From positions 1 to 64,000 of the forward strand of contig JACWDM010000003.1 in NCBI GenBank assembly GCA_014654065.1: DNA of 64,000 nt, read 5' to 3'. Both the position numbers and the translations under genes were made by a program. This DNA comes from Pelagibacterales bacterium SAG-MED15. Lineage in GTDB: Bacteria > Pseudomonadota > Alphaproteobacteria > Pelagibacterales > Pelagibacteraceae. Positions 1-64,000 of the stretch are shown one piece after another (position 1 is the first letter of the stretch; each line of letters starts with the position of its first letter). The notes below the pieces were generated by a model, which searched no databases, was not told the DNA's origin, and saw only the letters and a list, made by a program, of their open reading frames with translations.

Positions 1-2
1 AT

Positions 3-485
3 GTGGCCGTTACATCTGTTGGAGTAATAAACTCAAGACATTTACTTTATGGTGCTGTTTTAACAGAATATCTTGATAAGCTTAATTTAATTAAAAAACT
101 TTTAATATCATATTTAATTACAGATCAAACATTTGCTGTCTCGAATAATTTTTTCAAGTTAAATAAAGATCAAAAAAATTTGCATTATCATCTCATTGGC
201 GCAGGTGTCACTTTATGGACTACATGGCAGCTAACTACAATAATTGGTATATTTTTAGGCTCAATCATTCCAGAGCATTGGGGTTTAAAATTTGCGATCC
301 CACTTACTTTTTTAGCAATTATAATAAATGATTTTAGAAAATTAGATCATGTAATTGTAATGCTTATTTCAGGACTCTCTTCATTATTATTTTTCGACGT
401 ACCATTTAAAGCATACATAATAATCACACCTCTTATCGGACTTTTAGCCGCTTTTATAATTATAAAAATAAAGGAAAAATTATGA
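3..485 (+). CDS. azlC: AzlC family branched-chain amino acid exporter subunit (5' truncated by window edge)
   Basis: Large subunit of an AzlCD-type inner-membrane amino-acid exporter. The visible 160 residues begin inside the protein: the NSRHLLYGA stretch matches the family's conserved N-R-H-L-L-Y-G-A motif, which normally lies about 70 residues in, so the true start is upstream of base 1. Several hydrophobic helices follow. The stop codon overlaps the start of azlD by 4 bp, the usual AzlC-AzlD coupling. Substrate is not shown by the sequence. Confidence 0.85.
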   Translation: MAVTSVGVINSRHLLYGAVLTEYLDKLNLIKKLLISYLITDQTFAVSNNFFKLNKDQKNLHYHLIGAGVTLWTTWQLTTIIGIFLGSIIPEHWGLKFAIPLTFLAIIINDFRKLDHVIVMLISGLSSLLFFDVPFKAYIIITPLIGLLAAFIIIKIKEKL

Positions 486-787
486 GTTGGATGAGTGTAA
501 TTACGGCTGGAATAATCACCTACATTACAAGATTTTCAATGGTGACTTTTGTTAATGGAAAAATGTTAAATAAAAAAGCTAGACTTGTTTTAAGTTATGT
601 TCCTTCAACAGTTTTTCCTGCAATTATATTTCCAGCAGTTTTCTTCAATGATTATGGAAGTTTTGTTGAAATAAATGACCCTAAAATATTTGGTATTATA
701 GCAGCAATTATAGTTGGTTTTTATTCAAAAAATATTATAGCCACAATTGTCTCAGGCCTATTAGTATATTGGTTTTTTATTTTTTAA
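482..787 (+). CDS. azlD: AzlD family branched-chain amino acid exporter small subunit
   Basis: Small (101 residue) membrane partner of AzlC, with about four predicted hydrophobic segments and the family-typical N-terminal pattern of a TYITRF stretch followed by a conserved YVPSTVFPAIIFP segment. It starts inside the last codons of azlC (4 bp overlap), so the two are translationally coupled. Length is normal for AzlD. The next gene begins about 100 bp downstream and looks unrelated, so the unit ends here. Confidence 0.85.
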   Translation: MSWMSVITAGIITYITRFSMVTFVNGKMLNKKARLVLSYVPSTVFPAIIFPAVFFNDYGSFVEINDPKIFGIIAAIIVGFYSKNIIATIVSGLLVYWFFIF

Positions 788-885
788 TAAAATTAATTTA
801 TAAATGATAAAATTAGACCAAATCTAACAAATATTAATAAATTATACTTTTTACACTTAATCATTAAATTTTTTTTTAAAATCAA

Positions 886-2109
886 ATGGTATATATACTA
901 TATTTAGATGATAGAAATAAAAAGAATAGTAGAATAAATAATTTAAACTTTATAGAGACAAGAGACAATAGAATGATTAATAAGCTAAATAAAAAAAATA
1001 AAAAAATACCTCAAGCATCATCTATTTACTGGAATCAAATAGTTCAAAATAGAAAATTAAAAAAAAAAATTACAATTTTATCTTTAGGTGAAGCATTTTT
1101 TAAAATAAAAAAATTTAATTTAAATAACCATTTAAAAAAAGAGGCAAATTATCATTATTCTGATAGTAGAGGTTTTGAAAAATTAAGAATTAAAATATTA
1201 AATTTATATAATAAAAAATATGGCTGCAGATTAAAATCTAAAAATGAAATATTAATTTCTGCAGGATCAAAAATTGTTTCATATTTTGTTTTTCTTACAT
1301 TGTTGGAAAAAAATGATGAAGTTTTAACAACAGAGCCTGCTTGGCTGAGTTATAGAGAGCAGATTTATCTCTGTGGTGCAAAAATAAAATTTTTAAAATT
1401 TAATGAAAAAATTCAAAATATTGAAAAAAAGATTACAAAAAAAACAAAAATTTTTCTTTTGAATAATCCAAATAATCCTACAGGAAAGTATTATTCTAAA
1501 AAAGAGGTTAATTTAATTTCTAAGATATGTAGAAAGAAAGGAGTTTTTTTTGTTTGTGATGAGGCTTATTCTGACTATCTCAACTTTGGAGAAAAATATT
1601 TTAGCGCCATTCATTGCGATAGAAAATTAAACCATACTATAGTTATAAATTCATTATCAAAAAATTTTGGTATGTCAGGATGGAGACTTGGATATGTGAT
1701 TGCAAATAAAAAAATTATTGATAGAATTTTGGTTTTAAATCAACACCTCATTACTTGTGCTCCGACAATTTTACAAGATTACGTGACGTTAAATTTTGAA
1801 AAATTATTTAATGATAATATAAAAAAAATAAGAAAAGTTATGATCAAAAGACAAAAAATTTATGAATTCTTAAAAAAAATCGATTTAAAATTTTTAGAAG
1901 GCTCTTCAACGTTTTATTTTTTTATATCAATACCCAAAAAAATTAACACATACAACTTGTGTAAAAAACTTTTATTTAAAAATAATATAAGTTTTGTACC
2001 TGGCGATGCATATGGGAAAAGTGTTAAAAATTTTGTCAGAATGAGCATAGGGACCGAAAGTTTGAATAATATTAAAAAAGCACTTTTAGTTCTAAAAAGT
2101 TACTTATAA
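886..2109 (+). CDS. PLP-dependent class I/II aminotransferase
   Basis: Fold-type I aminotransferase of the aspartate/histidinol-phosphate type. Visible motifs are NNPNNPTG (cofactor and substrate loop), CDEAYSDY with the Asp that pairs with the PLP ring nitrogen, and SLSKNFGMSGWRLGY, where Lys259 should form the Schiff base. The first 29 residues are poorly conserved in character; an internal ATG at 973 is a plausible alternative start and would give a more usual N-terminus. The stop overlaps the convergent PhyH gene by 10 bp. It faces a minus-strand sugar-type cluster and could supply an amino group to that pathway, but the substrate is not readable from sequence. Confidence 0.85.
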   Translation: MVYILYLDDRNKKNSRINNLNFIETRDNRMINKLNKKNKKIPQASSIYWNQIVQNRKLKKKITILSLGEAFFKIKKFNLNNHLKKEANYHYSDSRGFEKLRIKILNLYNKKYGCRLKSKNEILISAGSKIVSYFVFLTLLEKNDEVLTTEPAWLSYREQIYLCGAKIKFLKFNEKIQNIEKKITKKTKIFLLNNPNNPTGKYYSKKEVNLISKICRKKGVFFVCDEAYSDYLNFGEKYFSAIHCDRKLNHTIVINSLSKNFGMSGWRLGYVIANKKIIDRILVLNQHLITCAPTILQDYVTLNFEKLFNDNIKKIRKVMIKRQKIYEFLKKIDLKFLEGSSTFYFFISIPKKINTYNLCKKLLFKNNISFVPGDAYGKSVKNFVRMSIGTESLNNIKKALLVLKSYL

Positions 2110-2906
2110 TAATCTTGTAAATTATATGATATCTCATTTAATGATCGTTTTGTTCTTATAGCGCCAGTCTCATCTCTTGGAATTATTGAACAATATCCTA
2201 ATAATATTTTTTCATTTATAGATAGCTTGTTAAAAATTTTTTTTGGAAGTGATTTTGTCATATCCATTGATTGCTTTACCCACCAAGATGAAAAAGTTGC
2301 AATTAATGACCATCTAGTTTTTTTTGAGGTATTTTTTTCAGTGCCATGCCAAATTCGACTATCCCAAATAACAATGTCTCCTGCGTGACTTTTAATTTTT
2401 TTAAGTTTCTTTTCATTTCTGTTAGTAAATTTTCCACTCAAATGGCTTTTTGGTTTTAAAATAGTACATCCATTATTAGAGAATTGATCTTCTAATATAA
2501 TTGCGAATTGCATAAGAAAGATTTTTTTTCCAAGATATGGCATGTAAGAGTCAATATGAAGATCTAGTTTGTTACCGCTCGATCTAGCATTATAATAATT
2601 TAGTATAAAATTTGGCTTATCTTTTTTAATTAACCTAAAAAAGTTATCATTTAAAAAATATTTGCACACTTTTTGTATTAATGGATTTGATAAAATCCTT
2701 AAAAATTCATAATTTTTATTTTGCAAATTATAAACTATTAGATCGCTCGAGTCTCTTTTTGGTAAACCTTTATATTTGAATTTTATTTTTGTATGCTCCT
2801 TTTTTACTAAATCGAGAATAAAATTTATTTTCTTTTTTGAAAAAGCTCTTTTGATAATCGTATAACCATCTTTTTCAATTTTTGATGTAATTTTTTTTAA
2901 ATTCAT
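2100..2906 (-). CDS. Phytanoyl-CoA dioxygenase (PhyH) family Fe(II)/2-oxoglutarate oxygenase
   Basis: Non-haem iron, 2-oxoglutarate-dependent oxygenase of 268 residues. The iron-binding facial triad is visible as H117-x-D119 (LHIDSYMPY) and the distal H187 (RIWHGTEKN), with R198 in the position that binds the 2-oxoglutarate carboxylate. It is the last gene of a minus-strand operon and overlaps the methyltransferase by 4 bp, so it probably hydroxylates the product of that pathway. PhyH relatives act on fatty acids, amino acids, ectoine, phosphonates and sugars, so substrate remains open. Confidence 0.85.
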   Translation of the reverse strand: MNLKKITSKIEKDGYTIIKRAFSKKKINFILDLVKKEHTKIKFKYKGLPKRDSSDLIVYNLQNKNYEFLRILSNPLIQKVCKYFLNDNFFRLIKKDKPNFILNYYNARSSGNKLDLHIDSYMPYLGKKIFLMQFAIILEDQFSNNGCTILKPKSHLSGKFTNRNEKKLKKIKSHAGDIVIWDSRIWHGTEKNTSKKTRWSLIATFSSWWVKQSMDMTKSLPKKIFNKLSINEKILLGYCSIIPRDETGAIRTKRSLNEISYNLQDYYK

Positions 2907-3496
2907 TTTTTTAATATTATCACAGTAATTTCGTTTATTTTGTAATTATTAAAAATTATAAATGACTTACTAATCTTCTTTATTAGTTTTATTATCTTTT
3001 CTAATGAAAAATAAACATTTTTTTTTAGTTTGATATTCGAATTATTTGATAAAAAATTTAAAGATAATGATTTTTTAGTTTTAGAAAACAAATCTTTAAT
3101 CTTATAATTAATATATTTTTCAGAATAAGGTGTTTTATATGTAAACACTCCTGAACAACAGATATGATCAAATTTTTTATTAATTTTTTTAATAATTTTA
3201 ATCTTTTTAGATTTAATTTTATAATGATATAAATCATATCCATAATATTTAATAATTTTTTTTTCTTTTTTAAAAAAAAAGTACATATCACAAAATCCAC
3301 ATCCATAGTCTAAAACTTTATCATGTTTTTTTATATGCGATGTAAGTAATTGAAATCTTAAATATTGATTCTTTTTTGACGACCAACCAACCGCATTTAT
3401 CTTATTTCCAATATAACGGTGACGATTTGAATAAAAATTTTTAATTATATTTTCATGTTTCGAAACAAAATTAAAATTTAAAGAATTTTTTTGCAT
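2903..3496 (-). CDS. Class I SAM-dependent methyltransferase
   Basis: About 197 residues from the ATG at 3496. An open frame extends upstream to 3643 but would overlap the amidohydrolase by 173 bp, so the 3496 start, with a 26 bp overlap, is preferred. The SAM-binding motif I is seen as VLDYGCGFCD (D63-G67), followed by a YYGYDLY strand that carries the acidic motif II residue. Sequence beyond the Rossmann core is very Lys/Asn-rich and gives no substrate clue. It is translationally coupled to the PhyH gene (4 bp overlap). Confidence 0.75.
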   Translation of the reverse strand: MQKNSLNFNFVSKHENIIKNFYSNRHRYIGNKINAVGWSSKKNQYLRFQLLTSHIKKHDKVLDYGCGFCDMYFFFKKEKKIIKYYGYDLYHYKIKSKKIKIIKKINKKFDHICCSGVFTYKTPYSEKYINYKIKDLFSKTKKSLSLNFLSNNSNIKLKKNVYFSLEKIIKLIKKISKSFIIFNNYKINEITVIILKK

Positions 3497-4229
3497 TTTT
3501 AAAAAAAATTTTTGATTGATTATTATCTGAGACTTTATATTTTTTAAATTGTGATGAGAGCTCCAATATGGATTTATTGTGAGAAACTTCTGGAAAATCG
3601 CTTCCGTAAAAAATTTTATTAAATTTGAGAGATTTACATGCATATATTAGATTTTCAGGAATATTACTTTCTCTAAAATAATATGGAGCAAAGGATAAAT
3701 CCAAATAAACATTTTCAAAATGTTTAGCCATCATCATGAAATCCATATAATTATATCCTCCAAAATGTGCAAAAATTAAATTTGTATTTCTGTTAGTCTC
3801 AGCAAGTTTAGCAAAACAATAGGGAGTAATATTTTTTTTTACAGTTATGCCATCAAAAAAAGCACAAACTAATACAGGAATATTAATTTCTGAGCATATA
3901 TCTAACAAATATTTTGTTTTTTTTGAAAAAAAATTAAAGTTTTGAAATCTAGGATGGATTTTAATACCTGAGACTTGAAGTTTATTTACTATGGTGGGTA
4001 TTTTTTTTATTTCTTTGATTGAATTTGTGTCAAAATTGTAAAAAAGTTTAATTTTTTTTAAATCAAGATTATTTGCAATTTCTTCAATTGACCAATTTTG
4101 CCAAGCAACATGCAATAAAACACCATTGCTAATATTAGCACTATTCATGCTTTTATCTAAATTTTTAATAGCTTCAGAAGCTTTTTTAAATTTACTATCT
4201 AAGTGTAAGTGAGTATCAATAATTTTCAT
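3471..4229 (-). CDS. Amidohydrolase family metal-dependent hydrolase
   Basis: TIM-barrel amidohydrolase (amidohydrolase 2 / TatD-like), 252 residues. Metal-binding residues appear in order: D5-x-H7-x-H9 at strand 1, K90/H92 in GIKIHPRF, H155 in FAHFGG, and D211 in YGSDFPE. Its start overlaps the ATP-grasp gene by 14 bp and its end overlaps the methyltransferase. Relatives hydrolyse or decarboxylate diverse small molecules, so it may deacylate or lactonise an intermediate of the cluster; the exact reaction is not determined. Confidence 0.8.
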   Translation of the reverse strand: MKIIDTHLHLDSKFKKASEAIKNLDKSMNSANISNGVLLHVAWQNWSIEEIANNLDLKKIKLFYNFDTNSIKEIKKIPTIVNKLQVSGIKIHPRFQNFNFFSKKTKYLLDICSEINIPVLVCAFFDGITVKKNITPYCFAKLAETNRNTNLIFAHFGGYNYMDFMMMAKHFENVYLDLSFAPYYFRESNIPENLIYACKSLKFNKIFYGSDFPEVSHNKSILELSSQFKKYKVSDNNQSKIFFKNAKKFFKF

Positions 4230-5376
4230 TAGTGTATTTAGCTATAAACGATTTTTTTATAACTTGTAAGTCTTTTAATAGTTTTTTACTATTTTTATTC
4301 TTAATAATTATTGAAGCAATTCTATTAGAGTCATTTTGAGAATAAATTGTTTGAGTATTATTTTTTACAAAGTAAGTAATCTTATATTTTAAATTATTTT
4401 TTCGCACTTTTATATATTTAAAGGTCCCATTTTTTTTTAAAATAAAATGTATTAAATGAGGTTTTTTATTAAATGATTTAAATTTTTCTTTATTAAATTT
4501 ATTGGTTATAATATCCAAATAGTCAATTATCCAATTTCTTGAGGAAATATTATTTAAATAATTTTCTAATACAAAAAATCCTGGTCCACGCGGAGCCACA
4601 TCAATAATAAATAAATTGGAATTTATATCTCTTATTAGCTCAAAATGGAAAATTCCTTGATTTATTTTAATTTTTTTAAAAAATTTCTTTATAAGATTAT
4701 AAAATTTTTCTCTCTCATTCTTATTTATAGAGGAAAGAAGTATTGTTTGAGAAACATATCTAATATTTTTAACTTTAATTTTTTCTGAAATTATAAAATC
4801 AATGATTTCATTGTTATAAACAAGACAGTCAAAAGCAAATTCTTTACCATTTATTATCTCTTGGCAAAAAACTTTATCATCAATTGAAAATTTTTTTGCT
4901 GTTGTTAAAAAGTTTTTAAATTTCTTTTTTGGAGTTATAAAAATACCTCTACTACCAGAGTTAGAGTTTGGTTTATAAATGTAATTATTTTTATATTGCA
5001 GAAAGTTTCCATAAAAAAATTTTTTATATGGAAATTTGTTTTTTTTTAAAAAAATATTTAGTTTGTTTTTTTTAAAGAATATATCTTTTTTTTTTGTATT
5101 TAAAAATTCAAGATTAAATAATTTTGATAGATTATTAGCGCAATTAAATCCTACATCCGAATTTAATGATATGATCGCTGAAAATTGAATTTTTTTTAGT
5201 TTCGAAAAAATTTTTTTAGTTTCTTGAATTTTAAAATTATAAAATTTATCTACTAAATTTTTTGACTCAGCATTTACTCTTTCATCAATACCATAAATTT
5301 GAAATCCTTTTTTTTTTATAGTTTTAATAATTTTTTTTTGAAAATTTCCACAGCAGATATATAAAATTTTTTTCAT
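4216..5376 (-). CDS. ATP-grasp domain carboxylate-amine ligase
   Basis: 386-residue ATP-grasp enzyme of the carbamoyl-phosphate-synthase-large-chain/biotin-carboxylase type. An N-terminal nucleotide-binding-like domain (1-100) is followed by the ATP-grasp fold, with the ATP-lysine region YKPNSNSGSRG (K135 onwards) and the Mg-binding acidic pair in FHFELIRD and FIIDVAPRGPG (about E246 and D259). Such enzymes join a carboxylate to an amine through an acyl phosphate. Start overlaps the PseG-like gene by 4 bp. In this context it may add an amino acid or acyl group to a sugar. Confidence 0.8.
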   Translation of the reverse strand: MKKILYICCGNFQKKIIKTIKKKGFQIYGIDERVNAESKNLVDKFYNFKIQETKKIFSKLKKIQFSAIISLNSDVGFNCANNLSKLFNLEFLNTKKKDIFFKKNKLNIFLKKNKFPYKKFFYGNFLQYKNNYIYKPNSNSGSRGIFITPKKKFKNFLTTAKKFSIDDKVFCQEIINGKEFAFDCLVYNNEIIDFIISEKIKVKNIRYVSQTILLSSINKNEREKFYNLIKKFFKKIKINQGIFHFELIRDINSNLFIIDVAPRGPGFFVLENYLNNISSRNWIIDYLDIITNKFNKEKFKSFNKKPHLIHFILKKNGTFKYIKVRKNNLKYKITYFVKNNTQTIYSQNDSNRIASIIIKNKNSKKLLKDLQVIKKSFIAKYTNENY

Positions 5377-6155
5377 AAAATTTTTTTAAAATTTTCTAAT
5401 CCTTTGAACTTTAAATTAGTTTTTGACTTAAATTTTTCAAACTTCAAATTTGATATATTTCCGTAGTTAAATTTAAAATGTTTTTTAAGTTTTTTACAAA
5501 GTTTTTTCTCCGCGGGTGTTTGTGGAATAGCAAATACTGATTTTTTTAAAGATAACATTTCTTTGAGCGTTAATCCTCCATTAGTTACTGCAAATTTACA
5601 CTCAGATTGAATTTTTTTAAAATTTTTTGGGTTATAGATAATTTTAATTTTCTTTTCTTTTATACATGTTTTTTTTTTATTTAACGGTCCATAAACAATC
5701 AAAACTTTTATATTGAATAATTTGATAATATTTTTTGCAATTTTTAAACTTTCTTTTTTTCTATCGTATCCTCCTAATGCTATCAGAGAAAATTGACGGT
5801 TTTTTTTTTTGAATTTGAGTTTTTCAATAAAGGTATTTTCTAATGAAACATAATTAAGTAACGCATTTTTTGATTTACTAAAGATTGCATAGTTAATGTC
5901 AATTTTTTCTTTACCATTATAATCTAGAGCAATTATTTTTTGACCTCTTCTTACTTTATATCCTTTTAAAAAATTCTTGTAATCTGGTAGGTCAAAAATA
6001 AGATTATCATAATTTTTATACTCATTTTTATTTGGCTTTGATGTAAATCGAATTTTAACATTTTTTTTTAAATAATCATAAAGTCTTTTTGATCTATTAT
6101 AATGTCCATAACCATATTTCTGGTTATAGTTTGTGATTATTAAAGAAAATTTCAT
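5373..6155 (-). CDS. PseG-like UDP-sugar hydrolase / glycosyltransferase-fold protein
   Basis: 260 residues with GT-B-like motifs. The N-terminal YGYGHYNRSKRL (residues 14-25) resembles the G-x-G-H-x-x-R-C loop of PseG, the UDP-2,4-diacetamido-trideoxy-altrose hydrolase. LGGYD at 127-131 and NGGLTLKEML at 192-201 match the nucleotide-binding half of the fold. It overlaps the NeuB gene by 4 bp. In pseudaminate and legionaminate pathways PseG-like and NeuB-like steps are consecutive, which supports this assignment, but homology is distant and the protein is somewhat short at the C-terminus. Confidence 0.7.
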   Translation of the reverse strand: MKFSLIITNYNQKYGYGHYNRSKRLYDYLKKNVKIRFTSKPNKNEYKNYDNLIFDLPDYKNFLKGYKVRRGQKIIALDYNGKEKIDINYAIFSKSKNALLNYVSLENTFIEKLKFKKKNRQFSLIALGGYDRKKESLKIAKNIIKLFNIKVLIVYGPLNKKKTCIKEKKIKIIYNPKNFKKIQSECKFAVTNGGLTLKEMLSLKKSVFAIPQTPAEKKLCKKLKKHFKFNYGNISNLKFEKFKSKTNLKFKGLENFKKIL

Positions 6156-7216
6156 TTAAAAAAGTTATTTTTAAGAGGTGTGTCTTCTTTAAGATTTTTA
6201 GTAAATTTTTTATTAATTATTTTAAATATTTTTTTTGGATCTAAGCCCTTAGCAGGTCTTACTATTTTTAAATTTTTTAATGATAGTTTTTCGTTTTTTT
6301 TGACGTCCTTCGCGACGTATATTGTTCGTCTTCCTCTATGAGAGTCTATTTTCTCTCCAAGTGTCATTTTTTTATGTTCTTTGCCTAATGATATGAAAGC
6401 TTCTTTTATATCCTCAACATACTTTTTTAATTCTTGTGGTTCTAAGCTAAAAAAATGATCAGGTCCTTTCATTTTTCTACTCATAGTAAAATGCTTTTCA
6501 AAGACTGGTGATCCTAGTGCTATCGCACAAATACTTGGTAAGTTAGATTGTGTATGGTCTGAGAAACCTATTGGGATATTATATTTTTTATACAAAAATT
6601 TTATTGAGTTAATGTTTGCATCTTTTTTAAGCGCAGGGTAAGAGCTGGTGCATTGTAAAAGTATCACTTTACTATTTTTTTCTTTTTTAATTATTTTTAA
6701 AGCAAAATTAATATCATTTATATTTGATGTCCCAGTTGATAGAATTATTGGCTTTTTGGATTTAGCAACATTTCTGACTAGTAGAGGATCATATAATTCT
6801 AAACTTGCTATCTTAATAGCTTTAAGTTTAAGTTTAATTGCATCTTTTAATGATTTTTTACAAAAAACACTCGCCAACATATCAATTTTAATTTTATCGC
6901 AAAAACTTTTCACTTTTTTGAACTCTTCAAATTTTAAAGAACATTTAGAGTAAAGATCAAATAGATTATTTGAGTAAACCTTAAACTTATTTTTTAATTT
7001 TCCATGCTTTGATTTTGGACCTACGGCAATACCTTCAGGATAAATAAATTGAAATTTAATTGCATTACAACCAGCTGCCTTTGCAATTTTTGATAGTTTA
7101 ATGGCATTTTTGAATATTTGATTGTGATTTGATCCAGCTTCAGCAATTATATATGGCTCGCTGAATTGTTTAATTTTATGTCTACCAATTTTAAGTGAAT
7201 GGTTAAATTTAAGCAT
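6152..7216 (-). CDS. NeuB family nonulosonate (sialic/pseudaminic/legionaminic-type) synthase
   Basis: 354 residues, the usual length of NeuB/PseI/LegI enzymes, which condense phosphoenolpyruvate with a hexosamine-type aldose to give a nine-carbon 2-keto acid. Motifs are AEAGSNHN (25-32), AIKFQ (52-56), KIAS (135-138), STGTS, LLQCTSSYP, GFSDHT with metal-binding H221, and EKHFT with H242. The C-terminal SAF/antifreeze-like domain is present as RGRRTIYVAKD and RPAKGL. It is second in the minus-strand operon, 38 bp after the aldo/keto reductase. The precise sugar cannot be assigned from sequence. Confidence 0.88.
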   Translation of the reverse strand: MLKFNHSLKIGRHKIKQFSEPYIIAEAGSNHNQIFKNAIKLSKIAKAAGCNAIKFQFIYPEGIAVGPKSKHGKLKNKFKVYSNNLFDLYSKCSLKFEEFKKVKSFCDKIKIDMLASVFCKKSLKDAIKLKLKAIKIASLELYDPLLVRNVAKSKKPIILSTGTSNINDINFALKIIKKEKNSKVILLQCTSSYPALKKDANINSIKFLYKKYNIPIGFSDHTQSNLPSICAIALGSPVFEKHFTMSRKMKGPDHFFSLEPQELKKYVEDIKEAFISLGKEHKKMTLGEKIDSHRGRRTIYVAKDVKKNEKLSLKNLKIVRPAKGLDPKKIFKIINKKFTKNLKEDTPLKNNFFK

Positions 7217-7254
7217 TATTTATTTCTTACACACTAAATTTAGTATTTGAATGT

Positions 7255-8112
7255 TTAATTTTTCCATTTTCTTGCATCTAACAAGTTTTTATTTTTTAAA
7301 AACAGACTATATAATAAATCTAGTTTAATACTTTTATATTTATAATTATTTAAATAATTAAGATCTTTTTTATTTCTAAGACCTATAATACAATAATCAA
7401 TTAGCTTTATAGATTGGATTGAAGATAAGATAAAATTATATATATCTTGTCTTTTTTTAATTTTCATTTTTAATTTAATTTTATCCATCCCGCCGTAAAT
7501 TATATTAAATTCTTTTCTTAACTTTTTATTTTCTTGTAATAGTATACCTTGCAAGAAGACTGATCTTGCATGTAATTCAATTTTTTTTTTTTTAAATTGG
7601 GTCAGAGTTTTTATCAATTTTTTATTAATTCTAAATATATTTAAAGGAAATTGAATGAAGTCGAATTTGTATTTTTTTAAATATTTTTTAGATTTATATA
7701 TATCATATGTGGAGTAACCAATTTTATTAATTTTTTTTTTTTCCTTTAAAATATTTAAATATTTAAAAAAAAAACTAATATTTTTTGTTTTCAAATCTTT
7801 TTCATTATGAAATAGAAGCCCATAAATTTTCTCTTTCTTTAAATTTAGTAAAGACCTTTCAAAATCTTTATGAAAATTTTCAATATTTGTATTCATATCT
7901 TTACTTTTAAAAGGCGAAATTTTTGAGATGATAGGTGTATTTTTTACTAATTTTTTTCCAATAATTTTTTCTGCATTTTTATAAAGTGGCGCTGTATCAA
8001 TAATGCTAAAATTTTTTGAATTTATTATAAGATGTGAATCATTTCGATTTATAAGAGTTTTTAATTTTCCATATTTGATACCAAGGTTTGCTGATCCAAA
8101 ACCAAATTTCAT
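7255..8112 (-). CDS. Aldo/keto reductase family oxidoreductase
   Basis: 285-residue TIM-barrel NADPH-type reductase. The catalytic tetrad is visible: D39 and Y44 in DTAPLYKNAE, K64 in ISKIS, and H102 in LLFHNEKD. First gene of the minus-strand cluster, so its promoter should lie between 8113 and about 8180, back to back with the cobalamin riboswitch unit. Homologues occur next to NeuB in surface-sugar loci. The C-terminal part is Lys/Ile rich and slightly shorter than in typical aldo/keto reductases. Confidence 0.82.
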   Translation of the reverse strand: MKFGFGSANLGIKYGKLKTLINRNDSHLIINSKNFSIIDTAPLYKNAEKIIGKKLVKNTPIISKISPFKSKDMNTNIENFHKDFERSLLNLKKEKIYGLLFHNEKDLKTKNISFFFKYLNILKEKKKINKIGYSTYDIYKSKKYLKKYKFDFIQFPLNIFRINKKLIKTLTQFKKKKIELHARSVFLQGILLQENKKLRKEFNIIYGGMDKIKLKMKIKKRQDIYNFILSSIQSIKLIDYCIIGLRNKKDLNYLNNYKYKSIKLDLLYSLFLKNKNLLDARKWKN

Positions 8113-8142
8113 ATAAGCTTTTATAATTTCAATATGTCTATA

Positions 8143-8169
8143 TCAATTTTAAGACAAAGCAAACAAGCT
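8143..8169 (+). pseudogene. Short nadK-like fragment
   Basis: Bases 8149-8168 are identical to bases 17871-17890 inside nadK, and the flanking codons keep the same frame, giving S-I-L-R-Q-S-K-Q-A as in the conserved NADK region. A stop follows shortly. It may be a relic of an ancestral nadK copy or rearrangement, a trans-acting RNA segment, or chance in AT-rich DNA; the evidence is one 20-base match. Confidence 0.3.
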
Positions 8170-8184
8170 TCAAGCAATTAATAG

Positions 8185-8211
8185 TTGACTTTAAATTTTG
8201 TTTTATATAAT
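8185..8211 (+). promoter_or_regulatory. Candidate promoter for the cobalamin riboswitch transcript
   Basis: TTGACT at 8185-8190 and TATAAT at 8206-8211, separated by 15 bp. The spacing is slightly short for sigma-70, but both hexamers are strong and lie about 20 bp upstream of the first riboswitch bases, so the transcript would start with the aptamer. Confidence 0.45.
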
Positions 8212-8228
8212 AAAATAATTGTATTGAA

Positions 8229-8345
8229 CCTTGGTGGGGAATAATGTGAAAATCATTAGCTGTTCCTGCAACGGTAAAGTCCGAGTGCCACCCAATATAG
8301 TCCGCTGTTGAACGATGGCCAGGAAAAGTCTAGTTCTGCAATTTT
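8229..8345 (+). promoter_or_regulatory. Cobalamin (B12) riboswitch
   Basis: The conserved cobalamin aptamer blocks occur in order and spacing: GGGGAATAATGTGAAAATC near 8236, GCTGTTCCTGCAACGGTAA near 8259 (matching the GCTG-CCCGCAACTGTAA core), GTCCGAGTGCCACCC at 8279-8293, CCGCTGTTGAACGATGGC, and the B12-box core GCCAGGA at 8318-8324. It precedes a BtuB-like receptor gene, the classic target. Bound adenosylcobalamin would be expected to reduce expression. A hairpin next to the ribosome-binding site could be the expression platform. Confidence 0.9.
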
Positions 8346-8369
8346 AATTAACATCGGCATTAAATTAAC

Positions 8370-8392
8370 TAATTCCATTTTTTTTGGAATTA
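8370..8392 (+). promoter_or_regulatory. Hairpin between riboswitch and start codon (possible expression platform)
   Basis: An 8-bp perfect stem (TAATTCCA 8370-8377 with TGGAATTA 8385-8392) closes a T7 loop just upstream of the AAGGA ribosome-binding site at 8401-8405. It has no following T-run on this strand, so translational control is more likely than termination. Confidence 0.4.
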
Positions 8393-8413
8393 ATAAAAAA
8401 AAGGATGCATGCT

Positions 8414-10331
8414 ATGATGTTAAGAAGCTTTTTTCTTTTATATTTTATACTATTTACAACTTCTATTTTTTCAAAAGAGATTCCTGTAATTGTAATTTCA
8501 CCCTCAAAATCTCCTCAATCATATAGTTCTGTTGGCAGTCAAGTTACAGTCATTAATTCAGAGGCTATTAAAAACTCTTCAGACACTTTTTTAACCGATC
8601 TTCTAAATAACGAAGCTCAAGGAATGAATATTTTTTCATTAGGTGGTAGAGGAACAAATACAGGTATTCAGATGAGAGGCTTACCAAAACGTTATTCAAC
8701 TATCTATATAGATGGTGTTAAAATGTATGATCCATCATCTCCTGATAATTCATTTTATGCACAGGGATTATTTAAGGACGCAATTGATAGAATAGAAATT
8801 TTAAAAGGTAGTCAAAGTTCACTTTACGGAAATAGTGCAGTAGGAGGAACAATCAATATTTTCACAAAAAAAAGGTAGATTAGGCAAACATCAAGATGCC
8901 GCTGTGAGATACGGCGGAAACAACTCTCAAGATCTTTTTTATTCAATTGATGGAGCTAATGAAAAACAGAATTATTTTGTTGGATTTAATTATTATAAGA
9001 CAGATGGAATATCAGCAATGAGCAATGATAGTGAAAAAGATCCTTATGAAAACAACAGTCTTACTTTAAATTATGGTTATGATATTTCAGAGAATAATAC
9101 TATTGAAAATTATTTAACTCTAAAAGAAAGTTATTTAAAATATGATGAACCTACCGCTGGTAGAGATGATACAAAAAACTCTTCAGAAAATTTTGAAGCA
9201 CATTATAATTTCAAGTTTAAAAATACTCATAACAATTTTAAAAACACTTTTGGTTTAAGTAAGTCAGGCACATCAAGAATGGTAACAAATTTTCAAAACA
9301 AAGAGCATACATATGAAGGTTTTAAAAATATGCTTACCTATTTAGGAGAATATAACGTTAATTTAGATAACAAAATAGTTTATGGATCAGATATTGAGTT
9401 TTTTAAAGCGAAATATCCAACAGATCCAGGTGTGTATAAAACTCATGATGAAGAGATTCATTCTCAATATATAGATTATCAGTTTAGACCATATGAGAAT
9501 ATTTACGCTACCATTGGTGGAAGAAATGATAGACATACCCTTTCTGGTGATGAACAATCATACAGAATTACTGGAGCTTATGATTTAGGTAATAATAGTA
9601 AAATTAGATTTTCACATGGAACGGGATTTTTATTTCCAGCTTTATATGAGTCAGGAGAATATGGATGGACAAATCAAAATGGTGAGGACATTCATGCTGA
9701 AAAGACCACAAGTTTTGACATAGGTTATGAAACCTATTTTGATAGTTTAGACCTAGGCTTTAACATTACTTATTTTGATATTCTTGTTGAGGATCCAATA
9801 ATGGGATCAAATACTACAAACTTTCAAGACAACGTATCTGGTGCAGAAAACAAAAGTAAAGGAATTGAATTATCTACTAACTGGACCGATAATAAGAAAT
9901 TAAATGTTGATTTTAATTATAATCTAACAAAAAGTTATTCAGGCATGGACTGTGATAAGCCAGAAAAAGATAAGTGGGGTTATACTTCTTGTCTAGACTC
10001 TGGTCATGGGTGGCTTGAAAGCGCAATGGTTCGTGTTCCAATCCATGCACTAAGCTCTAAAATTAATTATCAATTTAATAAAGAGTTAGGTGGTTCTTTA
10101 ATGTTAACTTACAAGGGACGTACAAGAGATTATGGTGGAACAGACTATGCTTTCAGAGATCAAATACTTGATGAATATCTTTTAGTAGATCTTAAAAGTT
10201 CTTACAAACTTTTTGAAGGTTATAATTTAGATTTTTCAGTAAAAAATCTTTTTGATAAAAATTATGAAAACTCATTAGATTATTCAGGAACACCAAGGAC
10301 AATAAACATCAGTTTAAAACTTGCATACTAA
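8414..10331 (+). pseudogene. BtuB-like TonB-dependent receptor, interrupted by a frameshift in an A8 tract
   Basis: Outer-membrane TonB-dependent receptor under the cobalamin riboswitch. The start at 8414 follows AAGGA by 8 bases and gives a signal peptide (MMLRSFFLLYFILFTTSIFS); an earlier ATG at 8384 is less likely. The plug domain is intact (LLNNEAQGMNIFSLGGRG, MRGLPKRYSTIYIDGVKM, RIEILKGSQSSLYG, GGTINIF). The frame ends with TAG at 8876-8878, directly after eight A residues at 8866-8873. Removing one A restores F-T-K-K-G-R-L-G-K-H and joins it to the barrel frame, which otherwise opens at a GTG at 8904 and runs to the C-terminal NISLKLAY. The repaired protein is about 638 residues, like BtuB. 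Causes could be true loss, phase variation, transcriptional slippage or a base-calling error. Confidence 0.85.
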
Positions 10332-10391
10332 TCAATTTTAGTTGTAACTTTATAAACTTGTAATTAATTATTCTATTAGATAAGATATTTT

Positions 10392-10889
10392 ATGAAGTAT
10401 TTAAAAATTTCTATTGGAATATTTGTTGTTTTAGCGGTTAGTAGATTTGTTCCACATCCACCAAATTTTACAAGTCTTCTAGCTCTAAGTTTTTATGTTC
10501 CAGTTTTTTTAGGATTAAGTTATTTACCAGTTTTATTAGTAGGGTTTATTTTTACTGATTTAATCATAGGTTTACATGGGGTTACCATTTTTACTTGGGG
10601 TAGTGTTATTTTAATTGGCCTTGGTTCTAGACTATTTGACAAAGGTATTTTAAATAGAATTTGTGGATCATTATTGGGAGCGTGTTTATTTTTTATAATT
10701 ACTAACTTTGGAGTTTGGTCTTTGGGCTCTTATGGATACAGTATAAACGGTATGATTAGCTGTTATATTTTAGCATTGCCATTTTTTGGTTACAGCTTAA
10801 TCTCTACCTTTATTTTTGCAGGAGTTATCGAGGGTGTTTACAAATATATAAATTTTAAAAAATTTATATCTTTAAAAAAGAGCAGATAA
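10392..10889 (+). CDS. DUF6580-like small membrane protein, possible vitamin/ECF S-component-like transporter
   Basis: 165 residues with about five hydrophobic segments. The N-terminal pattern SRFVPHPPNFTSLLAL, the FTDLIIGLHG loop and the TNFGVW region resemble the DUF6580 membrane family as I recall it. It lies 60 bp after the TonB receptor on the same strand and no terminator is visible between them, so it is probably in the riboswitch-controlled unit. A role as the inner-membrane partner for cobalamin or a precursor is an inference from this position only. Confidence 0.65.
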   Translation: MKYLKISIGIFVVLAVSRFVPHPPNFTSLLALSFYVPVFLGLSYLPVLLVGFIFTDLIIGLHGVTIFTWGSVILIGLGSRLFDKGILNRICGSLLGACLFFIITNFGVWSLGSYGYSINGMISCYILALPFFGYSLISTFIFAGVIEGVYKYINFKKFISLKKSR

Positions 10890-10998
10890 AACTAACAAAT
10901 TTTGATATTTAGATAACATTATGTCACTTGAGTGTATTACATTTTACTTAAATAACTAATATGATATTAATTAATTAAATAATTATAAATTTATATTT

Positions 10999-12576
10999 AT
11001 GAAAATATTATTCATTAATCCCAGCCTAAGATTAGGTTCTGAGTTTTTATTTTTACCAGTAGGTTTAGGGTATGTGATGACATACATCAAACAAGCAGGC
11101 TATACTTTTGATCTTCTAGATATTGATGGAAGACAACTCCAAGACGATTATGTCGAAAATTATTTTAAAGAAAATAAATATGATGTGATTTGTGTGGGTA
11201 GTATCGTTACCCATTACAGATGGATAAAATGGTGTATTAACACAATAAAGAAATATCAACCAGATTGCAAAGTAATAGTTGGAAATTCAGTTGGTGGAAG
11301 TATACCAGAAGTTCTTTTTCAAACTTCGAAAGTTGATATTGTAATCTATGGAGAGGCTGAAATTACTTTAAAAGAAACACTTGATGCGATTAAATCTAAT
11401 GAATCATTTGGCACAATTGTAGAGCCAAGAGTAGAGATTCCTCATCCAAACAAGGGTTATCCTGCTACAATTAAAGGTGAGGGAATAGCTGGTCTCATTT
11501 ATAGAACTAAGAATAACTTAATAGTTAATAATGGAAAAAGAAAAGCGGTAAGAAACATAGATGATTTTCCATTTCCAGATTGGGAATTATTTGACGTTCA
11601 GCATTATCTAAAAAAAGGTATAAAACATGGCGCCTCCCATTCTTGGTTTTATCCTAAAGACAAAGCAGTTACTATGCCAATAAATACTGCTAGGGGATGT
11701 GTATTTAAATGTACTTTTTGTCACTATGTATTTTGGCACGATCCTTACAGACATCGTTCTGCTGAAAATGTAATAGCAGAAATAAAAAATCTTAAAGAAA
11801 AATATGGAGCAAATTTTTTTAATTTTTGGGATGAATTATCATTTCACAAAATAGGCCCTGCAGAAAAATTTTTAGACAAACTTATTGAAGCTGATTTAAA
11901 AATCCATTTTACGTGCGCGATAAGAGCTGACCTTATGGGAAAAGATGTAGACCCAAAGGGTAATCCTATACCTAGAGAAAGAAGATTAAATTTAGCAAAA
12001 AAATTTGTTGAAGCTGGATGTGTATCAGCAGGGTATTCTTTAGAGTCAGGAAGTAATAAAATTTTAGAGTCAATGAATAAAAAAGTTAAATCTGAGTATT
12101 TTCATGAGCAAGTAGAAATTTGTAGAGAAGCTGGATTAATAACTAATACAAGTTTAGTTATTGGATATCCCGAGGAAACAAAAGAAACTATTGATGAAAC
12201 TATGTCAAAACTTGAAGCACTTAACGTTTATCCAAGCGCTGGATTCTTGCTTCCTTTGCCAGAAACTGGCATGTGGAAACATGCAATAGAAAATGGTTTT
12301 ATAACAGATATAGATAAATTTTTAACGGCTATAACAGAAAGACAAGATTTTAGTCTTAATATGACAAAAATGGATGAGGAAGAACTAAAGGCATATACTC
12401 TGGGTTGGTTGGATAAATTGAATAAAAAATTTGGAAACCTTGATAAAAATAAACTTTTAAGAACCGGTGGATATGACAAACACTCAAAACATCAGGAAAA
12501 AGCAAAGCTAGTAGATAGAAATAAAACAACTAAAGATAGTTTAAACTATGGTGCGCAAGAAGGTATTTTGAGATAG
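10999..12576 (+). CDS. B12-binding domain radical SAM protein
   Basis: 525 residues, cytoplasmic. The N-terminal part (about 1-135) has the pattern of a cobalamin-binding Rossmann domain of class B radical SAM enzymes (MKILFINPSLRLG, then VGNSVGGSIPE and VDIVIYGEAE), without an obvious DxHxxG motif, as is common in this class. The radical SAM core has the CxxxCxxC cluster motif at C234, C238 and C241 (ARGCVFKCTFCHY), followed by a TIM-barrel region with SLESGSNKILESMNK. Family members methylate or rearrange unactivated carbons using methylcobalamin. It lies 109 bp after the DUF6580-like gene, so it may have its own promoter. Substrate is unknown. Confidence 0.85.
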   Translation: MKILFINPSLRLGSEFLFLPVGLGYVMTYIKQAGYTFDLLDIDGRQLQDDYVENYFKENKYDVICVGSIVTHYRWIKWCINTIKKYQPDCKVIVGNSVGGSIPEVLFQTSKVDIVIYGEAEITLKETLDAIKSNESFGTIVEPRVEIPHPNKGYPATIKGEGIAGLIYRTKNNLIVNNGKRKAVRNIDDFPFPDWELFDVQHYLKKGIKHGASHSWFYPKDKAVTMPINTARGCVFKCTFCHYVFWHDPYRHRSAENVIAEIKNLKEKYGANFFNFWDELSFHKIGPAEKFLDKLIEADLKIHFTCAIRADLMGKDVDPKGNPIPRERRLNLAKKFVEAGCVSAGYSLESGSNKILESMNKKVKSEYFHEQVEICREAGLITNTSLVIGYPEETKETIDETMSKLEALNVYPSAGFLLPLPETGMWKHAIENGFITDIDKFLTAITERQDFSLNMTKMDEEELKAYTLGWLDKLNKKFGNLDKNKLLRTGGYDKHSKHQEKAKLVDRNKTTKDSLNYGAQEGILR

Positions 12577-12651
12577 ATAATGTTTAAAATCATTGGATTA
12601 TTTTTATTGGAAAATCTTAATAATTAATTTTCAGATTTTTGGATTTAGGGA

Positions 12652-12730
12652 TACAAAATAAAAAAAATTTACTTATTCTTATTGTTCAATTATAAATATT
12701 AGCATAAACCTCATAAAATTAATTCATGCC
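12652..12730 (+). repeat. tRNA-Leu promoter repeat, copy R1
   Basis: First of three near-identical copies of one sequence (others at 14078 and 15825). It contains TTTACT at 12668-12673, a 17-bp spacer and TATAAA at 12691-12696. Similarity ends at GCC (12728-12730), the first three bases of tRNA-Leu in the other copies. Here the start codon of the SGNH gene follows four bases later, so that gene appears to be driven by a captured tRNA promoter with a short leader. Confidence 0.75.
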
Positions 12731-12733
12731 AAC

Positions 12734-14077
12734 ATGAAAAATTTCTTTCCAAAAATTTTTTTAATAATATCAAGTTTAATTTTATCCTATCTTCTTTATA
12801 GATCAGAAATTGTATGGAATGGTTTAAATAGAAATTATTATTATCCTTATTATATTTTTTCAATTATCTTTTTTATTTTTTCTATAGTGAGTTTTTTTTT
12901 AAATAAAAAAATAAAATTATACTTGGGAATAACATCAATAAGTTTTGTAACAGCGTTATATTTATTTGAATTTTTTTATATAAATTTTAAAAAAACAAAA
13001 ATAAACCCAGAAAATATATCTGAATATGAAACAAAAACAGGAAAAAAATATGATACTCGATCTAAACTACAATTTTATAAAGATAAAAAAAAAAATGAAG
13101 AAATTTTTGTTACTGTAAATCCTGTTTCTTTTATACAAAGTGGAATTAAAAATAAAAAAATATTTAAATTGTCAGGAATTTCAAATTCGAAAACAATTAA
13201 TTGTAATGAGAACGGTTATTATTCAATTTATTTAAGTGATAGATACGGATTTAATAATCCTGATGAAATGTGGGATAGTAAAGAGATAGAGTATATGGTG
13301 GTTGGTGACTCTTTTACCCAAGGACAATGTGTAAATAGACCACATGATATACCATCGGTCTTGAGAAGTTTATCCAAAGGTGCAGTCTTAAATCTAGGTT
13401 ATGGGGGAAATGGCCCACTTATTGAATATGCAGTACTTAGGGAATATATAGAGCCTAATGTAAAAAATATATTATGGATATATTATGAAAACGATTTAAA
13501 AGATTTAAAAAAAGAAATTAAATCCCCAATACTATCTAAGTATTTAGAAAATTTATCTTTTTCTCAAAATTTAAAAGACAAACAAGATCTTATAGACGAG
13601 ATTAATAAAAACATAATTTCACATTATTTCAGCTATAGTTTTCATATTATAAACTTTATAAAACTATATAATACAAGAGAAACAATAAGATATTACCTTT
13701 CAAATAAAAAAAAAATTAATCTTTCAGAAAAAATAAAAAATAATTATGATGATACTAATTTTAAACTTTTTGAAAAAATTTTATTAAATTCAAAAGATCT
13801 TGCAAAAAAAAATAATTCAAATTTTTATTTTATTTATCTTCCAAATTCAAGACATGTATATAATTACAGAATGGGCAAAATGAATACAGAATATTTAACG
13901 ATAAAAAAAATTATCAAAAAACTTAGTATTAATAGTATTTATCTAGAGGATGAATTATCTAATATAATTGATGATCCTATGAAACTTATACCCTTTAAAA
14001 ACAGCGGTCATTATACGGTTAGTGGTTATAAAATAATCAGTGAGTTAATTTATAAAAAAATTAAAGAAAGTAATTAA
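12734..14077 (+). CDS. Membrane-anchored SGNH/GDSL-type hydrolase or acyltransferase-like protein
   Basis: 447 residues. Three hydrophobic helices in the first 90 residues anchor it in the inner membrane. A C-terminal SGNH domain follows, with VVGDSFTQG (D192, nucleophile S193), a GYGGNGPL block containing the Gly/Asn oxyanion residues, and NSGHYTVSGY with catalytic H426. The layout resembles AlgX/AlgJ-like and O-acetyl-modification proteins of exopolysaccharides, but the specific substrate is unknown. The ATG has no Shine-Dalgarno and sits directly after promoter repeat R1. It ends just before repeat R2, so it occupies one unit of the tRNA-bounded array. Confidence 0.75.
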   Translation: MKNFFPKIFLIISSLILSYLLYRSEIVWNGLNRNYYYPYYIFSIIFFIFSIVSFFLNKKIKLYLGITSISFVTALYLFEFFYINFKKTKINPENISEYETKTGKKYDTRSKLQFYKDKKKNEEIFVTVNPVSFIQSGIKNKKIFKLSGISNSKTINCNENGYYSIYLSDRYGFNNPDEMWDSKEIEYMVVGDSFTQGQCVNRPHDIPSVLRSLSKGAVLNLGYGGNGPLIEYAVLREYIEPNVKNILWIYYENDLKDLKKEIKSPILSKYLENLSFSQNLKDKQDLIDEINKNIISHYFSYSFHIINFIKLYNTRETIRYYLSNKKKINLSEKIKNNYDDTNFKLFEKILLNSKDLAKKNNSNFYFIYLPNSRHVYNYRMGKMNTEYLTIKKIIKKLSINSIYLEDELSNIIDDPMKLIPFKNSGHYTVSGYKIISELIYKKIKESN

Positions 14078-14144
14078 AAAAATTTTACTTATTACCCTTG
14101 TTGAATTATAAATATTAGCATAAATACTCATGAAAATAACTCAT
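14078..14144 (+). repeat. tRNA-Leu promoter repeat, copy R2
   Basis: Second copy of the promoter repeat, with TTTACT at 14084-14089, a 17-bp spacer and TATAAA at 14107-14112. It leads directly into a tRNA-Leu 5' half at 14145. The 14078-14425 gap contains this repeat, the tRNA remnant, a 10-bp-periodic TAGTC motif series (14206-14230) and an 11-bp-period repeat; no gene is seen. Confidence 0.8.
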
Positions 14145-14192
14145 GCCCTCGTGGTGAAATTGGTAGACACAAAGGACTTAAAAGCCGAGGGA
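14145..14192 (+). pseudogene. tRNA-Leu(TAA) 5'-half remnant, copy 1
   Basis: Bases 14145-14183 are identical to the first 39 bases of the intact tRNA-Leu at 17424-17462 (acceptor strand, D-arm, anticodon stem and loop). Identity stops in the anticodon loop. The next bases, GCCGAGGG at 14184-14191, match the 3' acceptor strand of the same tRNA, so the acceptor stem could still close on a shortened molecule. It cannot be a functional tRNA because the T-arm and variable arm are missing. Confidence 0.9.
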
Positions 14193-14310
14193 TAGAAGTT
14201 AAAGTCAGTCTGTAGTAGTCCAAGGTAGTCTAAAACATCCCATAAAATCACATAACTTTATTTTAACCTTTGATTAAGATTAGAAAATAAAGCTTAATTA
14301 ATTTTCTCAA

Positions 14311-14330
14311 ACAAGAGCAGGACAAGAGCA
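14311..14330 (+). repeat. 11-bp-period direct repeat near tRNA-Leu remnant 1
   Basis: ACAAGAGCA occurs at 14311-14319 and again at 14322-14330, offset by 11 bp. It resembles the paired arm-type sites of tyrosine recombinases in layout. Similar 11-bp-offset pairs of different sequence lie beside the other tRNA junctions. Confidence 0.5.
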
Positions 14331-14425
14331 TAGAGAGATAAAATAAAATATAATTGTAATTAAACTGTTACAAATTTTTCATCTTATTTAGATAACTTTT
14401 CAGATAATCAAAAAAGGAATATATA

Positions 14426-15676
14426 ATGATAAAATTAATCTTAGCAGGCCTTCTGGCCTCAACTGCATTTGTTAGCACAGTAAATGCAGACTTTAAAGAA
14501 ATTGGGAAATTTGGAACACCAGCAAATAACCCTAATTCAGAAGAAACTTCAGCAGAAATAATTGCAGCAACAGCAGATGGCATGAAACTGGTATATAGCG
14601 ATAGCCCTGCAAACGCATTAGGCATGATTGATATTACTGATCCAGCAAATCCGAAACCATTAGGCCACATGCATGTAGGTGGTGAACCAACTAGTGTTGC
14701 AATCAAAAATGGAAAAGCATTTGTAGGTATTAATACTTCTCCAAACTATGTAGAACCAAGTGGTCACTTATTAGTTGTTGATCTTGCCTCAGGGAAAGAA
14801 GTTGCAAAAGTTGAATTAGGCGGACAACCAGACTCGGTTGCAGTTAGTCCAGATGGAACTTTTGTAGCAATAGCTATTGAAAATGAACGTAACGAAGATA
14901 TTAACGATGAAAAAATTCCACAACTTCCAGGGGGGTTTGTGGCAATTGTTAATTTAGCAGATAACAGTGTTACTAAAGCGGACTTAGTTGGTTTTTCAAC
15001 TATTGCTCCTAACGATCCAGAGCCTGAGTTTGTTGATATCAATAATTTAGGTGAAATAGTTGTTACTATCCAAGAGAATAACTGGATGGCGGTTATTGAT
15101 CGAAGTGGAAAAGTAATTTCAGAATTTGATGCAGGACTAGTAACATTAGAAGGTGTTGACAATAAAAAAGATGGTGAACTAAAGATGGTTGACACCATTG
15201 AGAATGTTCGTAGAGAACCAGATGCAGTTAAGTGGATTGACAATGATCATTTTGCAACTGCAAATGAAGGTGACTATAAACATGAAGCACCGGGTCAAGC
15301 AAAACGTGGTGGTAGTCGTGGATGGACAATCTTTAATAAAAATGGTTCGGTGGTATACGAGTCAGGTTCGTCATATGAAAGAGCACTCGCTTCAGCAGGT
15401 TACTGGCCAGAAAAACGTGCAGAGAAAAAAGGTGTAGAACCAGAGTCAGTTGAAGTAGCAATGTATGGTGATACACGTTATATCTTTGTTGGTGCTGAAA
15501 GAGCAAATGCTATCGGTGTTTATAAAGCAAATGATTTAACAAACCCAGAATTAGTTACTATATTACCAACAGGTATTGGACCAGAAGGTTTGGTTGCTAT
15601 TCCACAACGTAACTTATTTATAAGTGCTAACGAAAAAGACTTAGAGAAATCAGTTACAATTTATAGCTTAGATTAA
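14426..15676 (+). CDS. Secreted beta-propeller (choice-of-anchor I / LVIVD-like) protein
   Basis: 416 residues with a Sec signal peptide (MIKLILAGLLASTAFVSTVNA, cleavage before D22) and a strong AAGGA site 8 bases before the ATG. The mature part shows repeated propeller blades, with recurring GGEPTSVAIKNG, GGQPDSVAVSPDG and GPEGLVAIPQ units, as in choice-of-anchor I and phytase-like periplasmic propellers. The catalytic role is unknown. Seven of eleven Arg codons are CGT, while neighbours use mostly AGA, and base composition is visibly more GC-rich, pointing to recent transfer. A strong GC hairpin follows the stop. Confidence 0.75.
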   Translation: MIKLILAGLLASTAFVSTVNADFKEIGKFGTPANNPNSEETSAEIIAATADGMKLVYSDSPANALGMIDITDPANPKPLGHMHVGGEPTSVAIKNGKAFVGINTSPNYVEPSGHLLVVDLASGKEVAKVELGGQPDSVAVSPDGTFVAIAIENERNEDINDEKIPQLPGGFVAIVNLADNSVTKADLVGFSTIAPNDPEPEFVDINNLGEIVVTIQENNWMAVIDRSGKVISEFDAGLVTLEGVDNKKDGELKMVDTIENVRREPDAVKWIDNDHFATANEGDYKHEAPGQAKRGGSRGWTIFNKNGSVVYESGSSYERALASAGYWPEKRAEKKGVEPESVEVAMYGDTRYIFVGAERANAIGVYKANDLTNPELVTILPTGIGPEGLVAIPQRNLFISANEKDLEKSVTIYSLD

Positions 15677-15692
15677 TAACTAAATTAAGCCT

Positions 15693-15712
15693 GTGGGGGC
15701 GTTAGCCCCCAC
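15693..15712 (+). terminator. GC-rich hairpin after the beta-propeller gene
   Basis: Perfect 8-bp stem GTGGGGGC / GCCCCCAC with a GTTA loop, 17 bases after the stop codon. It is by far the most GC-rich element nearby. The T-tract is weak (CATAAACTTTC), so termination efficiency is uncertain. It probably arrived with the propeller gene. The rest of the 15677-16043 gap holds repeats and a tRNA remnant. Confidence 0.65.
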
Positions 15713-15798
15713 CATAAACTTTCATGTTAAAGTTTTAAAAAAATTGTCCAGTTCATGGTAAAATCTTCATTTATTAAAATGTAGGACTTTATAGGATA

Positions 15799-15818
15799 AC
15801 TAGAAACAGACTAGAAAC
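15799..15818 (+). repeat. 11-bp-period direct repeat before tRNA-Leu remnant 2
   Basis: ACTAGAAAC occurs at 15799-15807 and 15810-15818, offset by exactly 11 bp, just upstream of promoter repeat R3. It is the same geometry as the pairs near 14311, 17332, 18873 and 20010. Confidence 0.5.
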
Positions 15819-15824
15819 TAGGGA

Positions 15825-15901
15825 GATAAAATAAAAAAAATTTACTTATTAACCTTGTTCAATTATAAATATTAGCATAAATACTCATGAAATTCACAAA
15901 T
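15825..15901 (+). repeat. tRNA-Leu promoter repeat, copy R3
   Basis: Third copy of the promoter repeat, with TTTACT at 15841-15846, a 17-bp spacer and TATAAA at 15864-15869. It runs directly into the second tRNA-Leu 5' half at 15902. Confidence 0.8.
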
Positions 15902-15949
15902 GCCCTCGTGGTGAAATTGGTAGACACAAAGGACTTAAAAGCCGAGGGA
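15902..15949 (+). pseudogene. tRNA-Leu(TAA) 5'-half remnant, copy 2
   Basis: The first 39 bases are identical to the intact tRNA-Leu and to remnant 1. As in remnant 1, GCCGAGGG follows immediately, and a GTCAGTC-GTAGTAGTC stretch follows further on, so the two remnants share a junction structure and not only the tRNA half. Confidence 0.9.
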
Positions 15950-16043
15950 TTCACTTTTTAGTCAGTCCGTAGTAGTCTCTAGTGGCGGATCAAAAGATAC
16001 TCTTATCGTTGATTAAAGTTTAGAGATAATTTAAGAAATTAAC

Positions 16044-17294
16044 ATGATTAGATTTTTAGGATTTATATTGATATTTCTCTCTATTTTTATTTCTAGGGCA
16101 ATTTCAATTGAAGTAACTTCTCTCGAAGCTGAGAAAAGATTAGAGTTTAGTGAATTATTTCCGAAAAGAATTTGCGATAATATATATGACAAAAGTACTT
16201 TCGGTACTGAAAAAAAACTAAAAGAAGATGTTACTTTAAAAAATTTCTTTAATTTAAAAAGAATAAACCTAGATGAACAAAATTCCACTTTATCTCTTTT
16301 TTTAGATCAAAGATCTTTCTATTATACTGAGCCTAAATTAAATCTTATAATTTTTAATAGTTTATCAGATGATTTTTCTGATGAAATGTCTGCAATCAAT
16401 AAAAAGGTAATTGAAGCTAAAACTCAAAAAATTGTGGTATGTGAGTACGACTTAAATAAATCAATTTCAGAAGGTAAATTTTTTGATTTTCAAATGACCT
16501 ACCAGGATTCCACAAAAGTTGTGTCTAATATTGATCCTAAAATATTAATTTTTTATGATGGGACAGTTGAATATATCTATTATGATGAGGTTGTTACCTA
16601 CAATACATCTGATTTTAATTATAAGAAATATCCTTTTGATGAACAATCTTTTAAATTTGTAGTTTATTCAAAAGTCTTTGAAAAAGTTTCTTTTCGAGCA
16701 TCCAATAAATTTAAAATTTTAAATGATGAAATGAGGAAAGTAAATTTTACTAATATTTCATCTCCTGGTTGGACTATCAATCAATTTATTTCATACCCAT
16801 ATATGGAAACTTTAGTTGATGCATATTCAGATTATGCCAAACATTCTATTACCACTGAATTTCTAATACAGAGAAATTCAATTAGTTTTGTTTTTAAATT
16901 TATTATGCCAATAGTTATGATAATAATGATTACTTATCTTACAATATTTTTACCTTTTGAATTTTACAGAATTTCAGTGTGTATTACTCTAGTTTTGTCC
17001 CTTGTTGCATTTAATCTAGTTGCTGCATCATCAAAAATTCCAGATATGCCCTATTTGAATGTATTTGATTGGTTTATTTTTACAGCTTATATAAATGCAA
17101 TTTCAGTTCTAATCGTAACGTTTATAGAGTCTATTTATGTCGGTCACTTTATGGGTTACGGTCAAAAAGATATTTTAAAGGTACCAAAACATGAAAAAGC
17201 TGGGCTTTTAATATTTAGAAGAATATCATGGATCATTTTATTAATAATATTAATTGTTTCAGCCTTAATAGGATATTTCTATATATATAAATAG
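16044..17294 (+). CDS. Pentameric ligand-gated ion channel (Cys-loop receptor superfamily) homologue
   Basis: 416 residues. An N-terminal signal peptide (MIRFLGFILIFLSIFISRAIS) is followed by an extended, beta-rich extracellular domain with the family landmark YPFDEQ at 196-201. Four membrane helices follow: M1 with the conserved Pro (FKFIMPIVMIIMITYL), pore-lining M2 (FYRISVCITLVLSLVAFNL), M3 (DWFIFTAYINAISVLIVTF) and C-terminal M4. The disulfide of animal Cys-loop receptors is not expected in bacterial members. It has about 60 extra residues before the ligand-binding core compared with short bacterial channels. Ligand and ion selectivity are unknown. It is the sole cargo of segment B. Confidence 0.85.
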   Translation: MIRFLGFILIFLSIFISRAISIEVTSLEAEKRLEFSELFPKRICDNIYDKSTFGTEKKLKEDVTLKNFFNLKRINLDEQNSTLSLFLDQRSFYYTEPKLNLIIFNSLSDDFSDEMSAINKKVIEAKTQKIVVCEYDLNKSISEGKFFDFQMTYQDSTKVVSNIDPKILIFYDGTVEYIYYDEVVTYNTSDFNYKKYPFDEQSFKFVVYSKVFEKVSFRASNKFKILNDEMRKVNFTNISSPGWTINQFISYPYMETLVDAYSDYAKHSITTEFLIQRNSISFVFKFIMPIVMIIMITYLTIFLPFEFYRISVCITLVLSLVAFNLVAASSKIPDMPYLNVFDWFIFTAYINAISVLIVTFIESIYVGHFMGYGQKDILKVPKHEKAGLLIFRRISWIILLIILIVSALIGYFYIYK

Positions 17295-17331
17295 CTTATT
17301 AACCTTTTAATGTGGTACCTCTATTGATCAT

Positions 17332-17353
17332 AGTCATACACCAGTCATACACC
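17332..17353 (+). repeat. 11-bp tandem repeat upstream of tRNA-Leu
   Basis: AGTCATACACC is repeated twice without a gap (17332-17342 and 17343-17353), about 70 bp before the intact tRNA-Leu. Its placement and 11-bp period match an integrase arm-type site or regulatory operator. Confidence 0.6.
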
Positions 17354-17379
17354 AAATTAATTTGCTTTCGTTTAACAAG

Positions 17380-17407
17380 TTGAGTTATAAAAGAATACAG
17401 ATATAAC
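17380..17407 (+). promoter_or_regulatory. Promoter of the intact tRNA-Leu
   Basis: TTGAGT at 17380-17385, a 16-bp spacer and TATAAC at 17402-17407. Initiation near 17414 would give a leader of about 10 bases before the tRNA. It differs from the TTTACT-17-TATAAA promoter kept in front of both tRNA-Leu remnants. Confidence 0.6.
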
Positions 17408-17423
17408 AATGCGAAATCTAGGA

Positions 17424-17509
17424 GCCCTCGTGGTGAAATTGGTAGACACAAAGGACTTAAAATCCTTGCCATTTATGGAGTGCCAGTTCGAGTCTGGCCG
17501 AGGGCACCA
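17424..17509 (+). tRNA. tRNA-Leu (anticodon TAA)
   Basis: 86 bases with encoded CCA. Acceptor GCCCTCG pairs with CGAGGGC, the anticodon stem is AAGGA/TCCTT with loop CTTAAAA (anticodon TAA), a class II long variable arm is present, and the T-arm has TTCGAGT. Two 39-base copies of its 5' half lie at 14145 and 15902. The nadK start follows 10 bases downstream. Confidence 0.97.
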
Positions 17510-17519
17510 CTAACTGTAT

Positions 17520-18299
17520 ATGACCAATAGTTTTTATTTAATATCAGACACCAATAGAAATTCTAAAAAAATTAGGTCTCATGTTTTAAAAAAAATAAAA
17601 ATCACCTCCATCAAAAAGAGTAAGGCTATAATTGTAATTGGTGGCGATGGTTTTATGTTGCATACATTAAAAAAATTTCACAAAGCAAAGAAATCTTTTT
17701 ATGGAATAAATTCAGGCAATTATGGTTTTTTAATGAATAAATTTTCAAAAAAAAACTTGTACGATTATATAAGCAAAATAAAGCCTGTTCAAATTCATCC
17801 ATTAGTTATGTCAGTAGAAAGAAAAAAAGGTTATAAAAAAAATTCTATAGCGATAAATGAAGTTTCAATATTAAGACAAAGCAAACAAGCAGCATCATTA
17901 AAAATTATGAATGGAAAAAAAACTGTTATAAAAAAATTAATTTCTGATGGAGTTCTAATCTCAACACCAGCAGGCAGCACTGCCTATAATTTATCAGCTC
18001 ATGGACCAATATTAAAACTAAATTCAAAAAAACTTGCTATTACACCAATAAGTCCATTTAGACCAAGAAGATGGAAAGCAAAAACTGTATCTGATAAGTC
18101 AAAAATATTAATATTTAATCTTAATGATAAAAAAAGACCAATTAGTGCAGTAGCTGACAATAACGAAGTTAGAAATGCTAAGAAGATTAAAATTGAAATT
18201 AATAAAAAAATTAAATTTAATCTACTTTATGAAAGAAATAATAGTCTTAATAAAAAAATAAAAATTGAACAATTAAGAAAAGAAACTTTTGAAAAATAA
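17520..18299 (+). CDS. nadK: NAD kinase
   Basis: Phosphorylates NAD to NADP with ATP or polyphosphate in the cytoplasm. 259 residues, typical of the short bacterial form. Motifs are GGDG at 41-44, the NE pair at 113-114 in AINEVSILRQ, and the DGVLISTPAGSTAYNLSAHGP substrate loop at 143-163. It starts 10 bases after tRNA-Leu and ends 4 bases before a tRNA-Val, so it may be co-transcribed with the tRNAs. A 20-base piece of this gene is duplicated at 8149. Confidence 0.93.
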   Translation: MTNSFYLISDTNRNSKKIRSHVLKKIKITSIKKSKAIIVIGGDGFMLHTLKKFHKAKKSFYGINSGNYGFLMNKFSKKNLYDYISKIKPVQIHPLVMSVERKKGYKKNSIAINEVSILRQSKQAASLKIMNGKKTVIKKLISDGVLISTPAGSTAYNLSAHGPILKLNSKKLAITPISPFRPRRWKAKTVSDKSKILIFNLNDKKRPISAVADNNEVRNAKKIKIEINKKIKFNLLYERNNSLNKKIKIEQLRKETFEK

Positions 18300-18303
18300 T
18301 TAT

Positions 18304-18378
18304 GGGACTGTAGCTCAATAGTAGAGTACCTCGTTGACATCGAGGGGGTAGTAGGAGCGTAACCTACCAGTCCCACCA
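18304..18378 (+). tRNA. tRNA-Val (anticodon GAC) with deviant D- and T-loops
   Basis: 75 bases with encoded CCA. All stems pair: acceptor GGGACTG/CAGTCCC, D-stem GCTC/GAGT, anticodon stem CCTCG/CGAGG with loop TTGACAT, and T-stem GTAGG/CCTAC. The T-loop is AGCGTAA instead of TTCRANN, and the D-loop AATAGTA lacks the G18-G19 pair. C56 and one loop G remain, and positions 54 and 58 are A and T, the reverse of the usual T and A. Either a functional atypical tRNA or an early pseudogene. Confidence 0.75.
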
Positions 18379-18427
18379 TTAAATATTTTATGTATTTCTG
18401 GGTTTATTTATGTTACTATTAGACATA

Positions 18428-18511
18428 ATGAAACTTAAACAAATCTTTAATTTTTGGAAACATTGGAATTGTAGTTTATTTGTTAAAGTTCACTACACAT
18501 CTGCAAAGTAA
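18428..18511 (+). CDS. Possible 27-residue peptide, unknown
   Basis: A short ATG frame in the gap between tRNA-Val and the DUF2061-like gene encodes a small basic, aromatic peptide with two Trp. No convincing ribosome-binding site precedes it and no family is recognised. Listed only because the gap is otherwise empty; it may well be noncoding. Confidence 0.15.
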   Translation: MKLKQIFNFWKHWNCSLFVKVHYTSAK

Positions 18512-18567
18512 ATAATCTTTTTTACTAATTTTACTAAAATTCATTAAATTTTAATTAAAGGACTTTT

Positions 18568-18762
18568 ATGAGTAAAAAAAGACTATTTTATAAATCAATT
18601 ATTTGGCAACTTATCGGACTGACATGGATATCTTTGTTATCTTATTTATGGTTCGGTGATTGGATTCGATCACTAAGTTTCTCTATGGTAGTTTTGATCG
18701 TAAGTATTTTCATTTATGTTTTGTATGAGATGGCTTGGGAAAGATTTACAAACTATAAGTAA
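18568..18762 (+). CDS. DUF2061-like small membrane protein
   Basis: 64 residues with two transmembrane helices: residues 12-28 around a WQLIGLTWISLLSYLWF core and 35-52 with a SMVVLIVSIFIYVLYEMAWER ending close to the DUF2061 YYxHERxW pattern. A good AAAGGA site lies 7 bases before the ATG. Function of the family is unknown. It ends 2 bases before the tRNA-Thr 3' remnant, so it marks the chromosomal side of that junction. Confidence 0.65.
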   Translation: MSKKRLFYKSIIWQLIGLTWISLLSYLWFGDWIRSLSFSMVVLIVSIFIYVLYEMAWERFTNYK

Positions 18763-18764
18763 AG

Positions 18765-18813
18765 TGGTGCCCCCGCACGGATTCGAACCGCGGACCTATT
18801 GATTACAAATCAA
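18765..18813 (-). pseudogene. tRNA-Thr(TGT) 3'-half remnant (candidate att site)
   Basis: 49 bases identical to 20093-20141 of the intact tRNA-Thr, covering the CCA end, T-arm and anticodon arm. Identity ends at the 5' edge of the anticodon stem, a common crossover region for tRNA-targeting integrases. Same orientation as the intact gene, as expected for attL/attR. Confidence 0.92.
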
Positions 18814-18872
18814 GAATAAAACTTTAAATAGTTATTTGTTTCTAACGAAATTTGTTATTTAACTTAGATCTA

Positions 18873-18889
18873 GTCACACTAGCGTCACA
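18873..18889 (+). repeat. Mini-element inner repeat, left copy
   Basis: 17 bases identical to 20010-20026. It contains GTCACA twice with an 11-bp offset (18873 and 18884). It lies 60 bp inside the left tRNA-Thr remnant. Confidence 0.75.
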
Positions 18890-18905
18890 GTGATAAAGTT
18901 TTTGA

Positions 18906-19445
18906 GTGAAAAAAATAAAGATTCAAGACATAAAAAAAAAGGATCTAGATAAATTTTATAAAATCAAATTATCGAATAATGAATTTGAAGTTATTAAAGA
19001 TTTTGCTCTTGAAGAAAATAATGAAGCAATAAAATATTCACAAAGATTTGAAATTTTTAGAGAATATATAAGAGCCATCGCTTGGGTACATTATAACGAA
19101 AAAGAGAGATCAAAGTTTATTTTTGATAGGGAAGGTGAAAATTCTCCTAACGTAGATCTTTATGATGCAATTTATAATGAAATAGAAAATAGATATCCTT
19201 CAGAAGAAACAGATGACATTTATAGTGAGTCTGATGAATATAACGAAGATCCTATTGTTGATAATGAAGATAAAGACACCTTTATAGATAAAGCTAAAGG
19301 TTTTGATCCATTCTTCTTTATTCCGGACAATGCTTTTGGAGGTTTTTTAATTTTAGTATTTTTAACTTGGCTTATTTTTGGTGTGATATTTGATATAGGC
19401 ACAGATCTTGGACAACCAAGATTTTTTGGACACGATGGAGGCTAA
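18906..19445 (+). CDS. Unknown acidic protein with C-terminal membrane helix
   Basis: 179 residues from a GTG start (18906). Residues 1-100 are charged and helical in character with no recognised domain, 101-130 are strongly acidic (Glu/Asp/Ser), and one hydrophobic helix follows (FGGFLILVFLTWLIFGVIF, about 145-163) before a Gly/Asp tail. This suggests a tail-anchored or single-span protein facing the cytoplasm. The stop abuts the ATG of the SHOCT protein gene, so the pair is one operon. It is cargo of the tRNA-Thr mini-element. Confidence 0.6.
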   Translation: MKKIKIQDIKKKDLDKFYKIKLSNNEFEVIKDFALEENNEAIKYSQRFEIFREYIRAIAWVHYNEKERSKFIFDREGENSPNVDLYDAIYNEIENRYPSEETDDIYSESDEYNEDPIVDNEDKDTFIDKAKGFDPFFFIPDNAFGGFLILVFLTWLIFGVIFDIGTDLGQPRFFGHDGG

Positions 19446-19973
19446 ATGAAAAAACTTTTAGGGATCGTGGTTCTGGGTCTATTTATTAGTTCTCATTCAT
19501 TTGCTATTGAAAAAATATTTGTTGAAAAAAGTTCTGATATTAATGGAGGTACTATTTTTGTTTTAGGACCTAGCTCTAAGAAAAATGGTTTAAGAGAGTG
19601 GGGTGAAAGAATAAGAACAGCAAATCCTTTAGCAAAATCACACTGTTTAAAATATAACTTAAAACACAAACCTTTTAAGTTAACGAGTTATAAGCCGATA
19701 ACTGCCACTCAAACGCGCAAAGATAGAAAATATATCGGCAAAACATATAATTCTATTTTAAAAAAAAATACTCACACCTGGAGTACCGACAAATACTCAG
19801 AACAAATATTAGTAGCTTCTGTTTATGAATTTGAATGCATAAACGATAAACCTAAAAAATCTGATGCTAACAAAGATCTAATTGGCGAAATTGAAAAGCT
19901 TAAAGTTCTTTATGAAGAGGGAACACTTACAAAAGAACAGTTTGAAAAGGCTAAAGATAAACTTCTTAACTAG
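19446..19973 (+). CDS. Secreted SHOCT-domain protein
   Basis: 175 residues. A signal peptide (MKKLLGIVVLGLFISSHSFA) is followed by an unrecognised exported domain. The C-terminal 30 residues (EIEKLKVLYEEGTLTKEQF, then EKAKDKLL) match the SHOCT pattern of a short helix-turn-helix oligomerisation module. It begins immediately after the preceding stop. SHOCT proteins are often linked to envelope or phage-related functions, but the function here is unknown. Confidence 0.65.
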   Translation: MKKLLGIVVLGLFISSHSFAIEKIFVEKSSDINGGTIFVLGPSSKKNGLREWGERIRTANPLAKSHCLKYNLKHKPFKLTSYKPITATQTRKDRKYIGKTYNSILKKNTHTWSTDKYSEQILVASVYEFECINDKPKKSDANKDLIGEIEKLKVLYEEGTLTKEQFEKAKDKLLN

Positions 19974-20009
19974 TTTTGTTAAATGATCACTTGATTACAT
20001 CGCACTCAC

Positions 20010-20028
20010 GTCACACTAGCGTCACACT
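20010..20028 (+). repeat. Mini-element inner repeat, right copy
   Basis: GTCACACT occurs at 20010 and 20021 with an 11-bp offset, within the 17-base sequence shared with 18873-18889. It lies 65-83 bp inside the intact tRNA-Thr. The remaining noncoding stretch 19974-20092 holds nothing else that I recognise. Confidence 0.75.
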
Positions 20029-20092
20029 CACTAAAGAAATTTAATTAGAACTAAATATATGAAAAAAAATTAACGTTGATTTTGTTGAGTGA

Positions 20093-20168
20093 TGGTGCCC
20101 CCGCACGGATTCGAACCGCGGACCTATTGATTACAAATCAATTGCTCTACCAGCTGAGCTACAAGGGC
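20093..20168 (-). tRNA. tRNA-Thr (anticodon TGT)
   Basis: 76 bases with encoded CCA on the minus strand. Acceptor GCCCTTG pairs with CGGGGGC through two G-T pairs, anticodon loop is TTTGTAA (TGT), and the T-loop is canonical TTCGAAT. Its 3' 49 bases are repeated at 18765, marking it as an integration target. Confidence 0.97.
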
Positions 20169-20287
20169 ATAATTTAAACAAAAATCTTATATAAAAACCT
20201 AGAGAATAATTCAACATATTTGCAAAATAACATTGAGAAAAATAATCAAATAACTATTAAATAATTCAATAATGATTTTAAAAATTT

Positions 20288-21376
20288 ATGAGTAAAAGGG
20301 TAGTGATTTTTATACCATCGATTGAGGAGGGTGGAGTTGAAAAAAATTTATATATAGTTTCTGACTATTTGATTAAAAAAGATCTTAAAATAGATATTTT
20401 AACTTGCAACTATAATAAAAAGAAAAAATTAAATAAGAATGTAAAGTTTATAGGAACAAAAAATAGTTTTTGGTTTAACAAAAACAGAAAAGTAAAATAT
20501 CTAATATGCCTTTTATACTTATTTTTTTATTTATTATTCAATAAGTCGAAAAAAATTGTATTTGCCTTTCAAGCAAACATTTATGCGATATTAATATCAA
20601 AATTATGCCTTACAACAGTCATTACTAGATCCAATTCATCTCCCTCTGGTTGGTCTAATAATTATTTTAAAAAAAAATTTTACAGTATAGTCATTAGATT
20701 AGCAAATGATGTGATGGTTAACTCTTACCAATTTAAAAAAGAGTTTAAAAAATTATTTAATATTGATGCTAAGTGCATTTTGAATCCTTTTGATAAATCT
20801 TATTTTTCTTATGAAAATAAAACAATTAAAAAAAAAGGCTTTAAAAAATTAAGTATTATTTCAATAGGCAGACTAACAGATCAAAAAGATCATTTAACAT
20901 TATTAAAATCTGCAAAGTTAATTGATTCGAAGCTTAATCCTAGAATAACTATTATTGGCAAAGGAGAAAAATATAATAGTTTGGTAAACTTTATAAAAAA
21001 AAATAAATTAAATAAAATAGTAAAACTTATTGGCTATCAGCAACAACCAACAGAATATCTAAGAGATGCTGATATATTTATTTTAACCTCAAAGTATGAA
21101 GGTTTACCAAATGTACTTCTTGAAGCTCAGTATTTTAAAAAATATATAATTTCAACAAATTGTCCAACCGGACCTAAAGAAATATTATTAAACGGAAAAG
21201 CTGGTGATTTAATTAAAATAGGTGATTATAAAAAATTATCCAGTTTGATCAATCAATTTCCAAAAAGAAAAAAAAAAATTTTGAATATGATAAAACATGG
21301 ATCAAAGTATTTTAGTAGGTTTGATTACAGACTAAATTGTGAAAAATACTTAGCCTTTGTTAAGAATAGCTTTTAA
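20288..21376 (+). CDS. Family 4-type glycosyltransferase
   Basis: 362 residues, GT-B fold. The N-terminal half has the acceptor-side loop EEGGVEKNLYIVSDYL. The C-terminal nucleotide-sugar half has SIGRLTDQKDHLTLLKSA, a IIGKGEKY loop, and the retaining-transferase E-x7-E motif with E271 and E279 in YEGLPNVLLEAQ, then TNCPTGPKEIL. It probably transfers a hexose or N-acetylhexosamine during cell-surface polysaccharide synthesis. It stands alone between tRNA-Thr and a convergent rlmB, whose end it overlaps by 17 bp. Confidence 0.88.
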   Translation: MSKRVVIFIPSIEEGGVEKNLYIVSDYLIKKDLKIDILTCNYNKKKKLNKNVKFIGTKNSFWFNKNRKVKYLICLLYLFFYLLFNKSKKIVFAFQANIYAILISKLCLTTVITRSNSSPSGWSNNYFKKKFYSIVIRLANDVMVNSYQFKKEFKKLFNIDAKCILNPFDKSYFSYENKTIKKKGFKKLSIISIGRLTDQKDHLTLLKSAKLIDSKLNPRITIIGKGEKYNSLVNFIKKNKLNKIVKLIGYQQQPTEYLRDADIFILTSKYEGLPNVLLEAQYFKKYIISTNCPTGPKEILLNGKAGDLIKIGDYKKLSSLINQFPKRKKKILNMIKHGSKYFSRFDYRLNCEKYLAFVKNSF

Positions 21377-22103
21377 ATTTTTTAACATGATGAAATACTA
21401 TAGAGGCAGAATTTGAAATATTTAAACTTTCGATTTTTGTGTTCATTTTAATTTTTACTAAATAATCAGTGTAATTTAGTGTGTGCTTACTTATACCATA
21501 TCCTTCAGAACCAAAAAGTAAAATGTTATTACCATTATATTTATATTCAGTGAAATCTTTATTTCCAGATGCATCAAAACCATATACCCAAAAATTTTTT
21601 TCTCTCAAGTTTTTGAGTGTTGTATTTATATTTGAAACCTGAAATATTTTTATATGTTCCATAGCACCACTAGCTGACTTATAAAGTAATTTACTTTCTG
21701 AGGGAAAGTGTCTTTCTTTGACTATTAAACCATCTAAATCAAATGATGCTCCACTTCTAATAATTGAACCTATATTTCTAGCATCTGATACTTCATCCAA
21801 ACAAATTAAATTCAAATTATTCTTCATTTTAATATAATCATTTAAAGAAATTTCATCTAAATGCTCAATTTCAGCTACAAAGCCCTGATGAAGCAAACCG
21901 TCTTTGTTTGAGTATTTGTCTAATTCTCTTTTAGTTTTAAAAAATATTTTTAAGTCTTTAAGTAAATTTTTTTTCGGTGACGCTCTATGAATACTTTTCT
22001 TAGATTCTTCGGTTAGAAAAATTCTTAAAACCTTTCTTTTAGGATTTTTTAAAGCTTCGATTACTGCATGCTTACCAACAATAAAAAAAGATGATTTATT
22101 CAT
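21360..22103 (-). CDS. rlmB: TrmH/SpoU family rRNA 2'-O-methyltransferase (RlmB-like)
   Basis: 247 residues. An N-terminal substrate-binding domain (FFIVGKHAVIEALKNPKR) is followed by the knotted SPOUT domain with its three motifs: LDEVSDARNIGSIIRSG, LLFGSEGYGISK and IESLNISNSASI. Homologues methylate G2251 of 23S rRNA. The assignment to RlmB rather than another TrmH-group enzyme rests on overall layout. It is convergent with the glycosyltransferase and divergent from the tRNA-Tyr promoter. Confidence 0.88.
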   Translation of the reverse strand: MNKSSFFIVGKHAVIEALKNPKRKVLRIFLTEESKKSIHRASPKKNLLKDLKIFFKTKRELDKYSNKDGLLHQGFVAEIEHLDEISLNDYIKMKNNLNLICLDEVSDARNIGSIIRSGASFDLDGLIVKERHFPSESKLLYKSASGAMEHIKIFQVSNINTTLKNLREKNFWVYGFDASGNKDFTEYKYNGNNILLFGSEGYGISKHTLNYTDYLVKIKMNTKIESLNISNSASIVFHHVKKFKSYS

Positions 22104-22157
22104 AAATTAACAGTTGTTTTACACGTTTTTTTGCTAGTTTTGCCAATAATTCTAATA

Positions 22158-22185
22158 TTGCATTTATACTATAAAAATATATAAA
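22158..22185 (+). promoter_or_regulatory. Promoter of the tRNA-Tyr/tRNA-Gly/tuf unit
   Basis: TTGCAT at 22158-22163, a 16-bp spacer and TATAAA at 22180-22185. Transcription from about 22192 would include a GC hairpin leader and then tRNA-Tyr, tRNA-Gly and tuf. Confidence 0.5.
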
Positions 22186-22214
22186 ACGCTTGTTGTTTAA
22201 AGCTTTATTGAACA

Positions 22215-22230
22215 AGGGGACGCTTCCCCT
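22215..22230 (+). other. GC-rich leader hairpin before tRNA-Tyr
   Basis: AGGGGA / TCCCCT stem with a CGCT tetraloop, ending 9 bases before the tRNA. In such AT-rich DNA this perfect GC stem stands out. It may separate the leader from the tRNA fold or guide 5' processing. Confidence 0.5.
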
Positions 22231-22239
22231 ACTAGAATA

Positions 22240-22325
<86 letters not shown>

Positions 22326-22367
22326 TTTAAAAAAGTTTTAAAGACTTGGAGTGAAGTACTTGGTTAC

Positions 22368-22441
22368 GCGGGTGTAGTTCAATGGTAGAACGCTAGCCTT
22401 CCAAGCTGGATGTAAGGGTTCGATTCCCTTTACCCGCTCCA
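22368..22441 (+). tRNA. tRNA-Gly (anticodon TCC)
   Basis: 74 bases with encoded CCA. Acceptor GCGGGTG/TACCCGC, anticodon loop CTTCCAA, T-loop TTCGATT, discriminator T. It lies 42 bases after tRNA-Tyr and 34 bases before the tuf start. Confidence 0.97.
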
Positions 22442-22475
22442 AAAAATTAAAAAATAAAGTGAGGAAAAAAAAGTA

Positions 22476-23666
22476 ATGTCGAAGGAAAAATTTAATAGGA
22501 ATAAACCACATTGTAACATTGGTACAATAGGTCATGTCGACCATGGTAAAACAACTCTAACAGCTGCTATTACAAAAGTATTATCAGAAACTGGAGGTGC
22601 GCAATTCACAGCTTATGATCAAATTGATAAAGCTCCTGAAGAAAAGGAAAGAGGAATAACAATTTCAACAGCACACGTTGAATATGAAACTGAAAAAAGA
22701 CATTACGCTCACGTAGACTGTCCAGGTCACGCTGATTATGTTAAAAACATGATTACAGGTGCAGCACAAATGGATGGAGCAATTTTAGTAGTCAATGCAG
22801 CCGATGGTCCGATGCCTCAAACTCGAGAACATATTCTTTTAGCAAGACAAGTTGGTGTACCTGCAATTGTTGTATTTTTAAATAAAGTTGATCAAGTTAA
22901 AGATAAAGAGCTAATAGAACTTGTAGAGGAAGAAATTAAAGAACTTTTAACTTCTTATAAATTTCCAGGTGATAAAACTCCAATAATTAAGGGATCTGCC
23001 TTAGCCGCCGTTGAAGGTAAAGATGATGAAATAGGAAAAAACGCTATCATGGAATTAATGAAAGCAGTCGATGAATTCATTCCTCAACCTGACAGACCAA
23101 AAGATAAACCTTTTTTAATGCCTGTAGAAGATGTATTTTCGATTTCAGGAAGAGGTACCGTAGTAACTGGTAGAGTAGAACAAGGAGTTGTAAAGACTGG
23201 TGAAGAAATAGAGATTGTTGGAATTAAAGATACAAAAAAATCTGTTTGCACAGGCGTTGAAATGTTTAGAAAGATTTTAGACACAGGTGAAGCAGGTGAT
23301 AATATAGGTGCTCTTTTAAGAGGTGTTGAAAGAACAGATGTTGAAAGAGGACAGGTTTTATGTAAACCTGGTTCAATTACTCCACACACTGAATTTGAGG
23401 CTCAAGCATATGTGCTAAAAAAAGAAGAAGGTGGAAGACATACCCCATTCTTTACAAAATATAGACCGCAGTTTTATTTTAGAACAACTGATGTTACAGG
23501 TGAAGTTGAGCTTCCATCAGGTACAGAAATGGTTATGCCAGGTGATGATGCAAAATTCACAGTTAAATTAATTACACCGATAGCGATGAATGAAAAATTA
23601 AATTTTGCAATTCGTGAAGGTGGTAGAACAGTAGGAGCTGGAGTAGTTACAAAAATAATTAAGTAA
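22476..23666 (+). CDS. tuf: Elongation factor Tu
   Basis: GTPase that delivers aminoacyl-tRNA to the ribosome. 396 residues, full length. G1 loop GHVDHGKT at 19-26, switch II DCPGH at 81-85, NKVD at 136-139, and intact domains 2 and 3 ending in [23 protein letters not shown] precedes the ATG. It is flanked by tRNA-Gly and tRNA-Trp. This is the only tuf in the window; none follows fusA. Confidence 0.99.
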
Positions 23667-23675
23667 GCTACCAAT

Positions 23676-23751
23676 AGGAGTGTAGCTCAATTGGTAGAGC
23701 GCCGGTCTCCAAAACCGGAGGTTGGGGGTTCGATTCCCTCCGCTCCTGCCA
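23676..23751 (+). tRNA. tRNA-Trp (anticodon CCA)
   Basis: 76 bases with encoded CCA. Acceptor AGGAGTG/CGCTCCT, anticodon loop CTCCAAA, T-loop TTCGATT, discriminator G as usual for tRNA-Trp. It sits between tuf and secE, 18 bases before secE. Confidence 0.97.
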
Positions 23752-23769
23752 AAACTGCTAAATAAAAAC

Positions 23770-23961
23770 ATGAGAAACCCGTTAAAATTTTTTCAAGAAG
23801 TAAAACAGGAAGCTTTTAAGGTAACATGGCCAACTAGAAAAGAAACCATGCAAGGTACTTTAATGGTAATTGCAATGGCAATTATAGCTGCAATATTTTT
23901 TTTACTTTTAGATCAGATTTTAAAATTTTTATTAGAGATAGTTTTAAAGTTAAGTATATGA
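23770..23961 (+). CDS. secE: Preprotein translocase subunit SecE
   Basis: 63 residues, the short single-span form of SecE that clamps SecY in the inner membrane. The conserved amphipathic helix FFQEVKQEAFKVTWPTRKET precedes one transmembrane helix. The frame is open further upstream into tRNA-Trp, but the ATG at 23770, after the tRNA, is the only sensible start. It overlaps nusG by 4 bp. Confidence 0.95.
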   Translation: MRNPLKFFQEVKQEAFKVTWPTRKETMQGTLMVIAMAIIAAIFFLLLDQILKFLLEIVLKLSI

Positions 23962-24491
23962 CGAAAAATTGGTATATAGTTCAATCACATTCTAGTTTTG
24001 AAAATAAAGTAGCTCAATTAATAAAAGAAGAAGCTGAAAAGGCTAAAATTACTGAAAAGTTTGAAGAGATTGTGGTACCAACACATGATGTAACAGAGGT
24101 AAAAAGAGGAAAAAGAGTACAAAGAAAAAAAAAATTTTTTCCAGGTTACGTTTTAATAAAAAGCGAAATGGACAATGATATTTATCATATGATCAAAGGA
24201 ATAAAAAAAGTAAGTGGTTTTCTAGGATCAAAAGGTATACCAGTTCCTGTTTCAGATAAAGAAATAGAGAAAATATTGGGTCAAATTAAAGATGGTGTAA
24301 CTCAAGCACAAAGCAGCGTTGAGTATTCAGTGGGTGAAAAAGTTCAAGTAATAGATGGACCCTTTGCTTCATTTAATGGTATGGTAGAGGAAATTGATGA
24401 AGATAAATCTAGACTTAAAGTATCAGTGTCTATTTTTGGTAGACCAACACCTGTTGATTTAGAATATAATCAAGTAGAGAAAGTTAGTTAA
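23958..24491 (+). CDS. nusG: Transcription termination/antitermination protein NusG
   Basis: 177 residues. The N-terminal NGN domain starts [16 protein letters not shown] and contains [12 protein letters not shown]; the C-terminal KOW domain has [17 protein letters not shown]. It binds the RNA polymerase clamp and couples to S10 or Rho. It is coupled to secE by a 4 bp overlap and followed by rplK one base later. Confidence 0.97.
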
Positions 24492-24492
24492 T

Positions 24493-24921
24493 ATGGCAAA
24501 AAAAGAAATTAGTGGATATGTTAAACTTCAAATAAAGGGAGGCCAAGCGAATCCAGCGCCGCCTGTAGGACCAGCCTTAGGCCAAAGAGGAATAAATATT
24601 ATGGAATTTTGTAAAGCATTTAATGACAAAACAAAAGATTTCATGGGCAAACCAGTACCAGTAGTAATAACAGTGTATAAGGACAAAAAATTTGACTTTA
24701 TTATAAAAACTCCTCCGGCATCACATTTTATAAAAGAAGCCGCTAAAATTAAAGGAGGATCACAAGAACCTGGTAGAAATATTGTTGCATCAATTACAAA
24801 AAAACAAGCAGAAGAAATTGCAAAGAAAAAAATGAAAGATCTTAATGCACACGATATAAACGAAGCTACAAAAATAATAATGGGATCTGCTAGATCAATG
24901 GGTATCGAGGTTAAAGAGTAA
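24493..24921 (+). CDS. rplK: 50S ribosomal protein L11
   Basis: 142 residues. Has the Pro-rich N-terminal [18 protein letters not shown] loop and the C-terminal rRNA-binding [10 protein letters not shown] segment. It forms the GTPase-associated stalk base. It overlaps rplA by one base (TAATG). Confidence 0.98.
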
Positions 24922-25607
24922 TGTCATCAAAAAGATTTAAAAAATTAGAAAAAGACCTGAAAAATAATTCAGTTAATATCGAGAAACTATTACCTGATTT
25001 GAAAAAAAACTGTACTACAAAATTTGATGAAGCTATTGATTTAAGTTTTCAAATTAACAATAAACAAAAAAAAAGTGAAATAAATTTAAGAACAATAGTA
25101 AATATGCCTGGAGGCACAGGTAAGAAAATTAAAGTTGCTGTTATTTGCGAGGAAAACAAAGTATCTGACGCAAAGAGTGCAGGAGCTGATATTGTTGGTT
25201 CAGATGATCTCATTGAAAGTATTAAGAATGGTCAATTAAACTTTGAAAAACTAGTTTGTACACCATCAATGATGATCAAATTGTCTAAATTAGGTAAAAT
25301 ATTAGGACCTAAAGGACTTATGCCAAATCCAAAACTAGGAACAGTTACTGATGATATTGTCAAAGCTGTAAAAGATGCTAAATCTGGCCAGGTTGAAATT
25401 AGAAATGATAAAGATGGAAATATAGGTCTATCTATTGGTAAAAAATCTTTTTCGGATGAGAATATTATAAAAAATTACAAAGCTGTTATTGAAACTTTAG
25501 AAAAAGAGAAATCTAATTTAAATATTAAAGGTGATCTTATTAAACACGTTTATATAACATCTACAATGGGAATATCCTTTAAGTTAAAAATGGAAAAGAA
25601 TTTTTAG
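24921..25607 (+). CDS. rplA: 50S ribosomal protein L1
   Basis: 228 residues. Conserved KILGPKGLMPNPKLGTVT block and IRNDKDGNIGLSIGKKSF. It builds the L1 stalk and in many bacteria represses its own operon by binding the rplK leader. Only 2 bases separate it from rplJ, so there is no room for the separate L10 leader found in E. coli. Confidence 0.98.
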   Translation: MSSKRFKKLEKDLKNNSVNIEKLLPDLKKNCTTKFDEAIDLSFQINNKQKKSEINLRTIVNMPGGTGKKIKVAVICEENKVSDAKSAGADIVGSDDLIESIKNGQLNFEKLVCTPSMMIKLSKLGKILGPKGLMPNPKLGTVTDDIVKAVKDAKSGQVEIRNDKDGNIGLSIGKKSFSDENIIKNYKAVIETLEKEKSNLNIKGDLIKHVYITSTMGISFKLKMEKNF

Positions 25608-25609
25608 TT

Positions 25610-26119
25610 ATGATGAGCAAAGACAAAAAACAAGTTTACATAAAAGAGATGACTAAGCAATTAGATGCATCCGAAGCAGTTATCGTTACACACTACCAAG
25701 GTTTAACAATGAAACAGTTAGACGACTTAAGAAGCAAAATGAGAGAGCACGGGATACAATTTAAAATTACAAAAAACAGGATCACAAAACTTGCATTAGA
25801 AAATACTAAATGCAAAGAATTGTCAGATTTGTTTAAAGGACCAACAGCAGTTGCATTTTCAGAGGATGCAATTACATCTGCTAAAATTCTAACTAATTTT
25901 TCAAAAGAAAATGCGAATCTTAAAATTTTAGGTGGAATTATGGGCAAGGACATTTTAGATCTAGCTGGAGTACAAAATGTAGCTACTTTACCTACTTTAG
26001 ATGAGGCAAGAGCTAAAATTGTTGGAATTTTAAGCTCTCCTGCACAAAAAATCGCAAGTATTTTACTTGCACCTGCCTCAAAAATCGCTATTTTAGCGCT
26101 CGCAAAATCAAAAAAATAA
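25610..26119 (+). CDS. rplJ: 50S ribosomal protein L10
   Basis: 169 residues. Conserved VIVTHYQGLTMKQLDDLR and FKITKNRITKLAL in the rRNA-binding domain, and a C-terminal helix that carries L7/L12 dimers. A second ATG at 25613 is an equally possible start. Confidence 0.97.
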   Translation: MMSKDKKQVYIKEMTKQLDASEAVIVTHYQGLTMKQLDDLRSKMREHGIQFKITKNRITKLALENTKCKELSDLFKGPTAVAFSEDAITSAKILTNFSKENANLKILGGIMGKDILDLAGVQNVATLPTLDEARAKIVGILSSPAQKIASILLAPASKIAILALAKSKK

Positions 26120-26134
26120 CCTTGGATAAAACTT

Positions 26135-26506
26135 ATGGCTGATCTTAATAAAATTATAGAAGATTTATCAAGCTTGACTGTTGTAGAGGCAGCTGAGCTT
26201 TCAAAACAATTAGAAGAAAAATGGGGAGTAACAGCAGCAGCAGCAGTAGCAGCAACTCCTGCAGCAGCAGCGGGCGGTGCCCCAGCTGAAGAAAAAAGTG
26301 AATTTACAATTGTCTTAGCTTCGGCTGGAGATAAAAAAATTAATGTTATTAAAGAAATTCGTGCAGTAACTTCTTTAGGATTAAAAGAAGCTAAAGATCT
26401 AGTTGAGGGAGCACCAAAAGAAGTTAAATCTGGTGCTAACAAAAAAGAAGCAGATGAAATCAAAGCTAAACTAGAAGCTGCTGGAGCTAAAGTAGAACTT
26501 AAGTAA
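26135..26506 (+). CDS. rplL: 50S ribosomal protein L7/L12
   Basis: 123 residues. N-terminal dimerisation helix ([20 protein letters not shown]), Ala-rich hinge and C-terminal factor-binding domain ([20 protein letters not shown]). It recruits elongation factors. A stable AT hairpin separates it from rpoB. Confidence 0.98.
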
Positions 26507-26526
26507 ATTAATAAGAAAAATTTTAA

Positions 26527-26552
26527 TTATTGATTATTAAATTAATCAATAA
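26527..26552 (+). other. rplL-rpoB intercistronic hairpin
   Basis: Perfect 10-bp stem TTATTGATTA / TAATCAATAA with a 6-base TTAAAT loop in the 55-base gap before rpoB. No T-run follows, so it is more likely an RNA processing or stability element, or a weak attenuator, as at the same position in E. coli. Confidence 0.6.
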
Positions 26553-26561
26553 CACTGTTGG

Positions 26562-29500
26562 ATGCAATTATCTTTTACTGAGAAAAAAAACATAAGAAAA
26601 AATTTTGGTAAACTTAAAGAAAGTTTATCTATACCTAACCTTATAGAAGTTCAAAAAAACTCATACAAACAGTTAACTGAATTTAAAGAAAATGTTGATC
26701 AAAATTTAGTAAAGGGTTTTGATAGAGTATTCAAAAGTATTTTTCCGATTGAGGATATGAATGATAAAGCAACATTAGAATATGTTTCATATAGATTAGA
26801 AAAACCTAAGTTCGATGTTGATGAATGTATTCAAAGAGGCTTAACATATTCATCATCCCTAAAATGCACATTAAGACTTGTGGTTTATGATATTGACCAA
26901 GAAAATAATACAAAAGAAATTTTATCAGCAAAAGAGCAAGAAGTTTATATGGGTGAAGTACCTATGATGACTAATAGTGGTACTTTTATTACAAATGGTG
27001 TGCAGCGTGTTGTGGTAAATCAAATGCATAGAAGTCCAGGAGTATTTTTTGATCATGATAGAGGTAAATCCCATGCAAGTGGCAAGTTACTATTTAACTG
27101 CAGAGTAATCCCAAATAGAGGATCATGGTTAGATTTTGAATATGATGTAAAAGACCTTTTATATTTTAGAATAGATAGAAAGAAAAAAATTTTTGTGACA
27201 ACTCTTCTAATGGCATTAGGATTTTCTAAAGATGATATTGTAAATGAATTTTTTGAAAAAGAAACTTACACTTATGATGAAAAAATTAAGAAATGGAAAA
27301 CAAAGTTTAATCCTGACAATTATAAATCAAAAAATTTTTCCGAGGAAATAATTGATGCGAAAAATGGCAAAACTGTAATTAAGCTTGGTGAAAAAACAAA
27401 TTTTTTAAATGCAAAGAAACTTTATGATAATGGTTTAAAAGAGATTTTTGTTACAAATGAGTCTTTGTACGGGAAATTTTTACATAAAGATGTAGTTTGT
27501 GGTGAAGATACTTTTAAAATAGGTACTGAGCTTAATGAAAGTGTTATTCAAAAAATTTTAGAAAACGATTTAAAATCAATTTTAATTTCATCAACCAATT
27601 CTATTAATAAAGGACCATATCTTCTTTTAACAATCTTTAATGATAAAAATACAAATAAAAACGAAGCTATTACAGAAATCTATAAAGTTTTAAGACCTGG
27701 TGAGCCACCGACAATTGATATAGCTACTCAAATTTTTAACAATTTATTTTTTAGCTCTGATAGATATGATCTTTCTGATGTAGGAAGAGTAAAGATGAAT
27801 TCTAGATTAAACCTTACCTGCTCTGATAAAATTACAATCTTAAGAAACGATGATATTTTAGCTATTATAAAAAAAATGTTAGATCTTCGTGATGGGAAAG
27901 ACGATGTTGATGATATCGACCATCTAGCAAATAGACGAGTTAGATCTGTTGGTGAACTTGTAGAGAACCAAGCACGAATTGGTGTTTATAGAATGGAGAG
28001 AGCTATAAAAGAAAAAATGACAACCTTAGATGTTGAGTCAGCAATGCCACAAGACTTAATTAATGCTAAACCCTTGACGGTTTCTTTAAAAGATTTTTTT
28101 GCAACATCACAACTTTCTCAATTCATGGATCAAACTAATCCATTATCTGAAATTACACATAAAAGAAGAGTGTCAGCCCTAGGTCCCGGTGGTCTTACAA
28201 GAGAAAGAGCTGGCTTTGAAGTAAGGGATGTGCATCCAACCCACTACGGCAGAATATGTCCAATTGAAACACCGGAAGGTCCAAACATAGGTTTAATCAA
28301 CAGCTTATCAACTTACTCTAAAATTAATAAGTATGGCTTTATTGAGAGTCCTTATAAAAAAGTTAAAAACGGTATTGTAGAGGATAAGATCGAGTATTTA
28401 TCTGCAATGGAAGAAAGTAATTTTACAATTGCACAAGCAAATTCTAAAATTGATAAAAATGGAAAATTTACAGAAAGCCTTGTTTCTTGTAGAGAAAACT
28501 TAAATTTTATTTTGTCAAAACCAGAAAATATTGATTATATAGATGTATCACCTAAACAATTAGTTTCCGTAGCAGCATCGTTAATACCTTTTTTAGAAAA
28601 CGATGATGCAAATAGAGCTCTGATGGGATCAAATATGATGAGACAAGCTGTTCCTTTATTAAAACCAGAGTCGCCACTAGTTGGAACTGGCATTGAAAGC
28701 GATGTTGCTTTAGATTCTGGTGTAACAATTGTTGCAAAAAGGGACGGTGTAGTTGATAAAATTGATGGAAAAAGAATAGTAATAAAAGCTACTAGTGAAA
28801 CTGATTTTACAAAGTCAGGTGTAGATATCTATAATCTTCAAAAATTTAAAAGATCAAATCAAAATACATGCATCAATCAAAAACCACTCGTGAGAGTTGG
28901 CGACAAAGTTAAGTCAGGAGATATTATAGCTGATGGACCATCAACCAAATTAGGTGAGCTAGCTTTAGGAAAAAATGTAACAGTAGCGTTTATGCCATGG
29001 CAAGGTTATAACTTTGAAGACTCAATTTTAATTTCAGAAAGATGTGTAACAGATGATGTTTTTACATCTGTGCATATAGAAGAATATGAAGTTATGGCAA
29101 GAGATACAAAGTTAGGTGAAGAAGATATCACAAGAGATATTCCAAATGTAAATGAAGAAGCATTAAAAAATTTAGATGAATCTGGAATTGTTTATATAGG
29201 AGCAGAAGTTAAACCTGGTGATATATTAGTAGGTAAGGTTACTCCAAAAGGTGACACAGCATCAGGTCCAGAGGAAAAATTGCTTAGATCTATTTTTGGT
29301 GAAAAAGCAATTGATGTAACTGATACTTCTTTAAAAATGCCAAGTGGAAGTGGTGGTATTGTTGTTGATGTTAGAGTTTTTAATAGACATGGTATAGATA
29401 AAGATGAAAGATCTATTACAATTGAAAGAGCAGAAATTGACTCTGTTCAACAAGACAAAATAGTAGAAGAAGAAATCCTAGAAAGAAGTATAAAACAAAG

Positions 29501-30644
29501 AGCAGCAGAAATTCTAGAAGGCCAATCTCTAACCAAAAAAATTAAAGATATTGACCAGGGTACCCAAATTACTTTTGAAAATTTAAGTCTATTACCAATA
29601 TCTGAAATATTTAAAATTTCTGTAGGTGATCAAAAAAAAGATGACAGTTTAAACCAATTAAAAGACCAATATAATAAAGCTAAACAAGATATTCAGGATC
29701 GTTTTGAAGATAAGGTTTTAAAAATACGTCAAGGTGATGAGTTGTTACCTAGTGTAATGAAAATGGTAAAAGTTTTTGTAGCTATTAAAAGAAGACTTAG
29801 ACCAGGAGATAAAATGTCAGGTAGGCATGGTAACAAAGGCGTGGTTAGTAAGATTGTTCCAGTTGAGGACATGCCATATAGAGAGAACGGTAAACCAGTT
29901 GATATTGTTTTAAATCCTTTAGGTGTTCCAAGTCGTATGAACGTTGGCCAGATATTAGAGACTCACCTAGGTTGGGCTTGCACAGAACTAGGTGTAAAAG
30001 TTAAAAATTTAATAGATGAAAATCAAAAAAAAGCAGAAAAAAGTGAAAAAATTTCTAACTTTTTAAAATCTGTTTATGGAAAAGATGCATTTGATGAAAA
30101 CTTAGAGAAATTAAATAAAATTGAATTTACTGACCTTTGCGAAAATTTAAAAAATGGTGTCCCTATATCAACTCCAGTTTTTGATGGTGCAAAAGAAAAC
30201 GACGTGACCAAAATGCTTGAACTTGCAGATCTACCAAATTCAGGTCAAACTCAATTATGGGATGGCAGAACAGGAGAAAAATTTGATAGAGAAGTTACCG
30301 TTGGAACTATTTATATGCTTAAACTTCACCATTTAGTAGAGGATAAAATTCATGCAAGATCTACTGGACCTTACAGTTTAGTGACACAACAGCCACTTGG
30401 TGGTAAGGCTCAGTTAGGAGGTCAAAGGTTTGGTGAAATGGAAGTTTGGGCTCTAGAAGCCTATGGTGCATCGTACACACTTCAAGAAATTTTGACAGTT
30501 AAATCAGATGATGTAGCAGGAAGAGTTAAAGTCTACGAAACCATTGTAAAAGGTGAAGAAAATTTTGAGTCTGGTATACCAGAATCTTTCAACGTGCTAG
30601 TAAAAGAAATTAAAGCTTTAGCGCTAAACGTGGAGTTAAATTAA
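26562..30644 (+). CDS. rpoB: DNA-directed RNA polymerase subunit beta
   Basis: 1360 residues, the usual alphaproteobacterial length. The rifampicin-pocket region ([20 protein letters not shown]) and [35 protein letters not shown] landmark are intact, as are [13 protein letters not shown] and the C-terminal clamp-anchoring segment. Followed by rpoC after one base. Confidence 0.99.
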
Positions 30645-30645
30645 T

Positions 30646-33600
30646 ATGAAGAATGAATTAAAAGAACTGTTTAAGAGCAATGATATTAGCGCATCACAGA
30701 ACTTTAGTAGTATAAAAATTACATTAGCAAGTCCTGAAAAAATTAAATCTTGGACTTATGGTGAAATTAAAAAACCTGAAACTATAAATTATAGAACTTT
30801 CAGACCGGAGAAGGATGGATTGTTCTGCGCTAGAATATTCGGACCCATCAAAGATTATGAATGTTTGTGTGGAAAATATAAAAGAATGAAATTTAGAGGA
30901 ATTATTTGTGAAAAATGTGGTGTAGAGGTTACCAAATCAAATGTTAGAAGAGAAAGAATGGGCCATATTAATTTAGCAACTCCAGTAGCTCATATTTGGT
31001 TTTTAAAATCATTACCCAGTAGAATTTCTCTAGCCATTGATATGAAACTGAAAGAGGTTGAAAGGGTTTTATATTTTGAAAGTTTTATTGTAATTGAACC
31101 TGGATTAACTGAATTAAAAAAAAATCAACTTTTAAATGAAGATGAGCTAGCAAAATATCAGGAAGAATATGGAGAAGACGCTTTTACAGCAGGTATTGGT
31201 GCAGAAGCAATTTTACAAATTTTAAAATCAATTGATTTAAAAAATGAAAGAGAAATTTTATTAAAAAACATTAAAGAGACAAAGTCTAAAGTTGCAGAAG
31301 AAAGATCAATTAAAAGATTGAAGTTAATTGACTCATTTATAGAGACTGGAAATAAGCCTGAATGGATGATACTTACAACTATACCAGTTATACCTCCAGA
31401 GTTGAGACCTTTAGTGCCGTTGGACGGAGGAAGGTTTGCTACTTCAGATCTTAATGATTTATATAGAAGAGTGATAAATAGAAACAATAGACTTAAAAGA
31501 TTAATGGATCTTAAAGCACCAGATATTATTATCAGAAATGAGAAACGAATGCTTCAAGAGTCGGTAGATGCATTATTTGACAATGGTAGAAGAGGAAGAG
31601 TTATAACTGGAACTGGAAAAAGACCATTAAAGTCACTTGCAGAAATGTTGAAAGGTAAACAAGGTCGTTTTAGACAAAACTTATTAGGTAAAAGGGTAGA
31701 TTATTCTGGTAGATCAGTAATAGTTGTGGGTCCCGATCTAAAATTGCATGAATGTGGTTTACCAAAAAAAATGGCTTTAGAGTTATTTAAACCTTTTCTA
31801 TATGCAAGATTGAATAAATTAGGTTTAGCTTCAACAATTAAACAGGCAAAAAAATTAGTTGAGAAAGAAACTAATGCAGTTTGGGATGCCTTAGAACTTA
31901 TCGTTAGAGAACACCCAGTTATTTTAAATAGAGCACCGACACTTCATAGATTAGGTGTTCAAGCTTTTGAACCAAAATTAATAGAAGGTGACGCAATAGA
32001 ATTACACCCTTTGACTTGTGCAGCATTCAATGCAGACTTTGATGGGGATCAAATGGCAGTTCATATACCATTAAGCTTAGAAGCTCAATTAGAAGCTAGA
32101 GTATTAATGATGTCTACAAACAATATTTTAAGTCCTTCAAATGGTAAACCAATAATTGTACCGAGTCAGGATATGATTTTGGGTATATACTATTTATCAC
32201 AAGCTCCTTATCAAACGGAAAAGGTGGAAGGATACTTTGTTAACAGTTCAGAGATAGAACAAGGATTAGAATCTGGTCAAATAAATGTTCATTCTCGAAT
32301 TATTTCAAGATTTGAAACTATTGATGAAAGTAATAATGTTAAATACGAGAAATATACAAGTACTGTTGGTAGATTTCTATTAGCTAATCTACTACCCAAA
32401 CATAAAGATATTAAATTTTCATTGGTTGATAGGTTGCTACCAAAAAAAGTTGTGTCAGAGATAATTGATATTGTATTCAGATTTACAGGACAAAAAAATA
32501 CAGTGATTTTTTGTGACAAATTAAAAGATCTTGGTTTTAAACATGCTTTTAAAGCAGGTATATCGTTTGGAAAAGATGATTTAATTATTCCTGATAGCAA
32601 ACCTCAAATGATTGAGGAGACTAAAAAACTAATTACTGACTATGAAAACCAATATGCCGAAGGTCTAATTACTAGAGGTGAGAAATATAATAAAGTTGTA
32701 GATGCCTGGTCTAAATGTACAGATAGAGTTGCCTCAGAGATGATGAAGGGGATTTCTGCTACTGAAACAACCAAGGATGGTTTAAAAGTAAACTCAGTTT
32801 TTATGATGGCTGACTCTGGAGCTAGAGGTTCTGCAGCACAGATGAAACAATTAGCTGGTATGAGGGGGTTGATAGCAAAACCATCAGGTGAAATTATTGA
32901 GTCGCCTATAACATCTAATTTTAAAGAGGGTTTAACTGCACTTGAGTATTTTAATTCAACCCACGGTGCAAGAAAAGGACTCGCAGATACAGCTCTTAAA
33001 ACTGCAAACTCGGGTTATTTAACAAGAAGACTATGTGATGTTGCGCAAGATTTAACTATTACAAAAAAGGCCTGCGATTGTGGTAAAGCAGGAAGTATAA
33101 ATTTATCTGAAATTATAGAGGGTGGTAATGTAATTGTAACGTTATCAGAAAGAGCTCTTGGAAGAGTAGCAGCTAATGATATAAAAAATCCAATAACTGG
33201 AGAAAAAATTATTAAAAAAGGTGATATGATTGATGAGTCCGCATGTGAAAAAATCGATGCAGCTGGGGTTAAATCTATCCAAGTCTACTCAGTTATAACT
33301 TGTGGATCTAAAAAAGGTGTTTGTGCTATGAGTTATGGTAGAGACCTTTCAAGAGGAAAAATGGTTCATGTGGGCGAAGCAATTGGAATGATATCTGCTC
33401 AATCTATTGGTGAGCCAGGAACACAATTAACGATGAGAACTTTCCACGTTGGTGGTACAGCTTCAATCAAACAGGATTCACAAATAGTAAGTAAGAATGA
33501 AGGAACTTTAAAAATAATAAATACAAATTTACTAGAGGACTCTAAAAAAAATCAAATAGTTATGGGAAGAAATACTCAACTTTCCATCGAAGATGATAAT

Positions 33601-34815
33601 GGACTTCAGATTGCGGTTTACAAAGTTCCTTATGGTTCACGATTATTTTTTAAGAATGGTGACAAAATTAAAAAAAATGCTAAAATTTGTGAGTGGGATC
33701 CTTATACAACACCTGTTATTGCAGAAAAAAGTGGTATAGTTAATTATGTAGATTTAATTGACGGTGTAACGTTATCTGAAACATTAGATGATGAGACTGG
33801 AATACAATCTAAGTCTGTTATTGATTGGAGATCTCAATCTAAAAATACTGATCTTAAGCCAAGAGTTACTCTAAGAGATGAAAAAGGTAATGTTATTAAG
33901 AAAGCTGATGATAACGAAGCTAGATATTATTTAGTGCCAGACTCAATTTTATCGGTAAAAGATGGGCAAAAGATTTTCGCTGGAGATGTTATAGCAAGGC
34001 TTCCTAAAGAAACATCTAAGACGAAAGATATTACTGGAGGTCTACCAAGAGTAGCGGAATTGTTTGAAGCAAGAAAGGCAAAAGATAGTGCAATTATCGC
34101 AGAGAATGATGGTAAAGTTTTATTTGGTAAAGAAGTTAGAGGAAAACAAAGAGTATCGATTGTCTCAGATGAAGGTGTTACATCTAATTATTTAATACCA
34201 AAAGGTAAGCATATTAATTTCAATCAAGGTGAAAAAATTAAAAAAGGAGAATATCTTTTAGACGGTCAACCTCTCCCTCATGATATTTTAAGAATTTTGG
34301 GTATAGAGGAATTAACTGAATATTTTGTTAATCAAGTACAAGAAGTTTATAGATTACAAGGTGTTGTTATTAACGACAAACATATTGAAACTATATTACG
34401 ACAAATGCTTAAAAAAATTGAGGTAAAAAACTCAGGCGATTCAAGTCTTATGCCTGGTGAAATCATTGATAGAATAAAGTTTGATAATTTAAACGAAAAG
34501 CTACAATCTGAAGGAAAAAATCCAGCTGTGGGCGAAAGAGTTTTAATGGGAATTACAAAAGCATCTTTACAAACAGAGTCTTTCATTTCTGCTGCTTCAT
34601 TCCAAGAAACTACAAGAGTTCTAACTGATGCTGCTATAAGAGGAAAAACAGACTCTTTATTGGGACTTAAAGAAAACGTTATAGTTGGAAGACTTGTTCC
34701 TGCTGGAACTGGAACGATTAAAAATGATTGGAACAAAAGAGCACTTGATGATGATAATAAATTCCTTTCAGAACAGGAAGCTAAAGAACCCTCAGAAAGC
34801 CAAGTAAATCAATAA
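30646..34815 (+). CDS. rpoC: DNA-directed RNA polymerase subunit beta'
   Basis: 1389 residues. N-terminal zinc site C73, C75, C88 and C91, the catalytic NADFDGDQM with Mg-binding D464, D466 and D468, the second zinc-site region with CDCGKAG and [15 protein letters not shown], and trigger-loop MRTFHVGG. It ends the rplKAJL-rpoBC unit; a promoter for rpsL follows in the gap. Confidence 0.99.
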
Positions 34816-34844
34816 AAAATAAGGGTTTTTTGTAGTGTTTTAAT

Positions 34845-34872
34845 TTGACAAAAAAAATTTCTATAGTATTTT
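34845..34872 (+). promoter_or_regulatory. Candidate promoter of the str operon
   Basis: Perfect TTGACA at 34845-34850, a 16-bp spacer and TATTTT at 34867-34872. It is the longest gap in the ribosomal superoperon (153 bp) and gives a leader of about 90 bases with two hairpins. Confidence 0.5.
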
Positions 34873-34894
34873 GACGATATTTTTGGTTGGAATG

Positions 34895-34944
34895 TAACAT
34901 CATTGGGATGTTAAACGCTGCCACTAAATAACCTGTCAGTTATT
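34895..34944 (+). promoter_or_regulatory. Two-hairpin leader of rpsL
   Basis: Hairpin 1: TAACATC (34895-34901) with GATGTTA (34907-34913), loop ATTGG. Hairpin 2: AATAAC (34927-34932) with GTTATT (34939-34944), loop CTGTCA. They lie 25 bases before the rpsL ATG in a stretch less AT-rich than usual here. It could be a ribosomal-protein binding leader for autogenous control. Confidence 0.5.
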
Positions 34945-34968
34945 TCTTATCAAAAATTTATAAAATTT

Positions 34969-35340
34969 ATGCCAACTATAAACCAACTACTTAGAAAAAG
35001 AAGAAGAAGGCCGTCGGTAAGAGATAAGGTTCCTGCTTTAGAAAGATCACCTCAAAAAAGAGGAGTATGTGTAAAGGTTTATACAACAACACCAAAAAAA
35101 CCAAATTCTGCGTTAAGAAAAGTTGCTCGTGTTAGACTTTCTAATGGCCATGAAGTTACATCTTATATTCCTGGTGAGGGTCATAATTTACAAGAACACT
35201 CAGTTGTTTTAATAAGGGGCGGAAGGGTAAAAGATTTACCTGGAGTACGTTACCATATACTTAGGGGTAACTTAGATACCCAAGGAGTTACTGCAAGAAA
35301 GCAACAACGTTCTAAATACGGTACAAAAAAAGGAAAATAA
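34969..35340 (+). CDS. rpsL: 30S ribosomal protein S12
   Basis: 123 residues, all conserved. The streptomycin-region loops [18 protein letters not shown] and [10 protein letters not shown] are wild type in form, with Lys at the usual resistance positions. First gene of the str operon; 6 bases to rpsG. Confidence 0.99.
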
Positions 35341-35346
35341 TTTCAA

Positions 35347-35817
35347 ATGTCTAGAAAAAAAAGAGCACCGAAAAAAATTCCCATTATAGACCCAGTATAT
35401 AAATCAACAATTATTCCAAAATTAATTAACAATATCATGTATGATGGTAAAAAAACTGTAGCTGAAAAAATTATTTATGATGCAATTGAAAAGATTAAAT
35501 CTAAATCAAAAGATGAACCGATTACAGTCTTTAATGAGGCAATTAATAATATTAAACCAACTGTTGAAGTAAGGTCTAGAAGAGTTGGTGGTGCAACCTA
35601 TCAAGTACCGGTTGAAGTAAAATCAAAAAGATCACAAGCATTAGCACTAAGATGGTTGATAGATGCTTCAAGAAAAAGAAAAGATAAAAATATGTCAGAT
35701 AAAATTTTCAATGAAATTTTTGATGCATATCAAAATAGAGGTTCAGCAATTAAGAAAAAAGAAGACACACACAAAATGGCAGAGTCAAATAAAGCTTTTG
35801 CACATTTTAGATGGTAA
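35347..35817 (+). CDS. rpsG: 30S ribosomal protein S7
   Basis: 156 residues. Conserved [19 protein letters not shown] and C-terminal [17 protein letters not shown]. It organises the 30S head and often represses the str operon. 6 bases from fusA. Confidence 0.99.
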
Positions 35818-35823
35818 AATATT

Positions 35824-37899
35824 ATGAGTAGGACACATACATTAGAAAAATACCGTAACATTGGCATAATGGCCCATATAGATGCTGGTAAAACAACAAC
35901 AACTGAAAGAATTCTTTATTACACTGGTAAAAGCCATAAAATTGGTGAAGTCCATGACGGTGCAGCTACAATGGACTGGATGGAACAAGAACAAGAACGA
36001 GGTATAACGATCACATCAGCTGCCACAACATGTTTTTGGAAAGATAATCGTATTAATATTATTGATACACCCGGTCATGTAGATTTTACAATTGAAGTTG
36101 AAAGATCATTGAAAGTTTTAGATGGCGCTGTAGCCGTTTTTGATGGTGTTGCTGGAGTAGAGCCACAATCAGAAACAGTATGGCGACAAGCGGATAAATA
36201 TAAAGTACCTAGAATTTGTTTTGTAAATAAACTTGATAGAACTGGAGCTGATTTTTTTAGATGTGTAGATATGATTAAAGATCGATTAGGGGCAAAACCC
36301 CTTGTCATGCAAATTCCTATTGGTATAGAAGCATCTTTACAAGGTGTTGTAGACCTAGTCAAAATGAAAGCAATAGTTTGGAAAAATGAAGACTTGGGAG
36401 CTGAATGGGAAGAAAAAGATATTCCGGATGATTTAAAAGAAATTTGTACTAAATACAGGAAAGAACTAGTTGAAACAGCTGTAGAACAAGATGAAAAACT
36501 GATGGAAAGCTATTTAAATGGTGATGAAATTAAAAATGATGATTTAATTAAATGCGTTAGAAAAGGTTGTTTAAACTTTGATTTTGTACCTGTTTTGACA
36601 GGATCTGCATTTAAAAATAAGGGAGTTCAACCTTTGCTTGATGCTGTTGTTGACTATTTGCCTAGCCCCAAGGACATTGGATCAATTAAAGGCACCAAAC
36701 CTAATTCAGATGAAGAAATAGAGATGAAATTTGAGGACGATGCTCCTTTCTCTGCTTTAGCGTTTAAAGTAGCAAATGATCCATTCGTAGGATCATTAAC
36801 ATTCATAAGGATTTATTCTGGTACAGTAAAAACTGGAACTTCAATTTACAACACATCAAAAGATAAAGAAGAAAGAGTTGGCAGAATGTTGTTAATGCAT
36901 GCAAACTCTAGAGAAGATATTAAAGAGGCTAATGCTGGAGATATAGTAGCTTTAGCAGGTTTAAAAAATACAATTACTGGTCACACATTAGCAAATGAGG
37001 ATAAACCTGTGCTTTTAGAGCCAATGGAGTTTCCTGATCCAGTTATAGAAATAGCTGTAGAACCAAAAACAAAAGCAGACCAAGAGAAAATGGGTGAGGC
37101 CTTAGGGAGGTTAGCTAAAGAGGATCCATCATTTAGAGTAAGTTCTGACGAAGAATCTGGACAAACAATTATAAAAGGCATGGGAGAACTACATTTAGAT
37201 ATTATTGTAGATAGAATGAAAAGAGAATTCAAAGTCGAAGCAAATGTTGGTGCTCCGCAGGTCGCATACAGAGAAACAATACAAAATCCTAGTGAATTTG
37301 ATTACACACATAAGAAACAAAGTGGTGGAGCAGGCCAATTCGCGAGAGTTAAACTTTCTGTAGAACCATTGGAACCTGGTAAAGGGAGAGAAGTTGAGAG
37401 CAAGATTAAAGGTGGAGCAATTCCAAAGGAATTTATACCTGGCGTAGAAAAAGGAGTGTTATCTGTTGCGGACAATGGAATTTTAGCTGGCTTCCCAATG
37501 ATAGATTATAAAGTTACTATACTTGATGGTTTACATCATGATGTTGACTCAAGTGTCTTAGCTTTTGAACTCGCATCTAGACAATGTTTTAAAGAAGCAT
37601 GTACAAGAGCTACACTTAAATTACTTGAACCGATGATGAGAGTCGAAGTTGTCACGCCAGAGGATTATATGGGTGATGTAATAGGTGATCTTAATAGTAG
37701 AAGAGGACAAATTAGTACACAAGAGCCAAGAGGAAATGCAACTGTAATCACTGCAATGGTTCCATTAGCGAATATGTTTGGGTATATAAATTCATTAAGA
37801 TCAATGTCACAAGGTAGAGCACAATACTCTATGTTTTTTGATCATTATTCTAAAGTACCACAAAACGTTCAAGACGAAGTAACAAAGAAGACTGGATAA
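35824..37899 (+). CDS. fusA: Elongation factor G
   Basis: 691 residues, full length. G1 [15 protein letters not shown], switch [20 protein letters not shown], and domain IV/V with [15 protein letters not shown] and the C-terminal [19 protein letters not shown]. Drives translocation. The next gene is rpsJ after 4 bases, with no tuf between, unlike the common fusA-tuf-rpsJ order. Confidence 0.99.
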
Positions 37900-37903
37900 A
37901 AAA

Positions 37904-38212
37904 ATGGAAAAACAAAATATTAGAATTAAATTAAGAGCTTATGACAATAAAGTTCTAGATCAATCAACTGAAGAGATAGTAAATACAGTCAAAAGAACTG
38001 GCGCCAATATAAAAGGTCCAATTCCACTACCAACAAAGATTGAAAGATATACAGTTTTAAGATCTCCTCATATTGATAAAAAAAGTAGAGAACAATTTGA
38101 GACCAGAACACATAAGAGATTAATAGATATAATTGAACCAACACCGCAAACGGTTGAGGCATTAATGAAATTAGATTTAGCTTCGGGCGTAGATGTAGAA
38201 ATTAAAATATAA
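37904..38212 (+). CDS. rpsJ: 30S ribosomal protein S10
   Basis: 102 residues. Conserved [16 protein letters not shown] and [19 protein letters not shown]. Also the NusB/NusG partner in antitermination. No promoter gap separates it from fusA, so str and S10 operons appear fused. Confidence 0.99.
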
Positions 38213-38217
38213 AACGT

Positions 38218-38928
38218 ATGACTGAGATTGCTTTAATAGGTAGAAAAATAGGTATGACTAGGGAATTTTATAAAACTGGACAGTCCGTGCCAGTAACTGT
38301 TTTAAAAATTGAAAAAGGAAGAGTAATTGATTTAATTGATCCTGCAAAGAGAGGCTATATGGCTGTTCAATTAGGATTTGGGAAAGTTAAAAATTCAAAA
38401 TTATCTAAAGCAATGAAAGGGTATTTCACGAAAAAAAATACTGAGCCAAAAAATAAAATTAAAGAATTTCGTGTCAAAAGTCTTGAAAACTACAAACCAG
38501 GAAACGAGTTTGGTGTTGAAATTTTTAAAGATATTAAATTTGTAGATATTAGATCAAAAACAATAGGAAAAGGTTTCGCTGGAGTAATGAAAAGACATAA
38601 TTTTGGTGGTTTACGAGCATCACATGGTGTCTCAGTATCTCATAGAGCTCATGGGTCAACAGGACAAAATCAAGATCCAGGTAAAGTTTTTAAAAATAAA
38701 AAAATGGCTGGCCATATGGGAGATAAATTAAGAACTATTCAAAACATTGAAATAATAAAATCTGACGCTGAAAATGATCTACTGTTTTTGAAAGGATCAA
38801 TCCCTGGATCAAAAAATTCAGAAGTCTTAGTAAAAAAAGCTGCTAAAAATACATCTAAATTAACTATGAATGAAAAAATTGAAGCAATAGAAAAATTAAA
38901 GAAAATTCCAGAAAAAAAGAAAAAATAA
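38218..38928 (+). CDS. rplC: 50S ribosomal protein L3
   Basis: 236 residues. Conserved [10 protein letters not shown] start, the central [19 protein letters not shown] loop reaching the peptidyl-transferase centre, and [13 protein letters not shown]. The Lys-rich C-terminal tail is longer than in E. coli L3. Confidence 0.98.
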
Positions 38929-38929
38929 A

Positions 38930-39553
38930 ATGAAAATTGATAAATTTAATATAGATGGAAAAAAAGAGATTATTGAAGTAATGGATAAAATTTTTTCTGC
39001 AAAAATGAACAAAAAACTTGTAAGTGGAGTTATATATAAAACTAATGCAAATTTTAAAGGTAGAAAAGCTAAAACAAAACAGAAAAATGAAATCATTGGA
39101 TCAACTTCCAAAATTTATGCTCAAAAGGGTACAGGTAATGCAAGACATGCTAGTAGAAAAGCACCAATATTTGTTGGTGGAGGAATTGCGCATGGTCCTA
39201 AAGGTGAAAAGAGTTATAAGATAAGAAAATTAAATAAAAATGAAAAAAAACTTAGCGTGGCATCTCTTTTAAGTGATAAAAAAACCTCAAGTAACTTAAT
39301 TGTTTTAAGCGATTTCAAAAGTGAAATAAAAAAAACTAAAGAAATGAGTGAAATATTAAAAAAATTTGAAGCAAATAACTCTTTGATAATTTTAGATAAA
39401 AACTCAAAAAACAATATCTACAAATCTTTAAGAAATTTGCCTAATATAAAGGCTACAGATGTTAATCATTTTAGTAATTTTGATATAATTAAATTCAAAA
39501 AAGTTATTTTTACAGAAACATCAGTAAAGGAGTTAGAAAAACGTTATGAGTAA
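38930..39553 (+). CDS. rplD: 50S ribosomal protein L4
   Basis: 207 residues. The long internal loop that lines the exit tunnel is visible (QKGTGNARHASRKAPIFVGG, with Lys/Gly-rich flanks). It overlaps rplW by 8 bp. In E. coli L4 regulates the S10 operon. Confidence 0.97.
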   Translation: MKIDKFNIDGKKEIIEVMDKIFSAKMNKKLVSGVIYKTNANFKGRKAKTKQKNEIIGSTSKIYAQKGTGNARHASRKAPIFVGGGIAHGPKGEKSYKIRKLNKNEKKLSVASLLSDKKTSSNLIVLSDFKSEIKKTKEMSEILKKFEANNSLIILDKNSKNNIYKSLRNLPNIKATDVNHFSNFDIIKFKKVIFTETSVKELEKRYE

Positions 39554-39839
39554 AGTTCATTTATACGATAATATTATATCTCCTGTTGTTACAGAAAAAT
39601 CAACAAATATGTCTGAGAATAATAAAATTGTCTTTAAAGTACCTTTTTCCTCAAACAAAAAAATTCTAAAAAAGAATATAGAGAAAATATTTAAAGTGAA
39701 TGTTACAAAAGTGAATATAATAAATAAGCAAACAAGAACAAAATTTACCAGAGGTAAAAAAATTAAAGTTAAAGGTTATAAAAAGGCTATAATTACACTT
39801 AAAAAAGGACAGTCAATAGACTTAACAACAGGAATTTAG
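39546..39839 (+). CDS. rplW: 50S ribosomal protein L23
   Basis: 97 residues. Begins with the conserved ISPVVTEKSTNMSE and keeps the NKQTRTKFTRGKKIK hairpin. It sits at the tunnel exit and docks SRP and trigger factor. Starts inside the rplD end. Confidence 0.97.
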   Translation: MSKVHLYDNIISPVVTEKSTNMSENNKIVFKVPFSSNKKILKKNIEKIFKVNVTKVNIINKQTRTKFTRGKKIKVKGYKKAIITLKKGQSIDLTTGI

Positions 39840-40673
39840 ATGTCACTTAAAACTTTTAAACCATATACAAAATCTACGCGAGGAACTGTCCTTGTTGACA
39901 AAAGTTCATTATGGAAAGGAAAACCATTTAAATTGCTTACTTCAGCAAATAATTCATCAAAAGGTAGGAATAACCTTGGAAGAATTACATCAAGAAATCA
40001 TGGAGGTGGCCATAAGCATAAATATAGACTTGTTGACTTTTATAGAAGAAAATTTGACTCAATTGGAGAAGTTGAGAGAATAGAGTACGATCCTAATAGA
40101 TCATGCCATATAATGTTAATTAAGTTTGAAGACGGTGAAAGATTTTATTATTTAGCACCACAAAAAATTAATATAGGGGACAAAATTAGAAATGGTTCTA
40201 ATATTGAGATAAAGGTTGGAAACTGCATGCCTTTACAGGATATCCCGGCAGGAATAGATATACATAACGTTGAATTACAGCCGGGTGCAGGGGGTAAAAT
40301 AGCAAGATCTGCTGGAACTTCTGTCTCAATTTCAGGTATTGATGGAGCTTATTCATTAGTAAAAATGACTTCTGGCGAAGTAAGAAAAATTAATTCAAGA
40401 TGCATGGCAACAATTGGTGTGCTTTCAAATCCAGATCAAAAAAATATTAAGATTGGAAAAGCTGGAAGATCAAGATGGATGGGAATTAGACCACATACCA
40501 GGGGAGTTGTAAAAAATCCAGTGGATCACCCACATGGTGGTGGTGAAGGTAAATCAGCAGGAGGAAGACACCCAGTATCACCAACTGGACAATCAGCTAA
40601 AGGACTTAAAACTAGAGACAATAAAAGAACAGATAAGTTTATTATAAGAAGAAGAAAAAGGAAGAATAAATAA
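39840..40673 (+). CDS. rplB: 50S ribosomal protein L2
   Basis: 277 residues. Conserved [20 protein letters not shown] and the catalytic-centre-proximal [19 protein letters not shown] with the conserved His. Directly follows rplW. Confidence 0.99.
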
Positions 40674-40675
40674 TT

Positions 40676-40987
40676 ATGGCAAGAGCAGTTTGGAAAGGAC
40701 CATTTGTAGAGGAAAGTTTGATTAAGAAAGTAGAAAAACAGAAAAACGATCCAAGTAAAAAACCAATTAAAACATGGTCTAGGAAATCTACAATAATTCC
40801 TGATTTTGTAGGAATAAGTTTCTTAATTTATAATGGGAAAAAATTTATTCCAATAACTGTTTCTGAGGACATGGTTGGTCACAAGTTTGGTGAGTTTGCA
40901 CCTACAAGGCAATTTTTTGGTCATACACCGGCTGATAAAAAAGCGAAGCCAGATGAGGGAGCAGCAAAACCTGCGGAAAAGAAGTAA
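40676..40987 (+). CDS. rpsS: 30S ribosomal protein S19
   Basis: 103 residues. Conserved core [18 protein letters not shown] and [19 protein letters not shown]. The last 15 residues (Lys/Ala/Pro/Glu) form a low-complexity tail beyond the usual end. Confidence 0.98.
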
Positions 40988-40990
40988 AAA

Positions 40991-41395
40991 ATGAACAAAA
41001 AAAAAAATAATATGAAATCTGAGAATAAAATAGTTCGCTCTGTAAATAAAAATGTTAGGTCTAGCACAAGAAAATTAAAACCAATTTTAAAATCAATAGT
41101 TGGAAAAAAGGTTGGTGAAGCAATAAGAGATTTAACGTTTTCAGAAAAAAGAATATCTAAAGATGTTAAAAAAACTATATCCTCAGCTGTTGCAAATGCT
41201 GAAAATAATTTTCAATACGATATAGATAAATTATTCATTAAAGAAGCATTCTGTGGAAAGCAAATTATAATGAAAAGATTTAGAGCTAGAGCTAAGGGTA
41301 GAGCTGCTGGAATAAAAAAACCGTATTCAAATTTAACTATTATTTTATCAGAATTAACCAAAAAAAATGAGGAGAAGCATGGGTCAAAAAGTTAA
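40991..41395 (+). CDS. rplV: 50S ribosomal protein L22
   Basis: 134 residues from the first ATG; an internal ATG at 41012 would trim 7 Lys/Asn-rich residues. The tunnel hairpin and the conserved [20 protein letters not shown] are present. The 3' end overlaps rpsC by 17 bp. Confidence 0.95.
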
Positions 41396-42038
41396 TCCTG
41401 TAGGTTTAAGATTGGGCATCAATAGAGGTTGGGACTCTGTTTGGTACGCTCGAAAAAAAGAGTTTGGAAACTACCTTATTGAAGATTTCAAAATTCGTGA
41501 GTATATCAAAAAAAATGTTATTAATTCTGGAGTCTCTAAAGTTATGATAGAGAGAACTTCTAAAAAATGTTTCGTTACGATTTATACATCAAGACCTGGA
41601 TTCGTTATAGGTAAAAAGGGTAGTGATATAGAAAAAATTAAAAACAAACTATCTCTTCTCACAAAAAATGAAGTTAACCTCAATATAAAAGAAGTTAAAA
41701 AACCTGAAACTAATAGCTTTCTAGTAGCAGAAAACATATCTCAACAATTAGTAAAAAGAATATCTTATAGAAGAGCCATGAAGAGATCTATGCAGTCTGC
41801 TTTGAGATTGGGAGCAAAAGGTATTAAAGTTTCTATCAGCGGAAGATTGGGTGGTAATGAAATTGCAAGAACCGAATGGCTAAGGGAGGGAAGCATTCCA
41901 TCACACACTTTAAGAGCAGATATTGATTACGCTGAGGCTGAAGCGCTTACGACATATGGAATAATTGGTATAAAAGTTTGGATTTACAAAGGTGAAATAT
42001 TTACAAAGGAGTTTAGTCAGGAAACTAATAAAAAATAA
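41379..42038 (+). CDS. rpsC: 30S ribosomal protein S3
   Basis: About 219 residues from [13 protein letters not shown], the universal S3 start. The AGGAG just upstream of the ATG at 41379 fixes this start, rather than the in-frame ATG at 41367. KH-domain GKKGSDI and the C-terminal [17 protein letters not shown] are conserved. Confidence 0.98.
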
Positions 42039-42040
42039 TT

Positions 42041-42451
42041 ATGTTGCAACCAACTAGAACAAAATTCAGAAAAGCTCATAAAGGAAGAATACATGGTAGA
42101 GCATCAAGATGTAATTTAATGAATTATGGAGCTTATGGTTTAAAGGCTATGGCACCAGATAGAGTTATATCAAAACAAATTGAGGCTGCTAGAGTAGCTT
42201 TAACTAGACATATGAAAAGACAAGGAAGAGTTTGGACAAGAGTTTTTCCTAACATACCGGTATCAAAAAAACCTACAGAAGTAAGAATGGGTAAAGGTAA
42301 AGGCTCTCCTGAGTTTTGGGCATGTCGAGTAAAACCTGGTAGAATTTTATTCGAGGTAGACGGTGTTACTGAACAAACAGCAAAAGAAGCTTTATATAAA
42401 GCGTCTGCAAAATTACCAATTAAAACTAAATTTATAAAAAGATTTGCCTAA
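42041..42451 (+). CDS. rplP: 50S ribosomal protein L16
   Basis: 136 residues. Conserved [33 protein letters not shown] and RPGRILFEV-like segment. It binds near the A-site tRNA elbow. Stop is one base before the rpmC ATG. Confidence 0.99.
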
Positions 42452-42452
42452 A

Positions 42453-42644
42453 ATGAAAAAAAAGGAATTAAAAAAAATGACAAAATCTCAAGCTTTAAAG
42501 GATATTGATAAACTTAAGAAAGACCTTTTTAACTTTAGATTCAAGAAAATAAACAGTCAAATAACAGACTCGGCAAAAATTAAATCTACAAAAAAAAATA
42601 TCGCAAGATTAAAAACGATTATAGAGGATAAAAGTAATGCCTAA
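42453..42644 (+). CDS. rpmC: 50S ribosomal protein L29
   Basis: 63 residues from the ATG at 42453. A TTG at 42444 is in frame but lies inside rplP. The helical hairpin typical of L29 is visible ([18 protein letters not shown], then [11 protein letters not shown]). Overlaps rpsQ by 8 bp. Confidence 0.95.
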
Positions 42645-42873
42645 AAAAATTTTACATGGAGTTGTTGTAAGTGACAAAGAAAATAAAACGATAAAAGTTT
42701 TAGTAGAAAGAAAATATCAACACCCTTTATTTAAGAAAGTTGTAAAGGGAAGAAAAAAATATAGCGCTCATGATGAGCAAAATCAATATAAAAATGGTGA
42801 TAAAGTTTCAATTATTGAATGTAAACCAATTTCAAAAAATAAAAAATTTGAAGTTGTAGGAGAAAAGAAATGA
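42637..42873 (+). CDS. rpsQ: 30S ribosomal protein S17
   Basis: 78 residues. OB-fold with [20 protein letters not shown] and [19 protein letters not shown] in the conserved HDE region. Overlaps rplN by 4 bp. Confidence 0.98.
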
Positions 42874-43238
42874 TACAAGTACAAACTGAACTAAATGTTG
42901 CTGATAACACTGGCGCAAAAAAAATTGAGTGCATCAAAGTATTAGGTGGGTCAAAAAGAAGATATGCTAGTATAGGTGACACAATAGTTATAGCTGTGAA
43001 AGAGGCAATACCAAAAGGCAAAGTTAAAAAAGGTTCAGTTCATAAAGCTGTAGTTGTTAGGGTAAAAAAAGGAATTCATAGAGATGATGGATCTAAAGTT
43101 AAATTTGATAATAACGCTGCAGTATTAGTTGACGATAAAGGGGAACCTGTAGGTACCAGAATATTTGGACCAGTCACAAGAGAACTTAGAAATAAAGGAC
43201 AAATGAAAATAATTTCTTTAGCTCCGGAGGTTTTATAA
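42870..43238 (+). CDS. rplN: 50S ribosomal protein L14
   Basis: 122 residues. Starts [18 protein letters not shown] and contains the conserved [17 protein letters not shown] and [13 protein letters not shown]. Overlaps rplX by one base. Confidence 0.99.
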
Positions 43239-43492
43239 TGTTAATTAAAAAAGGTAATAAAGTAAAAATTTTATGTGGTAAAGACAAAAACAAAGAAGGA
43301 GAGATTATAGAAATTGATAGAAAAAATTTTAGGGCAAAAGTAAAAGGCCTAAATATAATAAAGAAGCATGTAAAGACCACAAAAGAAAAAAAGGGTGGAA
43401 TAATTGAAAAAGAAAATTTTTTAAATATGTCAAATTTATCAATTATAGCAGAAGCCAAAAAAGAAAGTAAAAAGAAAGAGATTAAAAAATGA
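43238..43492 (+). CDS. rplX: 50S ribosomal protein L24
   Basis: 84 residues, shorter than E. coli L24. KOW motif with [20 protein letters not shown], then [20 protein letters not shown]. Overlaps rplE by 4 bp. Confidence 0.97.
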
Positions 43493-44043
43493 TACCCAGA
43501 CTAAAAGAACTCTATAACAAAGAAATTTTACCAGAATTAAAAACAAAATTAGGTCTTAAAAATAATTATATGACACCAAAGCTATCTAAAGTAGTTTTAA
43601 ACATGGGTTTAGGTATAGATGGTAATGATGCAAAAATCCTCAAAGTTTGTGAAGAGGATTTGTCAAAAATTACAGGTCAAAAACCAGTCTCAACTAAATT
43701 CAAAAAATCTATTTCAAATTTTAAAACACGGCAAAACTCAAAAGCTGGATTGAAAGTAACACTTAGAAAAGACAAAATGTATGAATTCATCGATAGATTG
43801 ATTAATATCGCTTTGCCAAGAATAAAAGATTTTAGGGGATTATCTGCAAATGGATTTGATAATTTTGGAAATTATACTTTCGGTATAAAAGAACACATAA
43901 TTTTTCCAGAAGTGAATTTTGATAAGGTAGATAAAATTAGAGGTCTTGATATTACCATTGTTATTTCTGCTATAGATAAGAAGCATAGTTACGAATTACT
44001 TAAACGTTTAAATTTTCCATTCAAGGAAGAAAGGACAAACTAA
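43489..44043 (+). CDS. rplE: 50S ribosomal protein L5
   Basis: 184 residues. Conserved [25 protein letters not shown] and [19 protein letters not shown]. Binds 5S rRNA and contacts P-site tRNA. Overlaps rpsN by one base. Confidence 0.99.
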
Positions 44044-44348
44044 TGGCAAAGCTAAGTTCAATAAATAAAAATAATAAAAGAATAAAATTATCCAACAGAT
44101 TATTTTCGAAAAGAAACAAATTAAAAAAAATAATAATGAATAAAAAATTACCTTTAGAGGAAAGATTTAAGGCACAACAAAAATTGTCTAATTTACCAAG
44201 AAATTCAGCAAAAACTAGAGTTATGAATAGATGTCAAATAACAGGAAGACCGCATGGCGTCTATAGAAAATTAAAGATATCAAGAATAGCGTTAAGAAAA
44301 CTAGGTCTTGAAGGAAAAATTCCAGGAATGGTTAAATCAAGTTGGTAG
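44043..44348 (+). CDS. rpsN: 30S ribosomal protein S14
   Basis: 101 residues, the long zinc-free form. Conserved [20 protein letters not shown] and [20 protein letters not shown]. The CxxC zinc pairs of the short form are absent. Confidence 0.98.
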
Positions 44349-44360
44349 AAAGGATATATT

Positions 44361-44756
44361 ATGAGTTTAAGTGACCCAATTGGAGATATGATAGCTAGAA
44401 TAAAAAATGCTCAGATGAGAAATCAGAAAAGAGTTGATCTTCCCTCGTCAAATTTTAAAAAAAAGATTGTTGATGTTTTAAAGGGTGAAGGCTTTATTAT
44501 TGATTATAATGAAGAAAATGTGTCCGGAAAACCTAATTTAACAATTAATTTAAAATATAATTCAGGAAACCCTGTAATAAATACTATTGAAAGAGTTTCC
44601 AAACCAGGAAGAAGAATATTTTCAAGTGCAGAAAGTTTACCGAAAATCAATAATGGTTTAGGTATAGCAATAATCTCAACACCAAAAGGAGTAATGACTG
44701 ATATAGATGCGAGAAAACAAAAGGTTGGTGGAGAAATAATTTGTAAGGTGTTTTAA
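44361..44756 (+). CDS. rpsH: 30S ribosomal protein S8
   Basis: 131 residues. DPIGDMIARIKNAQMR at the N-terminus and GLGIAIISTPKGVMTD at the C-terminus are conserved. In E. coli S8 represses the spc operon. Overlaps rplF by one base. Confidence 0.98.
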   Translation: MSLSDPIGDMIARIKNAQMRNQKRVDLPSSNFKKKIVDVLKGEGFIIDYNEENVSGKPNLTINLKYNSGNPVINTIERVSKPGRRIFSSAESLPKINNGLGIAIISTPKGVMTDIDARKQKVGGEIICKVF

Positions 44757-45295
44757 TGTCTAAAATAGGAAAGATAAATATTTCAATTCCAGAAAAAGTA
44801 AAAGTTGCTTTAGCAGGCAGTGCGATCAATATTGAAGGGCCTTTAGGCAAAAAAACTCTTAATATAGATTTAGAGAATTTCGATTTAAATATTAAAGATG
44901 GTAAAGAAATAACTATAAAACCAAAAAAAATAAATCAAAATTCAAAAAGGTTGTGGGGAATGAATAGAAGTCTTCTAAATAATGCAATTATTGGTGCAAG
45001 TAAAGGTTATGAGAAAACTTTAGAGTTGGTAGGTGTTGGTTATAGGGCAGCTTTAAAAGGAAAACAACTTAATTTACAGCTTGGATTTAGCCATGATATC
45101 AATTTTGATATACCTGATACTGTTAAAATAACTGTTGAAAAACAAACAACTCTTAAAATATTAGGTTTTGATAAACAAGAAGTAGGCATGATAGCATCTA
45201 AAATTAAATCATTCCGTCCACCCGAACCTTACAAAGGAAAAGGTATCAAAGAAAAAGGTCAATATATTTTACGTAAAGAAGGGAAGAAAAAATAA
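44756..45295 (+). CDS. rplF: 50S ribosomal protein L6
   Basis: 179 residues, two L6 repeats. [20 protein letters not shown] and the C-terminal [20 protein letters not shown] are conserved. Overlaps rplR by one base. Confidence 0.98.
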
Positions 45296-45648
45296 TGAAA
45301 CTAACTGCATCAATTAGAAAAAAATTTCGGGTTAGAAATAAACTTAAAAAGGTTGCAAAAGATGGAAGATTAAGACTATGTATTTCGAGATCATCTAAAA
45401 ATATATCTGCACAAATAATAGACGATAAAATTTCTAAAACATTAATCTCAGCTTCGTCATCTGAAAAAGATATAAAAGATGCAAAAAAAAATAAATCTGA
45501 GTCATCTGCTCTAGTTGCTGAAAAATTAGCTAAAATAGCTAAGGAAAAAAAATTAACTAAAGTTTTTTTTGATAGAGGAATATACAAATATCATGGAAGA
45601 GTAAAAATTTTTGCAGAGACTTTAAGAAAAAACGGGATGGAGTTTTAA
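45295..45648 (+). CDS. rplR: 50S ribosomal protein L18
   Basis: 117 residues. 5S rRNA binding; conserved [17 protein letters not shown] and [13 protein letters not shown]. The central region is Ser/Lys-rich. Confidence 0.97.
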
Positions 45649-45649
45649 A

Positions 45650-46150
45650 ATGGATAAAAATACAGATATTTTAGAAAAACTTGTTCACATCAATAGAATA
45701 ACTAAAGTTGTAAAAGGTGGTCGAAGATTTGGATTTTCAGCACTAGTTGTTGTAGGTAATCAAAATGGTAAAATAGGAATAGCACATGCTAAGGCTAAAC
45801 AAGTTCCTGACGCTATTAAAAAAGCTAATGAACTTGCAAGACGGAACTTAGTTCAAATACCGTTGAGAGAGGGTAGAACAATTCATCACGATATCTACGG
45901 TAAAGATGGTGCAGGAAAAATAAAATTACGCTCAGCACCAAAAGGAACAGGTATCATTGCCGGCGGTCCGGTAAGGGCTGTATGTGAGGTTTTGGGCATC
46001 AAAGATATTGTGGCAAAATCGATAGGTACCGCCAATCCACATAATGTAATTAGGGCCTGTATGAAAGCGCTTAAAAAACAGACTTCACCTAAGCAGATAT
46101 CTAATATAAGAAATAAAAAAATATCTGAAATTATTGAGAAGAGGGGTTAG
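45650..46150 (+). CDS. rpsE: 30S ribosomal protein S5
   Basis: 166 residues. Conserved GGRRFGFSALVVVGNQNGKI and GTGIIAGGPVRAVCEVLGI. The stop overlaps the rplO start; the L30 gene (rpmD) that usually lies between them is missing. Confidence 0.99.
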   Translation: MDKNTDILEKLVHINRITKVVKGGRRFGFSALVVVGNQNGKIGIAHAKAKQVPDAIKKANELARRNLVQIPLREGRTIHHDIYGKDGAGKIKLRSAPKGTGIIAGGPVRAVCEVLGIKDIVAKSIGTANPHNVIRACMKALKKQTSPKQISNIRNKKISEIIEKRG

Positions 46151-46605
46151 TGATAAATTTAAACGAAACTATATCAATTAAAAGAAAAAAAATTAGACCA
46201 GGAAGAGGAATTGGATCAGGAAAGGGCAAAACCTCTGGTCGTGGTCATAAAGGTCAAAAATCAAGAAGTGGTGTAGCCATAAAAAGCTTTGAAGGTGGCC
46301 AAATGCCTTTATATAGGAGGTTACCTAAGAGAGGGTTTAACCCAATTAAATCAGTTTATATCGCAAAAATTAATATTGGAAAGATACAAACATTAATTGA
46401 TCAAAAAAAAATAAAATTGACTGATATGATAAATATTGATTTTTTAAAAAAAAATAAAATAATTAATAAAAACTCTCAAAGAGTTAAAATTTTAGGCAAT
46501 GGAGAACTTAAAGATAAAATTTCACTTGAGGTTGATTCTATATCTAAATCAGTGAAAATTCAGTTAGAAAAAACTGGTAGTACCCTAAAAATTAAAAATA
46601 GTTAA
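46150..46605 (+). CDS. rplO: 50S ribosomal protein L15
   Basis: 151 residues from a GTG start overlapping the rpsE stop. Gly-rich GRGIGSGKGKTSGRGHKGQK and FEGGQMPLYRRLPKRGF are diagnostic. Ends in a TAATG overlap with secY. Confidence 0.98.
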   Translation: MINLNETISIKRKKIRPGRGIGSGKGKTSGRGHKGQKSRSGVAIKSFEGGQMPLYRRLPKRGFNPIKSVYIAKINIGKIQTLIDQKKIKLTDMINIDFLKKNKIINKNSQRVKILGNGELKDKISLEVDSISKSVKIQLEKTGSTLKIKNS

Positions 46606-47885
46606 TGAGTTCAAGTACACAATCAAACGATTTAAGAAATAGAATATTATTTACATTAATAATTTTAGCTGTTTATAGACTTGGCACATTTGTACCATTA
46701 CCAGGTATAGACCCTCAGCAATTACAAATATTAATGGAAGGTAATCAAAAAGGCCTCCTGGGCATGTTTAATGTGTTTGCTGGTGGAGCTATAAGTAGAA
46801 TGGCTATATTTGCCTTGGGTATTATGCCATATATTTCATCATCAATTATTGTTCAGCTTTTAACAGGTGTTTCAGACTACTTTAAAAACTTAAAGGCCCA
46901 GGGTGAAACTGGAAGAAGACAAATAACACAAATCACGAGATATGGAACTGTTCTACTTGCGACAATTCAAGGTTATGGTTTAGCAGTTGGATTAGAATCT
47001 TCTGCTAATTTAGTTATTAATCCAGGAGTTTTCTTTAAAATTTCAACAGTAACAACAATAGTTGCTGGTACAATATTCTTGATGTGGCTAGGTGAACAAA
47101 TAACTCAAAGAGGAATTGGTAATGGTATATCTTTAATTATTTTTTCAGGTATTGTTGCTGAAATTCCTAGGGCACTAGTTACAACTTTTGAGTTAGGTAA
47201 AAGTGGAGCATTATCAGGATTTATTATATTTCTTTTACTTATAATTTTGATTGGAACAATTATTTTTATTGTATTTATGGAAAGAGCATTAAGAAAAATT
47301 TTAATTAATTACCCAAAAAGACAAATGGGAAATAAAATGTACGGAGGTGACTCATCACACTTACCATTAAAAATAAATTCTGCAGGTGTAATACCAGCTA
47401 TCTTCGCGTCTGCTATACTATTATTACCTGTAACATTCTCAAATTTTAATGTCTCTAATAACGAGACTTTTTTAAATATTTCATCATATTTTACTCAAGG
47501 ACAACCACTTTATATGCTTCTATATGCATCAGGAATTATATTTTTTACTTTTTTTTATACATCAATTGTTTTTAACCCAAATGAAACAGCAGAAAATTTA
47601 AGAAAATATGGTGGATTTATACCTGGTATTCGACCTGGAGAAAGTACAGCATTGTACATAGATAATATTTTAACCAAACTCACAACGATTGGTGCTTTGT
47701 ATTTAACAGCTGTATGTTTATTGCCTGAATTTTTAATAGCCAATTATCCAATTCCCTTCTATTTAGGTGGAGCATCGATATTAATCGTTGTAGTGGTTGC
47801 AATCGATACTGTTACACAAATTCAAACAAGATTAATGAGCTCACAGTACGAAAGCTTAATTAAAAAAACAAAGTTTGGTAAATAA
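46605..47885 (+). CDS. secY: Preprotein translocase subunit SecY
   Basis: 426 residues, ten transmembrane helices forming the inner-membrane protein channel. Conserved RLGTFVPLPGID in the N-terminus, plug-region FNVFAGGAISRMAIFALGI, and GERITQ-type GEQITQRGIGNGISLIIF. Coupled to rplO. No rpmJ (L36) follows. Confidence 0.98.
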   Translation: MSSSTQSNDLRNRILFTLIILAVYRLGTFVPLPGIDPQQLQILMEGNQKGLLGMFNVFAGGAISRMAIFALGIMPYISSSIIVQLLTGVSDYFKNLKAQGETGRRQITQITRYGTVLLATIQGYGLAVGLESSANLVINPGVFFKISTVTTIVAGTIFLMWLGEQITQRGIGNGISLIIFSGIVAEIPRALVTTFELGKSGALSGFIIFLLLIILIGTIIFIVFMERALRKILINYPKRQMGNKMYGGDSSHLPLKINSAGVIPAIFASAILLLPVTFSNFNVSNNETFLNISSYFTQGQPLYMLLYASGIIFFTFFYTSIVFNPNETAENLRKYGGFIPGIRPGESTALYIDNILTKLTTIGALYLTAVCLLPEFLIANYPIPFYLGGASILIVVVVAIDTVTQIQTRLMSSQYESLIKKTKFGK

Positions 47886-47888
47886 TAA

Positions 47889-48449
47889 GTGAATATAATA
47901 ATTTTTGGTCCTCCTGGTGCGGGCAAAGGAACGCAAGCTAAAATCTTAGTTAGGAAATTGAATAGCTTTCAAATATCGACTGGTGATATGCTAAGAGATG
48001 AAATTAAAAAAGACACTGATATAGGCAAAAAGATACTAAACAATATGGATGATGGAAAATTTGTTGATGATGAGATAGTAAATAAACTTCTTGAAAAAAT
48101 AATTTATGACTCTAAAAAAACTAAGCTAATTTTTGATGGTTACCCCAGAACTATAAATCAAGCGAAAAATTTAAATATTTTATTAAATAAATCTAACCAA
48201 AAAATCGACTATATTTTTTTTCTTAATGTAAGTAAAAAAGTAATTATAGAAAGAATTGAAAAAAGAAAAATTTTAGAAAAAAGAACAGATGATGATGCGG
48301 CTACTATTTTAAGAAGATATGACATTTATATGAAAGAGACCAAACCAGTATTGGATTTTTATTCCTCACATAAAGGTTTTCATGAAATAGATGGAAGTCT
48401 TGGAATTGATGAAATTACCCTTAAAATAGGGGCTATTCTTAATGTTTAA
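47889..48449 (+). CDS. adk: Adenylate kinase
   Basis: 186 residues from a GTG start. P-loop GPPGAGKGTQA at 7-17, NMP-binding STGDMLRDE, FDGYPRT, and a short LID (LEKRTDDDAATILRRYD) without the Cys zinc site, so this is the short form. Balances AMP, ADP and ATP. Position after secY is the common bacterial one. Confidence 0.97.
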   Translation: MNIIIFGPPGAGKGTQAKILVRKLNSFQISTGDMLRDEIKKDTDIGKKILNNMDDGKFVDDEIVNKLLEKIIYDSKKTKLIFDGYPRTINQAKNLNILLNKSNQKIDYIFFLNVSKKVIIERIEKRKILEKRTDDDAATILRRYDIYMKETKPVLDFYSSHKGFHEIDGSLGIDEITLKIGAILNV

Positions 48450-48453
48450 GACA

Positions 48454-48481
48454 TTGACTTTAAAATAACTTCTTATATAAA
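48454..48481 (+). promoter_or_regulatory. Internal promoter of the alpha operon (rpsM)
   Basis: TTGACT at 48454-48459, a 16-bp spacer and TATAAA at 48476-48481, 25 bases before the rpsM ATG. It would let rpsM-rpsK-rpoA-rplQ be transcribed apart from the upstream superoperon. Confidence 0.55.
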
Positions 48482-48505
48482 AGGCTAAATTTAATCACAA
48501 AATAT

Positions 48506-48889
48506 ATGGCTCGTATAGCAGGTGTAAATATTCCACAAAACAAGATTGTTCAAGTTGGACTGACTTATATCCATGGTATAGGAGATCAATTTTCAAAACT
48601 GATATGTAAAGATTTAGAAATCCCTAAATCTAAAAGAGTTAATGAACTGACAGATGAACAGATTTTAAAAATAAGAGAATATATTGACAAAAACTTTACT
48701 GTAGAAGGTGATCTAAGGCGCGAGCTTTCATTAAATATTAAAAGATTAATTGATTTAGCTTGTTACAGAGGTTCTAGACATAGAAAAAAACTTCCAGTAA
48801 GAGGGCAAAGAACTAGATGTAATGCTAGAACTAGAAAAGGTAAAGCTATAGCTATTGCAGGTAAAAAACTTACACCTTTAAAAAAATAA
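48506..48889 (+). CDS. rpsM: 30S ribosomal protein S13
   Basis: 127 residues. [20 protein letters not shown] at the start and the basic [20 protein letters not shown] tail are conserved. First gene of the alpha operon; 3 bases from rpsK. Confidence 0.99.
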
Positions 48890-48892
48890 AAA

Positions 48893-49339
48893 ATGAATGA
48901 AAAAACTACAGATAAAAACTTAACTTCAGAAACTACTGAAAAAAAATCTGCTAAAAAAAGTTCTTATTCAAAGAAAAAGAAAGCAAAAAAAAATATATTA
49001 AATGGAGCAGCATATGTCTTATCAACATTTAATAATACAATTATATCAATAGCTGATACTAATGGTAATGTAATATCTTGGGCTTCAGCAGGGCAAAAAG
49101 GTTTTAAAGGATCTAGAAAATCAACACCTTACGCAGCTCAAGTTGCAGCTGATGCCGCTGCTGTCAAAGCTTTAGAATATGGTATGAAAACATTAACTGT
49201 AGAAGTAAAGGGACCTGGCTCTGGAAGAGAAACTGCTTTAAGAGCACTACAGGCTAGAGGTTTTAAAATTTTATCAATTAAAGATACAACACCATTACCA
49301 CATAATGGCACAAGACCACCAAAGAAAAGGAGAGTATAA
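48893..49339 (+). CDS. rpsK: 30S ribosomal protein S11
   Basis: 148 residues, longer than usual because of a Lys/Ser/Thr-rich N-terminal extension of about 30 residues. Core has [20 protein letters not shown] and the C-terminal [13 protein letters not shown]. Overlaps rpoA by one base. Confidence 0.98.
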
Positions 49340-50367
49340 TGGACAATGTAGAAGTAAATATAAAAAATTGGAGATCGTTAATTAAGCCAGCTAAGTTGGA
49401 TGTTCAATTAAGTGACGATAAATCTTTAGCTAAAATTGTAGCCGAACCCTTAGAAAAAGGTTACGGACTAACATTAGGAAATTCTTTAAGAAGAATTTTG
49501 TTATCTTCAATACGAGGTGCTGCTGTTACATCTATTCAAATTGATGGAGTGCTACATGAATTTACATCAATTAAAGGAGTCAGAGAAGACGTAACAGACA
49601 TTGTTTTAAATATTAAATCTCTAGCCTTAAAAAGCTCAGCTGAGGGAACTAAAAAACTTATATTAGATGCTAAAGGACCTGGTGAAATTAAAGCTTCAGA
49701 CATTTCTGCAGTTGCCGATATTGAAATTCTTAACCCAAATTTAGTAATTTGTAATCTAGACGAAAATACTCATTTTCATATGGAAATGAATGTAGGAACA
49801 GGAAAAGGATATGTATCAGCAGATTTAAATAAGCCAGATGAACCACCTTTAGGTTTAATTGCAATAGACTCACTATTTAGTCCAGTAAAAAAAGTTTCAT
49901 ATTCCATTAGTACTGCTAGAGAGGGAAAAGCCTTAGATTATGATAAACTCACAATGGAAGTTGAAACAAATGGATCTATTTCAGCTGAAGATGCAGTTGC
50001 CTATGCTGCTAGAATATTCCAAGATCAACTTGGAATGTTTGTTAATTTTGACGAACCTAAAGAAGTAATTATAAAAGAACAACCTACAGAGCCTGAATTT
50101 AATAAGAATCTTTTAAGAAAAGTTGATGAGCTAGAATTATCCGTAAGATCTATGAATTGCTTAAAAAATGACAATATTATTTATATAGGTGATTTGGTTC
50201 AAAAATCTGAAGGAGAAATGTTAAGAACCCCAAATTTTGGGAGAAAATCTTTAAATGAAATAAAAGAGGTGCTTACTGGTATGTCTTTATATTTAGGAAT
50301 GGAGATACCTAATTGGCCTCCAGATAACATTGCTGAGTTATCTAAAAAATTAGAGGAAGCCATCTAA
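49339..50367 (+). CDS. rpoA: DNA-directed RNA polymerase subunit alpha
   Basis: 342 residues. N-terminal assembly domain with [19 protein letters not shown] and [12 protein letters not shown]; the C-terminal DNA-binding domain has [14 protein letters not shown], then [17 protein letters not shown]. Overlaps rplQ by one base. Confidence 0.99.
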
Positions 50368-50828
50368 TGAGACATAAATTTGGTTATAGAAAACTAAATA
50401 GAACATCGGAGCACAGGAAAGCCTTAATTAAAAATATGCTCAATTCATTGATAAAATATGAACAAATCACAACAACATTACCTAAGGCCAAAGTTTTAAA
50501 ACCGCAAGCAGACAAAATTATCACTCTTGGAAAAAAAGAGAGTTTGCAAAATAAAAAAACTTTATTTTCAAAACTACAGGATTCAAAATCAACAAATAAA
50601 GTTGTAAAAACTCTATCGAAAAGATATGAAAAAAGAAAAGGTGGTTATACTAGAATAATTAAAGCTGGATTTAGATATGGAGATAATGCCCCTATGGCAG
50701 TCATTGAATTTGTAGATAGAGATATTCAAGCAAAAAAAATAGATGTTAAAGAAAAAAATCCTAAAAAAGAAGTAGAAAAAAACGTTCCAAAAGAAGAAAA
50801 AGAAGATAAGAAAAAAAAATCAGCGTAG
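50367..50828 (+). CDS. rplQ: 50S ribosomal protein L17
   Basis: 153 residues. [20 protein letters not shown] is diagnostic, and [20 protein letters not shown] is conserved. A Lys/Glu-rich tail of about 30 residues extends the usual length. Last gene of the ribosomal superoperon. Confidence 0.98.
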
Positions 50829-50840
50829 TCTAATTATTAA

Positions 50841-51758
50841 ATGAAGAAAACCTTCGCAGTGGATAAATCATTTGATAATGCACGTATTGATAGGTGGATA
50901 AGACATAACTTTAAAAAAATACCCCAGGGTCTAATTGAAAAAAATTTAAGAATTGGCAAGATTAAGATTAATAAAAAAAAAGTAAAAAGTTCACATAAAG
51001 TAAAACACAACGATATTATCGAAATATTTAATTTAGAATTTAAAGATAATGTAACAACAAAAAAAACTATCAAATTTGAACCATCAAAGGATGTTATCAA
51101 ATCAAATGAAAATTTAATTATTGATAATAATGATGATTTCATCGTTGTTAATAAGGAAGCTGGTATATCCGTTCAAGGAGGCACAAAGTCTAAAAAAAAT
51201 TTAATTGATATATTTGCCAAAAGTGAAATTTTTGAAAATACTAGACCATACACTGTACATAGACTTGATAAAGATACCTCTGGAGTTTTTTTGATTGCAA
51301 AAAAACGATCATCTGCACAATTGTTAACCTCATTGTTTAGATTAAGAAAAGTTCACAAAACTTATTTAGCAATTTGTCATGGTGAAATTAGTAAGGATAA
51401 AGGTTCAATCGAAGGAGATTTAATTAGATATGAAAATGGTAAAAAAATAATTGAAAAAGCTAAAACTTTTTTTAAGGTTTTAGATAAAAATTCAATTAGC
51501 ACTTTAGTAGAAATGAAGCCTATTACTGGTAGAAAGCATCAGTTAAGAAAACAATTATTAGAATTAGGTAACCCAATTTTTGGAGATAATAAATATTTTT
51601 TAACAAATAATTTAAAATCTATTAATAAGAATTTAATGCTTCATTCATATCAATTAAAGTTTATTATTAATGATAGTAAATATAAGTATACAGCATTATT
51701 ACCAAACTATTTCAAAAGTCTCTTAAAAACAAAAAGATTAAAATTTAAAGATTTTTAA
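50841..51758 (+). CDS. rluC: RluC/RluD family rRNA pseudouridine synthase
   Basis: 305 residues. An N-terminal S4 RNA-binding domain ([20 protein letters not shown]) is followed by the RluA-family catalytic domain with [16 protein letters not shown] (catalytic D143) and [10 protein letters not shown]. It isomerises uridines in 23S rRNA. RluC rather than RluD is the likely type, but this is not certain. Follows rplQ by 12 bp; its end overlaps the convergent lipB by 14 bp. Confidence 0.85.
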
Positions 51759-52359
51759 GTAAATTTTTAACTATTTTTTTTTTTAAATACTTATAATTTA
51801 AATCTTTAACCAGTCTAAGGTTTGTGACACCTTTATTTTTAATACCACACGGTATAATTTTTTTATATTTTTCTATATCGTTATTAATATTTAAAGAGAA
51901 TCCATGATAAGCAATCCATTTTTTTACTCTAATACCTATCGCTGCAATTTTTTTTGTACTATTTCTTTTTTTTATCCATATACCGATATTCTTTCTATCT
52001 GAAAAAGTACTTATATTATATTCTTTAAGTGATTTTATTATAGAGCTTTCAATGATTGTTAAAAAATTTCTTATATCTTTGTTTCTTTTAGTTAGATCTA
52101 TTAGAAAGTAGAAAATAATTTGACCTGGGCCATGCCATGTTATTTTACCACCACGATTTGTCTTAATAAGTTTAATTTTTTTATCTAATATTTCATCATC
52201 TTTATAGCTGGAACCTGCTGTATAGATATCATTATGTTCTAAAATCCATATTAGCTCTTTAGCTTTTCCTTCTTTTATTTTATCTAATCTTGCCTCTAAG
52301 TATTTTATAGCTTTGTTATATTCTATGGGCTTTTTTGATATTTTGATCTCAATATTCAT
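51745..52359 (-). CDS. lipB: Lipoyl(octanoyl) transferase
   Basis: 204 residues. Moves octanoyl from acyl carrier protein to lipoyl domains of 2-oxoacid dehydrogenases and Gcv[13 protein letters not shown] at 69-80, K137 in [10 protein letters not shown] and catalytic C171 in [14 protein letters not shown] are all present. Divergent from mgtE, sharing a 62-bp promoter region. Confidence 0.95.
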
Positions 52360-52421
52360 TTATTAAATTGTATTATATTTATTATGTATTAATAGTGCTT
52401 ATAAAATTATGGACGTAATTT

Positions 52422-53801
52422 ATGACTTTAGTAAAAAAAATAAAGGACAAAAAAGTTAACTTTGAATTTAATAAAGAATTTATAAAAGTTGTTACAGATA
52501 AAATATTTAATAATGATGCTGATTTCATTTCAAATTCTTTTAGAGAAATGCACCCTTCAGATGCAGCAGACATTATAGAACATTTGAATGAATCTGATAG
52601 GGAAAATTTAATCAAATTAAATAATTTTCGAATAGATCCACAAGTATTTGTTGAGCTTAATGAATCAATTCAAACAGAGATTATAAAGTACTTATCTACA
52701 GACTCTATTGTTTATATACTTAAGAATTTAGAATCTGATGACTCTATAAAAATTATTGAAAATCTTAATGACGAAAATAAGAATGAAATTTTAGGCTCTC
52801 TACCTCCTAAAGATAGATTTGTATTGTTAGAAAGCTTAAGCTACCCCGAAGATTCTGCGGCAAGAATTATGCAGAGAGAATTTACAGCTATACCAAGTAA
52901 CTGGTCTGTAGGACAAACAATAGATTATTTAAGAGAGAATAAAGATTTGCCAGAGGAATTTTTAGAAATATTTGTTGTAGATAATGAATTTAAACCAATT
53001 GGTACAGTCCCATCGTCAAAGGTTCTTAGAACATCAAGAGATGCAAAAATGAATTCAATAATGAATGAATCGCAACTTTCAATACCAGTAGATATGGATA
53101 GAGAAGAGGTTGGACATTTATTTGAAAATTATAATCTTAATTCAGCTTGCGTTGTAGATAAAAATAATAAATTGGTAGGAATGATTACGAGTGATGATGT
53201 TTTAACAGTTTTAAAAGAAGAAGCTGAAGAAGATGCCTTACGATTAGCGGGTGTAGGTGATGAAGAAATTACTGATGGTGTTTTAAAAAAAACTAAAAGA
53301 AGATTCAATTGGCTTTTATTAAATTTATTTACAGCATTCCTAGCCACATGGGTTATAAGTATTTTTGGTGCTACCATTGAGCAGATGGTTGCTTTAGCTT
53401 TTTTAATGCCCATTGTTGCTTCGATGGGTGGTAATGCAGGTATGCAAACTTTGGCAGTTACAATTCGGACTATAGCTACAAATGAATTGACTAAAAATAA
53501 TTTTACTCAAAATATATTAAAAGAATTTTTGATAGGAATTTTAAATGGTATAATATTTGCCATAATTAGTGCAATAATAGTTCAGCTTTGGTTCAATGAT
53601 ATTCAGTTATCATTTATAATATCAATATCAATGGTTCTAAATATGATTGTAGCGGGTCTTTTTGGGATTCTTGTTCCAATTACATTAAAAAAATTTAATA
53701 TAGATCCAGCTATTGCATCGAGTGTTTTTGTAACTACAATTACTGACGTTATTGGTTTTCTATCTTTTCTAGGTATTGGTGCCTACTTTTTTTATGGTTG
53801 A
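52422..53801 (+). CDS. mgtE: Magnesium transporter MgtE
   Basis: 459 residues. N-terminal superhelical domain (MHPSDAADIIEHLNESDREN), tandem CBS domains (EDSAARIMQREFTAIP; VVDKNNKLVGMITSDDVL), then five transmembrane helices with the pore signature PIVASMGGNAGMQTLAVTIR. Mg2+-gated Mg2+ uptake. Convergent with panC, which ends at the next base. Confidence 0.96.
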   Translation: MTLVKKIKDKKVNFEFNKEFIKVVTDKIFNNDADFISNSFREMHPSDAADIIEHLNESDRENLIKLNNFRIDPQVFVELNESIQTEIIKYLSTDSIVYILKNLESDDSIKIIENLNDENKNEILGSLPPKDRFVLLESLSYPEDSAARIMQREFTAIPSNWSVGQTIDYLRENKDLPEEFLEIFVVDNEFKPIGTVPSSKVLRTSRDAKMNSIMNESQLSIPVDMDREEVGHLFENYNLNSACVVDKNNKLVGMITSDDVLTVLKEEAEEDALRLAGVGDEEITDGVLKKTKRRFNWLLLNLFTAFLATWVISIFGATIEQMVALAFLMPIVASMGGNAGMQTLAVTIRTIATNELTKNNFTQNILKEFLIGILNGIIFAIISAIIVQLWFNDIQLSFIISISMVLNMIVAGLFGILVPITLKKFNIDPAIASSVFVTTITDVIGFLSFLGIGAYFFYG

Positions 53802-54611
53802 TTAAATATTATCAATTAATCTTACTTTATTCACATAAAATGCAATAAATAATTTAAAATTTCGTTTATTAAATTTTTTAGATAAAGTATTTTTATTTCT
53901 TAATTCAAAATATTCAATTACTACACCCATTTTATTAAGATTATTCCTGATTTGAAAAATTTTATGTTTATTATTGAAATTACCTTTAATTGAAAAATAA
54001 AATTTTTTTATATTTTTAGAAATTAATGAAGCTTTCTTAATTTCATTTTTTTTTAAAAGATTATTTCTTGAAGATAAAGGCAGAAACCCTTTCCCCCTCA
54101 CAGTTTTACAAGAACATACCTTTATTTTAAATTTATTTTTTATAAATTTTCTAATCAGATAAATTTGTTGAAAATCTTTCTCACCTAAATAAATTCTCTT
54201 AGATTGTATCTTTTTTAAAAATTGATTAATTACGCCTAAAACACCTTCAAAATGACCTGGTCTAAATTTAGCACATAATACCTTGTCATTTTTGCTTATT
54301 TTGATCTTCATGCTTCTCTGATTTTTAAAAATGTCTTTAACACTTGGTATAAGTACAAAATCTACTTTTAGTTTTTTTAATATAATTAGATCCTTACTTA
54401 TATTTCTTGGATATTTTTTAAAGTCATTCGACTTATTAAATTGTGATGGATTAACAAAAATACTAACTATAACTTTTGACGACTCTTTTTTAGCTCTTTT
54501 TATTAAAGAAATATGACCTCGATGCAAAGCACCCATAGTTGGTACAAACCCTGTATCTGCCTTAAAATTAACTTCTTTATTTAATTTATTAATACTTTTA
54601 AAAATTATCAT
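53802..54611 (-). CDS. panC: Pantoate--beta-alanine ligase (pantothenate synthetase)
   Basis: 269 residues. Joins pantoate and beta-alanine with ATP to make pantothenate. PTMGALHRGHISLIKRAKKE with the HxGH nucleotide motif, VSIFVNPSQFN, and GHFEGVLGVINQFL are conserved. LGEKDFQQIYLIRKF completes the active site. No panB or panD neighbour is in the window. Confidence 0.95.
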   Translation of the reverse strand: MIIFKSINKLNKEVNFKADTGFVPTMGALHRGHISLIKRAKKESSKVIVSIFVNPSQFNKSNDFKKYPRNISKDLIILKKLKVDFVLIPSVKDIFKNQRSMKIKISKNDKVLCAKFRPGHFEGVLGVINQFLKKIQSKRIYLGEKDFQQIYLIRKFIKNKFKIKVCSCKTVRGKGFLPLSSRNNLLKKNEIKKASLISKNIKKFYFSIKGNFNNKHKIFQIRNNLNKMGVVIEYFELRNKNTLSKKFNKRNFKLFIAFYVNKVRLIDNI

Positions 54612-54643
54612 TTATGGTAATTCATATTAAATAACTAACTTTA

Positions 54644-55459
54644 ATGATTAAACAAGCAATAATACCACTGGCTGGACAAGGTACAAGGCTTTTGCCACTT
54701 ACTAGTGTATTTGCTAAAGAGCTGTTGCCGATAAATGGCAAACCAGGAATAGAATATATCATCGAAGAATGTATTGAAGCTGGCATTAAAGAGATAATTT
54801 TTATTATATCTAAAAAAAAAGAAATGATAAAAACTTATTTTAATAATGATGCTTTTTATAAAAAAATAATTACCAAAAAGAAAGACAAAAGAATAATTAA
54901 CGAATTTAAAAAAATAAAAAAATATAAAAAAATGATTAAATTTGTTTATCAGAACAAACCAATGGGCACTGGCGATGCTGTTATGAAAACAAAAAAATAT
55001 ATAAAAGATAAATTTTTTTTAATGTTGCTACCTGATGATTTAATAATAAAACGAAACTGCTCTAAAGATATGATTTCAATATTCAGAAAAAAAAAATGCT
55101 CTGTTATGGCGAGTATGAAGGTAAATAAAAATACTGTTAATCGTTGGGGTATATATAAAAAAATGAAAACTATTAATAAATTAAATTTTTTTATTAAAGA
55201 TGTAGTTGAGAAACCAGATATCAAAAAAGCACCTTCTAATAACGCTGTTATCGGACGGTATATTTTGACTACGAAAATTTTCAATAAACTAAAAAATCAA
55301 AAAAAAGGTAAGGGTGGTGAGATACATATTACAGATGCTATAAGACGATTAATAAAAGATGGAAACAAATTTATAGGTCATAACTTCAGTGGCAAGTATT
55401 TAGACTGTGGGACTATGCAAGGTTATATTAAATCATCAGTGGAGATTTCAAAAATATGA
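54644..55459 (+). CDS. galU: UTP--glucose-1-phosphate uridylyltransferase
   Basis: 271 residues. Makes UDP-glucose. Nucleotidyltransferase start IPLAGQGTRLLPLTSVFAKE, then KPMGTGDAV, LLPDDLI, and VVEKP. Its end overlaps ugd by 4 bp, giving a two-gene route to UDP-glucuronate for surface glycans. Confidence 0.95.
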   Translation: MIKQAIIPLAGQGTRLLPLTSVFAKELLPINGKPGIEYIIEECIEAGIKEIIFIISKKKEMIKTYFNNDAFYKKIITKKKDKRIINEFKKIKKYKKMIKFVYQNKPMGTGDAVMKTKKYIKDKFFLMLLPDDLIIKRNCSKDMISIFRKKKCSVMASMKVNKNTVNRWGIYKKMKTINKLNFFIKDVVEKPDIKKAPSNNAVIGRYILTTKIFNKLKNQKKGKGGEIHITDAIRRLIKDGNKFIGHNFSGKYLDCGTMQGYIKSSVEISKI

Positions 55460-56754
55460 AATTGTGCATGATAGGAACAGGCTACGTAGGACTAGTTAGC
55501 GGTGTTTGTTTTTCTGATCTTGGTAATGATGTAATTTGTGTTGATAAAGATCAAAATAAAATTAATAAATTAAAAAATGGAATTATTCCTATATATGAGC
55601 CCGGACTTAACGAACTTGTTAAAAAAAATTATAAATCAGGTAGACTTACATTTACTACAGATTTGTCTGAAGCTATCAAGAAATCTAATATAATTTTTAT
55701 ATGTGTTGGCACACCAACAAAAAAAAATAGCAACGCAGCTGATCTTAACCAAGTTTTTAATGTAGCCAAAGAAATTGGCCAAAATATTAAAAATTTTAAA
55801 ATTGTTGTTACGAAATCTACTGTACCAGTTACAACCGGTGACAAAATAGAAAAAATATTAGTTAAAAAGGTAAAAAGAAAAAATTTTTCAGTAGTTTCAA
55901 ATCCTGAATTTTTGAGGGAGGGTGAGGCCATAAGAGATTTTAATTTTCCTGATAGAATTGTTATTGGAACATCTGATAAAAAAGCAAATAAATTTATGAA
56001 ATCATTATATTCGCCACTATTATCTAAAGGTGCAGAATATTTAAATACCTCAAGGAGAGGAGCTGAATTAATAAAATATGCATCAAATGCTTTTTTAGCT
56101 ACTAAAATTACCTACATTAATGAACTGGCAAATTTAGCTGAAAAAATTGACGTTAATATTGAAGATATTTCAATAGGTATGGGTCTTGATAAGAGAATAG
56201 GTGGTAGATTTTTAAGAGCAGGACCTGCTTACGGTGGTTCTTGTTTCCCCAAAGATACCCGTGCAATTGTGGATACTGCAAAACAATTTAAAACTGACTT
56301 GTCTATTATAAAGAATGTAATTAAATCAAATGAAAATAGGTCAAAAGTTTTACTCAATAGGATCTTCAAAATATTAAAAAATAAAATAAAAAATAAAAAA
56401 ATTACATTTTTAGGCGTTACTTTTAAGGCCAATACTGACGATATGAGAGAATCTTCAAGCCTTGCCATGATACCTTCATTAGCCTTAAAAGGTGCAAAAA
56501 TAAGATATTATGATCCTAGTGGCTACAAAAAGGATTTTGAGAAAATTAAAAATGTTACTTTTTGTGAAAGTATAAAATTAGCTTGCTCTAATGCAGATTT
56601 AATTATTATACATACAGAATGGAATGATTTTAAATCTTTAAATTTTAAATCTCTATCTAATAAAAAAGGCTTAATATTATATGATATGAGAAATATTTTA
56701 TCACATGATAAAATGAAAAAGGAAAAAATAAAATATTTTAGTATTGGTAAATAG
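55456..56754 (+). CDS. ugd: UDP-glucose 6-dehydrogenase
   Basis: 432 residues. NAD-dependent two-step oxidation of UDP-glucose to UDP-glucuronate. Rossmann start MIGTGYVGLVSGVCFSDLG, VGTPT, SNPEFLREGEA, and the catalytic Cys263 in GGSCFPKD. C-terminal domain contains TFLGVTFKANTDDMRESSSL. Coupled to galU; ends directly beside the convergent RidA gene. Confidence 0.96.
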   Translation: MKLCMIGTGYVGLVSGVCFSDLGNDVICVDKDQNKINKLKNGIIPIYEPGLNELVKKNYKSGRLTFTTDLSEAIKKSNIIFICVGTPTKKNSNAADLNQVFNVAKEIGQNIKNFKIVVTKSTVPVTTGDKIEKILVKKVKRKNFSVVSNPEFLREGEAIRDFNFPDRIVIGTSDKKANKFMKSLYSPLLSKGAEYLNTSRRGAELIKYASNAFLATKITYINELANLAEKIDVNIEDISIGMGLDKRIGGRFLRAGPAYGGSCFPKDTRAIVDTAKQFKTDLSIIKNVIKSNENRSKVLLNRIFKILKNKIKNKKITFLGVTFKANTDDMRESSSLAMIPSLALKGAKIRYYDPSGYKKDFEKIKNVTFCESIKLACSNADLIIIHTEWNDFKSLNFKSLSNKKGLILYDMRNILSHDKMKKEKIKYFSIGK

Positions 56755-57216
56755 CTAATTAAGTTCAAATATAGCATCAACCTCAACAGAAACACCAAGA
56801 GGCAAACTATTTACACTAACAGCAGCTCTAGTATGCATTCCACTATCTCCAAATACTTTTGCTATTGTATCCGAAGCTCCATTAATTACTTTAGGTTGAT
56901 CAGTAAAGTCATCAGTCGAATTAACAAAACCTGTTAATTTAACACAAGATTTTATTTTTGATAAATCATTGTTACAAGCCTTTTTAGCTTGAGAAACTAT
57001 GCTTAATGCACATCTTTCCGCCGCTTTATATCCTTTATCAACATCTAAATCTTTACCGACTTTACCTTTAATTAGCTTGCCCTCTATGTCCATTGAAATT
57101 TGCCCTGAAATGTAAAGTAATTTTCCTATTATTTTAGATGCAACATATGAACCAACTGGGTCAGCAGCTTTTGGTAAAACAATGTTGTTTTTTTTTATAT
57201 TTTCTTCAAAACTCAT
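56755..57216 (-). CDS. RidA family protein
   Basis: 153 residues, the longer YjgF/RidA-like subgroup. Contains YISGQISMDIEGKLIKGKVG, QAKKACNNDLSKIKSCVKLT and the C-terminal MHTRAAVSVNSLPLGVSVEV where RidA places its substrate Arg. Likely hydrolyses reactive enamine/imine intermediates. Starts within the last codons of topA (4 bp overlap). Confidence 0.9.
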   Translation of the reverse strand: MSFEENIKKNNIVLPKAADPVGSYVASKIIGKLLYISGQISMDIEGKLIKGKVGKDLDVDKGYKAAERCALSIVSQAKKACNNDLSKIKSCVKLTGFVNSTDDFTDQPKVINGASDTIAKVFGDSGMHTRAAVSVNSLPLGVSVEVDAIFELN

Positions 57217-59798
57217 TTTTTTTTCTTTTTCTTATTCTTATCGTATTCTCTTCTTTTCTCAATTAATATTAATGCCTCTTCCATTGTGAGATCTGTAGGA
57301 TCTTTTTCTTCTGGTATTGTTGCATTTAATGATTTGTATTTTATATAAGGACCATATTGGCCTTTCATAATTCTTACAGGTTTTTTATCTTCTGGATGTT
57401 CACCAAGATCTTTTATTAAAGATGATGAAATTCGACCGGGTTTAGCATCAGCAATTAAAGTGATTGCTCGATTTAAACCTATTGTAAAAATATCTTCAAC
57501 ATTCTCTAATCTTGCTGATTTATTTTCGCATTTTAAATATGGTCCAAATCTTCCCGAGTTTAATAAAATTTCTTGATTATTTTCAGGGTTTGTTCCGAGA
57601 CTTTTGGGCAATGAACACAAAAATTTAGCACGATCTAAATCAATTGAATCAATATCTATCCCCTTAGGTATTGAAACATTTTTTAAATTTTCATTTACAT
57701 CTTTCTTGATTTTTTTCTTTTTTTTCTTTTTTGTATCTTCAACTTCATTTAATTCTTTTTCATACTGTAAGTAAGGTCCAAATCTTCCATTCTTTAAAAA
57801 AATATCTTTATCCATTTCATTTTTACCTATGAATCTAGGCTCTGCTAGATTAATTTGTTCTGCGGCTTTTGCTTTAGATAGAGGTCTTGTGAATTTACAA
57901 TCAGGATATTTTGAACAACCAATAAAGGCACCCCCTCTAAAACTATTTTTTAAACTTAATGTACCTTCATCAGAAAATTTACAACTTTTATTATATAATT
58001 TGCAGCTTCTATCAACTTTACCATCTTTATTTGTCTCAAAGATTAAACTACCAAGGCTTTCATTCAACAAATCCAAAACTTCCCTAGTTCTTTTTTCCTT
58101 AACATCTGAAACATTTTTATTGAAATCATTCCAAAACTGTTCAAGCACTTTAATCCAATCCTCCTTACCCGAAGTTATATCATCAAGTTGATCTTCTAAT
58201 TTAGCTGTAAAGTTATAATCAACATATTTAGTAAATAATTTTTCAAGAAAAGCGGAAATAAGTTTTCCTCTGTCCGTTGGAAAGAATCTTTTATTTAATA
58301 TATCTGCATATCCTCTATTAGTAATTACAGATATTATACTTGCATAAGTTGAAGGCCTACCAATGCCAAGTTCTTCAAGCTTCTTAACAATGCTAGCCTC
58401 AGAGTATCTAGGTGGAGGTTGAGTAAAATGCTGCTCATCAATAAAACTTTCTATATTTATTGGTCCTTTTGACACTTCTGGTAATATCTTTTCTTCATCG
58501 TTATTTTCGTCAATTTTATAAAGTTTTAAAAAACCATCGAATTTAATAACAGAGCCACTTGCCTTAAATATATTTTTTCCATCATCAGAAGTTAAAATTA
58601 TAGTTTTTCTATCAAATTTTGCTGTTTGCATTTGAGATGAAAGTGCTCTGGACCAAATTAAATTATAAAGTTTATGTTGATCTGAACTTAAATATTTTTT
58701 AAGCATTGAAGGATCATTATTAATATCTGTAGGTCTAATTGCTTCATGAGCTTCTTGTGCATTTTTTGCTTTTTTTCCTGAATAATTGTTTGGTTGATCT
58801 GGTAGATAATTATTACCATATGTTTTAGTTATATAATTTCTAAAATCATCAACAGCATCTTTTGATATATTAGTACCATCGGTTCTCATATAAGTTATTA
58901 GACCCTTTGTATCACCATCGATGTCAATACCTTGGTATAACCTTTGAGCAATCTGCATAGTTCTAGAAGCACCAAATCCTAACTTACTTGATGCTGATTG
59001 TTGTAATGTTGATGTGGTAAAAGGACCTGAAGGATTTCTCGAATAAATTTTCGATGAAATATCAGTAATTTCATAATTTTTTCTTTTTATTTTTTCTATT
59101 GCTTTATTTATTTCTTCTTTATTTTTAAATGAAAATTTTTCTATTTTATTTCCCTCAAGTTGAAATGGGCTAGAGGTAATTTTTATATCTTTTGCATTTG
59201 AAAAAATAACATTCAGAGTCCAAAACTCTTCTGGTTTAAAAATTTCTATTTCATGCTCTCTTTCGGTTAGTAGTTTTAACGCAACAGACTGAACCCTACC
59301 TGCAGATTTGGATCCAGGTAATTTTGTCCATAATATTGGTGAAATATTAAAACCTACTAAGTAATCAAGTGCTCTTCGAGCCATATAAGCGTCGACAAGC
59401 TGAGCTTCAATCTCTCTTGGATTCTCTATACCATTTGTAACTGCTTTTTTGGTAATCTCATTAAAAACAACTCTTTCTACTTTTTTTCCTTTAAGTAATT
59501 TTTTTTCATCCAAAAACTGTTTAACGTGCCAAGCTATTGCCTCACCCTCACGATCAGGATCAGTTGCTAATATTATTTTATCAGATTCTTTTGCAACATC
59601 TATTATTTCTTCTAAATATTTTTTTGAAAAACTGTCAACTTCCCAAATCATTTTAAATTGATTATCAGGATCTACAGATCCATTTTTTGATGGAAGGTCT
59701 CTAATGTGCCCATAACTTGCAAGAACTGTAAAGTTATCACCCAAATACTTATTTATAGTCTTAGCTTTTGCTGGACTTTCAACTATGACAAGGTTCAT
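57213..59798 (-). CDS. topA: DNA topoisomerase I
   Basis: 861 residues. Relaxes negative supercoils. Toprim residue E7 in VIVESPAKAKTI and D80-D82 in ATDPDREGE, catalytic Tyr303 in TYMRTDG. C-terminal part has one Cys-type zinc ribbon (ending FIGCSKYPDCKFTR) and three short GRFGPYL/GQYGPYI repeats typical of alphaproteobacterial enzymes. Ends in a poly-Lys tail. Coupled to the RidA gene. Confidence 0.97.
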   Translation of the reverse strand: MNLVIVESPAKAKTINKYLGDNFTVLASYGHIRDLPSKNGSVDPDNQFKMIWEVDSFSKKYLEEIIDVAKESDKIILATDPDREGEAIAWHVKQFLDEKKLLKGKKVERVVFNEITKKAVTNGIENPREIEAQLVDAYMARRALDYLVGFNISPILWTKLPGSKSAGRVQSVALKLLTEREHEIEIFKPEEFWTLNVIFSNAKDIKITSSPFQLEGNKIEKFSFKNKEEINKAIEKIKRKNYEITDISSKIYSRNPSGPFTTSTLQQSASSKLGFGASRTMQIAQRLYQGIDIDGDTKGLITYMRTDGTNISKDAVDDFRNYITKTYGNNYLPDQPNNYSGKKAKNAQEAHEAIRPTDINNDPSMLKKYLSSDQHKLYNLIWSRALSSQMQTAKFDRKTIILTSDDGKNIFKASGSVIKFDGFLKLYKIDENNDEEKILPEVSKGPINIESFIDEQHFTQPPPRYSEASIVKKLEELGIGRPSTYASIISVITNRGYADILNKRFFPTDRGKLISAFLEKLFTKYVDYNFTAKLEDQLDDITSGKEDWIKVLEQFWNDFNKNVSDVKEKRTREVLDLLNESLGSLIFETNKDGKVDRSCKLYNKSCKFSDEGTLSLKNSFRGGAFIGCSKYPDCKFTRPLSKAKAAEQINLAEPRFIGKNEMDKDIFLKNGRFGPYLQYEKELNEVEDTKKKKKKKIKKDVNENLKNVSIPKGIDIDSIDLDRAKFLCSLPKSLGTNPENNQEILLNSGRFGPYLKCENKSARLENVEDIFTIGLNRAITLIADAKPGRISSSLIKDLGEHPEDKKPVRIMKGQYGPYIKYKSLNATIPEEKDPTDLTMEEALILIEKRREYDKNKKKKKK

Positions 59799-59836
59799 AG
59801 AGGAAACAACCTACATAAATGAGTTAATTAGTCAAA

Positions 59837-60415
59837 TTAATAAATTTTAGTCTTTGATTCAGTATTATTTATTAAGCGTTTTACATTTTCTCTGTGCGTA
59901 TAAAAAATCAAAATGAACAGAATTATAAAAAAATAATAATTATTATTATTAAAGTAAAAAACATGAAATATAGGAATTACAAAAGATGCAACAATTGATG
60001 ATAATGAAGAGAATTTAAAAATTAAAAAAATTGAAAACCAACTAATTATAAATACAAAAGCTAAAATATAATTTAAACAAAAAAGTATACCAACAAAGGT
60101 TGCAACACCTTTACCACCCTTAAATTTTAACCAAATTGGAAAAACATGTCCTAAAAAAATACATAATGAAGAGATATAAATAATATCTGGTAGATTAAAT
60201 TTAATAAAGAGAAGTGGAATGACTGCTTTAAGAATATCTAAACACAAAGTACTGTATCCAATCATTTTATTTCCTGTTCTTAGCGCATTTGTTGCACCAA
60301 TGTTACCTGAGCCTATATTCCTAATATCTTTTTTTAGAAATATTTTAGTTAGCAAGTAGCCAAATGGTATAGATCCCATCAAATAAGATAAAAAAACAAC
60401 TAAAACCAAATCCAT
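59837..60415 (-). CDS. plsY: Glycerol-3-phosphate acyltransferase PlsY
   Basis: 192 residues, about five transmembrane helices. Uses acyl-phosphate to acylate glycerol-3-phosphate. Motifs are GSIPFGYLLTK, IGSGNIGATNALRTG and FKGGKGVATFVG. One base from pyrC. Confidence 0.95.
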   Translation of the reverse strand: MDLVLVVFLSYLMGSIPFGYLLTKIFLKKDIRNIGSGNIGATNALRTGNKMIGYSTLCLDILKAVIPLLFIKFNLPDIIYISSLCIFLGHVFPIWLKFKGGKGVATFVGILFCLNYILAFVFIISWFSIFLIFKFSSLSSIVASFVIPIFHVFYFNNNNYYFFIILFILIFYTHRENVKRLINNTESKTKIY

Positions 60416-60416
60416 A

Positions 60417-61703
60417 TTAAATTTTAAATAATTCCAATCCCTTTACAAATGTATTAATTACTTGACCTTGTAATTTTTTATCCTCAATACATGTATTTTT
60501 AGATTTAGAAATCATTTTTTCTTTTTTTACAATCCAAGGTTTATATAAATCAACAATACAAAAATCTGCATCATTTCCAATTGATAAATTTCCTTTATTA
60601 ATTTTAAGAATTTTAGCTGGATTGCTTGTCAGAAGTTTTATTATCTTAGATAATTTAATTGAGTCGTTGTGAAATAGCTCTAATGAAAGAGGTAATAGAG
60701 TCTCTATACCTGAGGCTCCAGTTGCAGCTTGTGAAAAAGTTAATCTTTTTGACTCCTCATCCTCTGGTTTATGATCTGACACAATAACATCTATCAAATC
60801 GCTATTAATACCTGTTATTAAGGACATTCTATCTTCTTCGGTTCTTAAAGGGGGTGATAATTTTAAAAACGTTCTAAAATCACCTATATCATTTTCATTT
60901 AATGAAAGATTATTTATAGATACACCAGTAGTAAAATTGACTTGATCTTTTTTATTTCTAATAACACTTAAGGACTTGGATGATGATATTTGTGAAATGT
61001 GATATCTACAATTAAAATCTTCGAGTAAAGATAGATCTCTTTCTATTATTATTTTTTCTGCAAGGTCAGGTATTCCTTGTAAGCCTAATTTAGTGGCAAT
61101 TACACCATCATTCATCATACCATTCATCGATAGCTCATAATCTTCAGCATGTTGCATAATTAGACAGTCTAAATCATAGGCAGATCTCATTATTCTAGAC
61201 ATAAGTCTACTATTTTGAATAGTTCTTATTCCATCTGTAAAAGCGATGATCCCTTTCTTTTGTAATAGACCAAATTCTGTCATATTGGTTCCTTCAATAT
61301 TTTTAGTTAATGAAGCTGAAGGAAAAATATTAATTTTTGACTTATCTCTTCCTCTTCTTTTTAAAAAATCTACTATTGAAACGTTATCTATTACTGGACT
61401 TGTATTTGGCATTGTTACCACAGATGTTACACCACCAGCAAGCGCAGCATTGCTCAATGTTCTAAAATTTTCTTTATATTCATAACCAGGCTCGCCAACA
61501 AACACACGCATATCAACAAGACCAGGTATTATATATTTTCCATTAAGATCAATATATTTTTCACGTGATGGAATATTATTTTTATTAACTTTTTTACCAA
61601 TAGCTTCAATTTTACCTTCTTCATTTACAATTAAACCTCCTATTTCATTGATTGAATTTTTAGGATCAATTATATTTGCATTTAAAAAATATTGTTTTTT
61701 CAT
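60417..61703 (-). CDS. pyrC: Dihydroorotase-like protein (PyrC'/PyrX type), probably non-catalytic
   Basis: 428 residues of the dihydroorotase fold. The strand-1 metal site, normally D-x-H-x-H, reads D64-M-R66-V-F68 (GLVDMRVFVGEPG), so both His ligands are absent. MQHAED and SDHKPED are retained. The same change marks the inactive dihydroorotase homologues that act as structural partners of aspartate transcarbamoylase. It overlaps pyrB by one base, which supports that role. A catalytic dihydroorotase should then exist elsewhere in the genome. Confidence 0.85.
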   Translation of the reverse strand: MKKQYFLNANIIDPKNSINEIGGLIVNEEGKIEAIGKKVNKNNIPSREKYIDLNGKYIIPGLVDMRVFVGEPGYEYKENFRTLSNAALAGGVTSVVTMPNTSPVIDNVSIVDFLKRRGRDKSKINIFPSASLTKNIEGTNMTEFGLLQKKGIIAFTDGIRTIQNSRLMSRIMRSAYDLDCLIMQHAEDYELSMNGMMNDGVIATKLGLQGIPDLAEKIIIERDLSLLEDFNCRYHISQISSSKSLSVIRNKKDQVNFTTGVSINNLSLNENDIGDFRTFLKLSPPLRTEEDRMSLITGINSDLIDVIVSDHKPEDEESKRLTFSQAATGASGIETLLPLSLELFHNDSIKLSKIIKLLTSNPAKILKINKGNLSIGNDADFCIVDLYKPWIVKKEKMISKSKNTCIEDKKLQGQVINTFVKGLELFKI

Positions 61704-62641
61704 TATTCACAAAAAATTTTTAGGCAAGCCATTCGTACGGCCACACCCAGTTCAACTTGTTCTTTAATCACACTTTTATTTATATCGTCAGCTAGTTTTG
61801 TATCAATTTCTATACCTCTGTTCATAGGCCCAGGGTGCATTATTAACGCATCATCTTTTGCAAAATTTAATTTATCAGGAGTTAAACCATAATATTCATA
61901 ATACTCTCGATTAGATGATAAGAAGGAACTGCTCATTCTTTCGTTTTGAAGTCTCAACATCATGACTATATCGCATCCCTTCAACCCATCTTTCATGTCA
62001 GAAAAAGTATTAACTCCAAGTCTATCAATATCTTTTGGCATTAAATTTGAAGGGGCGATTATATTTACTTCAGCACCAAGCATATTTAGTAAATAAATAT
62101 TTGATCTTGCAACCCTTGAATGGAGTATATCACCGCAAATTGCTATTCTAAGTCCTTGAATTTTTTTTTTACGATCAATTATGGTTAGTGCATCAAGCAA
62201 TGCTTGAGTAGGATGCTCTCTTCTTCCATCACCAGCATTTAATACTGCACAATTAACTTTTTGTGATAATAAATTACAGGCACCAGAGTCCTGATGTCTT
62301 ATTACGATAATATCCGGGTGCATTGCATTTAATGTCATGGCTGTATCAACTAAGGTTTCACCTTTTTTAATTGCAGAATTTGTAATATTCATTGACATCA
62401 CATCCGCACCTAATCTTTTTCCTGCTAACTCAAAAGAGCTTTGCGTTCTAGTTGAAGGTTCAAAAAAAAGATTTATTTGTGTTTTGCCTCTTAGTATATC
62501 AATTTTTTTATTTTTGCTTTTATTGAGAGATATAAATGTTTTTGCTTCATCCAGTATTAAGTTAATATCTTTAATTGATAAATCCTGAATACCTAATAAA
62601 TGTTTTTGAGAAATTTTAATAGCTTTGTCTATTTTTGCCAT
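61703..62641 (-). CDS. pyrB: Aspartate carbamoyltransferase catalytic subunit
   Basis: About 312 residues from the ATG at 62641; a TTG at 62680 is in frame but weaker. Committed pyrimidine step. Carbamoyl-phosphate motif [13 protein letters not shown] at 59-71, then [24 protein letters not shown] and HPGPMNRG. No pyrI regulatory gene nearby, consistent with a PyrB/dihydroorotase-like complex. Confidence 0.95.
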
Positions 62642-62683
62642 TAAAACCAACTCTATAACTTGTAAGGGCCTATTAGGCAAGCA

Positions 62684-63139
62684 TTAATTATTTAAATAAT
62701 CAATTGCTCCCTGTAAAATGAAAGCAGCTGCATTTTGATCTATATTTTTAAGTCTTTTAGATACATTTACATCTAAATCACTTGATAAATTAAAAGCACC
62801 AACTGTTGAAAGTCTTTCATCCCAAAGACAAATTGGTACTTTAATAGCTTTTGAAATATTTGTGGCAATACTTTTTACAGAATGAGAAGATTTACCATGA
62901 GAACCGTCCATATTTATTGGATCCCCTACAATTATAGCTTTTATATTATTTTCATTTATTAAGGCTTTTAATTCATTAATTAGATTATCATTTGTTGTTT
63001 TATTTAATGTTTTTAGAGGCGTTGCTACTGATTGATTTTCATCACAAATAGAGATGCCGATTCTTTTTGATCCCAAGTCTAAACCAAGCAATCTAACCTT
63101 ATTAGACTGTTTTTTTTTTAAATCTTCAATTGTGATCAT
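62684..63139 (-). CDS. ruvX: RuvX/YqgF family putative Holliday junction resolvase (16S pre-rRNA nuclease)
   Basis: 151 residues. RNase H-like fold with LGLDLGSKRIGISICDE (first catalytic Asp), VGDPINMDGSHGKSS and WDERLSTVGA. Homologues process 16S rRNA 5' ends. Divergent from gatC with a 48-bp gap. Confidence 0.92.
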   Translation of the reverse strand: MITIEDLKKKQSNKVRLLGLDLGSKRIGISICDENQSVATPLKTLNKTTNDNLINELKALINENNIKAIIVGDPINMDGSHGKSSHSVKSIATNISKAIKVPICLWDERLSTVGAFNLSSDLDVNVSKRLKNIDQNAAAFILQGAIDYLNN

Positions 63140-63187
63140 ATTGTATATTTAATACTTAAGTGATAGTTTTCGATATTTAAATATCAC

Positions 63188-63475
63188 ATGACAATAGATC
63201 TTAAAACCATAAAACATATAGCTAAATTATCTCGAATTTCTGTTTCAGAAGAAAAAGCTAAAAAATTGGCAGGTGACCTTAATTCAATTTTTGATTTTAT
63301 AGAAAAATTAAATGAGCTCAAAACTGAGAAAATAACTCCTTTAACATCTATTGCCGAAACAACATTAAAATTAAGACATGATGAAATAAAAAGTAAAAAT
63401 ATTAGACAGCAAATAGTTAAAAACTCTCCAGAGAAAAACGAAGATTATTTCGTTGTACCAAAGGTGATTGAGTAA
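63188..63475 (+). CDS. gatC: Aspartyl/glutamyl-tRNA amidotransferase subunit C
   Basis: 95 residues. Start TIKHIAKLSRISVSEEKAKK and the middle DLNSIFDFIEKLNEL are typical. Wraps the GatA-GatB interface of the Gln-tRNA pathway. Its stop overlaps the gatA start by one base. Confidence 0.95.
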   Translation: MTIDLKTIKHIAKLSRISVSEEKAKKLAGDLNSIFDFIEKLNELKTEKITPLTSIAETTLKLRHDEIKSKNIRQQIVKNSPEKNEDYFVVPKVIE

Positions 63476-64000
63476 TGTCTGATATAACAAAACAAACATT
63501 ATCAGATTTGATTAAGAATATTAAAGCCAAAAAACTTTCATCAGAAGAAGTAACTAAAGATTTTATACAAAGATCTGAAAAATCAAATAAACTAAACGCT
63601 TATATTACAGAAGATTTTAGTAATGCATTACAAAAAGCAAAAATGTTTGATCAAAAACCAAATTTTAATTTAAAATTACCAGGTATCCCAATTGCAGTAA
63701 AAGACCTTTTTTGTACAAAAGATGTCATGACCACAGCTGGTAGTAAAATTTTAAATAACTTTATTCCAACTTATGAATCAACAGTTACACAGAATATTTG
63801 GAATGAGGGTGGTATCCTACTTGGAAAATTAAATTGTGATGAATTTGCAATGGGCTCATCCAATGAAACTAGTTATTTTGGAAATGTTCAAAATCCTATA
63901 AATGAAAATCTTGTTCCTGGTGGTTCCTCAGGTGGTTCTGCATCAGCAGTTTGTGCACAACTAACACCCATAACTATTGGTACTGATACAGGTGGATCTA
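63475..64000 (+). CDS. gatA: Aspartyl/glutamyl-tRNA amidotransferase subunit A (3' truncated by window edge)
   Basis: First 175 residues, open to the window end. Amidase signature with catalytic Lys in IPIAVKDLFCT, VPGGSSGGSASAV containing the cis-Ser, and the nucleophile region GTDTGGS at the very end. Supplies ammonia from Gln for tRNA-dependent amidation. Confidence 0.97.
   Translation, partial: MSDITKQTLSDLIKNIKAKKLSSEEVTKDFIQRSEKSNKLNAYITEDFSNALQKAKMFDQKPNFNLKLPGIPIAVKDLFCTKDVMTTAGSKILNNFIPTYESTVTQNIWNEGGILLGKLNCDEFAMGSSNETSYFGNVQNPINENLVPGGSSGGSASAVCAQLTPITIGTDTGGS

Follow-up and report, generated by a model that had tools for sequence, protein, structure and literature searches.

A 1.3-kb integrase-less element at a SAR11 tRNA-Thr gene and the family of kilobase-sized cassettes to which it belongs

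The window, a stretch of 64,000 nucleotides from the 1.21 Mb draft genome of Pelagibacterales bacterium SAG-MED15, carries beside its tRNA-Thr(TGT) gene what is probably a minimal non-autonomous integrative element, derived from integrase-bearing satellites and mobilised in trans or by accretion, although its movement is something we infer. SAR11 bacteria, with their streamlined genomes, rank among the most abundant cells on Earth, and to our knowledge little is understood of how they acquire niche and defence genes. As we picture it, the element would be a two-gene operon lacking an integrase and enclosed by two att-type ends, each a core with paired arm-type repeats. Another element, of the phage-satellite-like kind seen in L214, L149 and L127, would supply a tyrosine integrase that binds these repeats and carries out recombination at the tRNA-Thr core, so that the cassette is inserted and the tRNA left intact. 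In the origin of such cassettes, cargo would have taken the place of the integrase and the genes after it, beginning behind the left arms where the integrase itself had started. They would then spread either in trans or by accretion beside a helper of their own arm class. As they have no integrase gene, yet bear matched integrase-type repeats at both ends, the cassettes probably borrow the integrase of larger satellite-like elements.

The features of the window element are given in Table 1. A reading made from the sequence alone had proposed an insertion into tRNA-Thr(TGT) marked by a 49-base perfect copy of its 3' half, and this is borne out: the duplicated part at 18765-18813 corresponds to nucleotides 28-76 of the tRNA, is identical at all 49 positions, lies on the same strand as the gene and is separated from it by 1,279 bp. 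The layout of core copy and intact gene also agrees with the orientation proposed in that reading, which is that of integration into the 3' part of a tRNA. The 17-bp sequence GTCACACTAGCGTCACA lies inside each end (18873-18889 and 20010-20026), with no further copy in the window even when three mismatches are allowed (mean in shuffled sequences 0.01). Both cargo genes read towards tRNA-Thr. The first has no Pfam match above the cut-off and no PHROGs match, and no function is supported for either protein. Neither ORF matches a recombinase or integrase family (Pfam, PHROGs), as expected of cargo-only content, and the sole PF00589 match of the genome lies ~89 kb further along the contig. Positions 18300-18764, between the NAD-kinase-like gene and the element, contain tRNA-Val(GAC) and a DUF2061-like gene; this stretch was left out of the element as it is outside the core copy and shows no arm repeats.

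Table 1. Features of the tRNA-Thr element in the window
Feature	Position	Strand	Evidence
Copy of the final 49 nt of tRNA-Thr (core), at the element's far end	18765..18813	-	49/49 against 20093-20141
Left end interior, ~90 bp, conserved among other elements	18814..18905	+	Matches in genomes of the genus
Left arm-type repeats, GTCACAC..GTCACA	18873..18889	+	Exact repeat of 20010-20026; 0.01 expected
TGATAAAGT, extended -10-like motif near start codon, putative promoter	18891..18899	+	Motif family in 27/45 elements of <=4.1 kb
Cargo gene 1 (ORF1), 179-aa orphan, hydrophobic C-terminal stretch, GTG start	18906..19445	+	ORF
Cargo gene 2, 175 aa, signal-peptide-like leader MKKLLGIVVLGL, C-terminal SHOCT	19446..19973	+	PF09851, E 1.4e-6
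Right arm-type repeats (CGCACTCAC GTCACACTAGC GTCACACT)	20001..20028	+	17-bp core exact at 20010-20026; other right ends have repeats of this type
Right end spacer ending AACGTTGATTTTGTTGAGTGA	20029..20092	+	Conserved before tRNA-Thr or core copies in many relatives
tRNA-Thr(TGT), intact, target gene	20093..20168	-	ARAGORN

Fixation in all relatives, which would have spoken against the sequence-only reading, is not found: among 399 genomes of the genus ORF1 is restricted to its own, one weak partial match (E 5e-4) aside, and thus the window element is not fixed in the genus. Matches to the left end interior are present in 44 of the 399 genomes at E<=0.001, many of the weaker ones being short, and in 19 of these at E<=1e-10. 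In a first batch of 41 same-genus loci (the window and L036-L075, picked from 60 same-genus relatives), 19 contain at least one core copy and seven are empty sites (L052, L053, L057, L058, L064, L067 and L068), in which an intact tRNA-Thr stands 0-1 bp after the NAD-kinase-like gene and no core copy is found in the fetched stretch. The same NAD-kinase-like gene ends beside the element's core copy in L037, L073, L149 and L205. An empty tRNA-Thr beside the DUF2061-like gene, for which the earlier reading had called, was not found among the loci of the 60 relatives, where the sole DUF2061-like match (L055, 28% identity) is ~4 kb from tRNA-Thr.

Altogether 48 elements with varied cargo were delimited in 34 genomes of the genus, ranging from 411 bp to 7.7 kb, with 42 of them within 0.7-2.6 kb; at least two elements occur in 12 genomes, the maximum being the four in tandem of L197. 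Following the core, left ends have ~90 bp in common that contain two arm-like repeats and in many cases a GTGATAAAGT-like motif, and the first start codon comes next, whilst right ends have in common two or three arm-like repeats and a spacer before the tRNA. The end repeats, grouped by eye, form about ten classes: GTCACAC in the window, and elsewhere TACACAC, GGTAACA, CGACACA, GACAACA, GTCCGCA, GACCACA, GGGCACA and others. A second batch of loci was chosen by match to the window's left end, so that its classes are over-represented, and core copies of <88% identity or short of tRNA position 60 were dropped from it; with these cut-offs L194, L195, L199 and L202 gave no delimited element, and L208 yielded no tRNA-Thr.

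The repeats at the two ends of an element tend to belong to one class. Leaving aside 20 loci of another family (L076-L095), L149, L127 and loci with a single tRNA-Thr-derived boundary, the left-right match is 14.9 of 18 within elements and 13.0 between elements, with none of 5,000 permutations as good; over the 45 of the 48 elements that are <=4.1 kb it is 14.8 against 13.1 (0 of 10,000 permutations as good). Shuffling only within the 11 tandem arrays gave 14.5 against 12.1, again with 0 of 10,000 as good, which removes host relatedness as an explanation of the matched ends. Ends of different or only partly similar classes are found in L037, L038, L061-1, L070, L197-3, L203 and L206-1, right-end repeats of the arm type are absent from L042-1, L071 and L200-2, and L074 encloses the NAD-kinase-like gene. 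Integrase-less tRNA-Thr elements of 2.5-6.1 kb with large ORFs and another end type, TTCCTTTCATTAAC on the left and TTCCTTT..TAGTCTT on the right, were also observed (L061:11884-17993, L063:4457-10571 and L071:13626-16163).

Cargo is placed in a fixed slot. With ORF starts set mechanically at the first possible start codon, the distance from the core start to the first cargo ORF is exactly 141 bp in 19 of 47 elements, and in 31 of the 47 it falls within 138-142 bp. The great majority of ORFs (104/114) point towards the tRNA, the ten opposite ones all belonging to two atypical elements, L073, which has its own integrase, and the second of L200. The extended -10-like motif recurs in 27 of the 45 elements of <=4.1 kb, and its short distance from the start codon is suggestive of leaderless expression driven from the left end. 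Where elements have some cargo in common (L037 and L197-3; L050 and L197-2), left-end homology ends near position 138 and resumes later, whilst the left ends of L196 and L198 match to position 137 and their common genes stand at different places.

A gene with the leader is present in 18 of 45 elements, a second gene often starts with the same leader, and the window's own genome has the leader DNA once. Homology of all leader-bearing second genes was considered and rejected, since in most pairs the similarity is confined to the leader, as was specificity of the leader for tRNA-Thr, since it is also found in islands without a nearby tRNA (L219, L220 and L223) and at tRNA-Met (L222). A run of genes beside tRNA-Thr, several with a MKKLLGIVVLGL-type leader and with no core copies between them, was noted at L056:249-10340. 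A scan of 99 of the 114 cargo ORFs (those left out being 11 of L073, two of L200 and one each of L063 and L074) gave ten proteins with a pilin methylation motif, three each with MrcB_N, DUF4268, HNH, YdjM and DUF6994, two each with Mrr_cat and T5orf172, and one with MmeI; PADLOC restriction and candidate defence models match several cargo proteins. Roles in defence and surface variation are plausible for the cargo.

The same slot is occupied by an integrase in larger elements. In L127, L149 and L214 the integrase is the first gene in the cargo-slot position, behind the same kind of paired repeats. L214, from a scan of genome contigs, is a complete satellite-like element, ~6.9 kb long and bounded on both sides by tRNA-Thr sequence (its core copy lies at 8851, followed by an integrase at 9001-9981, small ORFs, a 691-aa DUF5906 protein and tRNA-Thr at 15778), whilst L149 is a cut-off integrase-bearing element at tRNA-Thr. 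L127, a viral contig (IMG/VR), has the tRNA-Thr core with GTCCGCA repeats on both sides in attP order, then a 328-aa tyrosine integrase, and also encodes an AAA_25 protein and a small-terminase-like protein; without a terminal direct repeat it was not accepted as complete. L214, L213 and L127 all appear satellite-like, combining an integrase with a DUF5906 or AAA_25 protein and, in L127, a small terminase. The L214 integrase matches PF00589 (E 3.5e-20), the nearest solved structures in the PDB are lambda integrase and one other integrase, and the tyrosine integrase with repeats on both sides of the core in L127 and L214 fits a lambda-type system. Repeats tie these elements to cassettes: GACAACAATCTGACAACACT is contained in the right end of L214 and in those of cassette L191-1 and locus L199, 11-mers of it stand at both ends of cassette L192, and GTCCGCA-class 11-mers are common to L127, L042-2 and L197-4. 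In L150 (G413) a truncated integrase is followed by three cargo ORFs, judged by eye to be peroxiredoxin-like, methyltransferase-like and MORN-like (AhpC-TSA and MORN occur in the family tally); a step between satellite and cassette would be expected to have this appearance.

Helpers of this kind are rare. The L127 integrase has matches in 19 of the 399 genomes at E<=1e-12, and only three are close relatives: G293 (76%, at tRNA-Asn), G288 (73%, at tRNA-Thr, the contig ending inside the integrase gene) and G413 (65% over a 78-aa remnant, at tRNA-Thr); close relatives at tRNA-Thr are thus only G288 and the truncated G413. Integrases 27-37% identical to that of L127 were rejected as helpers for the tRNA-Thr core, the targets recognised being tRNA-Met and tRNA-Gly, with a tmRNA nearby in two of the loci. 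The weakest point of the model is that no integrase-bearing element with the window's GTCACAC arms was found at tRNA-Thr in the 399 genomes, the viral contigs or the genome contigs. Larger integrase elements, for which the sequence-only reading had advised a search by the inner repeat, do exist with the same architecture and, for sibling classes, the same repeats; none was found there for the class of the window. GTCACA repeats do precede integrases of other targets (L131-L133, L135, L137 and L141). Within the viral contigs the exact window repeat has no match, a looser pattern gave eight matches, none with a tRNA or related integrase in the locus, which were taken as chance, and no cassette attP was found, only L126 (an intact tRNA-Thr) and L127. 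ORF1 has no match in the phage collection, and the ten matches listed (of 258 records) each cover a stretch of tRNA size at the tRNA-Thr end. The missing helper for the window's class would take the form of an integrase gene directly behind GTCACACTNNNGTCACA beside tRNA-Thr.

A direct repeat (at least 6 bases, spacing 9-14 bp) within 60 bp upstream was found for 19 of 21 integrase genes, several or many of them close relatives of one another, against 93 of 439 control ORFs. The exceptions among the integrases are L134 and the L150 remnant. Across the integrases of L129-L147, L213, L214 and L127, differing paired repeats precede the start codon and the first 20 residues vary, which could possibly amount to a recognition code for arm sites. 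A one-residue code, relating integrase residue 14 to the arm, fitted six integrases by eye and was broken by L143, and is kept as a lead only.

Between species, cargo identity exceeds that of flanking core proteins in the four best-matched comparable pairs: 93% against 72% (NAD-kinase-like) and 68% (SpoU-like) in L049/L205, 88.5% against flanks of 80% and 73% in L040/L209, 95% against 77% in L196/L198 and 98% against 86% in L037/L197, the last two compared with the SpoU-like protein only. The difference is small for L039/L049 (77% against 66% and 74%), and the cargo gene of this pair occurs with two arm classes, in L039-2 and in L049 and L205. The viral contig L127 encodes a relative, at 31%, of a cargo protein of L191. 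Of the earlier proposal of a satellite-type or cargo-only element mobilised in trans, membership of a non-autonomous family stands, whilst the movement in trans is what we infer.

Similar arrangements were observed elsewhere. At L222:7656-9400 (G020) a 1.6 kb cassette stands at tRNA-Met with a 54-bp tRNA copy, GACACACATATGAC repeats at both ends and a leader gene inside, so that the arrangement extends beyond tRNA-Thr. In another family of the same order, elements of 0.4-0.9 kb, mostly with one ORF, are bounded by 47-55-bp tRNA-Thr copies (four in tandem at L092:13798-15788; also L079, L080, L085, L090, L091, L093 and L095), and no arm-like repeats are visible in them. At L055:6577-13018 ORFs of 718 and 879 aa separate the intact gene from a copy of the tRNA-Thr 5' half (positions 1-45) ~6.3 kb beyond it, which is perhaps the mark of an element on the 5' side of the tRNA.

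The most substantial alternative is that no integrase acts today and that cassettes are exchanged by homologous recombination, for instance after natural transformation, with the conserved ends, tRNA core and common leaders as homology. Between some elements homology breaks off close to the first start codon and returns in later genes or at the right end, so that cargo genes have been swapped inside conserved ends, the same leader before unrelated proteins fits such exchange, and homologous recombination between flanking RNA genes has been proposed, in a passage of PMC2217521, for a SAR11 surface-gene region. However, perfect tRNA copies, empty sites next to the core and the within-array matching of end repeat classes are left unexplained by it, and we consider it unlikely as the explanation, whilst homologous exchange between the conserved ends may well act in addition.

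It is quite improbable that the elements are dead remnants, decayed satellites or prophages which have lost their integrase and no longer move. The truncated integrase in L150 and the degraded core copies of some loci (L038, L196) are what would be expected of decay, but open cargo frames nearly fill the elements, intact matched repeats stand at both ends, and cargo is more alike between species than flanking genes in the compared pairs. As for a tRNA piece duplicated by chance beside unrelated genes, nothing beyond the draft state of the genomes speaks for it, and the 49/49 identity, the core copies in 19 of the 41 first-batch loci and the absence of ORF1 from relatives (one weak partial match aside) reduce its probability almost to nil. 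We therefore return to a non-autonomous element served by the integrase of another as the preferred reading.

The closest known kind is that of the cis-mobilizable elements, closer than the tycheposons. Like a CIME, the window element has both attachment ends and no integrase or transfer genes inside; as regards a compatible helper, integrase elements are found for the sibling classes GACAACA (L214) and GTCCGCA (L127) and none for GTCACAC. According to passages of PMC3146451, 15 ssrA islands of Dehalococcoides lack an integration module and were suggested to be cis-mobilizable; the islands share one RNA gene, are repeat-bounded, in some cases tandem, with or without an integration module, and accretion was suggested for the latter. 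The SAR11 units differ in being ~0.4-2.5 kb, with class-specific arm-type repeats at both ends and cargo in the integrase slot, and their helpers look like phage satellites. Integrase-less islands bounded by the repeat of an RNA gene are thus already known beside integrase-bearing ones.

Tycheposons and VEIMEs, as outlined in parts of PMC10872708 and PMC11389934, are likewise tRNA-targeted cargo elements of streamlined aquatic bacteria. The likeness to tRNA-bounded marine cargo elements suggested by the sequence-only reading is nevertheless loose, as tycheposons are described as cargo elements of 4-200 kb, those reported in Methylophilaceae containing a tyrosine recombinase (PMC10872708, in part), whereas the window element is 1.3 kb and has no tyrosine recombinase of its own. 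The same portion of PMC10872708 places in Methylophilaceae, besides tycheposons, an additive island with recurring tRNA-Lys ends. The review PMC11389934, in the part concerned, puts CALINs and MITEs among the hitchers and lists VEIMEs and tycheposons as marine satellites that have been proposed. Integron cassettes, CALINs and MITEs are also small non-autonomous units with the recombinase encoded elsewhere, and arrays of cargo are known amongst them (PMC11389934, in part). However, the boundary seen in SAR11 is the 3' part of a tRNA instead of attC, arm sites and a left-end context for expression seem to come with every unit, and MITEs carry no genes whereas the cassettes do. For SAR11 itself, excerpts describe one hypervariable region flanked by tRNA genes and another with an integrase gene, without attC sites (PMC2217521), and tyrosine recombinases and tRNA genes beside a transferred phosphonate operon (PMC12416821). 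The listed titles and abstract openings of the open literature on SAR11, Pelagibacter and pelagiphage, with subscription papers mostly outside, contain no description of tRNA-Thr cassettes.

It is possible, and we advance it tentatively, that SAR11 mobility has three tiers: the phage, the integrase-bearing satellite, and integrase-less cassettes of 0.4-2.5 kb which would parasitise the satellite integrase by way of arm sites specific to each class. At a fixed start codon behind a built-in promoter, cargo (pilin-like, restriction-like and secreted proteins) would be swapped, and the tRNA-Thr locus would work as an integron-like platform for gene exchange without attC sites. Should the preferred reading hold, kilobase-sized cassettes dock at one tRNA gene in many species of the genus. 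Matched arm classes would further provide a natural series for reading the arm-site specificity of tyrosine integrases against their protein sequence, making both the recognition code and the dependence of cassettes on their helpers directly testable.
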